A DNA stretch of 64,000 bases, from positions 13,173,158 to 13,237,157 of the forward strand of contig NC_133659.1 of NCBI RefSeq assembly GCF_037893015.1. Direction: 5' to 3'. Origin of the DNA: Macrotis lagotis (Eukaryota; Chordata; Mammalia; Peramelemorphia; Peramelidae). Under the pieces are notes generated by a model that searched no databases, was not told the origin of the DNA, and saw nothing but the letters and a program-made list of their open reading frames with translations. The translations under genes and the position numbers were made by a program. Numbering within the stretch: position 1 is the stretch's first letter; each line of letters begins with the position of its first letter. This document shows, one piece after another, positions 1 to 64,000 of this stretch.

Positions 1-560
1 GTCTTTTGCCTTCTACTCTCTCAACTGAAAATAATGCTTTTTTTAACTGAGAAAATTGGAGCCATTCACTGTGTCACTCCCCCCCCACCCCCGCCGCCTT
101 CTCTGCATTTCAAAATCCCTTGTCCCCATTGCTTTCTCTTCTTCTTTTCTCTAGGCTATATTAATATGGCCCCTTTTTTCAACAAGACCATTCCCTCCAC
201 ATGGACCCTTTTCATCTTTTCCAGCAAATTGCTCATTTTCCCCTTTCTAGAAAAGGTATATTTGGTCTTCAAATTTTCTCTGGACTCTACCATCCCCTTA
301 AGCTAACATCCTATAGACCTGCTCTATTTCTCAGCCATCTGCATTCATTATTTCCCCCTTTCCTCTACAATTTCTCTATTCTTAACCCTTTATATTCTTC
401 CAACTACATTTATAAACTAAAATTACTTCTTCCAAAGGTGCCAATGATCACTTCAAGGCCAAAGCTAATGTTCTCCTCTGAAATCTTATTTTCTTTGATA
501 TCTATATTGCAACTGACAATGTCACCTCCCTTCCTAGAAACTCATTCCTCTTATTTGTAA
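1..560 (+). mobile_element. decayed LINE reverse-transcriptase fragment (CR1/L2/L3 type)
   Basis: The pyrimidine-rich plus strand aligns by eye with the widespread mammalian LINE segment that encodes the LDLSAAFDTVDH region of the reverse transcriptase. Recognisable parts are the block around 285-320 (ctaccatccccttaagcta) and 437-550 (ccaaaggtgccaatgatcac and onward). It is heavily mutated, with no usable frame. Related pieces lie at 34.4-34.9 kb and 37.2-37.8 kb. Confidence 0.55.
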
Positions 561-848
561 ATTGAAAATATATTGATATCTTTTCTTTTTAAATTCCTTA
601 CATTCCTGGCTATATCCCTGTTCCCATGTTCTCTCAGAAGCCACCACTCATAATAAAAAGGAAAAAAGGAATAAAATTCAACAAAACTAAGCAACATATT
701 TTTCAATATCTATTGCATGAAGTTTGCCACACATGTTGTTTGTAGCTCTGCCCAAGATGTAGCATTTTATATATTTTTATGGATCCCATGGAGTTAAATG
801 TGAAATTATAATTTTGAAGCATTGTTTTGATTCTGTTTGTATTATAGG

Positions 849-888
849 AGATATATATATATAGATATACATATATGTATATATAATT
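849..888. repeat. AT-rich microsatellite
   Basis: Imperfect (TA)n with GATA and CATA interruptions, about 40 bp. Confidence 0.8.
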
Positions 889-1329
889 TTCCTGCTTCAG
901 ATTAATTTACTTTATATTAGTTCATGTTTTCTCATGCTTCTCTGAATTCATCACTTTAATGATTATTGGTGACACAATATTTCATTAAATCATCCATATT
1001 AATTTGATTAGCCATTTCTAAATCAATGAGCTTTGCTTCTAATTCTTTAATTCCATAAAAAAAATCCTGCTATAAATTTGTTTTGTGTTTAGGGGAACTT
1101 CTCTGTCACAGATCTTGGAGTATGATGTGAAAATATCATAAAAATTCACTATGAAATAACATTGATTTGGATCAAAATTTATCTATCATATTTATAGAAG
1201 ATACAAAGCTAGGAAGGATAGCTTGCGTATTGGTTGATAGGATTCAAAAAGATGTCAGATTGAAGAGAATAAGAGCAAATTTAATCATCTCATAAAGGTT
1301 AAGGTTATTAAGAAATATTTTTACACTTG

Positions 1330-1615
1330 ATGTTTGTCCTTCATTTTCAAAGAAGACCATGAGATCAGGGGAGATGCCATGACAGGATCATGAATTAGAT
1401 TTGAGTAAGGGGGTGCTGTGCTAAGTCACCAGTCTATCTTTCTTCTCCAAAGTCATTTGGGCCCAGTAGTCAGATATGAATCAAGATGCCTGGAGATGGC
1501 CTGGATGTGAGACAATTAAGGTTAAGTGACTGGCCTGAGGTCACTAGCAAGTAAGTGGCAAATATCTGAGACTGGCTTCAATCTCCTGTCCTCCTATCCC
1601 CTGGGTCAACACAGG
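1330..1615 (+). mobile_element. dispersed marsupial repeat, family not assigned
   Basis: The sequence begins near ccttcattttcaaagaagac and includes ggagatggcctggatgtgag, then ttaagtgactggcctgaggt. I recognise it as a common interspersed marsupial repeat related to MIR/CORE elements, but cannot name the family safely. It is diverged, so old. Confidence 0.4.
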
Positions 1616-1995
1616 TTCAAGAAGTCAACTGTACAAATAAAAACTAATGGGACATGGCTAATTTATCTGAAAAGGCTATTGGGGTCTTCTTAGTCACCTT
1701 CAGTTTCAATATGTCAACAGTATGTTGTGGCAGGCAAGAAAATTAATGCAACCTAAGAAAATATGTCCAAGAAAATGGAGGCTAATGTTGCTGTCTTCTG
1801 CCTAGTGAGACTACATCAAGAATACTTTGAACAGTTCTAGAAAGGATAATGATAAACCAGAAAATGTTCAGGGGATAGGCATCAAGATGGTGGAGGGGCT
1901 CAAGGTTATGCCATATGGAGATATATTGAAGACTGGGGGAAGAGAAAACTTAAAGGAGACCTGAAGACTAGAAGGATGTAAAGAAGCTTTTATTA

Positions 1996-2115
1996 AAAGT
2001 CTACTATTTAGAGGCAATCAAGAGGTCCTGAGTTCAAATCCAGCCTCAGACACATACTAGCTACCTTGGAAATTACTGATCCCTCCATTGCCTCACAAAA
2101 CAAAAACAACCAAAA
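1996..2115 (+). mobile_element. old divergent copy of the marsupial tRNA-headed SINE
   Basis: A B box-like gagttcaaatccagcctcag is present, followed by a cacatactagctacctt body and A-rich end. The head and middle are strongly diverged or deleted. Confidence 0.5.
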
Positions 2116-2172
2116 ACAAAGAGCCTATTATGAATCAGTTCTGCACTTTGTAGCACTTTAAAAATAATCTCA

Positions 2173-2315
2173 GGGATGTCTAGGTGGCAGTGGATAGAGC
2201 TCCAGTCCTGGAGTCAGGAGTACCCGAGTTCAAATCTGGCCTCATACACTTAATAATTACCTAGCTGTGTGGCCTTGGGCAAGTCACTTAACCCCACTGC
2301 CTTGACAAAAAAAAA
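2173..2315 (+). mobile_element. marsupial tRNA-headed SINE (WSINE/MAR-like)
   Basis: Head gggatgtctaggtggcagtg, B box cgagttcaaatctggcctc, body cttaataattacctagctg, then ggccttgggcaagtcactta and an A tail. Flanked by short direct repeats ending aatctca. This is the dominant young SINE of the window. Confidence 0.9.
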
Positions 2316-3474
2316 TCTCATTTGATTTTCACAGCAACCTGGGGGGGTAGATGCCTCAGGAAAGAACAAATTCCTATCTCTTAGGAGTTTTTCAAGATGT
2401 CAGAGAGGTTTCTTACTCAAGAGATTGACTAAATGACCATCAAGCCCCCTTCAAACTCTAGAATTACTGACTCTGTGGAATGATTAGTATGTATAGTGCA
2501 CGAAGCTCTAAATAGCTGAAGCCACTATTTCACTGTACATTCAAATATACTTGGCAAACAAAAATAAAAAGGGACTTATAGCTATCGTCAAAGTTTTGAG
2601 GGAAGTGGGAGAGGTCAATTCCCGTTCCTTTCCTAGTCAAAATAACTTAATTGCAAGTCTCAGAAATGTTAGCCATGTGTAATCAGAACCCTCTCAATAT
2701 ATTTATCAAACCTATCTTTTGCCAAGCGGAAAAAATTCTTCCATAATGAACAGTGCAACATACTTAACCAAATATCTCTATGTATTAAATCATTGCGATC
2801 ATTCAGAGGTCTTAGGAGGGCTTCCTACCAGTCCAGAAGTCCATGGTGCCATCTTTTATTTAGACTTCTGTGCTCATTTAAAATGTGTAGACAGAACAAG
2901 GATGGGGGTGGGTAGATCTTCTTTAAAAGGTGAGGGCTTTGAGAGTTGACAGCATTCTGTTGAAATGATTCTCCTGTCATCATCAAAGTATTTGGCTGAA
3001 TTAGCCTGCAGACAACAAAGCTACCCCTGCCAGAGTGCTACATCTGGATGTACACCTCAAAGGTTGAGTCCATGATTCTACCAGAAAATGGCCTAAGGTT
3101 GAAAGATCCCCCTTTGCAGAGGCACATTTCATGTTGTTCTCATATGGCCAACCTCAAAACAAGCCAATCTGGATAACAGTAATAATCACATGCTCTTTCC
3201 ACAATCAAATTCTTCTGAAATCATCATGAAACGTTGCTATGATTGAAGGGCAAATATTCAACTATGAAATAAGACAATGTCTTCTAAAAATTGGAAGCTA
3301 TTTCACTGTTGATTTAAAACCATAGAAAACAAAATAGAAAATTATATATCACATGCACACAAACACATGCATCTATCTTCATAGTTAATCATAAAAGAGG
3401 AATGAATCCCAGGTTCTTGTATCTTGTTGGAATTTAGAAGCATGTGTCACTTTTTCCCAAATTATGGATTATAA

Positions 3475-4190
3475 ATAGAGCAATTTGGAACTATGCCCAA
3501 AGAACGATAAAACTTTCCATACCCTTTGATCCAGCAATACTACTAGGTCTGTAGCCCAAAGAGATCACAAAAAAAGGAGAAAGGACCCATATATACAAAA
3601 AAAAAGGATTTCAGTTCTTTTCCAAAGAATTGGAAACTGAGAAACCATTTCCATTGGGAAATGACTGAACAAATTATGGTATATGATTGTAATAGAATAC
3701 TATTTTTCTATAAGAAAGGATGGACAGGTCGATTTCAGGAAAACCTGGAATGATTTCCATGAACTGATGCTGAATGAAGTGAGCAGAACAAGGAGAACAT
3801 TTTACATAATAACATCAACATTGTGTAATGATCACTTATGATAGACTTACTCTTCCCAGCAGTACAGTGATCAAAGAAAATCCTAAAAGATTTGTGATGG
3901 AACATGCCATCCACATTCAGTGATAGAACAATAGAGTCTGAATGTAGACCAAAGCAGACTATTTTCACTTTTTTAAATTGGCTATTTGTTTTTTTCTTCC
4001 TTTTCATCTGACATTTCTTTCACAAACTGACTATTGAGGAAATATATTCAATATGATTGGGTACACATAAGCTATATCAGATTGTTTGCTGCCTTGGGGA
4101 GGGGGAAAGGGGAAGGGAAGCTTTTACAAGAATGAAAACTATTTCTACATGTAATTGAGGAAAACAAAATACTGTTAAGATTTTTTTAAA
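3475..4190 (+). mobile_element. LINE 3' end (marsupial L1-like tail), antisense to the genes
   Basis: Contains the usual landmarks of this element: ctttgatccagcaatactac, aagaattggaaactgagaa, catgaactgatgctgaatga, gtgagcagaacaaggagaac, a T-rich 3' UTR and an A-rich end near 4190. Only the 3' end is present (5' truncated). ORFs inside it are short and broken. Assignment to L1 is by general resemblance. Confidence 0.7.
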
Positions 4191-4894
4191 AAGGATGAAA
4201 AATAAAATATGGACAAGATGCAAATATTTTCAATAAGATACTCAGTAATCACACAGTAATAAAATTTTTAAAAATAGTTATATTCCACTTAGAATGATAT
4301 ACATAAAAAGTAAAATATACATAAGGCAGAAAAGTCAGTTGATTATATCAAATATACTGCATTTTACAGGAATTGATAAAGGTGTCAGTTTTACAGATTT
4401 TATAAACTACGTAGGTCACCCAATTACACAGGCATGTCAATGAAATGAAGAAGCAGCTGGTCTACCCTAACTCAGACCTTCCTCATGATGAACTCATTGT
4501 TTCATTGGAGAAGGGGACAAAGGGATGAAGGAATAACTCAAAAGAGGAAAGGAAACGCAAAAGGAAAAATTGTAGAAAAAAAGAATCCCTGCACAACTCT
4601 GCCCGATGACCCTGATAATAGGGAGATCAAAGATAATGTCAGAAGAAAATGGACCCAAAAGGAAGAATTGTAGTGTATGAGAATCCCTGCTCAATTCTGC
4701 CCAATGACCCTGCTAATAAGGGAGAACAAAAAACCAAAAGAATAGTGATAGCTAGGAAAAGAAAAGAGTCATCCTCTCACACCAGCACTCACCCTAGCCT
4801 GCTTCTCCTCAGCCCAGTGATGATCCTTGGGGACTCTGATCTGTATCCTCAAATCTATTCCTGCCTATGATAGAATGCTCAATGTTCCTAAGTT

Positions 4895-5075
4895 AGAGAT
4901 TATAGACCAATAGCTTGGATGAGGGTTTTGAGGTCATATAGTCTGACATCTTTATTTTATAGATAAGAAAACTGAGGCATAGGGGAAAAGGAATGACTTG
5001 CATAAGGTCCTACAAGAAGTAAATAACAGCTGGTATTAGAACCCAGGTCTAATGACTGACAGAGGAGGAGGAGAG
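4895..5075 (-). mobile_element. MIR/THER-type SINE, antisense copy
   Basis: Carries the reverse-orientation MIR core tttatagataagaaaactga, then aacccaggtctaatgac. Old and diverged. Confidence 0.6.
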
Positions 5076-5129
5076 GTCATTTTCTATTTACTAAGAGTAA
5101 CAATTCAGTATAAAAAAAAATGATCACAA

Positions 5130-5290
5130 AACTTAGAAGTCAAAGGGACCCCAAGAGAAGCATACAGCCTAGCCCTCTGCCTTCAAACTGCTCTGGGAGC
5201 ATTAACCTCATTTTACAGAGAAGCCAACTGAGGTACAAAGAGTTTAAGTTAAACTAGAACCCACAGCTTCCCAATGCAATCCTTTTAAAT
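5130..5290 (-). mobile_element. MIR/THER-type SINE, antisense copy
   Basis: Contains cattttacagagaagccaac with tgaggtacaaagagtttaag, the reverse complement of the MIR head-to-core region. Old copy. Confidence 0.55.
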
Positions 5291-5938
5291 AATTTTGAAG
5301 GGGAAGTCCCACATCTTTGATCTCATCCTGTAAAAGCTCCATGGAATTTTTCTTCTGATGCAAATCTTCAATCTACCTTCAAATTGTTTTTAAGAGAGCA
5401 AGAAATGAAGTGATTTGCACAAGTTCTAGAAGAAGGAGGCCTTGCTCACAACCAAGGCTGACCCATTCTCCACTGTACTCCACTGTCCTTCTAAAGCAGG
5501 GGATGGATCTCAACCTTGGTTGTCATGGATCCCTCCCTCTCTAATTTAGTGAAACCTCAGGACCCTTTCCCAGAATCAAATAAAATATATAGAATTACAA
5601 AGGAAACCAAAGTTTTCTGAGAATAAAGACCTTTTTTTTTCTCATCTAAATTCTCAGATGCCCAGAAATCTCTCCTCAGATACTTGAGGTCACAGGTTGA
5701 GTGCCCCTGCTCTAAAGAATTTGCCACTTCCCTATTTCACAACTGGATAGACAAGGGACTTTAGCAATTCAATTCCTTTCTATGAAATTCATTCTTATCA
5801 ATCACCTACTATGTGGCAAAGGGGTTGTGCCACTCCCTCAGAATGGTGCTCCCAAGTAGCTTCCAACTGTCTTCGGCTCAACCCTAGGCACTGGTGAGCA
5901 ATAAAGGATTATGAAGTTGTCTTAAATAATTTTAAAAA

Positions 5939-5939
<1 letters not shown>

Positions 5940-5981
<42 letters not shown>
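5940..5981. repeat. (CA)21 microsatellite
   Basis: Perfect dinucleotide run of 42 bp about 290 bp downstream of the LEPROT stop. On the transcript strand it reads (TG)n and may lie in the 3' UTR. Confidence 0.97.
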
Positions 5982-5985
<4 letters not shown>

Positions 5986-6266
5986 ACCTAGTTTGGAAAA
6001 TGAGTCGAAACAAAAAGAAGCTAAATATTGTAACTCATAACAAATGAATATAGTGAAAGAATTATCTGCTGATAATAGAACTATTTTGCTTCACATGGCT
6101 GGTATTTTCCCTTAATATAGTGTATTACGCAGATATAAAAATGGTATATGAAAATGTGGGAGGCTGATATGACATCACCCCACATGCTTCTACTGAGAGA
6201 AACTCCTAGAGTACGCGTGATCCAGAACTGAGTCCAAAGCAGCAGACCTCCGACATCCTACTGCTG

Positions 6267-6374
6267 CTACCAACTGAAGTCATCCCCTCTCCCAAATACA
6301 AAGAAGAAGCCTTGAATGGTGAGAAAAATGACCGCGTTGCCCGCCAACACCAGGCCGCAAGCTCCCCATTTGAT
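6267..6374 (-). CDS. LEPROT: LEPROT coding exon 4 (terminal coding exon)
   Basis: The acceptor TTTCAG precedes 6374. The exon begins [13 protein letters not shown], the fourth membrane segment, and ends GRGDDFSW followed by TAG at 6269-6267. The usual family end is FSWEQW, so the protein stops three residues early; the next codons are CAG CAG TAG. The stop is read directly from the sequence. Whether it is species-wide or a sequencing or individual variant cannot be told here. The 3' UTR continues below 6267, and I could not place its end. Confidence 0.95.
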
Positions 6375-9300
6375 CTGAAATGCAAGAGAGGAAAGACCAT
6401 TACATCAGCCTTGATTTTATTCACAAGCCAATATTTATAAAATCTTTGTAATTTTGACTCATTAAGAACATCAAACAAAATACTGCAGGAGGATGCTAAA
6501 AGGCCTAATAAGGCAATAGGCTGCTGTTAGACTAATTACTGTTGGAATGGTTGCTAATTAAGCCTGATACCAGCCTCAGTGTTTTCCTGATTACACACAT
6601 TTCTGTATTCTACTTTCCCTCCCCCCAAAGAGAAACTAACCCTAACTTAGCACAATGCCACGAAACAATAAATGAGGCCCATCGCCACTTGGTGTGCTCA
6701 GAATCAGGCCAGGAGATTGGTTTTTCAAGAAAACATCATCAACAATAATTATTTGTGAAACACAGGCAAATAGCTTTCTGCTCTCGGAGAGGCTTGGACC
6801 AAGAGAGATGCAGACAGAGAGATGACAGAGCCCTCTAGTGTCCTTTAACTGTTGAGTCGGAATGCAGACCCAAGCTTCCGATTTTCATTTTTTTAAAGGT
6901 TATGGTTTTTTTCTTTCCCGTGGGTTTTTCCCCTTTTCTTCTGATTCTTCTTTTAGGACATGGCTAATAAAGAAATGTGTTCAACCTGATTGTACATGGA
7001 CAATGTACGTGGAACTCAAATTCTTATAAAAATGAATGTTGAAAACGATTTTTTACATGTAACTGGAAAAAAATTTTTAAAAAAGTAAAAATGCTCTGGA
7101 GAATTGGAATTGTGTCCAAAATTTTTCCTAACTGAAGTGAAATAGTGAGATCAGAGGTGAATAATAAAACCAGAGAAGGATGGATCATGGACTAGTGTGA
7201 GCATCACCTTCCCCCTTCTACCTCCAACTCTAAAATTTGGGGTTTTTCCTTTCTGAGACACAGAGACTAATTCTGTTCTGAGTGTCTTATAGAATGTGAT
7301 CAGTGTAGCAAATATGGTTTACTCTAGAAAGGGAGGAAGAGAGAGTTGTGGCCCAGGGTCTGAAAGACCAAGTATGGAAGAGGGATTAGATGTCTCCTCC
7401 CTCATAAGACTCACAGAGAATGGCTTTCTCCTTGGAAAGTTTCAGTGAGGATAACAAGTGGGATTCATTTTGAACATAACAAAGAGCCTCTGAGACTACC
7501 ACACATATCTCCATCTAGTATGTAGGTCTTTATTTGCATCTGGTTCCCTCCTTAGAGTTTGAGTTCTAGAGGAATTAGGTGGTTCCATAAAACCCAGAGC
7601 ACTCTCTTCTTAAACTAAATTGGAAGATAGCCCCAGACACTTCCTGGCTTCTGTCTGATCATCCCATTTTCCATGCTGCTAAATCAAGTCTCCATTGGCC
7701 CCACCTCCCTCAGTCTCCTCTTTCTTAGGATGGGGGACTGGAAGGTAGAATACTAAACTCCTCCCAGTGTCTTCCTTTATAGAAGAGAGGAGCTGGACTC
7801 CTAGATCCCTCCCATCTTCAGCTCGTTCTTGTCTTGGCTTGGCTTGGCTTCAGGTTGCCTCTTCATCAGCTACCCCCAGGCTCTTTCTAATCCCCCACTT
7901 TCCTATTTCCTTAATTAGGCTGTCTTTCCCCCTCTCCATACTGCTAGAAACTCCCTAAGGGCTGGAGTGGTTTTTCTTTTTATTAATTGTATCCCTAGTA
8001 TCTGACACATAATACTTGTTTAATATTTATTGGATTGTGGTGTTGAATTTTTTTCTAGGGAAGGACTGAGTTGATTCTCTGATTCTGTCTTTTCTAAGAT
8101 GAAGATCATTTTGTACAAGATCACTCAATAGTTTATGGTCAAGTCTATGCAAATTTATTTATTAAGAGAGATTGCTTGACTCAGAGTTCCAGAGTTGGGA
8201 GGTTCTTGGTAGATATTAAGTCAAATCCATATCCCTACTACTATAGAGAAGGGGAAAAGAAAAAATAACAAAGGGAAGGCAAGGAAATGGAGCTATTTTG
8301 TAATCATTTTGTTAAATTTTAATATGTGCCTGGGAAGGAAAACCCTGTATGTTAGATCACAGGATCAGAAATTCAGAGCTAGAAGACACCCTCAAAAGCC
8401 CTCAAGCCCCACTCCTTCATTTTAACAGATGAGGAAAATGAGGTTCCAAGTGGTGAAGTTTGGATTCTTTTGAAATTTTTTTTGTTCTTTTTATATTGAA
8501 ATGTATTTATCTACTGATTAAGTTCATAACTAAAAAGAAACTTTTAAAATATGTATTTAAGCCTACAGTCAGCCTCAATGACTTTCTCTCCAAAATGGAG
8601 TTGGTAGAATCAATAGGAGAAGGTTTATAAAAACAGTTTATACCTCTAAGGGAAGCTATGAATGTCATCCAGGGCTTCCATATTGTGGTACAGTGGAATG
8701 GAGATCATATCCACTGTCAGAAGACCTGGGTTCAAACCTTAGCTGTGAGTGATGTTTATTTTCTCTTTGACCAGAAGAAAGTTACTCTTCCTGTTCTAAA
8801 TCTATGATCCTTTGATCTAATACAATCTTTATAAAAATTCAAATAGGAAGGTGGTTATGACTAAGGTCTACAAGATAAAAAGGTAAAAATCAGATAGCAT
8901 TTTGGAAGTGTCTCAAATAATCTAACCATGGCATAAACTATGGATTAATTGGTGGATAGATAAGGAAGGGGGAGAAAGAGAGACTGATGGATGGATGGAT
9001 GGATGAATGGATGGCTATGGATAGACTGTTGGCTAGAGGGATGGATAAATGGATATCACAGATATATAGACAGAGAATTTAAGCTAAAATACAAATGAAA
9101 AGCCTGGAAATGAAGTTTTAACTGACATGGACACAGATGTACAGTTGGAAGATATCTCCAAGACCATTTGGTACAATCTCCAAGACCATTTGGTACAACT
9201 TCCTTGTTTTCCAGGTGAAAATGTGAGGAGTGACTAGATCAAAGTCATACAGGTTTTGTTTGAGATGGCAAAGAACTGGAAATTGAGTGAATGACCTTCA

Positions 9301-12300
9301 ACTGGGGAATGGCTTAGCACACTGTGGTCTGTGTGTGTCAGGGAACACTATTGTTCTATTAGAAACCAGGAGGGATGGGAATCCAGGGAAGCCTGGAAGG
9401 ATTTGCATGAACTGATGCTGAGGGAGATGAGCAGAACCAGAAGAACACTGTCCACCCTAACAGCAACATGGGGGCGATGTTCAACCTTGATGGACTTGCT
9501 CTCTCCATCAGTGCAACAATCAGGGACAACTTGGGGCTGTCTGCAGTGGAGAATACAATCTGTAGCCAGAGAAAGAACTGTGGAGTCTGAACAAAGACAA
9601 AGGACTATTCACTTTAATTTAGGGAAAAAACTGCTCTCTCACTGTCTGATCTTGCTATCTCTTATACTTGTTTCTTCCTTAAGGATAGGATTTCTCTTTC
9701 ATCATACACAATCTGGACCCATGTATACCATGGAAACAATGTAAAGACTGGCTAAATTGCCTTCTGTGGAGGATGGGGGGGAGGGAAGTAAGATTAGGGG
9801 AAAAACTGTAAAACTCAAAATAAATAAAATCTTTAAGTACAAAAAAAAGTCATACAGGTTTAAGTGACAGGATTCCAAGCCAGGTCCCATACTTGAAGGG
9901 GCTCTCCTTATACCAAGCTCCCAACCAATCACAGGCTTGGGCATGACCTCACACATAGCTGGTGACACCACCCAAGGTATCTCTTACCACAGAAACTCTT
10001 GCAAGAATGATGGGAAGTCCAAAGGCAGACACAACAATCCCCGTTGTGAAAAAGTACGCCAGTTCCTGACAGGCACTGCTAGAAGCATCCGAGTCATCTG
10101 TGACTCTCTTGGCAATGAAGTAAGGGATGGGGGAGATCACGTGAAACATCAATACAAATAGAGGCCAGTATACTCTGTCAGGGAAGGCAGAGGAAAAACA
10201 ATAAAAAGTCACCACCGGTGGCATCACAAATCCTCGGCATCTCGTCAGATCAAATGGTGTGGAGGCCGCCCAAGATGAACCCCAGACTTGGGCCTGTTCA
10301 AATTAGCTATTTGCTAAGCTTCCCTTCCTGAGACACAGGCATGGAGAGGAAGCTTTGATCATGGAGAAGGAAAGGCCTCTCTTTCAATCTGGTCTTTTTA
10401 ATCTGTGTCACCTCAGATAGTAATTTAACCTTTATCTTCCTCAGTTTTGTCATCTGTGAAATGAGGATAACAGCCTCCCCCTCCCAGGATTGTTGCGAGA
10501 TAATACATGTATCACGTTTTGCAAATGTTGACGGGCTCTATAAAAATGAAAACATTGCTAAATAATTATCCTAGATGTATGATTGTGTAACTCCCTTACA
10601 ATAAATTCAAGAGGCTGCCTATTTCCCCTAGGACCCAATACAGCCTCCCCTGTCTGGCACGTAGAACCCTTCATGTCCAAGCCTCAGCCTACCTTCCCAG
10701 GCTTCTTTAAGGTTATTTCATCTTGGCTCACTCAACAGTCTAGACCAAGGGTGGGGAACCTTTTTTTTTACCCTTAGGGTCATTTGGATATTTATAGCAT
10801 CATTCACAGGCTATACAAAATTATCACTTTAAAAATAAGCTTGTTATATTTGGTCAAACATTTAATTAATTCACCCCTAAAAACATTCCTGAATTTATTG
10901 TATTTCAAGTTCCACCTGCAGTTGCTATGGCAGTGCAGACCCAAATAATTCGGGGGGCCTTATATGACCAGAGGGGCAGAGGCAAACTAGCCTTCCAGTC
11001 CTTCCTCATACCCTCTCCAACCTCCAGGGTCACCAAGGCTTGGGAGACATTCCTTCCTGGTCTTTGCTTCTTAAAACCCCCTACTTTCCATCAAAGCTTT
11101 TCTCAGGTTCAGAGAGACTATGTGAAATTTTTCCTGATCCCCTCCCATCCCTACAAAAATGACCTTGTGTCTACTTTGTATGGGCTTAGAAGAGTATATG
11201 ATGTCTTCTTTGAAAGCATGTTAACTGTTTCATTTTTGTTTCTGTATCCTCAGGAACTAGGAGAGTGTCTGATATAGTATTAAAACGCAACAAGAATCCA
11301 TTTCTGAGGTTGTGACCTCAACAATAATGGCTTTCAATTCCATTCAATCTAACCATCATTTGTTAAGTAACTTTCTAGAAGGCCCCGTGCTCAATTCTGC
11401 AAAATTATTCCTGCCTTCTGGGAACTTATAGTCTCCTGAAGGCTAAAAAAATATTTAGATTAATGAATACAAAGTAATTCAAATTAGGAAGCTGGTATTA
11501 TCAACTGAGAGAATGAGAAAAGACTTTATGGAAGGGGAGCTCCCCCTAGGAAAAGATGACCACCTGAAATCTCATCATCCAGCACCACTGATTCAGCTGT
11601 GGATATTCAACAACCTTCTCAACTCCCTCAGCTACCTCTGACTGGAGGACTGGAGGGATGAAGCAAGAAATTCCTCCCAAACCTTCCTTGATATTGAAGG
11701 CTCAGACTCTCAGAACTTCCCTGGCCTACACTGCCAGACTGGTGAGTCCGTGTGTCCACCTTCTCACCTGCTGCTGAGAGTGAACCGCCCCCCCCATCAC
11801 CCAACTTCCCAGCTCAGGAACCAAAATCATATCAGTACGACCACTGCTACTAGGAGGGGTTCAACCAAATGTACCTCTAGATTCAGTTCCCATAGAGTCT
11901 TCCCCTACAACAACCTAAGTCCCCTGAGGACAGATTGTATCACTCTTACTACAGTTGTATCTTCAGAAAATAGTGCAGTAAATCCATACTAATGGATTCA
12001 TTCATTCATTTTCACTCATTTTCATTCATTAATTCCTGCTTGCAAAGCCTGCTCTCAAACTCTGAGAGCATGCTACTTTTCTCTGGATAATAAAATACTA
12101 AAAAAACCACTTACCAAACCCATGACATCTTTCATATATGGGGATTATGCTCTGAATTAGATGCCTCAGAGAAGTTTGTTTTAAGGAGCAGTGATGATTT
12201 ATCTTTAGGCATCCAGTTTTCATTAACAGGGATGGAGAGGTGAGGTTACAGCACTTAAGAGAACCATATAGGGTTCCTTGTCTTACAATTATTTGCGATA

Positions 12301-12489
12301 TGACTTCTCCAACTGAGCAGGCTGCCTGGAAGCAGAGAGAAGTGACCTTTCTCCTGTATGAATGCATGCCCATCCATTCATCATGTAAGAGACAGAATTA
12401 AACTTTCCCTTGTACAAAGCTTATAGGTCCTGGATGGGTAAAGTCTCTGTTTCTCTCTCACTTTGTCTCTCTGTCTCTCTGTCACTCTA

Positions 12490-12553
<64 letters not shown>

Positions 12554-15500
12554 AGTCACATGGATGGCGAGCAGGAGTACTAGTATAAGTCAAAGCCAGA
12601 GACCCAGAATCTCTTCCAATTCTGACTGTTCTTCACATATAAAACTCCAGACTCCCAGCCTTTGCACTGGCTGTTCCCTATGCCTAGAATGCCCTCCTTA
12701 CCTTTCTCAACTCCATGCCTCATTTTCCTTCAACTCTGTTCAAATCCCGCCTTTAGCAGATAGCCTTTCCTAGACCCTTCCCTCTTAGAGGACCTTCCAT
12801 CTAGTGTAGATGTATTTTCTTTGTCCTGAGCTATTTATGCACTACCTTCCCCACTAGAATGTGAGCTCCTGGAGGACAGCCAGGTTTTGCTTTTCTTTGA
12901 AGCCCAGCCCTTGGCACAATGCCTCTTTAGCTTGTTTGCTAACTGACATCTCTAAGATGGGTAGTGGGAGGGAGAGCAGACTGCTCCCTGGGGTCCCCTT
13001 TGCCTCTTCATCCTAAGAGCTTAGATACAAATGGATCTCACAATGTCAGCCAATTAAGCTAAGTGACCCAGACCCCGCTGGTAGTTTTGAGGTATCTGAC
13101 AGAGAAAAGCTGGAGAACAGAGGAGAAGGCTTACTGAAGGGCAAGGACAACTTACCCGTAGTCCTCCAGGGCACATCCCAGCATAAGGAAAGTCAGTCCC
13201 ACCACTCCACTGAAGGACAAAAGGACAAGAGCTGTGGAGAGAAGAGGAAAGAAAGGTTGAGTTTGTGAGTCTCTGATTGTGTTTCATTGTTTTAGGATGG
13301 GTCTTTCAGAACATTGATCTAGAAGTGGGCAAAAACTCAGAAGCCATCAAGTCCTGCCCTTTCTCTTGGCAGATGAGGAAACTGAGGGCCAGGGAGGTTC
13401 AGTCATTTGCCCAAAGGTCACACATTCCTCCTCAAAGATGGGCAAGCTTCTTCATCAACTGCCCCCAGGTCTGAAAACTCTCATTCCTCATCTCAGTCTC
13501 ATATATAGGCAAAGCTATCTAAAAATGTTGTGCGCTCCTTTGGAATCAGTTCCCCATCCCTGGAGGTCTTTAACTGATCCCTGGATGATCACCACCAGAG
13601 AGGGAGCTTGTAGTAGGATATATTAATGCCCCCAAAACTTCCCAGCTCTGTAATTCCAAGCAGGTTTTCTAAATAGTCCCTTCTCAGTCTTCCTTTCTAT
13701 ACAATGGGGATAGAGTTGGCAGGAGAGCTATAACTGAGCTCTTGGTCAAACTAGAAGACTCCTGAGAAACTCTCACATTCTAAGATTCTCTTAAAACCTT
13801 CCCATTTCTGTACCTCAATTTCCTCAATTTTAAATTGGGGTGGTACGATGAAGAGATGCTAGATTTTGAATTCACACTCAGGTGTGAATCCTCTCCAGCC
13901 ATTCCCTTGCTGTCTGACCCTGGGCAGTCACTTCAACTTTCATAACTATACTTCCTCATCTGTAAAATGGGACTAGCCCCTACCTCCCAAGGCAGGAGGA
14001 TCAAATAAGCCTGTTTCTGTGAAGGGTTTCATAAACTTTAAAGGCCAAGCTCAATGCTATCATTAATTAGATGCTTTTTAGCTCAAAATCAATGATCCCG
14101 AAGTATACTGAATACAGCAAGTGCTTAATGTGTGTGCTGCCAGCTGAGTCAATGAGAAAGTTTCTTCTAACCTTAATAAAAGCTTTCAACAGACTACATT
14201 TTCCTTTGCTTTTCAGATCTTTCTTTTATACTAATATAGTTATATATGAAATCAGTATTCTTGTTTTGTTTGGAAAAGACAAAGGTTTATATTTTCTGAT
14301 TCGTTTTTCCTTTTGCAATTTGACATGATTTTGTTAGTGAAAGGGGCTGGATCTCTGGTTTCACAGGCATAAGGAAGTCTCAGATAAAGAAACTCTTTCT
14401 ACCAAGACAGCTAGCACCTGCTCTGTAACTAAATGATTTGTTCCAGATCACATGGCCGCTAGGTTTCCAAGGCAGGACTTGAAACCAGGGCTACCTGCTT
14501 CCAAAGCTGGCTGTCTGTCCATCAATGATACCAAATTGAGCTTGCTGTATTCTAAAAAATAAATAAATAAATTTTTTTTAAAGAGTAAAATTATTGGATT
14601 TTTAAAAATTTATCCAGGTTTTGGAAAGACTTGCATGGATTGATGCTGAATGAAATGAGCAGAACCAGAAGACCATTATACATACTAACAACATGGGGTG
14701 ATGATCAACCATGATAGACTTGTTCCTTTCAGCAGTACAATAATCAAAGACAATTTTAAGGGACTTGTGAGGGAAAATATCATCCATATCCAACGAGCGA
14801 ACAGTGGAATTTAAATGAAGACCAAAGCTGATAATCTTCAATTTTTAAAAATTGTCAATGTATTATGTAAATTTGTTCTCTCTGATGTTTTCTTTCTTCC
14901 TTTTAGATCTGATTCTTTTCTCACAATACGTTCAATTTTTGATCTATGGTTGCAAATGTAAAACCTAGATCAGATTGCTTTTGGGAAGGAGAAAAATAGC
15001 CAAAGAAAAAATGATTGGTTAAAAACTACCATTGGGTGTAATTAGAAAAACAAATAAAATATTTATCTAATTTAAAAAAAAATTAGCCAGGCTTGTGGAG
15101 ATCCTCCAGGGCAATGGTATCAAACTTAAATAGAAATGAGCCAACCACACATAATGATCCATATCTGTCTCATCCTGAATTAGAACATTAGTCTAACATT
15201 AGTAACATTATCTAAGCTCCATTGTATTTTTTATTTATTTGGTTAAACATTTCCCAATTACATTTTAATCTGTTTGGGCCACCAGCCAGCAGCACTGTGT
15301 CTGACACCTCTGATCTAGGTCACCCTTCTATTTTACATTTAAGGAACTTGAGACTTAGAAAAGGCTTCCTTACTTAGTGACTCTCTCTAGTTGCCAACTG
15401 TTACATTTGAAAATTAATGTAAATTGAGAGATAATGATTTGGGCATAATCAATTCATTAGTTAAACTAGCAGTAACCAATAAATTGGGTCAATTGAGTCA

Positions 15501-18500
15501 TTTTAGTCATGTCTGACTGTGATCCATCTGGGTTTTCTTGGCAAAGAGTGGAATGCTTTGCCATTCCTTTCTCCAGAAATTGGGTGGATGGCCTCTCTCA
15601 ATGACCAAAGACCCTATGTTAAGTTTCACCAGCCTTCCTACAGTTTTGGGAATTATAAGAGAACCAAGGAAAGAAAGAATCAAACAATACAATTGGTTAC
15701 AAAGTCTGAAATATCATAGATGATGGGAAAAAAAGTGATTGGATAGAACTTGGGAATCCAGGCTAAGCAACAATCCCTCCTCCTACCTTGTGGCTGGGGA
15801 AAATTCATTTGTGGTGTTCCACCTGCCCAGATAATAGGCCAGACTTTGCTGAAGCGCAAATAGTAGTGTGGAAATAGCAGATTTCCTGGCATCTGCCTGC
15901 ATCTTGCAAGGTTTGTTAGCAAAATAACCGGTCTCTCTTAATTGTACAAGGGTGGTAAGATATACAGAGACAATATATTTCATTGAATTAATGTGATTGA
16001 TGGGACAGCTTAACTCGGAGACAAAGAATCATGACTTGGGCAATTTTTCAAAATATAGCAGATGATACAGAATAGAATCAATTCCAAAATGGAATCAGAA
16101 TCAATTTGGTTTTCTCACTAGTGTCAACCATAATTTTTTTAAGTTAAAAATGAAATAACCAAAAGTTAGTTTTATCTATGGAATTTATTCTAAGATCTTA
16201 CTGAACCCATGGGTGGATGTATCATTAAAAATACCAACTAAGAGCTTAATGAGGAAACAATATTAGAAATCTCACAAAGGATTGTAAAATTTTGGCAGCC
16301 AACCAATCAGTTTACACATTGGTACATAAAGGTGTCATTGATTACTTCATGATTCTCCGACCCATCCGTAAGATCTGTTCTAGGTCAGGACTGACAAAAA
16401 TCCAATTAGCAACAGGATACTGTTCTCCTGGCTTGATATTTTATGTTGTTATCAGATATGATAAAGGCAGAAAACATTGAGACTTCTCCCTTCCCAAAAT
16501 GTTGTAAGTATAAGAATTTATTCAGTCTCTTATAGAGATAACCAGACCAGTTTCCTGCCTTCTCAGGATTGCCTTTACTCTGATTGATAACACAACTATG
16601 AAAGCTGAAACTTGTAGATGCAATTAGAGGGGGGACGAGGCAGTTTCACACAGACAGAGGCTGCCTTCAGCTTTGTAACTGGAGAGACACAGATCATGTG
16701 GAGGGCAGAGGCTAACATTCAGATTTACAAACAAAAATAGTAAGGTTCTGATTATTATGAAATCAAAGTTATTACTTCTGGTCAAAGGTTAGGAAGAACA
16801 AAGAGAGACTCAGTCCACATTCTTTTCTAGCTCAAAGGGAGCTGAGACTTCTGGTCCCACTCCATGCATTCGGAAGAGATGAGATCTATAGATATCTCCA
16901 GCCTAATCCAGAAGACTGGATGAGATTAACTATTGGAAAAACCAGAACACTAAGAACAAATTATCTCCCTCCCCCACCCCAAATTACTGGAAGTCCAGTT
17001 CCTCTTTATTATTCAACCCCCAGAATCCGGAAAGTGGCCAAGCAGCCTCACCCAAAGGGCTCCAAAGACAAGGCCTCTTGCCCCAAGGTTGTGTAAAACT
17101 ATATGATTCTCCCTTTTATTCTAGGAAGCTCCTAGCCTCCAGGCCCCTCTGCCAGTCTGTAGATGCTAATTCAACTTTTTAGATTTGCTCCTGGAAGTCT
17201 TTCCCAAAACCTTTTCTTTCTAGTTTCTTCCCTTCTTAAATTATGTCCTCTTATGCCCTATTGATTCATAGATGTATATATTTTCTTGCATGTCACTGTC
17301 TCCCAGGTTAAGTTTCAGCTCCCTAAGGGGAGGGATTGTACTTTGCTTCTTTTGGTATTCCCAGAGCTTATTTTTTTTAAGGTGTTTTTTTTTTTGCAAG
17401 GCAAACAGGGTTAAGTGGCTTGCCCAAGGCCACGCAGCTAGGTCATTATTAAGTGTCTGAGGTCGGATTTGAACCCAGGTCCTCCTGACTCCAGGGCCCA
17501 TGCTTGTTGTTTGATCCCCCATCCCTCTCAAAGGGGCTAAAATGGGAGAAATTACTTTTGGGGAGAATCTTACAAGATCTGGGCTGAGGTATTCTTAGAA
17601 TGCAATTCTATCATTTCATTGATGACCTGGGATTCCAAACCACAGGCTTTTCCCCCATACACCACACTGTGGGGACCACTACTTCTCATTGCCCCAGTCA
17701 GTTTTCCAGGTCACCCTATTACAGAATGACTGAAGTGGAAGTTCCCCATTGACGAAAACACAAGTCTACCCCCCCCCCCAATAGAAGCTGCCAATCAAGT
17801 ATTATTTAATATTATTTAATAATTTCTTATAATAATGATGATTCCTTTCTACTGACAGGAAGTGTGGTACAGTGGGTTTGGGGGTACAAGGGCTGAGGTT
17901 CAAATGCCACCTCAATGATTATTTTCTGGCTCTGGGATGCTGGACCAGTCAACCCTGGTCCAAATCTCCCGTTCCCCACCACTTACTCCCTCTGGGGCCT
18001 AAGGGAAGACTCAACAAGTCTTTGGTATTTAAATTTCTTATCTGAAAACCAAGGAAAGTTAGAGTCCTAAGTTTAGGCCTGAGGCTCCTTGCCCTAAGCT
18101 CAGGAGTCAAAGACCCGAAGGCTCCATTTGCAAAGGGGAGACAAAAGAGCCTTCTCAGCTTTCACCTTTTAGGGGCTCTCCCTCCCCTAAGCCTATATCA
18201 TTTCCTGTTCAGAGACTCGCCGGATGCCTAAGTTTTGAGTTTGATTGAGAGTTACGGAGTAGGAGGGAAAGGCTGTCCTGGGATTCCGGTTTCTGGGTGG
18301 GTTTTTTCCGGCTTATGCTTGATAGTGGAGTAGTCAGGAACACCATGCGGACGAATTGCTGATAAAAACGAAGAGACCCAGAAGATAATAAGGGTAGTTT
18401 CCAGAGGAGCACAGCCTCAGGGCTGCTGCCTTGGGACAAGCAGACCTCATCCTGTAAGGGGATCAAAACCTTCATTTTCTAGCTCCTTGCCATTCAGTCC

Positions 18501-19489
18501 CTCCACCAGCACCGATAGCAGCCCTCGAGGGCCAGAATCCATTGTCCAATAATCATCTTGTGATAAATTTCCTAGAATTGGGCTCTATGATCTATGAGCT
18601 CATCAACAGGCTTCTAATTATAGAACCTTGTATATGATCATGTATGATCACGTATGTAAAGAAATAGCTTTAAGCGAGCTCTCCATCTCATCATCTTGGG
18701 TGGTTTTAGGAAGAGCAGCACGTGGGACAGGTTTGGGGTCCAAAATACTCCCGGTCCCCAGTTCTTTGGGACCCCCTTTGGGTTTTTCCCCGGCAGTGGG
18801 ACTGAAGTGGTTTGCCATTTCCTTCATTTTACAGGTGAGGAAACTGAGGCAGGCAGGAAGCCGTGACTTGCCCAGGGTCGCACCGCCAGTAAGTGTCTGC
18901 GGCTGGATTGAAGCACCCGCCTCGCAGAGGCTCAGCCGGAGCCAGGCCTGGCCTGCCTCGGTTTCCTCACCTGTAAAGTGCGCCGGGGCAGGGCAGGCCA
19001 GCACCACCGCAGGGTCCTGGGGGTCTGGCGTGATTAAGACAAAGGCGGGTGTGCGGGTCACTCCTGGGGTGACAACTCTAAAGCTCTGACGCTGCAGGGC
19101 GGGCCCCCCCCATGGGACCCCAGACTCAGCCTTAGAACCCGGCCAGCCCAACCCCTTCATTTTACAGACAAGGAAACTGAGGCCAGGGCCGGGGAACGCC
19201 CCCCCTCCGGGGCCGGGCCGGCTCCCCCTCTCCACCCCCCAGGTCTCTGGGGCTCTGGGCCCCGGGGTGGCCTGTCTCCCGGGCGTGCAGGGCCCCCCAA
19301 GTTCCGGGAAGGAGGGGCCCCGAGGGCTGAAGGGTCGTGTCCCGGGGGGGCAGGACGTGGGAGAGGAAGGAGCGATGGCGGGGGGGCGCAGGGGGGCTCC
19401 GGGGCCCGGCGGAGCGGCGGCCCGGGCCGGGCCCCCCGCGGGGGTCTCCGGGGGTCGGCGGCGCGGAGGGTACCTTTAATCCCGGCCAT
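6267..19489 (-). CDS. LEPROT: LEPROT (leptin receptor overlapping transcript), complete coding region in four exons
   Basis: The coding exons are 19474-19489, 13156-13231, 9988-10174 and 6267-6374 (16+76+187+108 nt = 387 nt, 128 codons plus stop). All introns are GT-AG and the phases join cleanly. The product is a small Vps55-family protein with four hydrophobic segments at roughly residues 6-26, 32-52, 69-91 and 97-121. In mammals it resides in Golgi and endosomes and lowers surface levels of leptin and growth-hormone receptors; this is family knowledge, not visible here. Diagnostic stretches are [42 protein letters not shown] and [13 protein letters not shown], which fit LEPROT better than LEPROTL1. 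The protein ends in FSW, three residues short of the usual FSWEQW end (131 aa in human). LEPR normally shares this promoter and 5' region and would continue below position 1. Confidence 0.96.
6850..7090 (+). mobile_element. LINE 3' UTR fragment (L1-like)
   Basis: Shows the terminal part of the same element as at 3475-4190: tgattcttcttttaggacat, ttgtacatggacaatgtacg, aaaatgaatgttgaaaacga and the A-rich end. Confidence 0.65.
7890..8035 (+). mobile_element. L2-type LINE 3' end
   Basis: Resembles the L2 tail: ctccctaagggctggagtgg, then tatccctagtatctgacaca and taatatttattggattg. Strongly diverged. Confidence 0.5.
8986..9012. repeat. (GGAT)n microsatellite
   Basis: Short imperfect tetranucleotide run with GGATGAAT and GGCT interruptions. 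Confidence 0.8.
9245..9850 (+). mobile_element. LINE 3' end (L1-like, second subfamily)
   Basis: Landmarks: ggcaaagaactggaaattga, cagggaacactattgttcta, gatttgcatgaactgatgct, gagatgagcagaaccagaag, then ctcaaaataaataaaatct. Nearly the same subfamily as the copy at 36.4-37.15 kb, and closer to it than to the copies at 3.5 and 14.6 kb. The 137-codon ORF here is a chance frame through this tail. Confidence 0.7.
9988..10174 (-). CDS. LEPROT: LEPROT coding exon 3
   Basis: This 187-nt exon completes Gly31 and encodes residues 32-93. It includes [22 protein letters not shown] and [12 protein letters not shown], the second and third membrane segments and the polar loop between them. The acceptor is TGACAG before 10174 and the donor is GTAAG at 9987. 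A 1.4-kb LINE- and SINE-rich stretch lies just below it. Confidence 0.97.
10395..10560 (+). mobile_element. MIR SINE, sense copy
   Basis: cagttttgtcatctgtgaaa, gaggataacagcctccccct, then ttgcgagataatacatgtat match the MIR core and 3' part. Confidence 0.65.
12493..12554. repeat. compound (TC)n(AC)n microsatellite
   Basis: About 36 bp of TC followed by about 26 bp of CA, with further imperfect TC upstream from about 12448. Confidence 0.95.
12640..12920 (+). mobile_element. L2 LINE 3' end
   Basis: ctttgcactggctgttccct, gcctagaatgccctccttac, then ctagaatgtgagctcctgga and cccttggcacaatgcctct are the classic L2 3' end. Confidence 0.75.
13156..13231 (-). CDS. LEPROT: LEPROT coding exon 2
   Basis: This 76-nt exon encodes residues 6-30 and two bases of Gly31, ending GCALEDY. 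It carries the first transmembrane segment. A CAG acceptor precedes 13231, and the donor at 13155 is GTAAG. Its phase fits exon 1 (1 nt carried in) and exon 3 (2 nt carried out). Confidence 0.95.
13300..13440 (-). mobile_element. MIR/THER-type SINE, antisense copy
   Basis: ggcagatgaggaaactgagg, gccagggaggttcagtcatt, then gcccaaaggtcacacattcc. It lies 70 bp upstream of LEPROT exon 2. Confidence 0.65.
13860..14060 (+). mobile_element. MIR SINE, sense copy
   Basis: ccctgggcagtcacttcaac, cttcctcatctgtaaaatgg, then aggatcaaataagcctgttt. Confidence 0.7.
14605..15080 (+). mobile_element. LINE 3' end (L1-like)
   Basis: ggaaagacttgcatggattg, aatgagcagaaccagaagac, ggtgatgatcaaccatgata, then an A-rich end near 15080. 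5' truncated relative to the copy at 3.5 kb. Confidence 0.65.
15484..15600 (-). mobile_element. SINE with BovB/RTE-like tail, antisense fragment
   Basis: agtcatgtctgactgtgatc, then ggttttcttggcaaagagtg and ctttgccattcctttctcc. This tail resembles the 3' end of RTE/BovB LINEs, which probably mobilised the family; that link is family knowledge. Confidence 0.55.
15600..17240. other. LEPROT intron stretch without recognised repeats
   Basis: I see no coding exon, microsatellite or nameable repeat here. It is AT-rich and ordinary. Unrecognised old repeats are possible. Confidence 0.5.
17240..17370 (+). mobile_element. L2-type LINE 3' end
   Basis: gtttcagctccctaagggga, gggattgtactttgcttctt, then ggtattcccagagctta. 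The young SINE at 17371 directly follows and truncates it. Confidence 0.5.
17371..17503 (-). mobile_element. marsupial tRNA-headed SINE, head-truncated
   Basis: T-rich end, gcaaggcaaacagggttaag, ggccacgcagctaggtcatt, gatttgaacccaggtcctcc. The final head portion (ctctatccactgcgccac) is missing. Confidence 0.85.
18780..18960 (-). mobile_element. SINE with BovB/RTE-like tail, antisense, inside the CpG island
   Basis: gggactgaagtggtttgcca, tttccttcattttacaggtg, aggaaactgaggcaggcagg, then GC-shifted body. Its CpG density is unusually high for a SINE of this type, so it seems to have adopted island composition or been kept unmethylated. Confidence 0.6.
19474..19489 (-). CDS. LEPROT: LEPROT coding exon 1 (start codon exon)
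   Basis: On the minus strand the ATG at 19489-19487 reads MAGIK plus one base of the next codon, and a GT donor (GTACCC) follows at 19473. The N-terminus MAG(V/I)K is typical of LEPROT. The 16-nt coding part continues upstream into 5' UTR inside the CpG island. No competing in-frame start exists downstream, because the next codons are in exon 2. Confidence 0.92.
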
Positions 19490-19504
19490 GTCTCCGGAGC
19501 GGGA

Positions 19505-19560
19505 GCCCCAGCTTCCGGCTTCCTGCTGCAGCCCCGGGCCGCCCCTGCCCCCCGCCCCGG
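19505..19560 (-). promoter_or_regulatory. likely LEPROT/LEPR core promoter or 5' UTR with ETS-type site
   Basis: Directly upstream of the ATG the minus strand carries GAAGCCGGAAGC (ETS core CCGGAAG at about 19511-19518), followed by GC-rich sequence. CpG-island promoters without a TATA box often use ETS or Sp1-type sites near the start. No TATA box was seen. The transcription start itself cannot be fixed from sequence. Confidence 0.4.
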
Positions 19561-19727
19561 CCCGGCCCGGCCCCCGAGGCGGAGCCCACCCCCGCGGGTC
19601 CGCCCGACACCCCGCCCGCCCCGGGGCCCGGCCCCCGCCGCACCCCGCTGCCAGCTGGCCCCCGGGGCCCGGCCCGGAGCCCCCCGCTAGGGCCCCGCCT
19701 CGCCGCCGCAGCCCTCCTCTTCCGTCC

Positions 19728-19901
19728 GGCCCCGGCCCCGGCCCCGGCCCCGGCCCCGGCCCCGGCCCCGGCCCCGGCCCCGGCCCCGGCCCCGGCCCCG
19801 GCCCCGGCCCCGGCCCCGGCCCCGGCCCCGGCCCCGGCCCCGGCCCCGGCCCCGGCCCCGGCCCCGGCCCCGGCCCCGGCCCCGGCCCCGGCCCCGGCCC
19901 C
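19728..19901 (-). repeat. (GGGGCC)29 hexanucleotide array, LEPROT/LEPR sense strand
   Basis: The plus strand reads GGCCCC repeated 29 times without interruption (174 bp), which is GGGGCC in the direction of LEPROT transcription. The flanks are imperfect GC-rich relatives of the unit. It lies 239-412 bp upstream of the LEPROT ATG. The same hexanucleotide unit is expanded in human C9orf72, where it forms G-quadruplexes and dipeptide-repeat proteins. Tandem arrays of this kind are prone to copy-number error in assemblies, so 29 is a minimum-trust count. Confidence 0.97.
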
Positions 19902-20369
19902 CTCCCGCCCGGGCCCCGCCGCCCCCCGGCCCCGGCCCCCTCCCGCCCGGGCCCGTACCTGGCCGGGGTCCTGAAGCCTCCGCCGGGCCCGGGGTCGGCG
20001 CCGGAGCCTCGGGCCGCCGCCTGCCCCCTCTCCCCGCCTCATCGGGACCCCCGAGATCCCGCCGCCCGGGGGAGGCCGGGGCCTCCCGCCGCCTCCCGCC
20101 CCCTCCCCGGCCCCGGCGGCCCAATCCGCGCGCAGGCCCGCCCGGCCCCTCCCCCCGCCCCGGGGCGCAGAGCGACCCCCACCGGGCCGGGGCCGGGGGG
20201 AGGAGCCGCGAGCCCGGGCCGGGGGGAGCCACCGGACTAGCTGGGGGCCCGGGGGCATCCCCGGGAGCCCCGAAAAGCGCACCCACAGGCGGAGTCCTTC
20301 ACCCCGGGGGGGGGGGGCAGCTCCGACATTGCGGATTGTGCGGGTCCCTGACCCGGGGGGCCTTTAAGG

Positions 20370-20405
20370 GGCGCATTTTACAGATGAAGAAACTGAGTCC
20401 GGGTG
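20370..20405 (-). mobile_element. MIR-core fragment in CpG island
   Basis: gcattttacagatgaagaaa ctgag core flanked on both sides by pure GC-rich island sequence. Similar cores occur near 18825, 19155 and 20912. Confidence 0.5.
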
Positions 20406-22350
20406 GCCCGCGCCATGTGTAGCCGGGGCATCGGAACGCGGCAGTCCTTCCCGCCGCCCCTCCCGGAGGCTTCAGCCTCCTCCCCAGGACTCCCCTAAGG
20501 GCCCCACACGCCCCCTCCCCAGCCCGGGGGAACAGGCCCCTCCAGCCCCGCCCCCACCGTGTGGAGCCTCCGAAGAAGGCCCGGCCCGGCCCGGCCCCGC
20601 GCCCTCCCCCTCTCCCGAAGAAGCCCAGGGCCCAGGGCAGGGCAAGCCTGCGCTGGCATCGGCTGCCCGCCCACCGCACCGTGATGGAGAACATGGGCCT
20701 TCCCGCAAGGCCTCCGCTTCGATGTAAGCCGAGTGACCTTCTGCTCTGAAGACAACGGCGCCCACCGCCCTGGCCCACCCGACCCGGCCAGGCCTCGAGG
20801 CCTCCATGCAAGACCCCCCGGCCCCTGTTGAGTCATGTCCAGCCCCGGGACCCCAACCGGGGCTTCCTTGGGAAAGGTACTAGAGCAGCTGCCGGGTCCC
20901 CTCTCCAACCCATTTTACAGATGAGGAAACTGAGACAGATAGGGTGCAGAGACTTGTCCGAGGTCAAACTGTGAGTAAACCTCTGAGGCTGGATTTGAAA
21001 TCTGGTCTCCAGATCCAGAAAGCTCTGTCCAGGATCCCGGCTATCTGCCTCAAGGAATTGTGTGACCTCAGGCAATGCACATGGGCCTCATTTGTCTGCT
21101 TGTTTTCATATCTTGTTGAATTTGTTTTGTACCCCTCTAGATGTTGGACCTGAGTCAGTGAAGGGGCCCTCTCCATCTCTACTCATAGAACTTCAACCAA
21201 TTCCATTCCCCAGGATTCAAGTCCATGTTCTCCCATAGATTTCTAGATGCTCATAGATGCCCCACAAGGAGCTTCCCAAAGGGCTACAAGACTTCCTCCT
21301 CTCCATGATTTTACATTTCCTAGGCAACCGGGAAGTAGGGGTGTGTATGCCTCATCCTTTGTTTTGGCAACACTTCCTTTACTGAAAACGCTTGTATCAG
21401 GTAGTACCCAGCTTACTCTTCAGGAAGCAGCTGACAATGCAAGAAAGCACCCGGGGATGTGACCTACAAAGAGATGAGAGATCTGAAGTCACCGGCCAAG
21501 AGATGAAAGTTCAGTCCAGGAGACATAATAATTTTTTTTTTTGGATCTAACCCTGTGATTTCTCTGTTGTATATATGGGAACCAAGCCCCCCCCCCCCCA
21601 AAAAAAAAGCTGCTTCTATTGCTCCGAAATTTATAATCCTACAGTTGTGTCCAGCTATTTGGGGCACTGAGAAATGAAGGGATTTGCCCAAGATCACACA
21701 GTCAGAAGATGCCAGAGGCTATGACTTGAACCCAAGGCTTCAGGACTCTGAGGCTGGTTTGCTGACCACTAAGCCAAACTACCTTTCTGGTATATGAACT
21801 TCATGATTCCATATGCCCAGTGGTCCTTTTTTCTTTCCTTCTTCATGTGACATTCTGCTAATTTCTAATCCTGCCATAGGAACCAATTCCCTTCTTGTTT
21901 ACTTCCTTTACCTCCACACAGGCAGAAATCCCACCCCTATCTGGGATGCACCTTCTATCATTCTCTTGGGAAAAATCTCATTTTCTTCACAGCGTCCCTC
22001 AGGGGCTACCGCCTTCCTGAGACTGCTGCTTTCTGCCATTGTCAGCCCTCTCCCTTATATTAGTTTTCATTAATTTATATATTCTGTAAACATTTAATAA
22101 ACGTATTCTGAATTCAACTGGATCCTTACTCTGCCAACTCTTAAAAAGACATGATATTCATTCCAGCCTCAGTGACTTCTACATGCTGACCAAATAATCA
22201 CTTGCTAATCGTCACAGTGTCCACAATCTGGTGCCAACTGTCTCCCCTTGTGGGTCTCCCGTGCTTGTCAGACAGGATTACTTGCCATGTCATTTTTCAT
22301 CTGTCTCAGACCAAGTCTGGCAGTAGAAGACGGCCGAATCAGCATTAACA

Positions 22351-22924
22351 GGGCCTACTAGATTCAGAACCTTACCTTATCTCATTTGATCTTCACAACA
22401 ACCTTGGGAGGTAAGTATTCATTAGTCTCCATTATACAGTGGGGGAAATGGAGGTAAGGTGACCTGCCCAGAGTCACACAGTGTTTGAGGCCACATTGGA
22501 ACTTTCTGATTCACAGATCTATCCATTATGGTGCCCCCTCACTGCCTCTGGGCAGCTCATGTTATCCCCCATATTTGAAATATGCTTTCCTATTCCATAT
22601 TCGAATCTTGATTCCGATGGCACATTTTTTCATGAAATAGTCTTGATTCTACTTTCTCTCTCTCCTGCCAACTGGGCCTACTAGATTCAGAACCTTACCT
22701 TATCTCATTTGATCTTCACAACAACCTTGGGAGGTAAGTATTCATTAGTCTCCATTATACAGTACAGATCTATCCATTATGGTGCCCCCTCACTGCCTCT
22801 GGGCAGCTCATGTTATCCCCCATATTTGAAATATGCTTTCCTATTCCATATTCGAATCTTGATTCCGATGGCACATTTTTTCATGAAATAGTCTTGATTC
22901 TACTTTCTCTCTCTCCTGCCAACT
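22351..22924. repeat. tandem duplication, 323-bp and 251-bp copies
   Basis: Copy 1 is 22351-22673 and copy 2 is 22674-22924. Copy 2 lacks the 72 bp that correspond to 22441-22512; the rest looks identical by eye. The unit includes an antisense MIR core and L2-like sequence. Confidence 0.95.
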
Positions 22925-23178
22925 GAAGGGGCTTTTTTCACCTTTCCAAAACTGCTCATGACAAGTTGCTCTTGGGTCTGTCAACATCTTATATGTCCCT
23001 GTTTATGTCTTCAGTCTCATTGATTAAGTGACATGATGGGAGGTGATTATTACTAGGAAAAGCTGACTTGCAGTTCCCTTAAAGGATACTACTAAGTCTC
23101 ACCTCCTTGCCTTTCCCAAGGCGGTTCCCTCTGCCTGGAATGCCTTCTTACCTCTGTCCCCTAGGATTCTATCTTCAT

Positions 23179-23327
23179 TTTTAAAAAAAAAAAAAAGTTA
23201 TTTAATTAAGACAATGGGGTTAAGGTCCCACAGCTAGGTAATTATTAAGTATGTGAGGTCAAATATGAACTCAGGTCCTCTAGGCTCCAGGGCCAGGACT
23301 CTATCCACTGTGCCATTTAGCTGCCTC
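23179..23327 (-). mobile_element. marsupial tRNA-headed SINE
   Basis: A/T-rich end, acaatggggttaaggtccca, cagctaggtaattattaagt, ctatccactgtgccatttag. Flanked by direct repeats atcttcattttt / atcttccttttt. Confidence 0.85.
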
Positions 23328-24559
23328 CAATCTTCCTTTTTGAATGTGGTCAATGTTGGAGTTTGTTTAGCTTAACTTTCTTCTTCTGGAGAGTGGGGGG
23401 CAGGGTGTTGCAGAGGTGAAAGAGTAATAAAATAAATAAAGAGAGTAATAAAATAAATAAATAATATAATAATAAAATAAACACAAATAAAATAAAAAAC
23501 AATTATTAATTGAAAACAATTTCTTTTAAAAAAGCTCAAGTGCCACCTTCTAGACAAGGACTGTCCTGAGTCAGTCCTGGTACCTAGTGTCCTTTCTCCC
23601 CTTCCAAAAAGAACTTCACATTTACTTATATGCTCATAGAGCTACAGCTAGCATGGAATTTACAAATGAGGAAACCGAGGCTTATGGTGCACATGATGTT
23701 CTACCCAGCAAGTTAAGCAATGACAGGGCATCAGTATTGAGTCCAGGATCTGTCACATACACATAGAGAAGTTTAATAAAGGATTGTTGCATGAATAATT
23801 GAAGGAGACAGCCTTGGAGTTGGCAAGTGAGCCCCCCACATTTGATTGGGTCAACAATAGAGTATTTACAAGAAATGAGGCTAAAAATGTCTGCCTTCAA
23901 GGTCAGGAATCTCTATCCTGCATGGCACACCATAAGAGCTTATTTGGAGACATGCTAAGTCATGGGTTCATAGGATTTAGAACCCCAGAAGATTCTAGAA
24001 ATCATCAAAGTATAATCTCTGGCATTTCACAGGGGAATAAAGTGAGGTCCAAAGAGGAAAAATGCCCTAATTAAAACTGCCCAGCATTACTTCAAAGGCA
24101 CCCTACCTGTGTGATCCATCACAAGTTGCTAACCCTTCAGACTCTAAATTTCCTACTTCTAAAATGAAGAGGTTACAATTTCACAGTTTGCCCAGTCCTT
24201 GCCTATGACCCTAAGATCCAGAGGTTCTGGTGAACAGTCACCCTTTTCCAATGTAGGGAATGTCATTTTGAGATGTCTGCAGCAAGGGTTTTTCACCTCT
24301 TCCTGATCTAGACTTCTTCAGCTCATATTTTTAAGTGTATAAAATAAAATGCATAGTATAACCATTTAAACTAATTAAACTACATTTTTTCTCATCCAAA
24401 TTCATGGGGTCCCTGAAATCCATTCAAGTTAGACCCATGGGGGGTCTGAAGACTCCCTTCCTTGATACTACCTGCTATCTACTCTGTATGTGTAGTTATC
24501 TCTTCCTGAGGGCATTGACTTTGCCTTTTCTTTGTGCATCCCACATTTAGCAGAATGCC

Positions 24560-24800
24560 TGATATGTTGTTGAGTCGTTTTTTTAGTCATTTCTCACTCT
24601 TTGTGATCTCATTTGGTATTGTCTCAACACGCCTACTGGAGTATTTTGCCACTCTCTTCCCTAGTTCATTTTACAGATGAGGAAACTGAGGCAAACAGGG
24701 TTAAAGATAACATAGCAAGTATTTCATGCTGCATTTAAACTCAGGTCTTCCTGACCCCAGGCCTGGTTTTCTCCTCCTTTGCCACCTGGCTGCCCCTGGC
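24560..24800 (-). mobile_element. SINE with BovB/RTE-like tail, antisense, near full length
   Basis: gttgagtcgtttttttagtc, tactggagtattttgccact, cattttacagatgaggaaac, caggtcttcctgaccccagg, gccacctggctgcccctgg. It runs from tail to head. Confidence 0.7.
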
Positions 24801-25039
24801 TGATATAGAGATAGCATTTAATAAATCCTTAAGTGACTGGCTATTTGAAAATTTACCTAGAGTCTATGTTCCTGGCTTGACAGGCAGGTGAAGACTTGAC
24901 CATCCAAACTCAAGGATCCCGTGCCCCCTCTCTGTAGAAGCAAGACTTCCCCCAGTTCCTTCCAATGAGAGCTCCAGTCAGTTCTAATTAATGTTGATCC
25001 CTTCACCTCCACAAGCACAAAACATACCTTAAGTTTATA

Positions 25040-27411
25040 ACAAATACTGTTTGAGCTTTTTAATATATATATTTATATATATTACAAACGTCTGAGACCA
25101 GTCACACATTTCATTGTGTAGAGTATATTTACAAAAAATATATATTACAATATTTTTTTCCTTAGTGAACAGTTGACCTGAACATCAGCAAGCTGTTGCT
25201 ACCAAATGTTGAAAAGGAATGCAAAAACCTCTTGTTCCATATTAGTTAAGAGTTTCGAGATCAGCCGGGGGTCCAGAATCTTAATGCATCCAGAAAGCAA
25301 ACATGGCAGCCGGGAACCCAAACGTTTCAGGTCAGGAAAGAGCCTCTCTCTCTCTCTCTTTGCTGAGTACATAAAGGTAATGGTGTTGGGAGCTATGGAC
25401 ACAGATAGGTTATCCCATACATCATACAAAGCTAATAGACTTCTATCATTCAAAATGTACATTACATCCACAGGAGATCCTTTTTCTTTTATTAGTAGTA
25501 GTATTATATAGGCGTCGATCACACAATATCTACAAGATGAGGATGAGAACAAAACAAGTCACAGGACCATGGCTCACATTCCAGTTTCAAAGAGGACAAG
25601 CACAGACTTGGACCAAAACATTATTTCTGAATGGGTTAATAAATAACATCCAGTTGGTTATGGTTACCCTGAATGCTTCATGTTTGTATAGAAGGGAAGG
25701 TGGGAATAACATCATGTGCAGGTTTCACATCATCAGTCAATGGCAGTAAATAAATATGGACCCTATATACCAGAAAGGGGAGGGGGGGAAGATGATGAAG
25801 AAAAAGAGAAGTGTCCTACCAAATGGAAGGTTTTCTGACATGCAGTTTTTCCCAGTATTTTTAGTACTGTAAGGAAATTAAAATGGGCAAAGAAATGATT
25901 GTCTTTTAAAAACACCAACTTGAGAAATATTTCCATGATATTTGAGATGGAAGTTTCCCCTAAAAAAGGAGCCCAGAAATTTTCTTGTCTCTCTCTCTGT
26001 TGGACCACGTTATCAATCAATGAAGCAAAGAAAGAGAAGATAATCAGATTGGGATGACCCAAGACAATTTTGAGGAAGTCAACTGTTTCTAATGCTGTGT
26101 TGAACTCCAGCTTGGAGGAAGGGGAGACAGCTTCCATTTATTGCTTTCATATGTATAAGCAGGTGAATATTCCCTTTTGGGGTCTCCTACTCCTTTTATA
26201 CAACTAACCCTCTGTAAGGAGGAATGGAGGAAGAAGGGTATAGACTTTCCCCTCATGAATAATAAGCAAGGAAGCATGGATAAATCATTTGACCTGGTCT
26301 GGTAGTAAACTTGAAGTTTTCTAAGTGCTAATTGTGAAGTACTGACCCTTTCCCTTCTTTATTTCCCAGATCCTCAGGAATTTCTAGAAGGCAGAGTTTC
26401 TTCTGAATGCAAATTCTGATAAATGTGTTACATCTGACTACCCTCTCCCAAGATCTTCCCTCCTTTAAATTCTGATACATGGGAGACAAGGCCAACTCTT
26501 TCAGAACCTACTTCTAGTCAAGGATAATGTTGGTGACCAGGAAAAGATTAGAATAAACATCCTGGGACAATATACCCTCCCCCCTCTTTAAAAACATTTT
26601 TCTCCATCTGGCATAAAATTCATCAGTGGTTGGTTTTTCAAAAGATTATTAACCATAGCTTGAAGAAAAGAAATGGTGCTGTAGACTAACCCACTTTGTA
26701 GGGCAGGGACCTTTGAGATGCTCTATTTACCTTAATTTACCCAACCAAATGAAGTGATAATCAGTGGCTATGGTAATGAAGCTAAGTCTCTTCCCAAGTT
26801 TCACATTAACTTTCAAGTAGGCCACAAAAGGCCTCTGGGCCAATATAACTATACAGAATGATGTTCCAGGGTTAGGCCAAAGTAGATATCCAAGCTGTTT
26901 GGTTCTGTTTAAATTTGTCTGACCCCATGACATGGAAGACATCTTTTTGAGACAATCTACAAATCAACCTTAAAAAATATCCCAGTCTTCCAGATCTGAG
27001 GGAATTCCTTACCCAAATTTTGCTCCTTTTTCCCTAAAGTGTAAAAATTCTATCCCTTCTTGGGCAAGGAGATGAAGTCACATATGGGCCAGCGTGCTTC
27101 ATCTCCCCCCCACACATTAAACTCTCTGTTCAGCATATACCACCTGAGTTTCCATAGGGCTATATGGCGTGTGTTCATTGAATCATCAATGTCATTCATA
27201 GGCTTATAACTTTCTGGAAGGTTTAAAGTGATACCATCTGGAATCCTAGTCTCCCATTTCATTATTTATCAGGGAAGGGAGGGGCAGAGAATTTAACTAT
27301 TTGCTGCTGGGGGATGTCTCATTTGGGTTCATCTGTGAAAATTTCCACTGGGACAAGAGAAAAAAAAAAGCATTAGCCTACGTCTGTAGCAGAGACAGAG
27401 GAAAGACATGG
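25040..27411 (-). other. DNAJC6: probable DNAJC6 3' UTR
   Basis: No recognisable SINE or LINE insertions are seen from about 24.85 to 27.41 kb, in contrast to the flanks where repeats occur every few hundred bases. That fits a 3' UTR of about 2.4 kb, the long type known for mammalian DNAJC6. Candidate poly(A) signals on the minus strand are AATAAA near 26356, 26135 and 25494, and ATTAAA near 25062. Which one is used cannot be decided. The far end is a guess from repeat density. Confidence 0.45.
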
Positions 27412-27513
27412 TTAATACAAGGGCTTTTGGCCTTGATTTTCAAATTCTGACCAGGCATCATTCAGCTCCATGAAGATCATCTTGGCGTATTGTTCATACG
27501 GCTCCCCAGTAGC
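27412..27513 (-). CDS. DNAJC6: DNAJC6 terminal coding exon: end of J domain
   Basis: The acceptor TTCCAG precedes 27513. The exon reads [20 protein letters not shown] then [13 protein letters not shown] and TAA at 27414-27412. This is the invariant auxilin C-terminus: the last J-domain helix. The reading continues in phase 0 from the HPD exon. Confidence 0.98.
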
Positions 27514-30500
27514 CTGGAAGGAAACAAGAAAAGCAGACAATGAGGAAGCTTTTAATGAAGGAAAGCTGTCAGATTTCCTCTCCACACTTTTGCTTTTGGG
27601 GAAGTCATCTAGGTAGCTTAGTGGAAACAGTGTAGAGTTAGAAGTCACAAAGATATGGATTAAAATCCTTCTTCATAGAGGGACTATGTGATACCAATAA
27701 AATTATATCACCTCTCCTAGCTTCAGTTTCCTCATTTATAAAATGGATAATAAAAGGATGTCTCGGAGTTGTGAGAATCAGATGGAATGCTCTGTAAACA
27801 ACCTTAAGTGAAAAAAATAAATTTATATAACATTATTAAAAGAATAACAACTTTATAAAATAGATTTGCAGTTTCATGTGCAATCATCTTCTCCCCTTTT
27901 ACTATGTTATGGAATATGCTTGTTTTATTCCAAAAATTTAAAGAAACTTTAAAAGACATAATAATTATTAGCATTATTGTTAAAGTAATTTTTTTTGCAA
28001 GGCAAATGGGGTTAAGTGGCTTGCCCAAGGCCACACAGCTAGGTAATTATTAAGTGTCTGAGCCTGGATTTGAACCCAGGTACTCCTGACTCCAGGGCTG
28101 GTGTTTTATCTACTGCACCACCTAGCTGCCACTAAAGTAATTGTTAATAATGATGTTATAATGAATTTCTAACTTGAAATTTACATTCCCTCAGAAGAAT
28201 TCCAAACTCTAGATTATAATCAAAAGACCAATGAAAAGTTTAGACCTGCCAATAGCAATCTTCATACTTGGGGCAATTCAATTCAAATCAAATATTTATT
28301 AACCACTTAAGAGTGCTAGAAACATTCTTCTTGAGAGGGTACAAGTAACTTGAAAAATGACCTTCGGTTCACTGGGGGAGAAGGGGAGAGGAAAACGGTA
28401 TCCTCAGGATATCATAAGGGTGTTCTGTAGAAGTTGTGAAAAAAAAAAAGGTGGGAAGCAGGGCCATGGGGGAGGCAAAACATCCAAGGTAGAGGAAGAT
28501 ATCACTTGGTACTTTCTCTTTTTTTAAAAAATGTATTGTGATTTCATCACTATAAGGATCTCAGGATCTCCCAATGAGGAAATGCCCTTAATCAAGGCAG
28601 ACTTCAAGTTGCCTAGAACACAGAGAGATGGAGTGATTGGCCCAGGACTACAAGGATAAGAAATGTCAGAGGCAGAACTTAGCACCAAGTTGTCCTGACT
28701 CCAAGACTCTTCATCTACCTTGTTATACTGCTTCAATAGTATCTTATTATAACTGAATTATCCTTACTAGCTAGGTGACACAAGTAGTGGCTAGTAGTCA
28801 GACTTCTAGCCTGACCATTCTCGTATGTAGATGAGGCAGTGGATAGATAGCACACTGGACTTGGATGAGTTCAAATCCTATTTCAGAACAATTGTGTGAC
28901 CTTGAGCAAATCCCTTGCCTCTTCCAGACTCAGGGTACCTTATCTGAAAAATAAGAGTACCTTTCTCACGGACAGCTGTGGGAACCAAATGGAATACCAA
29001 GTGGAAAGTGTTTGTAAGAATGCTAGTTCCTGTTGCTATCGATGTTGTTATTAATACTTTTTCATCTATTTGAGTTCATTAAATGAAGATGCTTCTTGTG
29101 AGTTCATCTGCTGGAACCAGTTCCTTGACGAGGCACAATGGGATGAAACTTCAGTAGATGCTTTATAAGGCCTGCTCCTTGGGTCTTACCTACTGCCATC
29201 CTATTCAAACCGGATGGTTCTTAGGTCAGTAATGTGGTCAGTCTGTTATTCGTGCTGCAATCAAGTGCTTTGTAATGTTTCCTCTTCTTCTCTTTCTGAA
29301 TAGAGGCAGTACCTGTCCTGTTTGTGCAGCCCTGGACATTTCATTCCACCTCTTACTGATTTAGGCAATTCTGAGACTGGAGGATGCAGACCGCCATTTC
29401 CAAACTGCTTTCTTATCCAAAAATTCTGAATCAATCCCTATTCCTATACCTGAATGATGCAGATGTTAGCATCTGCCCGTGGATAAATCAATGAGAAGCT
29501 GACATTTATAAGCCCCTGGAAAGCAAGGGCTATTTTGTTTTAACTTTGGTTTCCAGCACCCAATACAGTAAATAAACATTTGTGGGTTGAATGAAAATTA
29601 TTTTGAAAGTTTTGAATTCAACCCCATTGATTCACTGCAGTTTGGGGAAGTCAATCAATTAGTTAACAAACATTGATTAAACAGACACCATAAGTCTGAT
29701 GTTATACTAGAGACTGGGGGGTATAATGACATAATGATATAGGCACAGTCCTCAAGAGACTACATTCTACTGGAATAGACAACATATGTATAAAGAAATA
29801 CATACAATTTTTTTTAGGTTTTTGCAAGGCAAATGGGGTCATGTGGCTTGCCCAAGGCCACACAGCTAGGTAATTATTAAGCATCTGAGACTGGATTTGA
29901 ATCCAGGTACTCCTGACTCCAGGGCCAGTGCTTTATCCACTATGCCACCTAGCTACCCCAATACATACAAAATTTATACAAGGTTTTGGGTTCAAGGTTC
30001 AAGGTGCTGGCTGAAGAGAGGAAGGAGGGAACATTATCCATTAGTGCTGTGTGATAGGTACTGTGCTAAGCGCCTCTTAGAGATCACATGATGGAAGATC
30101 TAACTCTTTCAGCTCTAGAGGTCTTTCCCTGTGCTACCTCTACTGATGAGTTGTAAACCCTTAGATTTCAGTTGACCCACTCCCCAATATTGGTGTCTCA
30201 TCTTTCGAATGTATTTTGCTCTCCAGGGTTTAGCACATATTAAGTTCTCAATGGTTTTTTGATTTCTTTACTTAAACACTTTCTTATTCATTCATTCATT
30301 TTTTCATTCATTCATCAAAATTTGCAAGGAGTGGTGTCAGATACTTGGGATCCAAAGATAACGAGAAAATCAAAAGTGGGCACATTCCCAGGAGAATGTA
30401 TCCCTACTTCCTCCAACTCTACTCACTTTGTCTGGATGTACCACGAGCACGGCCCGCCTGTAGACCTTCTTCACCTGCTCAGGAGTGACCAGGTCGGCCA

Positions 30501-33500
30501 TGCCCACGGGCTTCCATTTGGTCTCACCCGCCCACAACACCGTGTGCATGGTCGACAGCAGTGCCCGGATGTTTCTCTCCTTTCCTTCAATCCATTCCAG
30601 GATCTGTGAAGGAAGAAACAGAAATCAGCATCCATCCTTTGCACAATGAGAATCTTCTACTACATGGAAAGAAGCTAAATTCAGGAGCATTATTTGTTGT
30701 GGTGAAGCATCAAGGCACTTCCATAGGACAATGTAACTCGGTAACCTGGGAATGAGTGAAAGCAGAGAGGGGAAGACAATACTGGACTCGATATCAGAAA
30801 AATACTATCACTTATGGTGGGCAAGTTACGCAACCACTTGTACCCTCTTTTCCTATCTTTAAAAATCATATGACCTAAACAAGAATTACCCAGAATAGAC
30901 AAACTTGGCTGCGTTGCAATCTGTACCACTGGAAGGAGCTTCCTAAATGTATCAAGGATCTGAGTACTGAGAGCTTATTTCAGAAGTCTCTGAGGTCCAA
31001 ATGAAAAAATATGATGATGAGTTAGTATCATACAGTGAGAAACATTTTACCATATTTTCTGAACCTTGCAGAGATAGAAGAAAAGACCTGAAGTCTGGAA
31101 AAACTTAATTCAAATCCCACCTTGGACATCTACTTAGGTATGTGAACCAAGAAAAGTCATTGTCTGTTGAAGCCTCAGTTTCCTCTACTGGGTTTTTTTT
31201 TGGCAAGGTGATGGGGTTAAAGTGACCAAGGTCACACAGCTAGGTCATTATTAAGTGTCTGAGGCCTTATTTGAACTCAGGTCCCTCTGACTTAAGGGCT
31301 GGTGCTCTATTCACTGCACCACCTAGCTGCCCCTCCTTTCCATTTAATGAGGGGACTAGACTCAAAGGCCTCACAAGGACTTTTGCATATCAGCTTCTTG
31401 GAATGTAAATCTCTGACCACAGGTTCCTATTAACAACCCTATAAAATGAAATGAGATTGGAAATAGAGGTAAGAAACAGATTGATATACCTGCCTATCAA
31501 GTTTATATTTCATTCCAGAAGTAATAAGGACATAAAAATAAAAAAAAATCAAGAAAATTCCAGCCCCTAAGCAACTTATAATCTAATGGAAGAAATAGCA
31601 CATATAAGGGAAATGGGTTGAATTACTACAACTATGGAGTAGGAATCAATATTCCTATTTTCCAGATAGGACTTCAATGACTTGTCTAGTGTTGATTCTA
31701 TACTTAGCAAGGAAAGGATCAGGACTCATATCCAGAGCTTCTATTGTTCACACATCCAGATGCTACATCAAGCTGTTGTCCTATGTATGCAAATCAATCT
31801 ATAAACATTGAAAGTAGTCTATTAATATAGTCCATTGTCGGTGATTACAAGCATCTGCTCTCAACATGTGGATCCTATATGAAATATAGATATTTATATA
31901 TTATATATTTATTATATTATATATTAGTTATATTTATATTTATTATGGATATTATATATATATATATATATATATATCTCCAAGGTCATAAAGATACAAA
32001 GTGTCAGAGGTGAACTTAAACCCAGGTATTTTGATTCCAGAATTAATATACTACTCTTTCCATTATGACATCATGCTACTACGATCAGTAAAAGTCTCAG
32101 GATCTCAAACCAAGAAGACCTTCAATCAACACCCCACTCCAATTTCTGACAGGTGGCCACCCAGCCTTTCCTTGAAGATTTCAAGGTTGGGGGAAGGGGG
32201 GAGAAACACATTAAATCAACCATTACCTGGTAACAATGACCCACCTTCTTAATACTGATCCTCTCCCAATGTTTCTGTATTACTCTGAGTCAGGGAGCTC
32301 AACAGTCTCCAAAAAATCATGAATTGCATGAATGGAGAAGTTTGTGGAAGGTATGAGCTGACTACAATGTCCTACAAATAAGGAACCATGAGGAACTGTA
32401 ATAAGGGATGAAAAGAAATGGATACCGGAAAAAAAAGCTGGTCAGATAGTGAGTGTGAGGATGTAATAGACTGGAAGCTTGAATAACCTCCTCACAAGGA
32501 CTAGAATGGTAGGTCCCTAGAACTTTGGATGGACTTTCCACTGAAGGACTTCTGGGGAAAATGGCTGAGAATTCCACTGGATGCACAGTAAGCTTAATCC
32601 TTGAGGAGAATTCCCCAAGACATCTATTCAAGGATCTGGGTTCTCTCTCAGAAGATGCCAGTTCTCACCTCTGTATCCCAGTCACCAAGATGAAATTTCC
32701 CATGAATGATAAGACACCTGAGCTTGCAAGGGTGAAATTTCTTAGTGAGATAGAAGTGGCTATTTGTCTTCTTATAATGGCTATTTGCATGATAACAAAA
32801 TCATTTTCTTAAGCCTACTTTGCAATTTATTTTTCTTATATGACCTGGAGGTATAGGTGTTTGTCACTCATTCAGTCTCCCTTGCAAATCATTTAATTTT
32901 CTAAGGCCTTCAATTTCTCCCTCAATTAGGAGAAGATTAGACTCTGTATGTTGATAACTAATCTAAGAGTCTATAATCAAAGGGTAATGTTCCCAGGGCA
33001 GAATTAGTCTTTTCCAGAGCAATTTTCCTCTCTGAAACTCAAAATTGAGCTATTACTTCTTACCATGCCCTAAGCAGAAGAAAAACAAAACTGAGAATCT
33101 GAGGTTTATAGACAAATAATATTGGAATCTGGACATAGGTAAATCTGTGGAATGTTTGATTAAAATCATGAACCAGATGGAGAGTGAGAGATAGTCACCT
33201 AGCTGAACTCTCTCAACATTCCTCTCCAAACAACTTTAAAATAACACCTCAAATAGAATTTTGTATGATAGAGCCAACAAAAGAATGAACACCTCAAATA
33301 GAATTTGGTATGATAGAGCCAACAAAAGAATGAACACCTCAAATAGAATTTGGTATGATAGAGCCAACAAAAGAATGGAGTGATAACTTTCCAACATAAG
33401 ACAAGTTAGGAGATCAGCAGGAAAGGCATGTGGCACTAGAGTGGGGGCTGTCTCAGAGCACACACAGATCTGGCACCAATAGGGGTCCTTGGTAATGGTC

Positions 33501-36500
33501 ACTACATAGGAGCTACAGCTTGGGGAGCACTCAGATCAAAGACTGTAAGGAGTTGAGTCTCAGCAAGAGATTACAAGGGGTCCATCCACCCATTGCCAAC
33601 ATTGGGTACAGTTAATGTTGACTCACAACTTTATTACAAAGTGAGATGGAGGGGCAGCTAGGCAGCACATGAATATAGCACAGGCCCTGGAATCAGGAGG
33701 ACCTGAGTTCAAATCCAGCCTTAGATACTTAATAATTACTTAATTGTGTGGCCTCGGGCAAGTCATTTAACCCCACTGCCTTGCAAAAACCTAAAAAAAA
33801 AAACATTAAAAAAACAAAGTGAGATGGAGAAGGAAATGGCAAGTCACTCCAGTATCTTTGCCAAGAAAATCCTCAAAATGATGGCACAGTCAGACACAAT
33901 CGAAACAACAAGAACAACAAAATTCATTTGGCAAGAGATTTGGGCAGGATCAAGATACCATTGGATTGGATGTGAATTAGATTGGATGTGGGCAGGATCT
34001 TGGTATCATTGGATATTCCGTGCATTTGGAGTTGAGTGGATCCCCTAGGGCAGTTATGTGGTGCTTGGTTACTAGTGCCTGGCCTGGATAGAAGATTCAT
34101 CTTATTGAGTTAAATTTAGCCTTAGATACCTACTAGCTGTGTGATCTTGGGCAAATCATTCAACCTCTGTTTGCCTCAGTTTCCTCATCTATAAAATAAG
34201 CTGGAGAAGGAAACTCTCCTTTCCTTCTCTAGTATCTTTGCCAAGAAAACTCTAAATGGGGTCAGAAAGAGTCAGACACAAATGAAAACAATTGAACAGG
34301 TTCACTACAAATTTATGTCACTTAATCTTCATTACAGCCTCACTGCAATAAGGCAATCATCCTTCTACTCTCCAAAATTGATTCTCTACCATCCCCAGTA
34401 CTGTGGCTATGCAAAACTTTTTTTCTCCTAAAGGCTCCAATAACTCTACCTACCCAAAGCTTCAGAGCCAAGGACCTCACCTATATTTTTGTCAAGAAAA
34501 TGGAAGTCATTCACCACAAACTTACTCTTTATTGATCTCGCATTCCCTTGAAATTTTCCTCACTATGTTCTCCTTTACTCCAACATATGATGAAGAGGCA
34601 GTCATCTCCTGGCTGTCCCCTTGTTCCTATTCTCTCCCATCTCATTCAGTAGATCTCCTTATCTCATACCAGTCTTCACTTCTTTACCTTAATTTCTTCT
34701 AAATCCTCTGTAACCTGACTTTTGGCCTCATCACTCAACTGAAATAATCAATGATTCCTCTATTGTCACATCTAATGACCTTTCCTCAGTCCTTCCTGGC
34801 CTTGAGAACTTTGCAGTCTTTAACATTATTAACCTCCCTCTCTTTTGGCATTCTCTTTTCTCTCCAAGTTTTCATGGCACTGCTTTTTTCTGTCAGTCTT
34901 CCTATCTGGCTTCTGCTGATTAAAGATTTTCAAGCAAAGGGTAGAAGACCTTTGGCCAGGAAGATTGGAGAAGGAATTCTCATTCAGACCCATTTTGGAT
35001 AAGAATGACTTTGTTGTCCTGCCTGACGCTGAGAGGCTTGGAACAATTGGAACATCTTAAATTCTCCATGACAAGTTGCAAACTGCTAGGTTGGGAAGTA
35101 ATGCCAAATACAAATAGAAACCAATTCCTTCTAGCTGCATATAGACTTAGAAATTCACCAAAAAATTATCTATGATGTATTATGTTTTTATTTCTTTTAG
35201 TAAACATTTCCCAACCAAATTTTGATCTGCTTTTGTTGTATTAGAGAATATGATAGCTCAGGTTCCAGGTATAAAGTTCTGAACATGGAGTCAGAAAGAA
35301 CTGAATTCAAATTCTACTACAGACACTTACTAGCTGGTAAGTCATTTGACTACTCTCAGTCTCAGTTTGCTCATCTGTAAAATGAGTAAAATAATAGTAC
35401 CCTTCAAGTTTCAAATGGCTATTATAGGATCAAATGAGATACATAAGTAAACCACTTCAAAAACCACATAAATGTTAGCCAACAGTAATGGGGTGCTAGT
35501 GGTTATGGGATTGCTAGGCATGAGAGGAGTAGTGGTAATAGTGTCTCATGTAGCAACAGAGACTCAACTAAGGTCCTTCCTTCTCCAGGTTACCTCTTCT
35601 TCCAGTTTGCTCATTAATAAATGATATAGGCAACTTTAGGCAGGACAGATAAATGGCTGGCAAGACTAGACCACCCAATTATTTCTAGTTTTTTCCCTCA
35701 CCTTCAGTTTCTCAGGGTCCATTTCTTTTGCCATTTCTTCCTTTCTCATTTCAGCTATGGTTCTGGGCCCCTTTTTATCTTTGTGAGCATTGAATCCTTG
35801 ACCAGATAGCAGGTCTTCAAAATCAGCTGTTTTTGATTTTCCCTCTATAAAATAAGAAAATAATAATGGAATTATTTTGATACCCCGCTAAGAAAAACAC
35901 ATACACATTCACACAGAATATTTTTTAATTAGACTTTTAGACATTTATTGTATAAAGCACAAAATGACTATACTTAGCTTCACAAAGATGAGGTTGCAAT
36001 TGGATCTTAATTTTATGTCTCAGAATCATGGAGCTGACAACTTTTGAAATCATTTAGTCTGAGGCTGTCACATTACAGATCAATAAAGAGACGAGAGGTG
36101 AGTAGGAAATATGAAGAGGGTGAGAAGGGGTAAAAAGAATAGAGGAACCAATTGAGAGAGAGAGAGAGAGAGAGGGAAGGAGAGGAATACAGGGAGAAAA
36201 AGAGAGGGACAAAAAAGATGAGAAAGGGAGAAGAGAGATTAAAAAGGTAAAGGAAGAGAAAATGAGGAGAAATGAAGTAAGACAAAGACAGAGGAAGAAG
36301 GGAGAAAAAGAGAAAAGACTAATTTCCCATTCTTCAACAATGGTCTGTTCAAATTTTCTCTTATCTCTTCCAGCCCCACTCCCATATTGCCTCTACCCTG
36401 CCCTTAAAGGACACCACCTAGCTGTGAACTCATCCAACCTTTCTGGAGAGCAATTTGGAATTATGCCCAAAGGGCAACAAAAATGTGCAGACCCTTTGAC

Positions 36501-39500
36501 CCAGCAATACCACTACTGGATCTATACCCTGAAGAGATGATGAAAAAGGATAAAAACATTATTTGTACAAAAATATTCACAGCAGCCCTGTTTGGGGTGG
36601 CAAAGAATTGGAAATTGAGTGAATGAACATCAACTGGAGAATGGCTTAGCAAACTGTGGTATATGTATGTCAGGGAACACTATTGTTCTATTAGAAACCA
36701 GGAAGGATGGGAATCCAGGGAAGTCTGGAGGGATTTGCATGAACTGATAATGAGTGAGATGAGCAGAACCAGAAAAACACTGTACACATGGGAATGATGA
36801 TCAATCTTGCTAATTCCATCAGTGCAACAATCAGGGACAATTTTGGGCTATCTGCAATGGAAAATACCATCTGCATCCAGAAAAATAATTGTGGAGTTTG
36901 AACAAAAACCAAAGATCATTACCTTCAATTTAGGAAAAAACCCATTATCTTATTATGTAATTTTGCTGTCTCTTATACTTTATTTTTCTTCCTTAAGGAT
37001 ATGTTTTCTCTCTCATCACATTCAACTGAGATCAATGTATACCATGAAAACAATGTAAAGACTAACACACTGCCTTCTGGGGGGGGGGGCGGGAAACACG
37101 AATAGGGGAAAAATTGTAAAACTCAAAATAAATAAAATCTTTTTTTAAAAAAAATAGAATAAAGGACACCACCTCCTACTTAAGTAAAAATATTAATAAA
37201 TCTAGACCATTCACATGAGTTTCCACTTCATCTTGTTCTCATTCATCAAAAATCCCTCTTCATCATCTCAGTTCTCTCCCATTTTGACTCTAATCTCTGA
37301 GGAAGAGTTTTACTCAAGGACAATCCTTCTGCCTCTGCCCTTGTTCTCACCCCCATTTCCTCTGGGGACTTATAACAGTCTTCTCTCTGAAATTATCTCC
37401 AATGTTTCTTAAATGTGTTTTTTTAACATTATTCTCACTTTTCTCCCTCAGTAGACTGTAAGTCATTGTCAACAGAAGAATTTTTTGCCTTTCCTTGCTT
37501 CATCCCCATTTCTGCCAGCATTAGTACATTGAATACAGTAGATATTTACTAAATAAATATTGACTTGACCTGCTGCCTTTGATAGTCTGCTCTGTCTACA
37601 TCTTCAATCTTTCCTTATCTGCTGGCTTTTCTACTGCCTACAAACATGCCCAGGTCTCCCACCCATTAAAATTTCTTCACAGGACCCAGTTACTCCTTCA
37701 AGCTAATGTCACATTTCTTTTCTGCTTAACGAAAACCAAGCTCTAAGAAAGGCTCTCTGCATTCATTGCCTCTTATTTCATATTTCCTATTCACTTGTCA
37801 GCAGGAATGCTTGAAAATCTTCTGTTTCATTAAAGATCCTCTCCCCCCACCACCACCACCTTGTAGGATTACACTTAGTTTTGCTGGGTAAATTATTTTT
37901 GGTTATAAGTTTAAGGTTTTCTGCCTTCTATACTATCATAATCCAAGTTCTTCTTTCCTCCAGGGTTGTAACTGCTAAATCTTGTGTGTTCCTGACTATG
38001 GATCCTAGGCATTACTTATTTCTGATGGTTTGCAGTACTTTTTTTTCTTTGACCTGAGAGTTCTGGATTTTGGTCAGATATTTTAACATGGGTTTTTTCC
38101 CTAGGTGTTTTAATGTAGGGGTTCCTTTCTGGAGGTGAATAATGCATCTTTTGATTGCTACTTTTCCTTTGGTTCTAAGAGATCTAGGCAATTTTCTGAT
38201 TTCTTGAAATCTGATGTCTAGGTTCTATTTTTGGTCATGTTTTCCTGGTATTTCAATCATGGCTATATTGCCTCTCTTCAGTTTTCCAGGTCAATTGTTG
38301 TTACTATGAAATACCTTACATTGTCTTCTATTATTTTACTTTTTACTTATAATTTTTTTGCTATCTCATGGAGTTTCTATTTGTTCAATTCTAATTTTTA
38401 TAAGGTTTTTCTTGGGTGCTTCTTATGCCAAAATATTCATTTCTTTCTTCCATAGCTCTCACTTGGTTTTTAAAAATTTTAAGTTATTTTTAAATTTAAC
38501 TTTTTCAAGAATTCTGTTTACATCTATGTTCAAGCCACATTTCTTTGAGACTTTGCTAGTTAGTCATTCTCTTTTTTGAGTTTGGGTCTCAGGTTTCCCT
38601 GTTATCATCCTAACTATTGAGGGTAGCATTAATTTTTTTTTTGTTTGAATTCTTCTAGCCTACTTTTGGACACTGGACTTTATATCAGTGCTAGGTTTGA
38701 GCACTCAAGGGAAGAATGCTTGGCCCAATACCTGTCCTCTCATGTCTCTGCAGGTTTCACTGCTTAAGTTGAAGACTTGAAGGCTGTTAGTGTTCCCAAG
38801 GTGATGTGATCTTTTTTTTTTTGGTTTTTTGCAAGGCAAATGGGGTTAAGTGACTTGCCTGAGGCCACACAGCTAGGTCATTATGAAGTGTCTGAGACCG
38901 GATTTGAACCCAGGTACTCCTGACTCCAGGGCTGGTGCTCTATCCACTGTGCCACCTAGCTGCCCCACAAGGTGATATGATCTTGATGAAGTCAGCTCAC
39001 TGCCCTCCTAGTCGGAATTTCATAAGCTCTTGACCCAGGTTTGAGTTTAACAAAGTGTTTTCCTCAAAGTGATTTATCTCATTTGTTCCTTACAATAACC
39101 CTGTGAGATAGGTGCTACTGGTATTAATACCCTCATTTTACAGATGTGAATTCTGTTCTCCATGACTCTGAATTAAGCATGCCATTACCACGTGATGTGG
39201 TTACCTTGATATATCCTCTTTTTATAGTTCCTTGAGAATCACTGAGTGCCTAGATTGGATCTAATTAGTGCAAGTACTGCTAATCCATTTTCTATATTTT
39301 CAGATGCTTGTTCTATCATTTTAAGAAACCTTCCAAAAGGGCGGCTAGGTGGCACAGTGGATAGAGCACCAGCCCTGGAGTCAGGAGGGCCTGAATTCAA
39401 ATCCGACCTCAGACACTTCATAATGACCTAGCTGTGTGGCCTTGGGCAAGCCACTTAACCCCATTTGCCTTGCAAAAATCTAAAAAAAAGAAAGAAACCT

Positions 39501-42500
39501 TCTAAAGACACCCAACAGACTTCATCATCTGGGGATAAAAATGGCCAAATGAAAAGACATACTTGAGCTTGTAATTCATAAACAAACCAGCATTAGAGCA
39601 ACTATCTTGAAATTCCCAACCCTTGCACCTCTTCCCAAAGGAATAATTAAGTTACCCTTAAAAGATCAGAAATTAAATGAATGTTCTTCTTGGTGCTTTT
39701 CTCAATTTCTCATCCTTAACACTTTCCTTTCACCACCCCTTCCTCGTCCAACTCCCAAACACATTTATTTTGAACAGAGGAACATGATACGTCCACTCTA
39801 ACATCAAATTCCATTTGACTGATTTTACCTAAATTAGAAGGTCCTTTTCCACGATCGTTTTGACCACTTGGCATTGATGAAAAGCTCACATTGTAGTTTG
39901 GTCTGTTCTGAGGAGATGCATGGGGCACACTGGGCTGTGACTTGGATTGAGTTTGCTGCCAGGAGTAACCAGACCCCTGCTGCCATCCCCCACCCATTGG
40001 CTGAGGAGATGGTTTCTGTGGTGAACTAAGAGGGGGGAATCCTCCACCTAACCCAGTTGGTGTGGTGGGCTTGCTGGCAAATGAAGAACTACCTGCAACA
40101 AAAGGAAAACACACACAATTCTGGCCATTTCTTGTCTATTTTTTGCAGCTCACGTATTCACAGACATGATATGCCATAATTTCAATGGAAGTTACTTTGG
40201 TTAGAGGGTTCAAAGGGGAAATAATTAGGGAATCTGTTCATGTATCCTGCTTAACCTTCTTTTATCATAGCTAGTCATTGGATTTTAGATCGAAAAAGAA
40301 TTTAGAGTCTGTCTAATCTAACCCCTCATTTTCTACACGAGAAATGAAATCAAGAGAGAAAATGACTTCCCCAAATCACACAAGGAAGATGCAACACAGA
40401 GAGGATTTGAACCTTGTTCCCTGTCTCCAAATCCATGGTATGCTATTACTTCCTCATTTCTTTTCAATGAACACTATCTAAAGTCATTTGTGCCTATGAG
40501 CCTATAAAACCTGTTAAACATATATATTTTGAATAAAAATACTGAAAAATGTCCATAGCAGTTATGTTTTTTCATATAATCATATCAATTAATAGAATGC
40601 CTTTTCCTGATTCCAAAGTGGCTAAAATTTATTCTCCTGATATGATCTCATTTTTAAATGTATATTCTTATGCGTGGATAGTTTCTTTTCATAGACTATA
40701 AGCTCTTGAGAACAGGGATTATCTTTGGTTTCTCTATTTACCTCCCCTTTTCAGTGCCTGGAACAGACTCGAAGTTTAATAAGGTCATTTTTATCAAAAA
40801 AGAGAGCCATCAGTTCCCAATCAATAGCTGAGGGAGGCATATACAGCAACAACTCAAAGGCCACTGACATTCAAAGTCATCTACCTCAATCCCTACTTTC
40901 TAAAATGAAAAAAAACTGAGTTGCAATAAAAGGAAATATAAAGGTAGTGGTTTGTTAATGGCACAGATGGGATTGTACTATGGATCTCTTGACTCCCATC
41001 TCCCTTCCCCCTCCCCAATTTTATCACATAAGGCCATTTATTTGTATCCCTGTTTTATGATAGCAATAACCAGAAAGGGGGCAGGGTGCCAGCCTCCTTG
41101 TCACAGGAATTCCCATGTACTTCTCCTCATGCTTCCTTCCAACCCAAGACAGGCATCTGGTCAAAATGGATAGAGAGCCAATCTCAAAACCAGGAAGACA
41201 TGGTTCCAAGTATTGCTTCTGACATTTACTGGTTCCATGGCCTTTGGCAAGTCACTTAACTTCTGAGGGCCCTATGCAATTCTTTTTTATTTCTTTTATT
41301 TTGACTCTATGCAATTCTCAAAAAGTTATGGTGTAGTAATCAATCTATCAGACAGAGAGTTCTTTCAATGAATGAAATCAAAATTCTAGTCCCTAACTCT
41401 TTCCTTCCAAATGCTATTACTGGGTTAAAGTATCATTCATTCCAACAAATCACTGACTACAAACCCTCTAAAGAATTAACCTTATTTTTAAATAATACAA
41501 ATCACATACTTGCAAACACTTATCTCTCAAGAAGGGATCCAAGTAACACTTTTCCTAAATAAGTTGGAACTTTTCACTAGCAAATAGACCAGTGGCTAGA
41601 GGTTCTTTGTGGGGTAGCTTTTGTTTTGTCATCTCTCTTGACATCTCTCTTGGCCTTGTGTCTTGGAAAGGCCCAATGTCTGATCTTACATAATACCAGC
41701 TCATCCTAAGACAGATGTATAATGGAAGATTTTCATCCATAAAAGTTATAATTTTGACCTTAACCTGCTAAATTTGCACCAAGTGTTCCAAGGTCAGCAA
41801 ACGGGTCCAGAGACTGTGGTTTGTTCTGATGTGTGGGGGTGTTGTGCATGGAGCCCGTGGGACTGGTGGCAGCTGACTTGCTTCCCATTCCAAAACCACC
41901 TAAAGAGCAAAGTAGAGAAATTACGCCAACACCCGTGGGTTGCAATCTCAAGGTCCATTATTCTCTGAGTGCCTCTGTGCCCACATGTAAGATAGTCAAG
42001 GTCACTGAACATCATTGGAACAATAACAAGTTGTTAAGTTGCCTTCCTCTCCTTATGGCGGAGCAAAGCAAGGTAGAAGGAATGTGCCATCATGTTTTTC
42101 CCCAGGATATCTCTGCTTTCAACATGCCTTCTTCCTTCGGTCAAATGTCATATGGCAGCTGCCCTAGCCCAATTGAAAAATATTCTTCCAAATATACAGG
42201 AGGCGGAAATGAATACAATAATGGTTTCAACTAAAGGAGAAAACAGAAAAATGATAACATCGCCAGACTTAGACATTATGCCTTCCTTGCTTCAGCCTAA
42301 AGTTGTAGATTTGCTTTCTTAATTCCATTACCAAACTGTTGGCTCATAACTCTAAAGCCAAGATTTTATTTCACGGACTATTGTCTAATCATACCTCTCC
42401 CATCTAAGCTTGCACGGTTGGCTTTTGGAACCCAAGTGTAAAACTTTACACTTGACTCCATCACTTAATTGGATTTGTCTGGCCTGTTGAGAATTTACTG

Positions 42501-45500
42501 GATCAATCCTGATGGACAGGCATTGTGTTAGTTACTGATCCTATATTGGTGTGCTTTGTGGAAAATTCAGCTCCATTTGTACCTACTGAAAGCACTTTCT
42601 CTTTTGGACAATCGTCTCAAAAATACAAAAGAGATTGAACACCACATCTGAGGATGATTACCTGATTTACTCGGCCAGTCCCAACCTCCTGAAACATCTG
42701 GCTGGATGGAAACAGTGGGGGTGCTGGAAGCTGCCAAGGAAAAAACACAGCACATCATCATTTCCTTAGCTGGCTTTTTAAAAGTCCATGAGTAGTACAA
42801 GAACTGAAAATTTACCAATTCATGCCTCATGCCTTTGCCAGGTCCACAAGCAAGTGATTGATTTGGCCTCAAGCAAGAAAGAAATAGGCACTTGTCTGCC
42901 CAGCTCAGGTGCCCAACCTGTTCCTTTGAAACAGACTTACCCAGTGGAGTAAAGAAAGGCGATCCAAAAGAACTATTTGAAAACTGCTAAATTAAGACAA
43001 TTAAAATGATCGCAAAAGTTGGTTCAAAACCCATTGGTTGATGATGAAAGTGCAAAATGACATGTTAAAATTAAAAAAGGCAGTCAGACTTTTTCTGAGT
43101 AGAGAATAAACTACTATAGAGTAAGACTGCTCACATTACTCAAGTGAGTTCATGTATGTAAGGTGAATTTAGAGTGAATGGATGCCAAGTGATATTGATG
43201 TATTTCAAGCATCCTATAAGTCAGCAGCTGCTATTGCTACTGCTTCCATCATCAGTTTGATGATAATTAGTTCAAATGTCTTGGGATTACACTTTATGGA
43301 AGGTTTTAATGATGATAATATTGATGATAATAACATGGGGATTATATCTTATGGACAGTTTTAATGATGATAATGATGATAATAATATGGGATCACATTT
43401 TATGGAGGGTTTTATTGATGATGATAATGATAATATAAATATGGGGATTACATTTTATGGACAATTTTAATGATGATAATGATGATAATAATAATATGGG
43501 AATCACTTATTATGGAGAATTTTTAATGATGATGACAATAATGATATGGGGATTACATTTTATGAACAGTTTTAATGATGATAATAATACTAATATGGGA
43601 TCACATTTTATGGAGGGCTTTGATGATGATGATGATGATGATATAAATATGGGGATTACATTTTATGGACAATTTTAATGATGATAATGATGATAATAAT
43701 AATCATATGGGAATCACATATTATGGAGAATTTTTAATGATGATGACAATAATGATATGGGGATTACATTTTCTGAACAGTTTTAATGATGATAGTGATG
43801 ATAAAGATATGAGATCACATTTTATGTAGAGTTTTATTAATGATAATACTAATAAGTTTATATTATATAGAGGGTTTTAGGGTTAATAGTTCTGATAATA
43901 AAAATAGTAACAGCAATAATATCAATTCATATCTATATAGTAGTTTGTGATTTGCCATGCATTTGACATCTATCATTTCATCTTATTATTACAACAAGCC
44001 CATGAGTTGTAAGTGCTATTAGGAGGAAATTCAGACAAAGAAAGGTTAAGTGACTTGCTCAAAGTCATAGAGCTAGTAATAATACTAATTTTTATGATTA
44101 CTATTATTATTATTATATGGCACTTGGAATTTTCCAAAGTGCTTTGGAAGAGACTTCATTTGATCCTCACCACAACCTTGGGAGGTGGAAGCAATTATTC
44201 TTTTTTGTTTGTTTCTTTCTTGCTTTTTGCAAGGCATTGAGGTTAAGTCATGTCCAAAGTCACACAGTTAGGTAATTATTAAGGGTCTGAGGCTGAATTT
44301 GAACTCAGGTCCTTCTACCTCCAGGTCTAGTGCTCTATCTACTATGCCACCTAGCTGCCCCAGGTGCAATTATGCTTTCCATTTTGCGATGAGGAAACCG
44401 AGCCTAGATAGGATAGATGCTTTTCCCATGGTCACAAAGATGCTAAATTTGTGAGGTAAAATTATAATCCAGCTTTTCTTGAGTTCACATTCAACCCTCC
44501 AGGCTGATCACCTTGTCTTTCCATATTTGGGTGTGTATGTGATGAAACACAATTTAATCAGAATTCATTAAGAAGTAATCTTATTCATTTCAACTTGGGA
44601 CAGACAATTTGAATAAGATTCTTTTCCCCCTCCCCCCACCTTCATCCTGTTCCACCTACAGAACTGGGAAGCAATTCCTCAGTGCCAAAGGAGCCCTGCC
44701 CATCTATTTGGGGACATTGAGGGCTTGGAAATGATCAGCACTGGGTTCCTGGAGGCCCAAGTCCCTTCCTCAACAAGCAGAGGGCTTTTCATTGTTTCTG
44801 GATTTGTAGCTCCTTTCATATATAAAATGCTTAATACATGTCTGATTAATTCATTGGGAATTAAGAACATGTAAAAGCTAAGCCTCAAAGGCCCAATCTC
44901 TATCCCCCAAGATCCTCACACTCTAATACACTTTAACTTTAGCACAAACAGGACCACATTGCTTACTTAACACTATCATGTCCAAACCATTAGCAAGAAT
45001 TTATGTAGCCAAATGTCAGATACTATGATAGACAGCAGAGATAACCAGACAAAGGAGAAACCGTATCTGCCCTCAAAGAGCTTACAATCTAACCAGGGAG
45101 AGGACAGTGCAAACATAGCCATTTACCAGTAGATCCAATGTGACAAGCGATGAATCCAGCTGGTATTACTAAGGATGTTACTGACCTTCCCTGACCAATA
45201 GTGGTGCCATATTGTACAGATTGCCAGGTCTGGAGTCACAAAGACGCATCTCTGAGTTCAAATGTGATCTCAGACAGTTAGTGACCTTGTTATGACCTTG
45301 GGCAAGTCAAGGAACCCTATTTGCCTCACTTTACTCATTTATAAAATGAGTTGTATATAAAAAAAGGGCCAAGTACTCAAGTGCCAAAAAAACCCCAAAT
45401 GGAGTCACAAAGAATTGGACATGACTGAACAACAACAAAACAATCACAGATAGAAGTTTCTTTATCTTTCTTAGAGGGGTAGAAGAATTAGCATTTATTA

Positions 45501-48500
45501 GCAATAACTCACATTTTTATGTTTGAAGGTTTGCAAATTGCTTTACATAAATGGCCTTTTTTGAGTCTTATGAGATAGATATCAACAATGATGAGAAATT
45601 GAGGCTCAGAAATGAATTGGCTTGTTCACAATCCACATTCTTGATGTGTAACTGCCAATTTAATTTTCTAATTGTACCTTTCCTAGTTCATAGGTTCATA
45701 GAGTTAGAGCTGGAAAAGAAAAGACAATTTTCTTTTATTTATTTATTTATTTATTCATTTATTTTTGCAAGTCAGTGGGGTTAAGTGACTTGCCCAAGGC
45801 CACACGGCTAGGTAATTATTAAGTGTCTGGGGCCGGATTTGAACTCAGGTCCTCCATGACTCCAGGGCTGGTGCTTCACCTAGCCACCCCTAATTTTCTT
45901 TATTTTTGAAGATGAAGAAAGAGAGGCAAAGAGAGGTTAGGTGACTTGCTCTGGAGAATAGAAACAGTGAGTATCTAAGGTGAAATTTGATCCCAGGTCC
46001 TCCTGCTCCCAAAGTGTCATGCCACCATTTTATACCATCTCTGTTGTGCTAATAATCACCATCAATAATATATTGCAAGCTATTAATCCTCATCATGTGC
46101 TTCTCAATGTATAAATACAAAGCCATCACATACAACCCTTAAAGGCTATGATGGGTCTGAAAAGGTCAGAAGTCTGGCCTGGGTGCCCCTATCAAACACA
46201 ATTCCCATCAGAAGTTTTTGTGAGAAATGAAAAAAATAATTTAAAAATGCTTAGCAAATTGGAAATGTCACAGAAATGTCAACACAGAGGGCTTTGGCTA
46301 CACTAATGATCTCAAGGAGGGAGAACAGCAAACTCTTGGCTACTCTTGTCATTGATTTGACAACAGTTTAGAAACAAAGACATCACCAACACAATTATCT
46401 CAGGAAAGAAATAATATCATGTCGGGAGGAGAAAGAGAACAGTCTTAAAAATCCCTGCTATTTTTTCCCCTTATTCATGCTGCCTTTCAGCTTCACTTTC
46501 CTTCTAAATACAGAAGTATTTGGACTACATGATCTCCAAGGTCCCATCCAGTGCTTTCCTTCTACTTGGCCAGGAAAAATAGGGGCAATGGTTGGAAGAG
46601 TAGGAGCAAGAAGAGTCTGTGAACAATTCAAGCTGTCCAGAAGGGGGACAACCTGCGTGCTTCCATAGCTAATGGGTCCCACTGCATCTCTTCAAGTGAA
46701 GGCTGGCTAACCACTTACCACGAAATGTAGCTGAAGCTCCTTTACGCATCTTGGTGACCCTAGTGCTCAGCATGGAAACTTAACGTGTAGCAAGTTCTTA
46801 GAAATAAATCCTTGATGACTGATCACTTGTTGACAACATACATTCTACTTTCCACACCACGCTCCATGTTTTACTATTCAACATTCCAGCATATATGTCT
46901 ATGTCTGTGTTACAACATGCTAGGTCTCAGGTTTCCTCCCTGTTCCAAGATTCTATGCCTCAACATGCTAGAATGCTTCCAGTTCTAGAATTCTTTGTTC
47001 TATGGTCCCTTCTGTTTCAAAATCTTCCCAAAGTAAAAGATTTGAGCCAGACAGAAATATGCTTACCTTCCTTCTAAAATCTAGAAACTCAATGATTGAG
47101 GAAGTTAAGTGGTGCAGTGGCTAGAGGACCAACCCTGGAGTCAGAAGGACCTGAGTTCAAATCCGGCCTCAGACACTTAATAATTTTCTAGCTGTCACTT
47201 AACCCCATTGCCTTAAAGAAAATAAAATGTTAAAAAAAAACTATGGTTGAAAGAAAATGTAGTGGGAAAACTATTTTTTTCATCTCAATGATTTTCTCTG
47301 GAGAAAGAATTGTGTTATTTCTCTGACCAAGCTTGGCTGATGATTTTGTGTTGTCAAGCCCTTTTTTTTTTTGGTTTGTTTTAGTTTGTCAAACCTTTCA
47401 GAGTCATTGGGTCACCAGGCATGACAATGTAAAATGCAAGTGGGTGTCATTACTGCTTATAAGTGGCAGTTTACAGATGCTGAGAACTTCTTGGTGGGAT
47501 GGAATCAGTTCCAGAAATGACAGGATGGTGCTAGTTTAATCATCAGAAGAATCTGAGCATCAACTTGCAGTCATCAGACCCTTATTATCTTCTCCCTCAA
47601 CTTAGAAAAGGTCATTTCCAAAAATGTTAAATTGATCCCTGTGAATATAGTGTTTTAAGAGAGTCTTTTTATTACATTCTGAAAACCTCAATTTATCTTT
47701 GGATCTTAAATTAAGAGTAAGGAAACAGGTCATCTGCTGCTAAGAGAGCAAGGATAACTGTGCTTTTGCATACTTACTGGATGCAAAGTTAGATTTGAAT
47801 GGAGTCTACCAGGTGAAATGCAAGGAATGGAGACAGAATAGATTGAATGTTATAAGTGATAATAGCATGTCACATTTTTATAGCCTTAGTTGATAGAATC
47901 AGAGTTCAGAGGCCATCCCCTTCAACCTGTATCTCAGCAAGACTTGCCTTTACAGAACCCATGAAAAGTGATCATCCATGATCTGCTTAGAGTCCTTCAT
48001 TAACAAGGGGTCATTGTTCCAGTTCATATCTCACCAGTTATTTTGTGATAATCCAAAAGGTTGGGAATTTTTTTAACCTGTTTAAAAATCCACCTCTTTC
48101 TAAGTTGGACTTCAGCTTGTCCTCCAAAGTTTGGCAAAATAAATCTAATGCTACTTACTATGACAATCTTTCAAATATTTGAAGACAATTATCCAGTTGC
48201 CTCCACATCTTACCTTTTCCAGGCTATAGATCCTTTTAGTATTTCAACTAATCTTCTTATGACCTGAATGCTAGTCTTTCCATCATCCTCATCACTCACC
48301 TGTGCATGTACTCTATTATGTGAATGTTCTCCCTAACAGGTTTGCCCAGAAGGGAACACACTGTTCCAGAGGAATTCTGACTAGGGCAGACAATGGAAAG
48401 TCCCTCAATCTACACTAGGAGTTTATAGCCTGAGGTCCATTAATTTAAAAATATATATATTTTGCGTTTGAAATCAACATAGCTTCATTTATAATCCTCT

Positions 48501-51500
48501 CCTACATATTTTATATCATTATTATTATTAAGAGGGGTTGGTATGTTTTTCCAAACTGTCAAAAGAGTCCATATTATAAGAAAAAGTATGAATTATTATG
48601 AAAAAATTATGAATCTATCCTCTTGACTTTAAATATGGAGGTAGGTGGCATAATGGATTGATCAAAATGTTCATTCAGTTTTCAGCCATCTCTAACTTTG
48701 CATGGCCCCATTTGAGATTTTCTTGGCAAAGATACTGAAGTGGTTTGCCATTTCCTTCTTCAATTCCTTTTACAGATGAGGAAACTGAGGCAACAGGGTG
48801 CTATGACTGGCCCAGGGTCACACAGCTACTAAGTGTCTGGGACTAGATTTGAATTCAGGGAGATGAGACTTCCTGGCTCCAGGCCCAGCAGTTCAGGTAG
48901 TTTTGTAATGCTATGCAAGTCACTTAACCTCTGTCTGCCTCAGTTTCCTCATCTATGAAACAGGATCAATAACAGCACCTCCCTCCCAGGGTTATTGTGA
49001 GGATCAAATGAGACAACAATTGCAAAGCATTTAGCACATAGTATGTGATATATAAATGTTAGGTCTTATTATTATAATTCCTCAAATATGCATTTTTCTT
49101 CTGAATCCCTGCCCTTGAAATGAGCGGCAAGGATAGTCCTATAAATGCTGGGTATTTTGTGTATGACTTTTTAATCCATAGAGCCCTCTAAAATGACAGA
49201 AAGTGGTGCTGCAAAACAAGCTTGCAGAATTGGATATACAATTATTACCCCATTTTACAGACAAGGAAATTGAGGTTTTGAGATGTTAATTTACTTGCCT
49301 AGAATTACAAATAATGACCAAGGACCAAAATTTCTATATAATTGAATGAATAACAATAGGCAGACCAATAATCAACCCCAAATCCAGGGGAACAGTTCCC
49401 TTTTACTAAACATGTTGATGTTACACATTTGACTATTAATTTAATTTTTTTTCTCAAATACTGAGCAAAAATTCTCCTCAGCTCTCAGATGAGTTCCACT
49501 GGGGGAAAGCAGGAAATAGAGACATATTTTGTCACTCTCTGGCTTTTGGGAGACCTGACAGAAAAAGTTATGGGAAAAAAATGAAAAGAAAAAACATCTG
49601 GATGATTTAGTTTGTACTGAGACTCAGATGCAACATTGGTTAGCATCTAACTTCAAATCTAAATTCCACCAAATTAACCTTTATCAACTTATTCCATTGT
49701 TTTCAGCTTTTTCTGTATTTTCCAAATAGAACATATTTTATAAATGTTCATTACAATTAATTAAATGGATGGGAATTCAACCTTTGACCTTGACTTGGTG
49801 ATTTAGTAGGATGATCAGCACCATATTCTAGCCTAAGTCCATGGTCATTAAGTTCAACCCACAGATGCATTATATAAACTCCTGCCCACAGGAAATTCAA
49901 TGCAGGTGGAAAAGTGGTCAAATAAATTCCAATTTCAATCTTGATTTAAAATGATATCCACATCCAGAGAAAGAAATGATGGAATCTGAATGCAGACTGA
50001 ACCATGCTATTTTCATTTTCTTTGTTTTTTAATGTTTATTTTCCTTTTGTTTTATTTCCTCTTTTACAATATGACTAATGTCGCACTATCTTTAACATGA
50101 TTGCAGGTGTATAAACTATATCAGATTATTTGGATTTTTAGAGGAAAGGGAAGGAGGAGGGAGAGGGAAAAAGTTTAAATTCAAAAACTTATAAAAATGA
50201 ATGTTAAAAAAATAGTCAAAGGATATGAAAGGGCAGGTTTCAATTGAAGGAATGCAAGCAACTGAGGCATAAAGTAATAGGAATTTAAAAAAAAAACATT
50301 TCAAATTCTTCCTCACAACCAGAATGACAAGCAGGACAAGAGAAAAATTGACCATTGATGGAGAAACTGTGTTGTGGAAAACTCTTGGTGGGCTCAGAAT
50401 GTAGTTCAATCCTTCTGGAAAGTAACTTGGAACCATAATCCAGAAATTGTGAAGTTGTTTATAACCAGTTAGATTATTATTATATTAGGTTTATACTACA
50501 AAAAAGTCAGAGAGAGGGAAAACACTCATACATATAAAGGTATATTGGCTCCATGTCATCCATGTGTTCCCAGCCTAGGCCGCTTATGGCTATCTTTCCT
50601 TTCACTCCTTCCTTCAGGCATCTTGCCTAAAACTTGGTCAGTCACCCGGTCCTCAAGTCCCTTATAAGTAGCTTATTATCTTTTCAGTAAAAAAAAAAAA
50701 AAGGCTTAATCCATGAGTTTCGCAGGCTTGTGAAATAAATCCTGAGCTATTTCAAAAAGAAAAGAAGTCAATTGAGTCTAGCAGTGTGTGTTACAATCAA
50801 CAACCATGATGCCCAACCATGGGGAAAGATGTGTTATATTCTCTCATCTCAGGAACCAAGAAGGATTTTTGCAATTAATCCAAATCCTTTTACCTTTTAG
50901 GTAAAATTTATGTTATGATCATCATTGAATCTAATGTTCTTTTAGTTTAGCTTTCTTTATCCAGCATGACTTCATACATATCCTCCAATGCTATTCTGAA
51001 TTGCTGAAATTCCATATTTCTTACAACATGGTTGTATTCTATTACATTTTTTTGGTTTATCTCCCAGTGGATGAGCACCTACTTCTTATTTTGGGGATTT
51101 TAATTTTTGCTGCCATACAAAAAATTGATATGCTGAATATTTCAAAATGAAACAAACCTTTTTTTATAAAGGGAAAGGGAAAAAATGGTCCCAGTAATGA
51201 TAATGATGACTCACCAAGTGGCCTTCTGGTCAAACAACATTTTACTGAGACTAACTCAAATGTCACTGAGATAAGAGCACTGAGTTCATGTGAATGAATT
51301 CATCAGTTATTTTTCTTGCATAGTTTTGAATTATTTTTCAAAAGCAATGAACCAATTCATAGTTTTACCAACACTATATAAGTGTTTAGGTCTTTCCAAC
51401 ATAGAGTCTAAACAGAAACCATAGTCAAAAACTCATAAAGGTAGACTCTTTGCTAGCCACTTTACAATTCCTCTCAAAATTACATTCATTATTCAAGGCA

Positions 51501-54500
51501 AATACACATAAAATCATGCCCAGAGAGCCATCCTAGTTGGCACAAGATTCCCTCAAAGGGACACAGATCATTTATGACACAGTTTCAAAATCATACACCA
51601 TTCTCTAATGTAGACCTCCCCGTCCAACCAGAAACCTCTGGTTTTAAATGGTATTGAATAAACACATACAATATGCATATACGTATATATACGTATATGC
51701 ATATGGAGGAGGTACCCAATCCTCTCCCTCTTATTCTCAGTTTCCAGGATGAAGTACATGAATATTTTATGTCTTACCTAAATTAAAGGGGTCACTGTGA
51801 ACTGTGGGTGAAGGACTTCTGGCCTGAAGAAAGGGATCACTAGAGGCATTTGATGTACTCAGAAAAGAACCCAATAAATCTGGACCAGATGGTTTGGAAG
51901 GAGTTCCAAATGGGTCAAAGTTTGCAGCTGGAAGGGAAAAAAAAGAAGACAAAGTTGACTATTTTATCTGGAATATGAGTAAATTTCTTAGGTTCATTAT
52001 GAGTTCATTCTTTTGATCCAAGGCTGGTTTAAAAATATATAATAGAGCAGAGACATAACAGACAAGACTGATATCTTGAGCAAGAACTACAAAATAAACC
52101 TTGGATAGATGAGTCTGGAGACAGCATCAAGACCATAGGACTTGCAAAGTCCATGAGGAAAGATTATAGGATGGTGCTCCAAGATTATAGAAAGACAGAG
52201 ACCTGGGGACAGTGCTCCATGTGGAAAATAGAGAGTTCCAAGGAAACTGGTCCCATTGAGAGCAATCCCAAGACACCATAATGCTGGTGTTGCCAAGGCT
52301 GCTGCTGGAGTCGGGGTAATGGGAACTGGAGGACATGGAGAAAGCAGGGTAAGGCCAGTCTAGACAGTAACTAGGGAGGGAATTCTCTTCTGATCATTTC
52401 TTCTTTTAGATACTTACTCTCACTAATTAGATGATAAACCAGGTGTTTCTACTCGCTGGGCTGTCAGTGGCTATAAAGTTTTGGGGGTTTTTTTGGTTTT
52501 TTGAAAGGCAATGGGTTAAGTGACTTGCCCAAGGTCCTACAGCTAGGTCATTATTAAGTGTCTGAGGTCAGATTTGAACTCAGATCCTCCTGACTCCAGG
52601 GCCACGCTCTATCCACTGCACCATCTAACTGCCCCACCCTGACTCACCATTCTTAAGTAAAGTCCAAATTGTCTGTGTGGAAGAATAGTTCAGTGAATGA
52701 GAAATATGTTATATTGAGAGTCAAAGGACCTGGGTTCCAATTCTGACTCTCCCACTTATTACACTCATGTGACCTGAGAAGCTACTCTTGCTCTGGACGC
52801 CTAAAGTTCCTCATCTGAAAAATAAGAATGATCAGTTAACCAACAAAAGACTTAGTTCAGGTGGCTAGAGCACTGGCCTTGAAGTCAGGAGTACCTGGGT
52901 TCAAATCCAACCTCAGACACTTAATAATGACCTAGCTGTGTGGCCTTGGGCAAGCCACTTAACCCCATTGCCTTGCAAAATCTAAAAAAAAGACTTTCAA
53001 TTCAGCTGGTGAGATCAGATTGGCTGCCATGAAACTAGTGTCCATTAATGACTGCTTCTGGGGAGGGAAGAGCAGGGTGGAACAAGTCCCATGACTCTGC
53101 TCTTGTGATCAAAGATTTTCAACTGCATAGAAAGTTGGAGATTATTGAGTCCAACTCATTGATTCATTTGTCATTGTATTTCTTTGTGTTTGGCTCCCTT
53201 CATAATCCCATGATTTTGTGTTATGCACTTAAAAAGCTGATTTTAAAAAAAGGGGGACCAAAGGTTTCTCTCCAGTGCTCAAGGAATCCAGGATCTACAT
53301 GCACACAAATTTAAGACCTTCTGATCTTGTATGCCCTTTCATTTTGCAGATGAAGAAACTGAGGCTTTGAGAAGGACCATGACTTTCTCTAGGTCTAACA
53401 GCAATGGGGTAGCAGAAGCAAAAGAGGAATGTATCCTGGTTTATCAGACTCCAAGTTCAGGTCTCTCTCTCTCTAATATATTGAAATGTCTTTCTGTCCT
53501 GGAGAAGACCAGGAGGATTAGCTGTTTTTTAAGATCTCCAACTTCTCCTCTGTTCTTGTATAGAAAGAGGAGAGAGTTTATACAGGTGAAATACAACTCC
53601 TCTCAAAGGAGAACTTGATATGTCATAGCACGCATCCACATTCCTCTGAAAGACGCTATGAAATAGAGAACCCCAAGGTAAGGAAACCTTTCTAGGGTTT
53701 TCTTTTGTGCTTTTTCTTCTTGGGGTTAGTCTATTTCTAACTGATTCCATGGAGGGCCTTCTGGGTATGGAAATTCCCTTCACTGATGCAAATCGGACAT
53801 TGTACTGCAACCTTACAGTCTTACACAGTAAGTTAGAACCCTGAAAGATTAAAAACTGGTCTTGCTAGCATGTTTCAGAGGAAGGAAACTACCCCTGGTC
53901 TTTCTGACTTCAAGGTGGGTCCTCTGTCTACCCACATTGTAACACCTCTTTCAATTCACAGGATTTAGAACTAGATCTTAGAGGCCATTTAGTGTAATTC
54001 CCTCCTTTTATAGATAACTAATCAATAACATTGATAAAATTCCTGACTCAGGGATGGCTAGGTGGCGCAGTGGGTAGAGCACCAGCCCTGGAGTCAGGAG
54101 GACCTGAGTTCAAATCTGGCCTCAGACACTTAATAATTACCTAGCTGTGTGGCCTTGGGCAAGTCACTTAACCCCATTGCCTAGCAAAAACCTAAAAAAA
54201 AATTCTGAGCTCAAATGTATAGGGTGCTTTAAGCTTGTTAGCATACCATACATATTCTGCATTATTTGACACTCCTAATTACCCTGTGACAGGTGGATGC
54301 TCTTATTATCCTCATTTTGCAGATGAGGAACTTGAGGGTGAGAGTGATTAAGATAATTGTCTGGGATCATCCAGCTAGGAAGTGACAGAGACCAGGCTGG
54401 AAGCCAAATTTGAACCCAGGACATAATCACTCACCCCACTACCTCATGCTGCTCCTCTAAAGGCAACATGATCCCAAAGAGCATAAGTCACTTGCCCCAA

Positions 54501-56216
54501 AATCCCATACATAGTAAATAGAAGTGTTGGGATTTGAACCCAGGCTTCCAACTGCAAATCCACCAGTCCATTCATCACACCGTTTTCCTTCCTCTATTTT
54601 CAAAGACAAAGAGACAAGGTTGAAGAAAGAAATTGAAAACAGGCAGTCACAACTATGTGATATGGTGAAAAAAAAAATACTAGCAGAACTGAAAGCCTGG
54701 GTTCTCTAATCCACAATTGGACTCAATTTACTAGTTGGATTGCCTTAAGTAAATACATTCACTGTTCACTTCCTCAGTTTCTTTATCAGTACAATAATGG
54801 AACTGAACTAGACCTCTGGAAAAGGCACTATCCTTGGAAGAGAAAGATGTTGGATTTGGAGACAGAAGACTTTGGTTCTAGTCTCAGATCACAATTAGTT
54901 TCTGACATTAAAATGTTGTCTAACTATGGGGGAGGGGGTCTCAGCTTCCATATAGAAAATAAGAGGAGTGAATTTGTAAGGAGCTGTCCAAAGTCACATC
55001 CAGTTGGGCACTTTGTGAGCCTAGAAATTCTTCCCTCTTCCTGGTGCATTCCCAACAAAAAATAGCTCAGATATCGACTCCTAAGCCAGCTCTTTCCTGA
55101 TTCCCTGGAGTATTACCATTCTCTCCTTCTTTCAATTACTTTGTGGTCATTTATGTGTATACATATTGCATTCCCATTTAAGACTGTGAACACGCTAAGG
55201 ACAATGTCCATTATATTTTTGTGTTTGCATATTCAGTAACTAGCACCGTGTTTTGTACATAGTAGGTGCTTAATGAGTATTTATTAAAGGGAACTGAATC
55301 CCTGCAGTGTTTTAGTTGTACACTGGCCTGAGGACTTTTCGGCTTCTCTTACTTTATCATTCATGCTGGAATGGATCAAGCATTGGAAGAGCATTTGTTC
55401 CAACTGAGTTATGACATTGCATTCAATTGAAATGCCCAAGGAGGACAAAGAATTCACATTCTGAGCTTAATTTATTTCCACATGGCATTGGATTACATGA
55501 CCAACTCCCCTTTGTAAAGTCCTCTGATGGGTTAAAGTCATTTGGGATCAGGTGCCACCCTGAAACTAGAGCATGGAAACTTTACAGCAAAGAATTGGAA
55601 TTGAGTCTAGTGAGTTGAAGTTGGACACTGAGGGAACGGGAGGCAGCCTGGTAGAGCATCAGATGCCTTGGAGTCGGAAGCCCTCGGTCTCCATCTCACT
55701 ACCGGCTCTTCTTGCTACCTTTGCGACCTGAGGTACATTTGAACTCTATCACGACTAAGTGCTCTTCCATTTCTAAAAGCATAAACTTCTGTGCCTGAAA
55801 CACATTTTGCACTCTGATTGCTATCAAAATTAGCTACTCTGGCCCAAGATCTAGCCCATCACAATGTATCAGCTATGCTATAAATCCTGGGGGGAAGAAG
55901 ATGGCTTGGGTGATTAAACAGCTCATCTAACTCAAGTAGGAATTATGTCAGTGAAGCCATTCTGCTTACAAGGCCATTTTCAAGACCTGTAGGCCTTGCA
56001 TTTGGCATTGATTTATTGAGAAAATCAATACAAGGCAAAACACGAAACTCTAGATCAAAACTACAGACATTTGAAGAGTAATTGCTGCTTGTGAGTATTA
56101 CTGGAAACTTGAATGGAGAACAACAAGAGACATTGTGATGTCATGGAAGCAGCACAATAACCAAGAGACCTGACCCCGAGCCAAGCACTAACTAGCCACG
56201 TGACCTAAAGTGAATC

Positions 56217-56277
<61 letters not shown>

Positions 56278-59200
56278 CCTCTCTCCAAGGCAATGGGGTT
56301 AAGTGCCTTGCCCAAGGCCATAGGTAATTATTAAGTGTCTGAGATCAGATTTGAACTCAGGTCCTCCTGACTCCAGGGCTGGTGCTCTATCCACTGTACT
56401 ACCTAGCCACCCCCATTTTCTCTTACTTAAACCTTAAAGCAAAGGGGCTGGACCAAAGATCCTGGACTGGCTCAAACACTGCTTAATCTCCCCTACTTCC
56501 AGATCCTAGGTTGCACCTGTGTCTGTGGTATGCCCTTTTCCTATATATTTCTAATGGTGTGTTCTAGAATTTCCCCAGAAATCTAAGTCAAATTCCCTAG
56601 ACAATAATTTATAGACAGTGCTGTTCTCTTCCCTTTTCTGAAAATTAGAGAAATGTTTCCCCCTCTCCAGACCTATTTTCCATGATCTTTCACAAATCTT
56701 TGAAAGATATTATGTTTGTAGTTCTTTCAATATTTGAGAATGGAGCTCATCCTTCCCTCCAATTTTAGAATCTATTTCTTCAAACCATCAATTAGAGGGA
56801 AAAAAAATAGAAAGTGTAAGAGCAGCAAGAATCTCCCAAATCCTAAATCACTGAATAATGTTTGACTTCCCATCTTCTTGGTATCACTTTTGCATTTCTC
56901 TATCTGTGGACATGCTCTCCTGCATTCCAACAGAAGGGAAGCTCTGTGAGAGCAAGAGGGCCTCTTCAAATTTTGTCTTTCTATTTCCAGCACCTGTCAT
57001 AATTCCAGGCATACAATAGGTATCTAATAAACACTTGATGACTGAATTGTCTATACTTATGGATTGATTTGTCTATACCTATGGATGAAGTTGATTGGGA
57101 AGTAAAAAGACTATTGAATTCAGAATCATGAAACTTGGATTTAAGTCTGGGCTCTGACCCTTACTTTTGGATTGTGAGCCTGGGAAAATGATGTTATATT
57201 TCAGTCTTCCTTCCATCTAAAATGGAGATTACAGTAATTCACCACCTGTTGAAGAAGTTATTATAGGGAAAGTATTTTGAAAATAGGAACAGACTGTGAT
57301 AATGTGTTATTATTATTGCTGTTGTTGTTGTAATTGTTGGCAGCAAGAGCTAAAGAAGTCAGGTTTTGACATTCTAGAAGGAAAAAGGTATATTGAATGG
57401 AACCATTCAGGTACCCTTTAATGTGCCTTGGAAACTGACCCACTTTCCAGTTGTCCTTTATAGGGTCTCTTGGAATATTGCCCTCAAAAGCATGAAAATA
57501 CTAGCTCAGGAAAATGAATCCCCCCACCAGGATCAATAAATCTGCCTTAAACTGGATGATGCTCCATTCAGAGTTACCTTCTCCCACTCTCGCAGAAGGA
57601 GACGGAGAGCCAGAAGCTGCAGATCGTCGGGGAGTTGAGTGGGCCGATCCTGGGCCACTTGGATGGAAGACATCCTCCACCCCTGGAGGTCCAGCCTGAG
57701 CAGATGCTGTTGTGCCTCCACCCCCAAACAGGTCATTCAACAAGTCTGAGTTGGTGGGGGGAGCCACAGGCTGAGAAGAGAAAGTCTTATTGGGACTTCC
57801 CTCAAGCCCCAGAAGGTCCACATCTTCAGGTGGTGGAGGGGCAGGTGCCTCCTGCTGTTTTTTGTTATGTTTGGATGCTCCAGGGGGTTTGTCTGCACTG
57901 GCATTGCTGTGCTGACTTGAGAGAGACAGGAGTTCATCATCCGATTGTTCACTCTCCTCATGTACCAGGGCGGCTCGGTCTTCAGAGGTAGGGTGACTGC
58001 TGGCCTTGTCGGATTTCTGATCTGAGGAATTCCAAATAACTGGTTACTTTCTTGGCTGAAGACTGATTTCACACAATTTGAGTTAAAAGAGACCGCAATG
58101 GCCATCTAGTACAACCCACCCCTGGACCAGCAAGAAGCCCCTTTTGACCATTGCCGACAAGTGACCATTCAGTTTCTGTTTGACAATCTCTAGGGAGGAA
58201 GAAAAGGAATGAACTCATTTCCTGAAGCAACCCACTCCCCTCTTGGGTAGTTCCAGTTGATACAAAGCTTTTCCTGATATCTAGGCTGTTTGTCTTCCTG
58301 CAATTTCCCCCCTTTTGTTCCTGGTTCTATCTACTAAGGCCAAGAATCCCAAATCCAATCTCACTTCCAGGTGACAGCTTTAGGATATCTGAAGACAGCT
58401 ATCAAGTTCTCTTTGAGTGTTCTTTTCTTTCTTTCTTTTTTTTTTTTGGTTTTTGAAAAGCAATGGGGTTAAGTGACTTGACCAAGGCCACACAGCCAGG
58501 TAATTAGTTAAGTGTATGAGGACAGATTTGAACTCCAGAGCCAGTGCTCTATCCACTGTACCACCTAATTTCCCCCTGAGTCTTCTCTTCCACAAGCAAA
58601 TGATGCTCATATGGCATGAACTCCAAACTCTACATTTTCCTGGCTACTCTCCTTCAAAAACTCTTACTGAATTTTTAACCCTCTCTTAAGCAAAAATGAT
58701 GCCAGGAGAGAAGAGAGATCCAAGTGCTGAGGGGATTGGTTTATGTAGAGCAATCTTAGTCATTGTTGACTTCCCTCACTTCCTCAGGGGAAGCCTTTGA
58801 AAATAAAACTCTAATTCATCTTCCCAGCTGAGAGAAAGGAGAAACCAGAAAACCTGAAAGATTTAAAGAATGGAGAACTAAGTGGAAGCTTTGGTTTTGT
58901 ATTAGTCTGGAAGGGGACTGGGACTTTCTTTCACATAGAATGAGCAGATAAGACAAATCTGCCCCAAGTTGGCTAGCTCCGTCCTTTTGTTTGACATCAG
59001 ATACATTCATAAGCCAATATCAGTAGAGAAAAAGGTCCCAAGGCTTAATGGCAGCTATTAATGCAATGACTCACAAGTCCCTCCTACATTAATGGGTAAC
59101 TGTGGTTAGAACAGTCACTTTGAGGAAAGTCAGATGCAGGAAAGATTCCTACCTCAGAATGCTTCCTAACCTCTGCTAACTAATCTTGGAAGAACCTAAT

Positions 59201-62200
59201 CTGAAAGCAAAATCAAAAACACTGTGATGGATACATATAGTTCAAAAATATTGTGAGACAAATATTAAAATTGGAATCTCTGATTTTGAATCTCAGTTCT
59301 GATATTTATCATCTATGAGACCTTGGATAAGTCACCTTTCTGGTCTCAGTTTCTTCATCTGTACAATGAAGGGGTTGGAATTAAATGGTCTCTCTTATCC
59401 CCTTCATCTTAAGACCCATAATCTTCTAATTAAGAACTATAACTCACTCCCCTTCGACGTGAGGCTTAGCCTAGTTCTGCAGCCACCCTCCAGTTGCTAG
59501 TGCCTTCTCCCCTCAAATGAATTTGAATTACTTTTCCATCTATTTCGAATGAACTTCTCTATGTATATCTTGTTTCACTTAATAGAGTGAATATAAGCTT
59601 GCTGTAGGCAGGTGCTGTACCAATTTGCATTTGGGGTATTATATCTCCAATGGCTCCTGCAGAAGGTGCTTAAGAGAAGCATTTTTGGATGAATGTGTGA
59701 AGGAAATTGTTTTTTAATAGGATGGGCTAGACAGAGAAAATAGATTCTTTTTTTTTTTGAATAGAAAAGTAGGGGATGTCAAATGTAACCTGTGTTTTCA
59801 AATGAGGTCACTGAATTAGTCATTCGACTCAAATTTTCACTGTTATAAAAGACCTTACAGAGTAGAAGTAATCTCTTAATATTGATTTAAAAAGTAATGA
59901 ATATATGCAAAAAGTTGAATGGAGAAAATCCTGGCTGATCCCTAATTTAAGTGCCCAGCTCTCTACCAGAAGTCCTTTGTTGTCCCAGACTTTTCACTGA
60001 CTCAACAGGTATGGACAGGCCAGGTGAGCCTGGGAGCAGCAACCTTTGCAAGGCGAGAAACGCCATTTTCCTCTAGTGTTTCAAGATCAAGTCCTTCTGG
60101 TGGTCATACCAAGTCACAGTCTGAAATTCTCTCTCTCCCCTCACTTCTTTGCAAAGACGAGGGACTAAGAATAGAGAATTTTTCATGTACTGTTAGTTTT
60201 TTGGGATTATATAGTTTAGTTTTGTTGAATTGCTGTCCCTCTCCCCACCCCCTTTCTTATAGAAAAAATAAGAAAGTGCTCAGGGATTGCTCTTGAAAGT
60301 GAGGATTCTATTAAGAAATGTAGGTCATATAAAAAAACCAATAATACATTAATTTTTAAAAAATATAATAAAAGTGAAAATACCTTGCCAGTTGAGAGAT
60401 GAAAAGAAAGCCCCTTGACCAGCATGCCTTTGGTTGTCCTGAGGGAGATCTGCAGAGGCTCCTCTACCTGCAGCATAGAGGTTAAGAGACTTAGCCACGC
60501 CTGGAAGGCAAGGGCTTCCCTCCTCATCCAGGGGGCAGATGCTCTCTACCTTGCCTTCTACCTGAGGCTTTGCTCATTAATGCCCCCAGGTGGGAGAGTT
60601 CCCTGGCAAACATTTTGTGTATTTGCTCTCTATGGATTTGTTATTAACTTTTCTCTGTCTCCCTCCAATCAAATGGAAGCTCCTTGAGGGTAGGCATGGT
60701 TTTCTTTTTGTCCTGGTAATGCCAGTCCTAGTACAGTAGGGGTTTTATAAATTTAATTTTTATAAATTTATGAAGTTAATCAGGAAAGAACTCCCAGGAG
60801 AGTGAACTGGTGAATCTTACCTGCTGAGGCCAGAGTGTCTTGCTGCTCCTGGTGAGAGGAGAAGAGGATGCTGGGATTGATGTCTTTTGTGGAGAAATTT
60901 TCCCATGGAGGGGTTAAATCTGTCTGTCTGTCATTAGGTTCAATTTCTACTTCCAAAATCACATGGAACAGCTGGGGGTATTTTTCTGGTGAGTCACAGG
61001 CATCCAGTTCTGGCCTAAACAGAGTGGTTTGGAGGTTGGTTTTAAGATTTAGTGGAAAATGGAAAAGTCAATGAATGAAGCCAAATAATTATTTTACTTA
61101 GAGAAATCCTCAAAGGTACAGGCTGAGAATAGTTAAGGTTCTCTCCTACCCTAAGATTTTATTGTGCTGCATAAAAAAGGAACAATCTCTTCAAGGAAGC
61201 CATTTAAGATAGACTGTGAAATAAACATTAGCAGAAAAACGGAAAATAAAATGAAGTATTTAGAGAGCAGTCACAGGGAAAGGGATTCACCTCCTGCTGC
61301 TTGGCCTCAATGCAGAAGCTGCCATAGCAAATATGGGATGACAGGAAAACTTTTTTTCTGTTTTTGGTTTTTGTGAGACAATGGAGTTAAGTGACTTGCC
61401 CCAGGTCACCCAGCTAGGGGTCATATTTGAACTCAGGTCCTCCTGACTCCAGGGTGGGTGCTCTATCCATTGTCACCTAGCTGCCCCCAGAAAAACTTTC
61501 TAACTATTACAGCTCTGCCACATTGGCCTGGGCTACCTCTAGCAATGGGGAGGCTCTGTCATTTGAAGGGTTTTTTTTTTTTTTGCAAGGCAATGGGATT
61601 TAGTGATCATTTGAAATTTTTTTCTTTTTCTTTTTTCTTTAGTTTCAATGGGGTTAAGTGACTTGCCCAAAGCTACACAGCTAAGTAATTATTAAGTTTC
61701 TGAGGCCAGATTTGAACTCAGGTACTCCTGACTCCAGGGCCAGTGCTCTATCCCTGTACCACCTAGCTGCCCCAGATCATTTGAAGTTTTAAGACAATTT
61801 GAATGGCTGGACATCATCCAACAAGATACAGTGTGAAGAAAATTGGCTTTGGAGTCAGGGGGATGAGTTCAAAACCTGGCTCCCTCACTGGGGCAAGTGA
61901 CTTAAATTCTCTTGGCCTCAGTTTCCTTATCTGTAAAAAAGAGAGGGTTGGACAAGATGACCTCTAAATCCCATTTAGCACTATGACCCTACACCACGTT
62001 TACTTATCTATTAAAAGAAAAGTATGGTAATGGATAGAACACTGGACTGGAGTCAGGAGGAGCCAAGTTCAGATCTTCCCAGTTCCTCAGACTCTTCCTA
62101 GCTGTGAGACTTGGCAAGTTACTTAGCTCTATTTGTCTCAGTTTCCTCACCTGTAAAATGAGCTGAAGAAGGAAATGACAATCCAATCCAGTATCTTTGC

Positions 62201-62750
62201 CAAGAAAATACCCAAATGGGGACCTCCCTCCCTTGCTTCTCCCTTCTCCTTCCCCAGATCCCCACTCTAACACATTCCATGAGCTTTTGCCTGAACCTCT
62301 GGAGAGGGCTCATTCTGCTTTTACTATAGAGATTTCCCATTAGAGAGTAGGTTTACTCTAGTGATTTCCTATAAAGTTCTTACTATCAAGTCTAAAGCTG
62401 CCTCTTTGCAACTTCAGCACTTGTTTGTAATTCTGCCTTCTAAAATCAATATAATCTCTCTTGCATGTGACAACCTTTTCAATATTTCAACACAGTTTAT
62501 ATCCTCCTTCGCCTCCCAGGCTGATTCCCAAGTCTTTCTCATATGCTATGGACTCCTAGGTTCAAGAGTGATGATGTATCACAGTTCTTAGCATCTTCGG
62601 TTGGCTTAGCTCTTAGCTAAAGAGAAGCCATCCCCCAAGAATGAACTCTCCAGGCCCAAGTCATACTTACTTAGAGAATTTCAACACTGTTGTGCCCAGA
62701 GGTACAAATCCCGTATGAAACTGAATCTGGAATATTTGTGTATTGGTCAT
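27412..62750 (-). CDS. DNAJC6: DNAJC6 (auxilin), 3' part: last 11 coding exons
   Basis: The exons in transcript order are 62671-62750, 60821-61014, 60384-60467, 57578-58021, 51778-51927, 42662-42730, 41765-41899, 39829-40092, 35702-35844, 30427-30603 and 27412-27513. They total 1842 nt and stay in one frame: 613 residues plus TAA. The order is: tail of the PTEN-like C2 domain (about 1-75), a low-complexity linker with clathrin and AP-2 adaptor motifs (DLLGL, several DPF and DLL, WDW), then a J domain at the C-terminus with HPDK at 577-580. Auxilin brings Hsc70 to clathrin-coated vesicles so that the coat is stripped, mainly in neurons. The linker sequence matches neuronal auxilin rather than its paralogue GAK. 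About 300 N-terminal residues (kinase-less PTEN-like part) are encoded beyond 64000. Confidence 0.97.
27991..28132 (-). mobile_element. marsupial tRNA-headed SINE
   Basis: ttttgcaaggcaaatggggt to gcaccacctagctgccac. Perfect target-site duplication taaagtaatt at 27981-27990 and 28133-28142. Confidence 0.95.
28820..29060 (+). mobile_element. MIR SINE, sense, near full length
   Basis: tgaggcagtggatagatagc, gagttcaaatcctatttcag, tgtgaccttgagcaaatccc, then taccttatctgaaaaataag and a diverged 3' part. Confidence 0.65.
29811..29959 (-). mobile_element. marsupial tRNA-headed SINE
   Basis: Full element from T-rich end to cacctagctacccc. Target-site duplication aatacatacaa at 29797 and 29960. Confidence 0.95.
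30427..30603 (-). CDS. DNAJC6: DNAJC6 J-domain exon with HPD
   Basis: This 177-nt exon (59 codons, phase 0 at both ends) encodes [20 protein letters not shown], then [42 protein letters not shown], at the exon's end, is the tripeptide required to stimulate Hsc70 ATPase. The acceptor is TCACAG and the donor GTGAGT at 30426. Confidence 0.98.
31190..31333 (-). mobile_element. marsupial tRNA-headed SINE
   Basis: Reads ggcaaggtgatggggttaaa, cacacagctaggtcattatt, accacctagctgcccc in antisense. Confidence 0.9.
31880..31978. repeat. AT-rich microsatellite
   Basis: Imperfect (TATA/TTTATA) followed by a pure (TA)n run at about 31953-31976. Confidence 0.9.
33243..33377. repeat. three tandem copies of a 45-bp unit
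   Basis: Units begin aacacctcaaatagaattt at 33243, 33288 and 33333. They are nearly identical; one T/G difference was noted in the first copy. The 45-bp length keeps a chance minus-strand frame open through all three. Confidence 0.95.
33651..33813 (+). mobile_element. marsupial SINE inserted in an older SINE tail
   Basis: ggggcagctaggcagcacat to A-rich end. Perfect 15-bp target-site duplication acaaagtgagatgga at 33636-33650 and 33814-33828. The interrupted host element continues to about 33930. Confidence 0.95.
33814..33930 (+). mobile_element. older SINE with BovB/RTE-like tail (host of the insertion)
   Basis: ggagaaggaaatggcaagtc, actccagtatctttgccaag, then cagtcagacacaatcgaaac and aacaacaa. 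The SINE at 33651 splits its body from its tail. Confidence 0.65.
34090..34300 (+). mobile_element. SINE with BovB/RTE-like tail
   Basis: tactagctgtgtgatcttgg, gcctcagtttcctcatctat, tatctttgccaagaaaactc, agtcagacacaaatgaaaac. Confidence 0.7.
34400..34920 (+). mobile_element. decayed LINE reverse-transcriptase fragment (CR1/L2/L3 type)
   Basis: The segment ctaatgacctttcctcagtc to gcactgctttttt follows the LDLSAAFDTVDH-coding part of old mammalian LINEs, with many changes. Same family as 1-560 and 37215-37800. Confidence 0.65.
35260..35500 (+). mobile_element. MIR SINE, sense copy
   Basis: acatggagtcagaaagaact, gaattcaaattctactacag, gtttgctcatctgtaaaatg, atcaaatgagatacataagt. Confidence 0.7.
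35702..35844 (-). CDS. DNAJC6: DNAJC6 exon preceding the J domain
   Basis: This 143-nt exon (residues 475-521) contains [20 protein letters not shown], then [20 protein letters not shown] and [19 protein letters not shown] is a clathrin-binding element just before the J domain and is highly conserved in auxilin and GAK. The acceptor is TTATAG and the donor GTGAG at 35701. A long polypyrimidine stretch on the transcript strand lies 220-470 nt upstream of the acceptor. Confidence 0.97.
36070..36315 (+). repeat. long polypurine tract (polypyrimidine on transcript strand)
   Basis: About 245 bp with very few pyrimidines on the plus strand, including (GA)11 at about 36153-36174. On the DNAJC6 transcript it is C/U-rich and lies about 225-470 nt upstream of the 3' splice site at 35844. 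Confidence 0.9.
36440..37150 (+). mobile_element. LINE 3' end (L1-like, second subfamily)
   Basis: gagcaatttggaattatgcc, ctttgacccagcaataccac, ggcaaagaattggaaattga, cagggaacactattgttcta, then aaactcaaaataaataaaat. Same subfamily as 9245-9850. Confidence 0.75.
37215..37800 (+). mobile_element. decayed LINE fragment (CR1/L2/L3 type)
   Basis: Pyrimidine-rich plus strand with scattered matches to the old LINE family at 34.4 kb, including an L2-like tail (gtacattgaatacagtagat, taaataaatattgacttgac). Confidence 0.45.
37840..38790. other. unassigned T-rich interspersed sequence
   Basis: AT-rich, with long T runs and no supportable reading frame. The start (aggattacacttagttttgc) suggests an interspersed repeat lying on the minus strand, but I cannot name the family. 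Confidence 0.35.
38814..38968 (-). mobile_element. marsupial tRNA-headed SINE
   Basis: Full length. 16-bp target-site duplication aaggtgatgtgatctt (38798) / aaggtgatatgatctt (38969), one mismatch. Confidence 0.96.
39339..39491 (+). mobile_element. marsupial tRNA-headed SINE
   Basis: gggcggctaggtggcacagt to A tail. Target-site duplication aagaaaccttccaaa (39323) / aagaaaccttctaaa (39492), one mismatch. Confidence 0.96.
39829..40092 (-). CDS. DNAJC6: DNAJC6 Gln/Pro/Ser-rich linker exon
   Basis: This 264-nt exon (residues 387-473) begins [20 protein letters not shown], continues [17 protein letters not shown], and ends [20 protein letters not shown] plus KGPSNL. This is the low-complexity region directly before the conserved pre-J segment of auxilin. 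The acceptor is GCAG before 40092 and the donor GTAAAA at 39828. Confidence 0.96.
40093..41764 (-). other. DNAJC6: DNAJC6 intron
   Basis: GT-AG, 1.7 kb. Antisense MIR at about 40270-40450 (cattttctacacgagaaatg); another MIR-like trace near 41160-41290. Otherwise nothing recognised. Confidence 0.85.
41765..41899 (-). CDS. DNAJC6: DNAJC6 linker exon ([16 protein letters not shown]) with two in-frame donors
   Basis: This 135-nt exon runs from [17 protein letters not shown] to [19 protein letters not shown]. The donor at 41764 is GTTAAG. A second GT at 41779, 15 nt upstream and in the same phase, would end the exon at 41780 and remove ANLAG. The shorter form gives the TLG-SSSF junction I remember for other mammals. 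Either choice keeps the frame. The acceptor is TTTAG before 41899. Confidence 0.9.
41900..42661 (-). other. DNAJC6: DNAJC6 intron
   Basis: GT-AG, 762 bp. No repeat or conserved element recognised. Confidence 0.85.
42662..42730 (-). CDS. DNAJC6: DNAJC6 short linker exon ([13 protein letters not shown])
   Basis: This 69-nt exon reads [20 protein letters not shown] then KS, residues 319-340, with split codons at both ends. WDW is a known type of clathrin/adaptor-binding tripeptide. The acceptor is GGCAG and the donor GTAAT at 42661. The neighbouring intron upstream is the largest complete one in the window (9.0 kb). Confidence 0.93.
43290..43850. repeat. minisatellite with 208-bp higher-order period
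   Basis: Subunits of about 52 bp combine an attacattttatgga-type core with a short GAT/AAT microsatellite. Four subunits form a 208-bp higher-order unit: atggggattacattttatgg recurs at 43441 and 43649, and atgggatcacattttatgg at 43387 and 43595, with a diverged third at 43809. Confidence 0.9.
44040..44480 (-). mobile_element. antisense MIR interrupted by a younger SINE
   Basis: The MIR halves are about 44090-44190 (cacttggaattttccaaagt, gatcctcaccacaaccttgg) and 44370-44480 (gcgatgaggaaaccgagcct). The young SINE between them occupies about 44195-44362, with a short duplication gcaattat on both sides. Confidence 0.7.
44195..44362 (-). mobile_element. marsupial tRNA-headed SINE inserted in MIR
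   Basis: ttttgcaaggcattgaggtt, cacacagttaggtaattatt, ctatgccacctagctgcccc, antisense. Confidence 0.9.
45215..45440 (+). mobile_element. SINE with BovB/RTE-like tail
   Basis: aggtctggagtcacaaagac, gagttcaaatgtgatctcag, tgaccttgggcaagtcaagg, aaccccaaatggagtcacaa, gacatgactgaacaacaac. Confidence 0.75.
45733..45890 (-). mobile_element. marsupial tRNA-headed SINE with (TTTA)n tail
   Basis: The T-rich end has become a (TTTA)n microsatellite (45733-45765). Body ggccacacggctaggtaatt; head shortened. Flanked by aattttcttt repeats. Confidence 0.88.
47090..47240 (+). mobile_element. marsupial tRNA-headed SINE, divergent
   Basis: gttaagtggtgcagtggcta, gagttcaaatccggcctcag, cacttaataattttctagct, A tail; middle partly deleted. 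Confidence 0.85.
48655..48905 (-). mobile_element. SINE with BovB/RTE-like tail, antisense
   Basis: cagccatctctaactttgca, gatactgaagtggtttgcca, ttttacagatgaggaaactg, agggtcacacagctactaag, gagatgagacttcctggctc. Confidence 0.75.
48915..49060 (+). mobile_element. MIR SINE, sense copy
   Basis: gcaagtcacttaacctctgt, ctcagtttcctcatctatga, gttattgtgaggatcaaatg. Confidence 0.75.
49950..50212 (+). mobile_element. LINE 3' UTR fragment (L1-like)
   Basis: gatatccacatccagagaaa, gaatctgaatgcagactgaa, ataaactatatcagattatt, aaaatgaatgttaaaaaaat. Confidence 0.7.
51671..51704. repeat. perfect 34-bp palindrome
   Basis: The segment equals its own reverse complement over 34 bp; the half-arm is atatgcatatacgtata. 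It is made of alternating purine-pyrimidine steps. It starts 73 nt downstream of the 5' splice site of the exon 51778-51927 on the transcript strand. Confidence 0.97.
51778..51927 (-). CDS. DNAJC6: DNAJC6 linker exon with DPF motifs
   Basis: This 150-nt exon (residues 269-317) contains [35 protein letters not shown] and HSDPFNL. Three DPF motifs and one DLL fit AP-2 ear and clathrin binding. The acceptor is TTCCAG and the donor GTAAG at 51777. A perfect 34-bp palindrome lies 73 nt inside the following intron. Confidence 0.95.
52484..52636 (-). mobile_element. marsupial tRNA-headed SINE
   Basis: ttgaaaggcaatgggttaag, cctacagctaggtcattatt, tatccactgcaccatctaac. Confidence 0.9.
52857..52990 (+). 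mobile_element. marsupial tRNA-headed SINE, 5' truncated
   Basis: caggtggctagagcactggc, gggttcaaatccaacctcag, gccttgggcaagccacttaa, A tail. Confidence 0.88.
54052..54200 (+). mobile_element. marsupial tRNA-headed SINE
   Basis: gggatggctaggtggcgcag to A tail; close to consensus, so likely young. Imperfect flanking repeats aaattcctgactc / aaattctgagctc. Confidence 0.92.
55060..55290 (+). mobile_element. L2 LINE 3' end
   Basis: gactgtgaacacgctaagga, caatgtccattatatttttg, gtacatagtaggtgcttaat, gagtatttattaaa. Confidence 0.75.
56221..56274. repeat. (CT)27 microsatellite
   Basis: Uninterrupted 54-bp CT run joined to a SINE at 56283. Confidence 0.97.
56283..56412 (-). mobile_element. marsupial tRNA-headed SINE
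   Basis: aaggcaatggggttaagtgc, ggtaattattaagtgtctga, ctatccactgtactacctag. The tail merges with the CT repeat. Confidence 0.9.
56880..57045 (+). mobile_element. L2 LINE 3' end
   Basis: gggaagctctgtgagagcaa, tttccagcacctgtcataat, tatctaataaacacttgatg. Confidence 0.7.
57578..58021 (-). CDS. DNAJC6: DNAJC6 large linker exon with clathrin-binding motifs
   Basis: At 444 nt this is the longest exon in the window (residues 120-268). It begins DQKSDKAS, continues with the acidic stretch [15 protein letters not shown], a lysine patch, a proline run [17 protein letters not shown], then [12 protein letters not shown] and VEDVFHPSG, and ends SARVGE. DLLGL and DLL/DLF motifs are of the type that binds clathrin heavy-chain terminal domain and adaptor ears. 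The acceptor is CTCAG before 58021 and the donor GTAAC at 57577. Confidence 0.95.
58429..58575 (-). mobile_element. marsupial tRNA-headed SINE
   Basis: tgaaaagcaatggggttaag, aaggccacacagccaggtaa, tctatccactgtaccaccta; part of the middle is missing. Confidence 0.9.
59275..59410 (+). mobile_element. MIR/THER SINE, sense copy
   Basis: cagtttcttcatctgtacaa, tgaaggggttggaattaaat, ggtctctcttatcccctt. Confidence 0.6.
60384..60467 (-). CDS. DNAJC6: DNAJC6 exon: linker ([10 protein letters not shown])
   Basis: This 84-nt exon begins [17 protein letters not shown] and ends [10 protein letters not shown], as in auxilins. It enters in phase 1 (GT completing Gly) and leaves in phase 1. The acceptor is GCAG before 60467 and the donor GTATT at 60383. 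It is separated from the upstream exon by only 353 bp. Confidence 0.92.
60468..60820 (-). other. DNAJC6: short DNAJC6 intron
   Basis: 353 bp, GT-AG. Holds an L2-type 3' end (about 60590-60760: ggaagctccttgagggtagg). Confidence 0.9.
60821..61014 (-). CDS. DNAJC6: DNAJC6 exon: end of C2 domain
   Basis: This 194-nt exon encodes residues 28-91 with split codons at both ends. It contains [19 protein letters not shown], then [13 protein letters not shown] and [20 protein letters not shown]. The first part closes the C2 fold; the [12 protein letters not shown] block starts the linker. The acceptor is TTTAG and the donor GTAAG at 60820. Confidence 0.95.
61351..61488 (-). mobile_element. marsupial tRNA-headed SINE
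   Basis: gagacaatggagttaagtga, caggtcacccagctaggggt, attgtcacctagctgccccc; short flanking repeat aaaactttt / aaaacttt. Confidence 0.9.
61616..61774 (-). mobile_element. marsupial SINE inserted beside an older SINE scrap
   Basis: Full element with perfect target-site duplication gatcatttgaa at 61605-61615 and 61775-61785. The older scrap 61571-61604 (gcaaggcaatgggatttagt) is the tail of an earlier copy in the same orientation. Confidence 0.95.
61825..61995 (+). mobile_element. MIR/THER SINE, sense copy
   Basis: ggctttggagtcagggggat, gagttcaaaacctggctccc, cagtttccttatctgtaaaa, gttggacaagatgacctcta. Confidence 0.75.
62030..62225 (+). mobile_element. SINE with BovB/RTE-like tail
   Basis: taatggatagaacactggac, tcctagctgtgagacttggc, cagtttcctcacctgtaaaa, cagtatctttgccaagaaaa. 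Confidence 0.75.
62671..62750 (-). CDS. DNAJC6: DNAJC6 exon (first in window): C2-domain segment
   Basis: The acceptor ATTAG precedes 62750. The exon reads [19 protein letters not shown] followed by TTVLKFS plus two bases of Lys, with donor GTAAGT at 62670. QIFQ(L/I)QFHTGF is a typical strand of the PTEN-like C2 domain of auxilin and GAK. The leading Met is internal to the protein, not a start. It enters in phase 0, so the preceding exon must end on a codon boundary. Confidence 0.93.
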
Positions 62751-64000
62751 CTAATGAGAAAAGAGAGAAAAATGTAATATGCCTTTGTCAAATATCGATC
62801 TATCGATCCATCTATCTATCGACCTGAAACAGACTCCAATATAGATATATAAAACTGACTTCATAAACTAGAGACAGATATTCTGCTTTCTTGGCTTTCT
62901 GTGATGGTGTCTACTACCCCAAGGTCTTCTCATCCCCTTACTTGCTTAGCCTTCCAGTCAAAGACTTGTTGGATCCTTATTCTGCTCCTGGCTAATGCTG
63001 TCATCTTGGCCAAGTCATTGACCTATTATGAGATTCAGACTCTTCATTCATAAAATGAATGTGATGACAAGTTTCTTCCCTATATTACAGGGGAATCAAA
63101 CAAAGGAATGATGGAAATTCATTACTGATAGAAATCTCTATCCAGACTTTGGTCTATAGGGGGAGTTCCTTGTAAATTGAAGGAAAATTTTGGAGGGTTC
63201 CTTTGGTATTCTTTCTCATTCTATATTTTACCAAGGAACATAACAGCAGTAGAGGCAAAGGAGAGAAGTGCTCCTCCTGAGACATCAAATCAAGAACCAG
63301 GGACACAAGAGGAGAGGCAGGAGCATAATAGACAGATGGATGAGCTTGAGGTTGGGAAAAACTGGGTCAAACGGTCACCTCTGATACTGACTGAGTGACT
63401 GAAGGTTAAGTCTCTGACCCTCACTTTCCTCATCTTTAAAATGGATGTAGTAACATCTGCAGCACCAGCCTCTCAGGGTTGTGGTGAGGAGCAACTGAGA
63501 TGATGGAAAAGAACTTCGTTAATCTGCAATGTTATGTTGCTGCCGATAATTATCATGTTATTCTAACAAAATCATTTAGAAAAAAGTCATAAGGAAAGCT
63601 TTGTGCACATGCCAACTAAAGAATAGCTTCAGATCCATCCAATGTCCATTAAATGAATCTCCCTGATGCTCCTGGATCACCCTGAACCATCCTTCTACAC
63701 TCAGCTAACCTCACTTTCTATACTTGGGAAAAAAACCCAGATCCAATGACAGATGACTTACTGTCAACCTTGACCAGGTAAACTAAACTGTCTCAGTCTC
63801 AGTTTCCTCATTTGTAAAATGAGAGAGCAGATTAGATGATCTCTAAGGTCTCTCTAGTTCTAAATCCATGACTCTTTTACCTGTCACTTATATTTCTAGA
63901 ATGGAGAGTGTTGGGAAATAGTCTCTAATGGACCTTTGCAGACCATTTATGAAATGGGGATTTCTATCTTGCAGGTCTGTTATAAGAAGCAAATGAGATA
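62751..64000 (-). other. DNAJC6: DNAJC6 intron, runs off the window
   Basis: No upstream exon (expected to encode more of the C2 domain) was found. Contents: (GATA)-type microsatellite (62793-62822), sense MIR copies at about 63355-63540 and a THER-like piece at 63790-63870. Confidence 0.8.

Follow-up and report, generated by a model that had tools for sequence, protein, structure and literature searches.

A pure 29-unit GGGGCC array upstream of the LEPROT start codon, read as a probable member of the G/C-rich promoter microsatellites

Expansion of the hexanucleotide GGGGCC in human C9orf72 causes ALS and frontotemporal dementia, and a long array of the same unit ahead of another gene raises the question of whether it should be read as a counterpart of the disease repeat or as a microsatellite of a GC-rich promoter. 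The array considered here lies in the window, i.e., the whole 64-kb stretch of Macrotis lagotis DNA that was analysed. An earlier note had described it as 29 uninterrupted GGCCCC units at 19728-19901 (GGGGCC in the sense of LEPROT), located 239-412 bp upstream of the LEPROT ATG and inside a CpG island, and all of these descriptions hold. The answer that we favour, with slightly better than even confidence, places it among the G/C-rich promoter microsatellites: it would have grown by slippage from a short seed and would exert a modest, length-dependent damping of the LEPROT promoter. On this best reading the class is already known, and the present member is unusually long and pure and sits just below the C9orf72 disease range; the disease analogy is taken as a lead only. 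Provided that its length is genuine and widespread in the species, it offers a second gene with a naturally occurring GGGGCC array, close in length to the threshold of human disease, and would allow testing whether instability, methylation, and quadruplex effects follow the unit alone or the C9orf72 locus. It is also a possible cis-regulatory variant for the gene pair that controls leptin signalling.

The array, its gene, and its promoter surroundings

The features that define the locus are the following:

19726..19901, minus strand: perfect period-6 run of 176 bp, with 29 complete units at 19728-19901 and 29 CpGs
19401..20800, no strand assigned: CpG island around LEPROT exon 1, from GC content and observed/expected CpG
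19474..19489, minus strand: coding part of LEPROT exon 1, with the ATG at 19489 and the donor GT next to it
13156..13231, minus strand: LEPROT exon 2, from protein match and splice sites
9988..10174, minus strand: LEPROT exon 3, from protein match and splice sites
6267..6374, minus strand: coding part of LEPROT exon 4, with the stop, from protein match and splice sites
27415..30594, minus strand: J-domain exons of DNAJC6 (auxilin) at 30421-30594 and 27415-27516, from a protein query

The four LEPROT exons join through GT donors and AG acceptors into an open protein of 128 aa, which belongs to the Vps55 family (Pfam, E=1.3e-36) and shares 113 of its 128 residues with human LEPROT (88.3%) versus 90 of 128 with human LEPROTL1 (70.3%); the attribution of the gene to LEPROT is thereby upheld. 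LEPROTL1 was considered as a candidate on account of the N-terminus MAGIK encoded by exon 1, which resembles that of LEPROTL1, and was ruled out, given that exons 2-4 and the joined protein are closer to LEPROT. At the opposite end, the LEPROT frame in 6267-6374 terminates in DFSW-stop, three codons before the human end (128 aa versus 131 aa).

Upstream of LEPROT and on the same strand, the two DNAJC6-like exons match the J-domain query with E values of 4e-34 and 1.6e-19; Pfam assigns DnaJ to the first piece with E=0.00085, below the curated cut-off, and nothing to the second. The order DNAJC6-LEPROT is also that of human chromosome 1, and on the human map the LEPR coding exons would fall beyond the low end of the window. 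An N-terminal human LEPR query finds no convincing match to LEPR coding sequence in the 64-kb window (best E 1.6); the link to LEPR therefore relies on synteny together with what is described in human and mouse. The window has 49 ORFs with 100 codons or more, and none of the 10 ORFs scanned among them contains a Pfam family. Specifically, the earlier note had assumed a promoter common to LEPROT and LEPR, and this stands insofar as the OB-RGRP (LEPROT) promoter is described as starting both genes in human and mouse; the same source, in the part available, also describes a second LEPR promoter, B219/OB-R, in both species (PMC7325922). An effect of the array on LEPR would therefore be partial, since LEPR has a promoter of its own.

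The CpG island (19401-20800), divided into seven bins of 200 bp, has a GC content of 0.705-0.945 and an observed/expected CpG ratio of 0.64-0.83, and the array thus combines two attributes of a G/C-rich promoter microsatellite, a hexameric unit within the 1-6 bp microsatellite range and a position in a CpG island near a gene start, with the distance taken from the ATG. Two further elements lie on the gene side of the array:

19719..19725, minus strand: ETS-type site ACGGAAG, directly adjoining the array on its downstream side in gene sense
19512..19518, minus strand: ETS-type site CCGGAAG, which begins 29 bp ahead of the ATG

The former is a possible core-promoter element. GC boxes start at 19558, 19622, 20143, and 20161, and no TATA pattern is found in the 700 bp above the LEPROT ATG. 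This arrangement, with the ETS-type sites at 19725 and 19518, would favour a transcription start downstream of the array.

Origin and reality of the array

High GC does not account for the array. In simulated islands of 1600 bases, generated by Markov models of orders 1, 2, and 5 on the island with or without the array (1000 islands for each of the six settings), the longest period-6 run is at most 70 bp, and 176 bp is reached in 0 of 1000 islands per setting. Including its imperfect part, the repeat extends over 19726-19939 with a period of 6, 36.3 copies, and 92% matches (Tandem Repeats Finder), and the only other tandem of GGCCCC or GGGGCC in the 64-kb window is a pair of units at 19928-19939. 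This pair belongs to a tandem duplication that adjoins the higher-coordinate end of the array (5' in gene sense), with 31 exact bp at a 38-bp period, a piece of anatomy absent from the earlier note:

19886..19916, no strand assigned: duplication copy 1, 31 bp identical to copy 2, overlapping the array where it begins in gene sense
19924..19954, no strand assigned: duplication copy 2, with two GGCCCC units only (19928-19939), candidate unexpanded seed

Because copy 2 contains just two GGCCCC units, growth of the array from a two-unit seed is suggested, and the simplest history suggested by this layout is that a GC-rich stretch bearing the two-unit seed was locally duplicated and that one copy then expanded, by slippage or by fork stalling. 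Replication stalling is reported at 20 GGGGCC repeats (PMC10870140). Conversely, copy 2 may have reached its two units by contraction or by incomplete copying, in which case the history would run in reverse.

The growth appears to be recent, given the absence of any substitution in the 29 units with their 29 CpGs, and the array would be unmethylated in the germline and probably polymorphic in length. If neutral substitution proceeds at 1e-9 to 4e-9 per site per year, an unchanged tract of 176 bp has P=0.05 at 17 to 4.3 My, a bound that is not firm, as slippage can erase substitutions.

The length in the assembly may be wrong. A real locus with a number of units distorted by basecalling, polishing, or collapse of the GC-rich repeat is an improbable explanation, yet one that has some ground in nanopore data, in which the mismatch rate over 800 GGGGCC units is much above that of the flanks, while over 15 copies it is not (PMC9052667, in part). 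Against an artefact, the 29 units are perfect and without mismatch, the window contains zero N bases, and the contig continues through the open LEPROT exons.

Elsewhere in the window, other repeats are present. A 45-bp minisatellite at 33243-33377 has three near-identical copies with 98% matches, and a degenerate tandem array with units of 55 and 211 bp occupies 43283-43855, in the kilobase of the window with the lowest GC (0.279) and with a skew of G over C of +0.369. Lastly, a 26-base motif occurs in two copies, at 18800-18825 (the query) and at 48733-48758 (1 mismatch), and in none of 100 shuffles; it is a SINE-like signature of the kind seen in marsupial MIR-type SINEs and suggests a marsupial origin.

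Possible effects on the promoter

The coding strand of the array has quadruplex potential, and its reading frames are open, as follows:

19730..19954, minus strand (coding strand): continuous G-quadruplex-type motif (loops 1-7), from a motif scan
19476..20042, minus strand: hypothetical AUG-started ORF of 188 codons, poly-Gly-Ala via the array, from frame analysis

The array has a G4Hunter score of 2.0, and the predicted energy of its RNA is -270.8 kcal/mol when seven consecutive quadruplexes form, versus -140.8 kcal/mol as a hairpin. Nevertheless, quadruplex potential is not peculiar to the array within the island, since nine of the eleven sense-strand quadruplex motifs of the window fall within 19401-20800, that of the array being the longest and the other eight shorter.

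In the favoured reading, the G-rich coding strand would fold into quadruplexes or R-loops beside the core promoter and would cause a modest loss of output from the LEPROT promoter, including the LEPR transcripts that start there, with a size that follows the length of the array. The array probably damps the LEPROT promoter because reporters of the C9orf72 promoter with 9, 17, and 24 units are lower than those with 2 units, with a maximum of -52% at 24, as measured on another gene and on plasmids (PMC3638346, in part); the array would thus behave like GGGGCC in the C9orf72 promoter and not like a toxic expansion. The purity of the array, the two-unit copy, the CpG island, the known class, the reporter damping, the stalling, the length-dependent breakage in yeast, and the quadruplex tract all count for this explanation. 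Conversely, the possible reverse history of the two-unit copy, the source of the reporter data in another gene and in plasmids, the quadruplex potential of the island at large, and the doubt on the assembled length count against it. In addition, the survey of human microsatellites lists CCCCGG downstream of the transcription start only, in the portion available, and the array is measured here relative to the ATG (PMC3566118). Moreover, van der Zee et al. report no lengthening of intermediate C9orf72 alleles of up to 22 units in 20 families, according to the same partly available source as the reporter data (PMC3638346).

The strongest competitor, unlikely but with an appreciable share of the probability, is that the array is an inert passenger: the CpG island would tolerate a neutral GC-rich microsatellite, and neither LEPROT nor LEPR would be measurably affected by it. 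The strong association of G/C-rich repeats with human transcription starts would fit a passenger (PMC3566118, in part), and the open frames leave no coding signal to explain. Specifically, 236 nt separate the array from the ATG, and two of the three sense frames have no stop there; in 20,000 composition-matched sequences simulated for this interval alone, a given frame is open in 0.4997 of the cases, at least two frames in 0.4993, and all three in 0.12475. What argues against mere inertness is that GGGGCC at a similar length halves the C9orf72 reporter promoter (PMC3638346, in part), and that the array, bordered by an ETS-type site, lies less than 0.5 kb from the start codon.

A coding signal from long open frames is ruled out, the openness between the array and the ATG being what base composition predicts, and for this reason the open frames are not counted as evidence of repeat translation. 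This weighs on the reading, quite improbable as a whole, of a transcribed repeat like that of C9orf72, in which the array would lie in the 5' leader or first intron and yield GGGGCC RNA and dipeptide-repeat products. A donor-like CAG|GTA at 19961 would suit such a transcript, as would the six frames, all open throughout the array: the LEPROT frame reads poly-Gly-Pro over it and is open from 20038 past the ATG, and the poly-Gly-Ala ORF overlaps the LEPROT start, ending 14 nt into it. However, the AUG of this ORF at 20042 has a weak context, and the ORF, hypothetical as it is, matters only given a transcription start above 20042, while the ETS-type sites suggest starts downstream of the array. 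In addition, inspection by eye finds no convincing acceptor between the array and the ATG, and 29 units are below the human disease range in the review (PMC11006399, in part).

A further reading is comparably doubtful: the array, at the C9orf72 disease boundary in length and yet the normal allele of the species, would act from the common promoter of LEPROT and LEPR as a length-tunable quadruplex brake on these two genes, which set leptin sensitivity, and, given starts above the array, the dipeptide-repeat product of the AUG-started poly-Gly-Ala upstream ORF that overlaps the LEPROT start would belong to normal physiology and not to disease. Least probable is a selected, lineage-specific regulatory element whose functional length tunes leptin sensitivity, despite the lowering of surface leptin receptor by LEPROT (endospanin 1), which means that promoter tuning could matter (PMC5318964, in part), and despite the growth-associated reduction of promoter activity by a SINE in intron 1 of pig LEPROT (PMC9407865, in part).

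Comparison with known systems

No description of a GGGGCC array at LEPROT is found in the open-access literature covered, as far as the matches listed go. In marsupial-related GGGGCC literature, such an array is absent from titles and abstract starts, and, among the matches listed, the same holds for the topic in leptin-receptor-related GGGGCC literature. In the available part of a review of leptin evolution, the terms 'marsupial' and 'opossum' are absent, with no bearing on the array (PMC5385356), and the available part of a study of the pig LEPR promoter has no bearing on it either (PMC3688923). A megablast of 19700-19950 against phages gives no match, a result of little weight on account of low-complexity filtering.

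Pure GGGGCC arrays of at least 8 units outside eukaryotes amount to 93 stretches (7 viral and 86 prokaryote genomic), with the prokaryote genome collection covering 257 billion bases by its own description. The longest runs have 26 units (L079, Salinispora) and 24 units (L064, Pseudonocardia), and none of the 93 stretches has a run of 29; some runs end at the edge of a stretch or contig (that of L063 starts at base 1), and many of the entries come from draft assemblies, which may drop long arrays. These arrays share purity with that of LEPROT, in unrelated organisms. Since pure GGGGCC arrays arise repeatedly in GC-rich DNA, an origin of the LEPROT array by ordinary slippage is fitting. As a separate observation, the two actinobacterial arrays (7169-7324 in L079 and 4455-4598 in L064) lie in stop-free frames, the longest of 492 and 429 codons, respectively, which read Gly-Pro and Ala-Pro and may be protein-coding.

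The SINE polymorphism of pig LEPROT is the closest case at the gene itself: it is a repeat inserted close to the start of LEPROT, for which repression of the promoter was measured in pig and an association with growth is described (PMC9407865, in part). Unlike the array, it is a retrotransposon in intron 1 rather than a tandem repeat upstream of the ATG.

For C9orf72, the length comparison drawn in the earlier note agrees with the available review table, in which 3-25 units are normal and more than 30 pathogenic (PMC11006399); the array, with 29 units in this assembly, falls short of that threshold of about 30. Another paper gives a wild-type range of 3-30 and reports, in its available part, one GGGGCC in C9orf72 intron 1 of chimpanzee, two non-tandem copies in mouse, and none in gorilla and Fugu (PMC5822839). 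By this account the human array is species-limited, because none of these species has a tandem array. As to instability, yeast GGGGCC tracts of 35-60 units break 6-16 times more often than tracts of 15 (PMC11632612, in part), and human carriers of the C9orf72 expansion more often have short indels in the GC-rich sequence next to the repeat (PMC3638346, in part). The label 'C9orf72-type' given to the array is thus right for the repeat unit and does not extend to the locus, the gene being LEPROT, or to the disease process. The LEPROT array, known here from the sequence of one assembly, belongs to another gene. It lies upstream of the ATG in a CpG island, and the C9orf72 repeat lies in intron 1 or the core promoter, depending on the isoform; the two have in common the identical unit, its orientation relative to the gene, a CpG-rich promoter area, a GC-rich low-complexity flank, and a length near the disease boundary (29 versus more than 30; PMC11006399, in part).

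The G/C-rich microsatellites of mammalian promoters remain the nearest class. The literature covered provides no length statistics for the CCCCGG/CCGGGG promoter class, and the array departs from the class in its 29 pure units, seen in one assembly. In the available part of the survey, CCCCGG/CCGGGG ranks with the microsatellite motifs whose association with nearness to transcription starts in human is most significant (q=2.5e-17, for the side downstream of the start), and the LEPROT array resembles this class in its unit, its CpG island, and its proximity to a gene start (PMC3566118).
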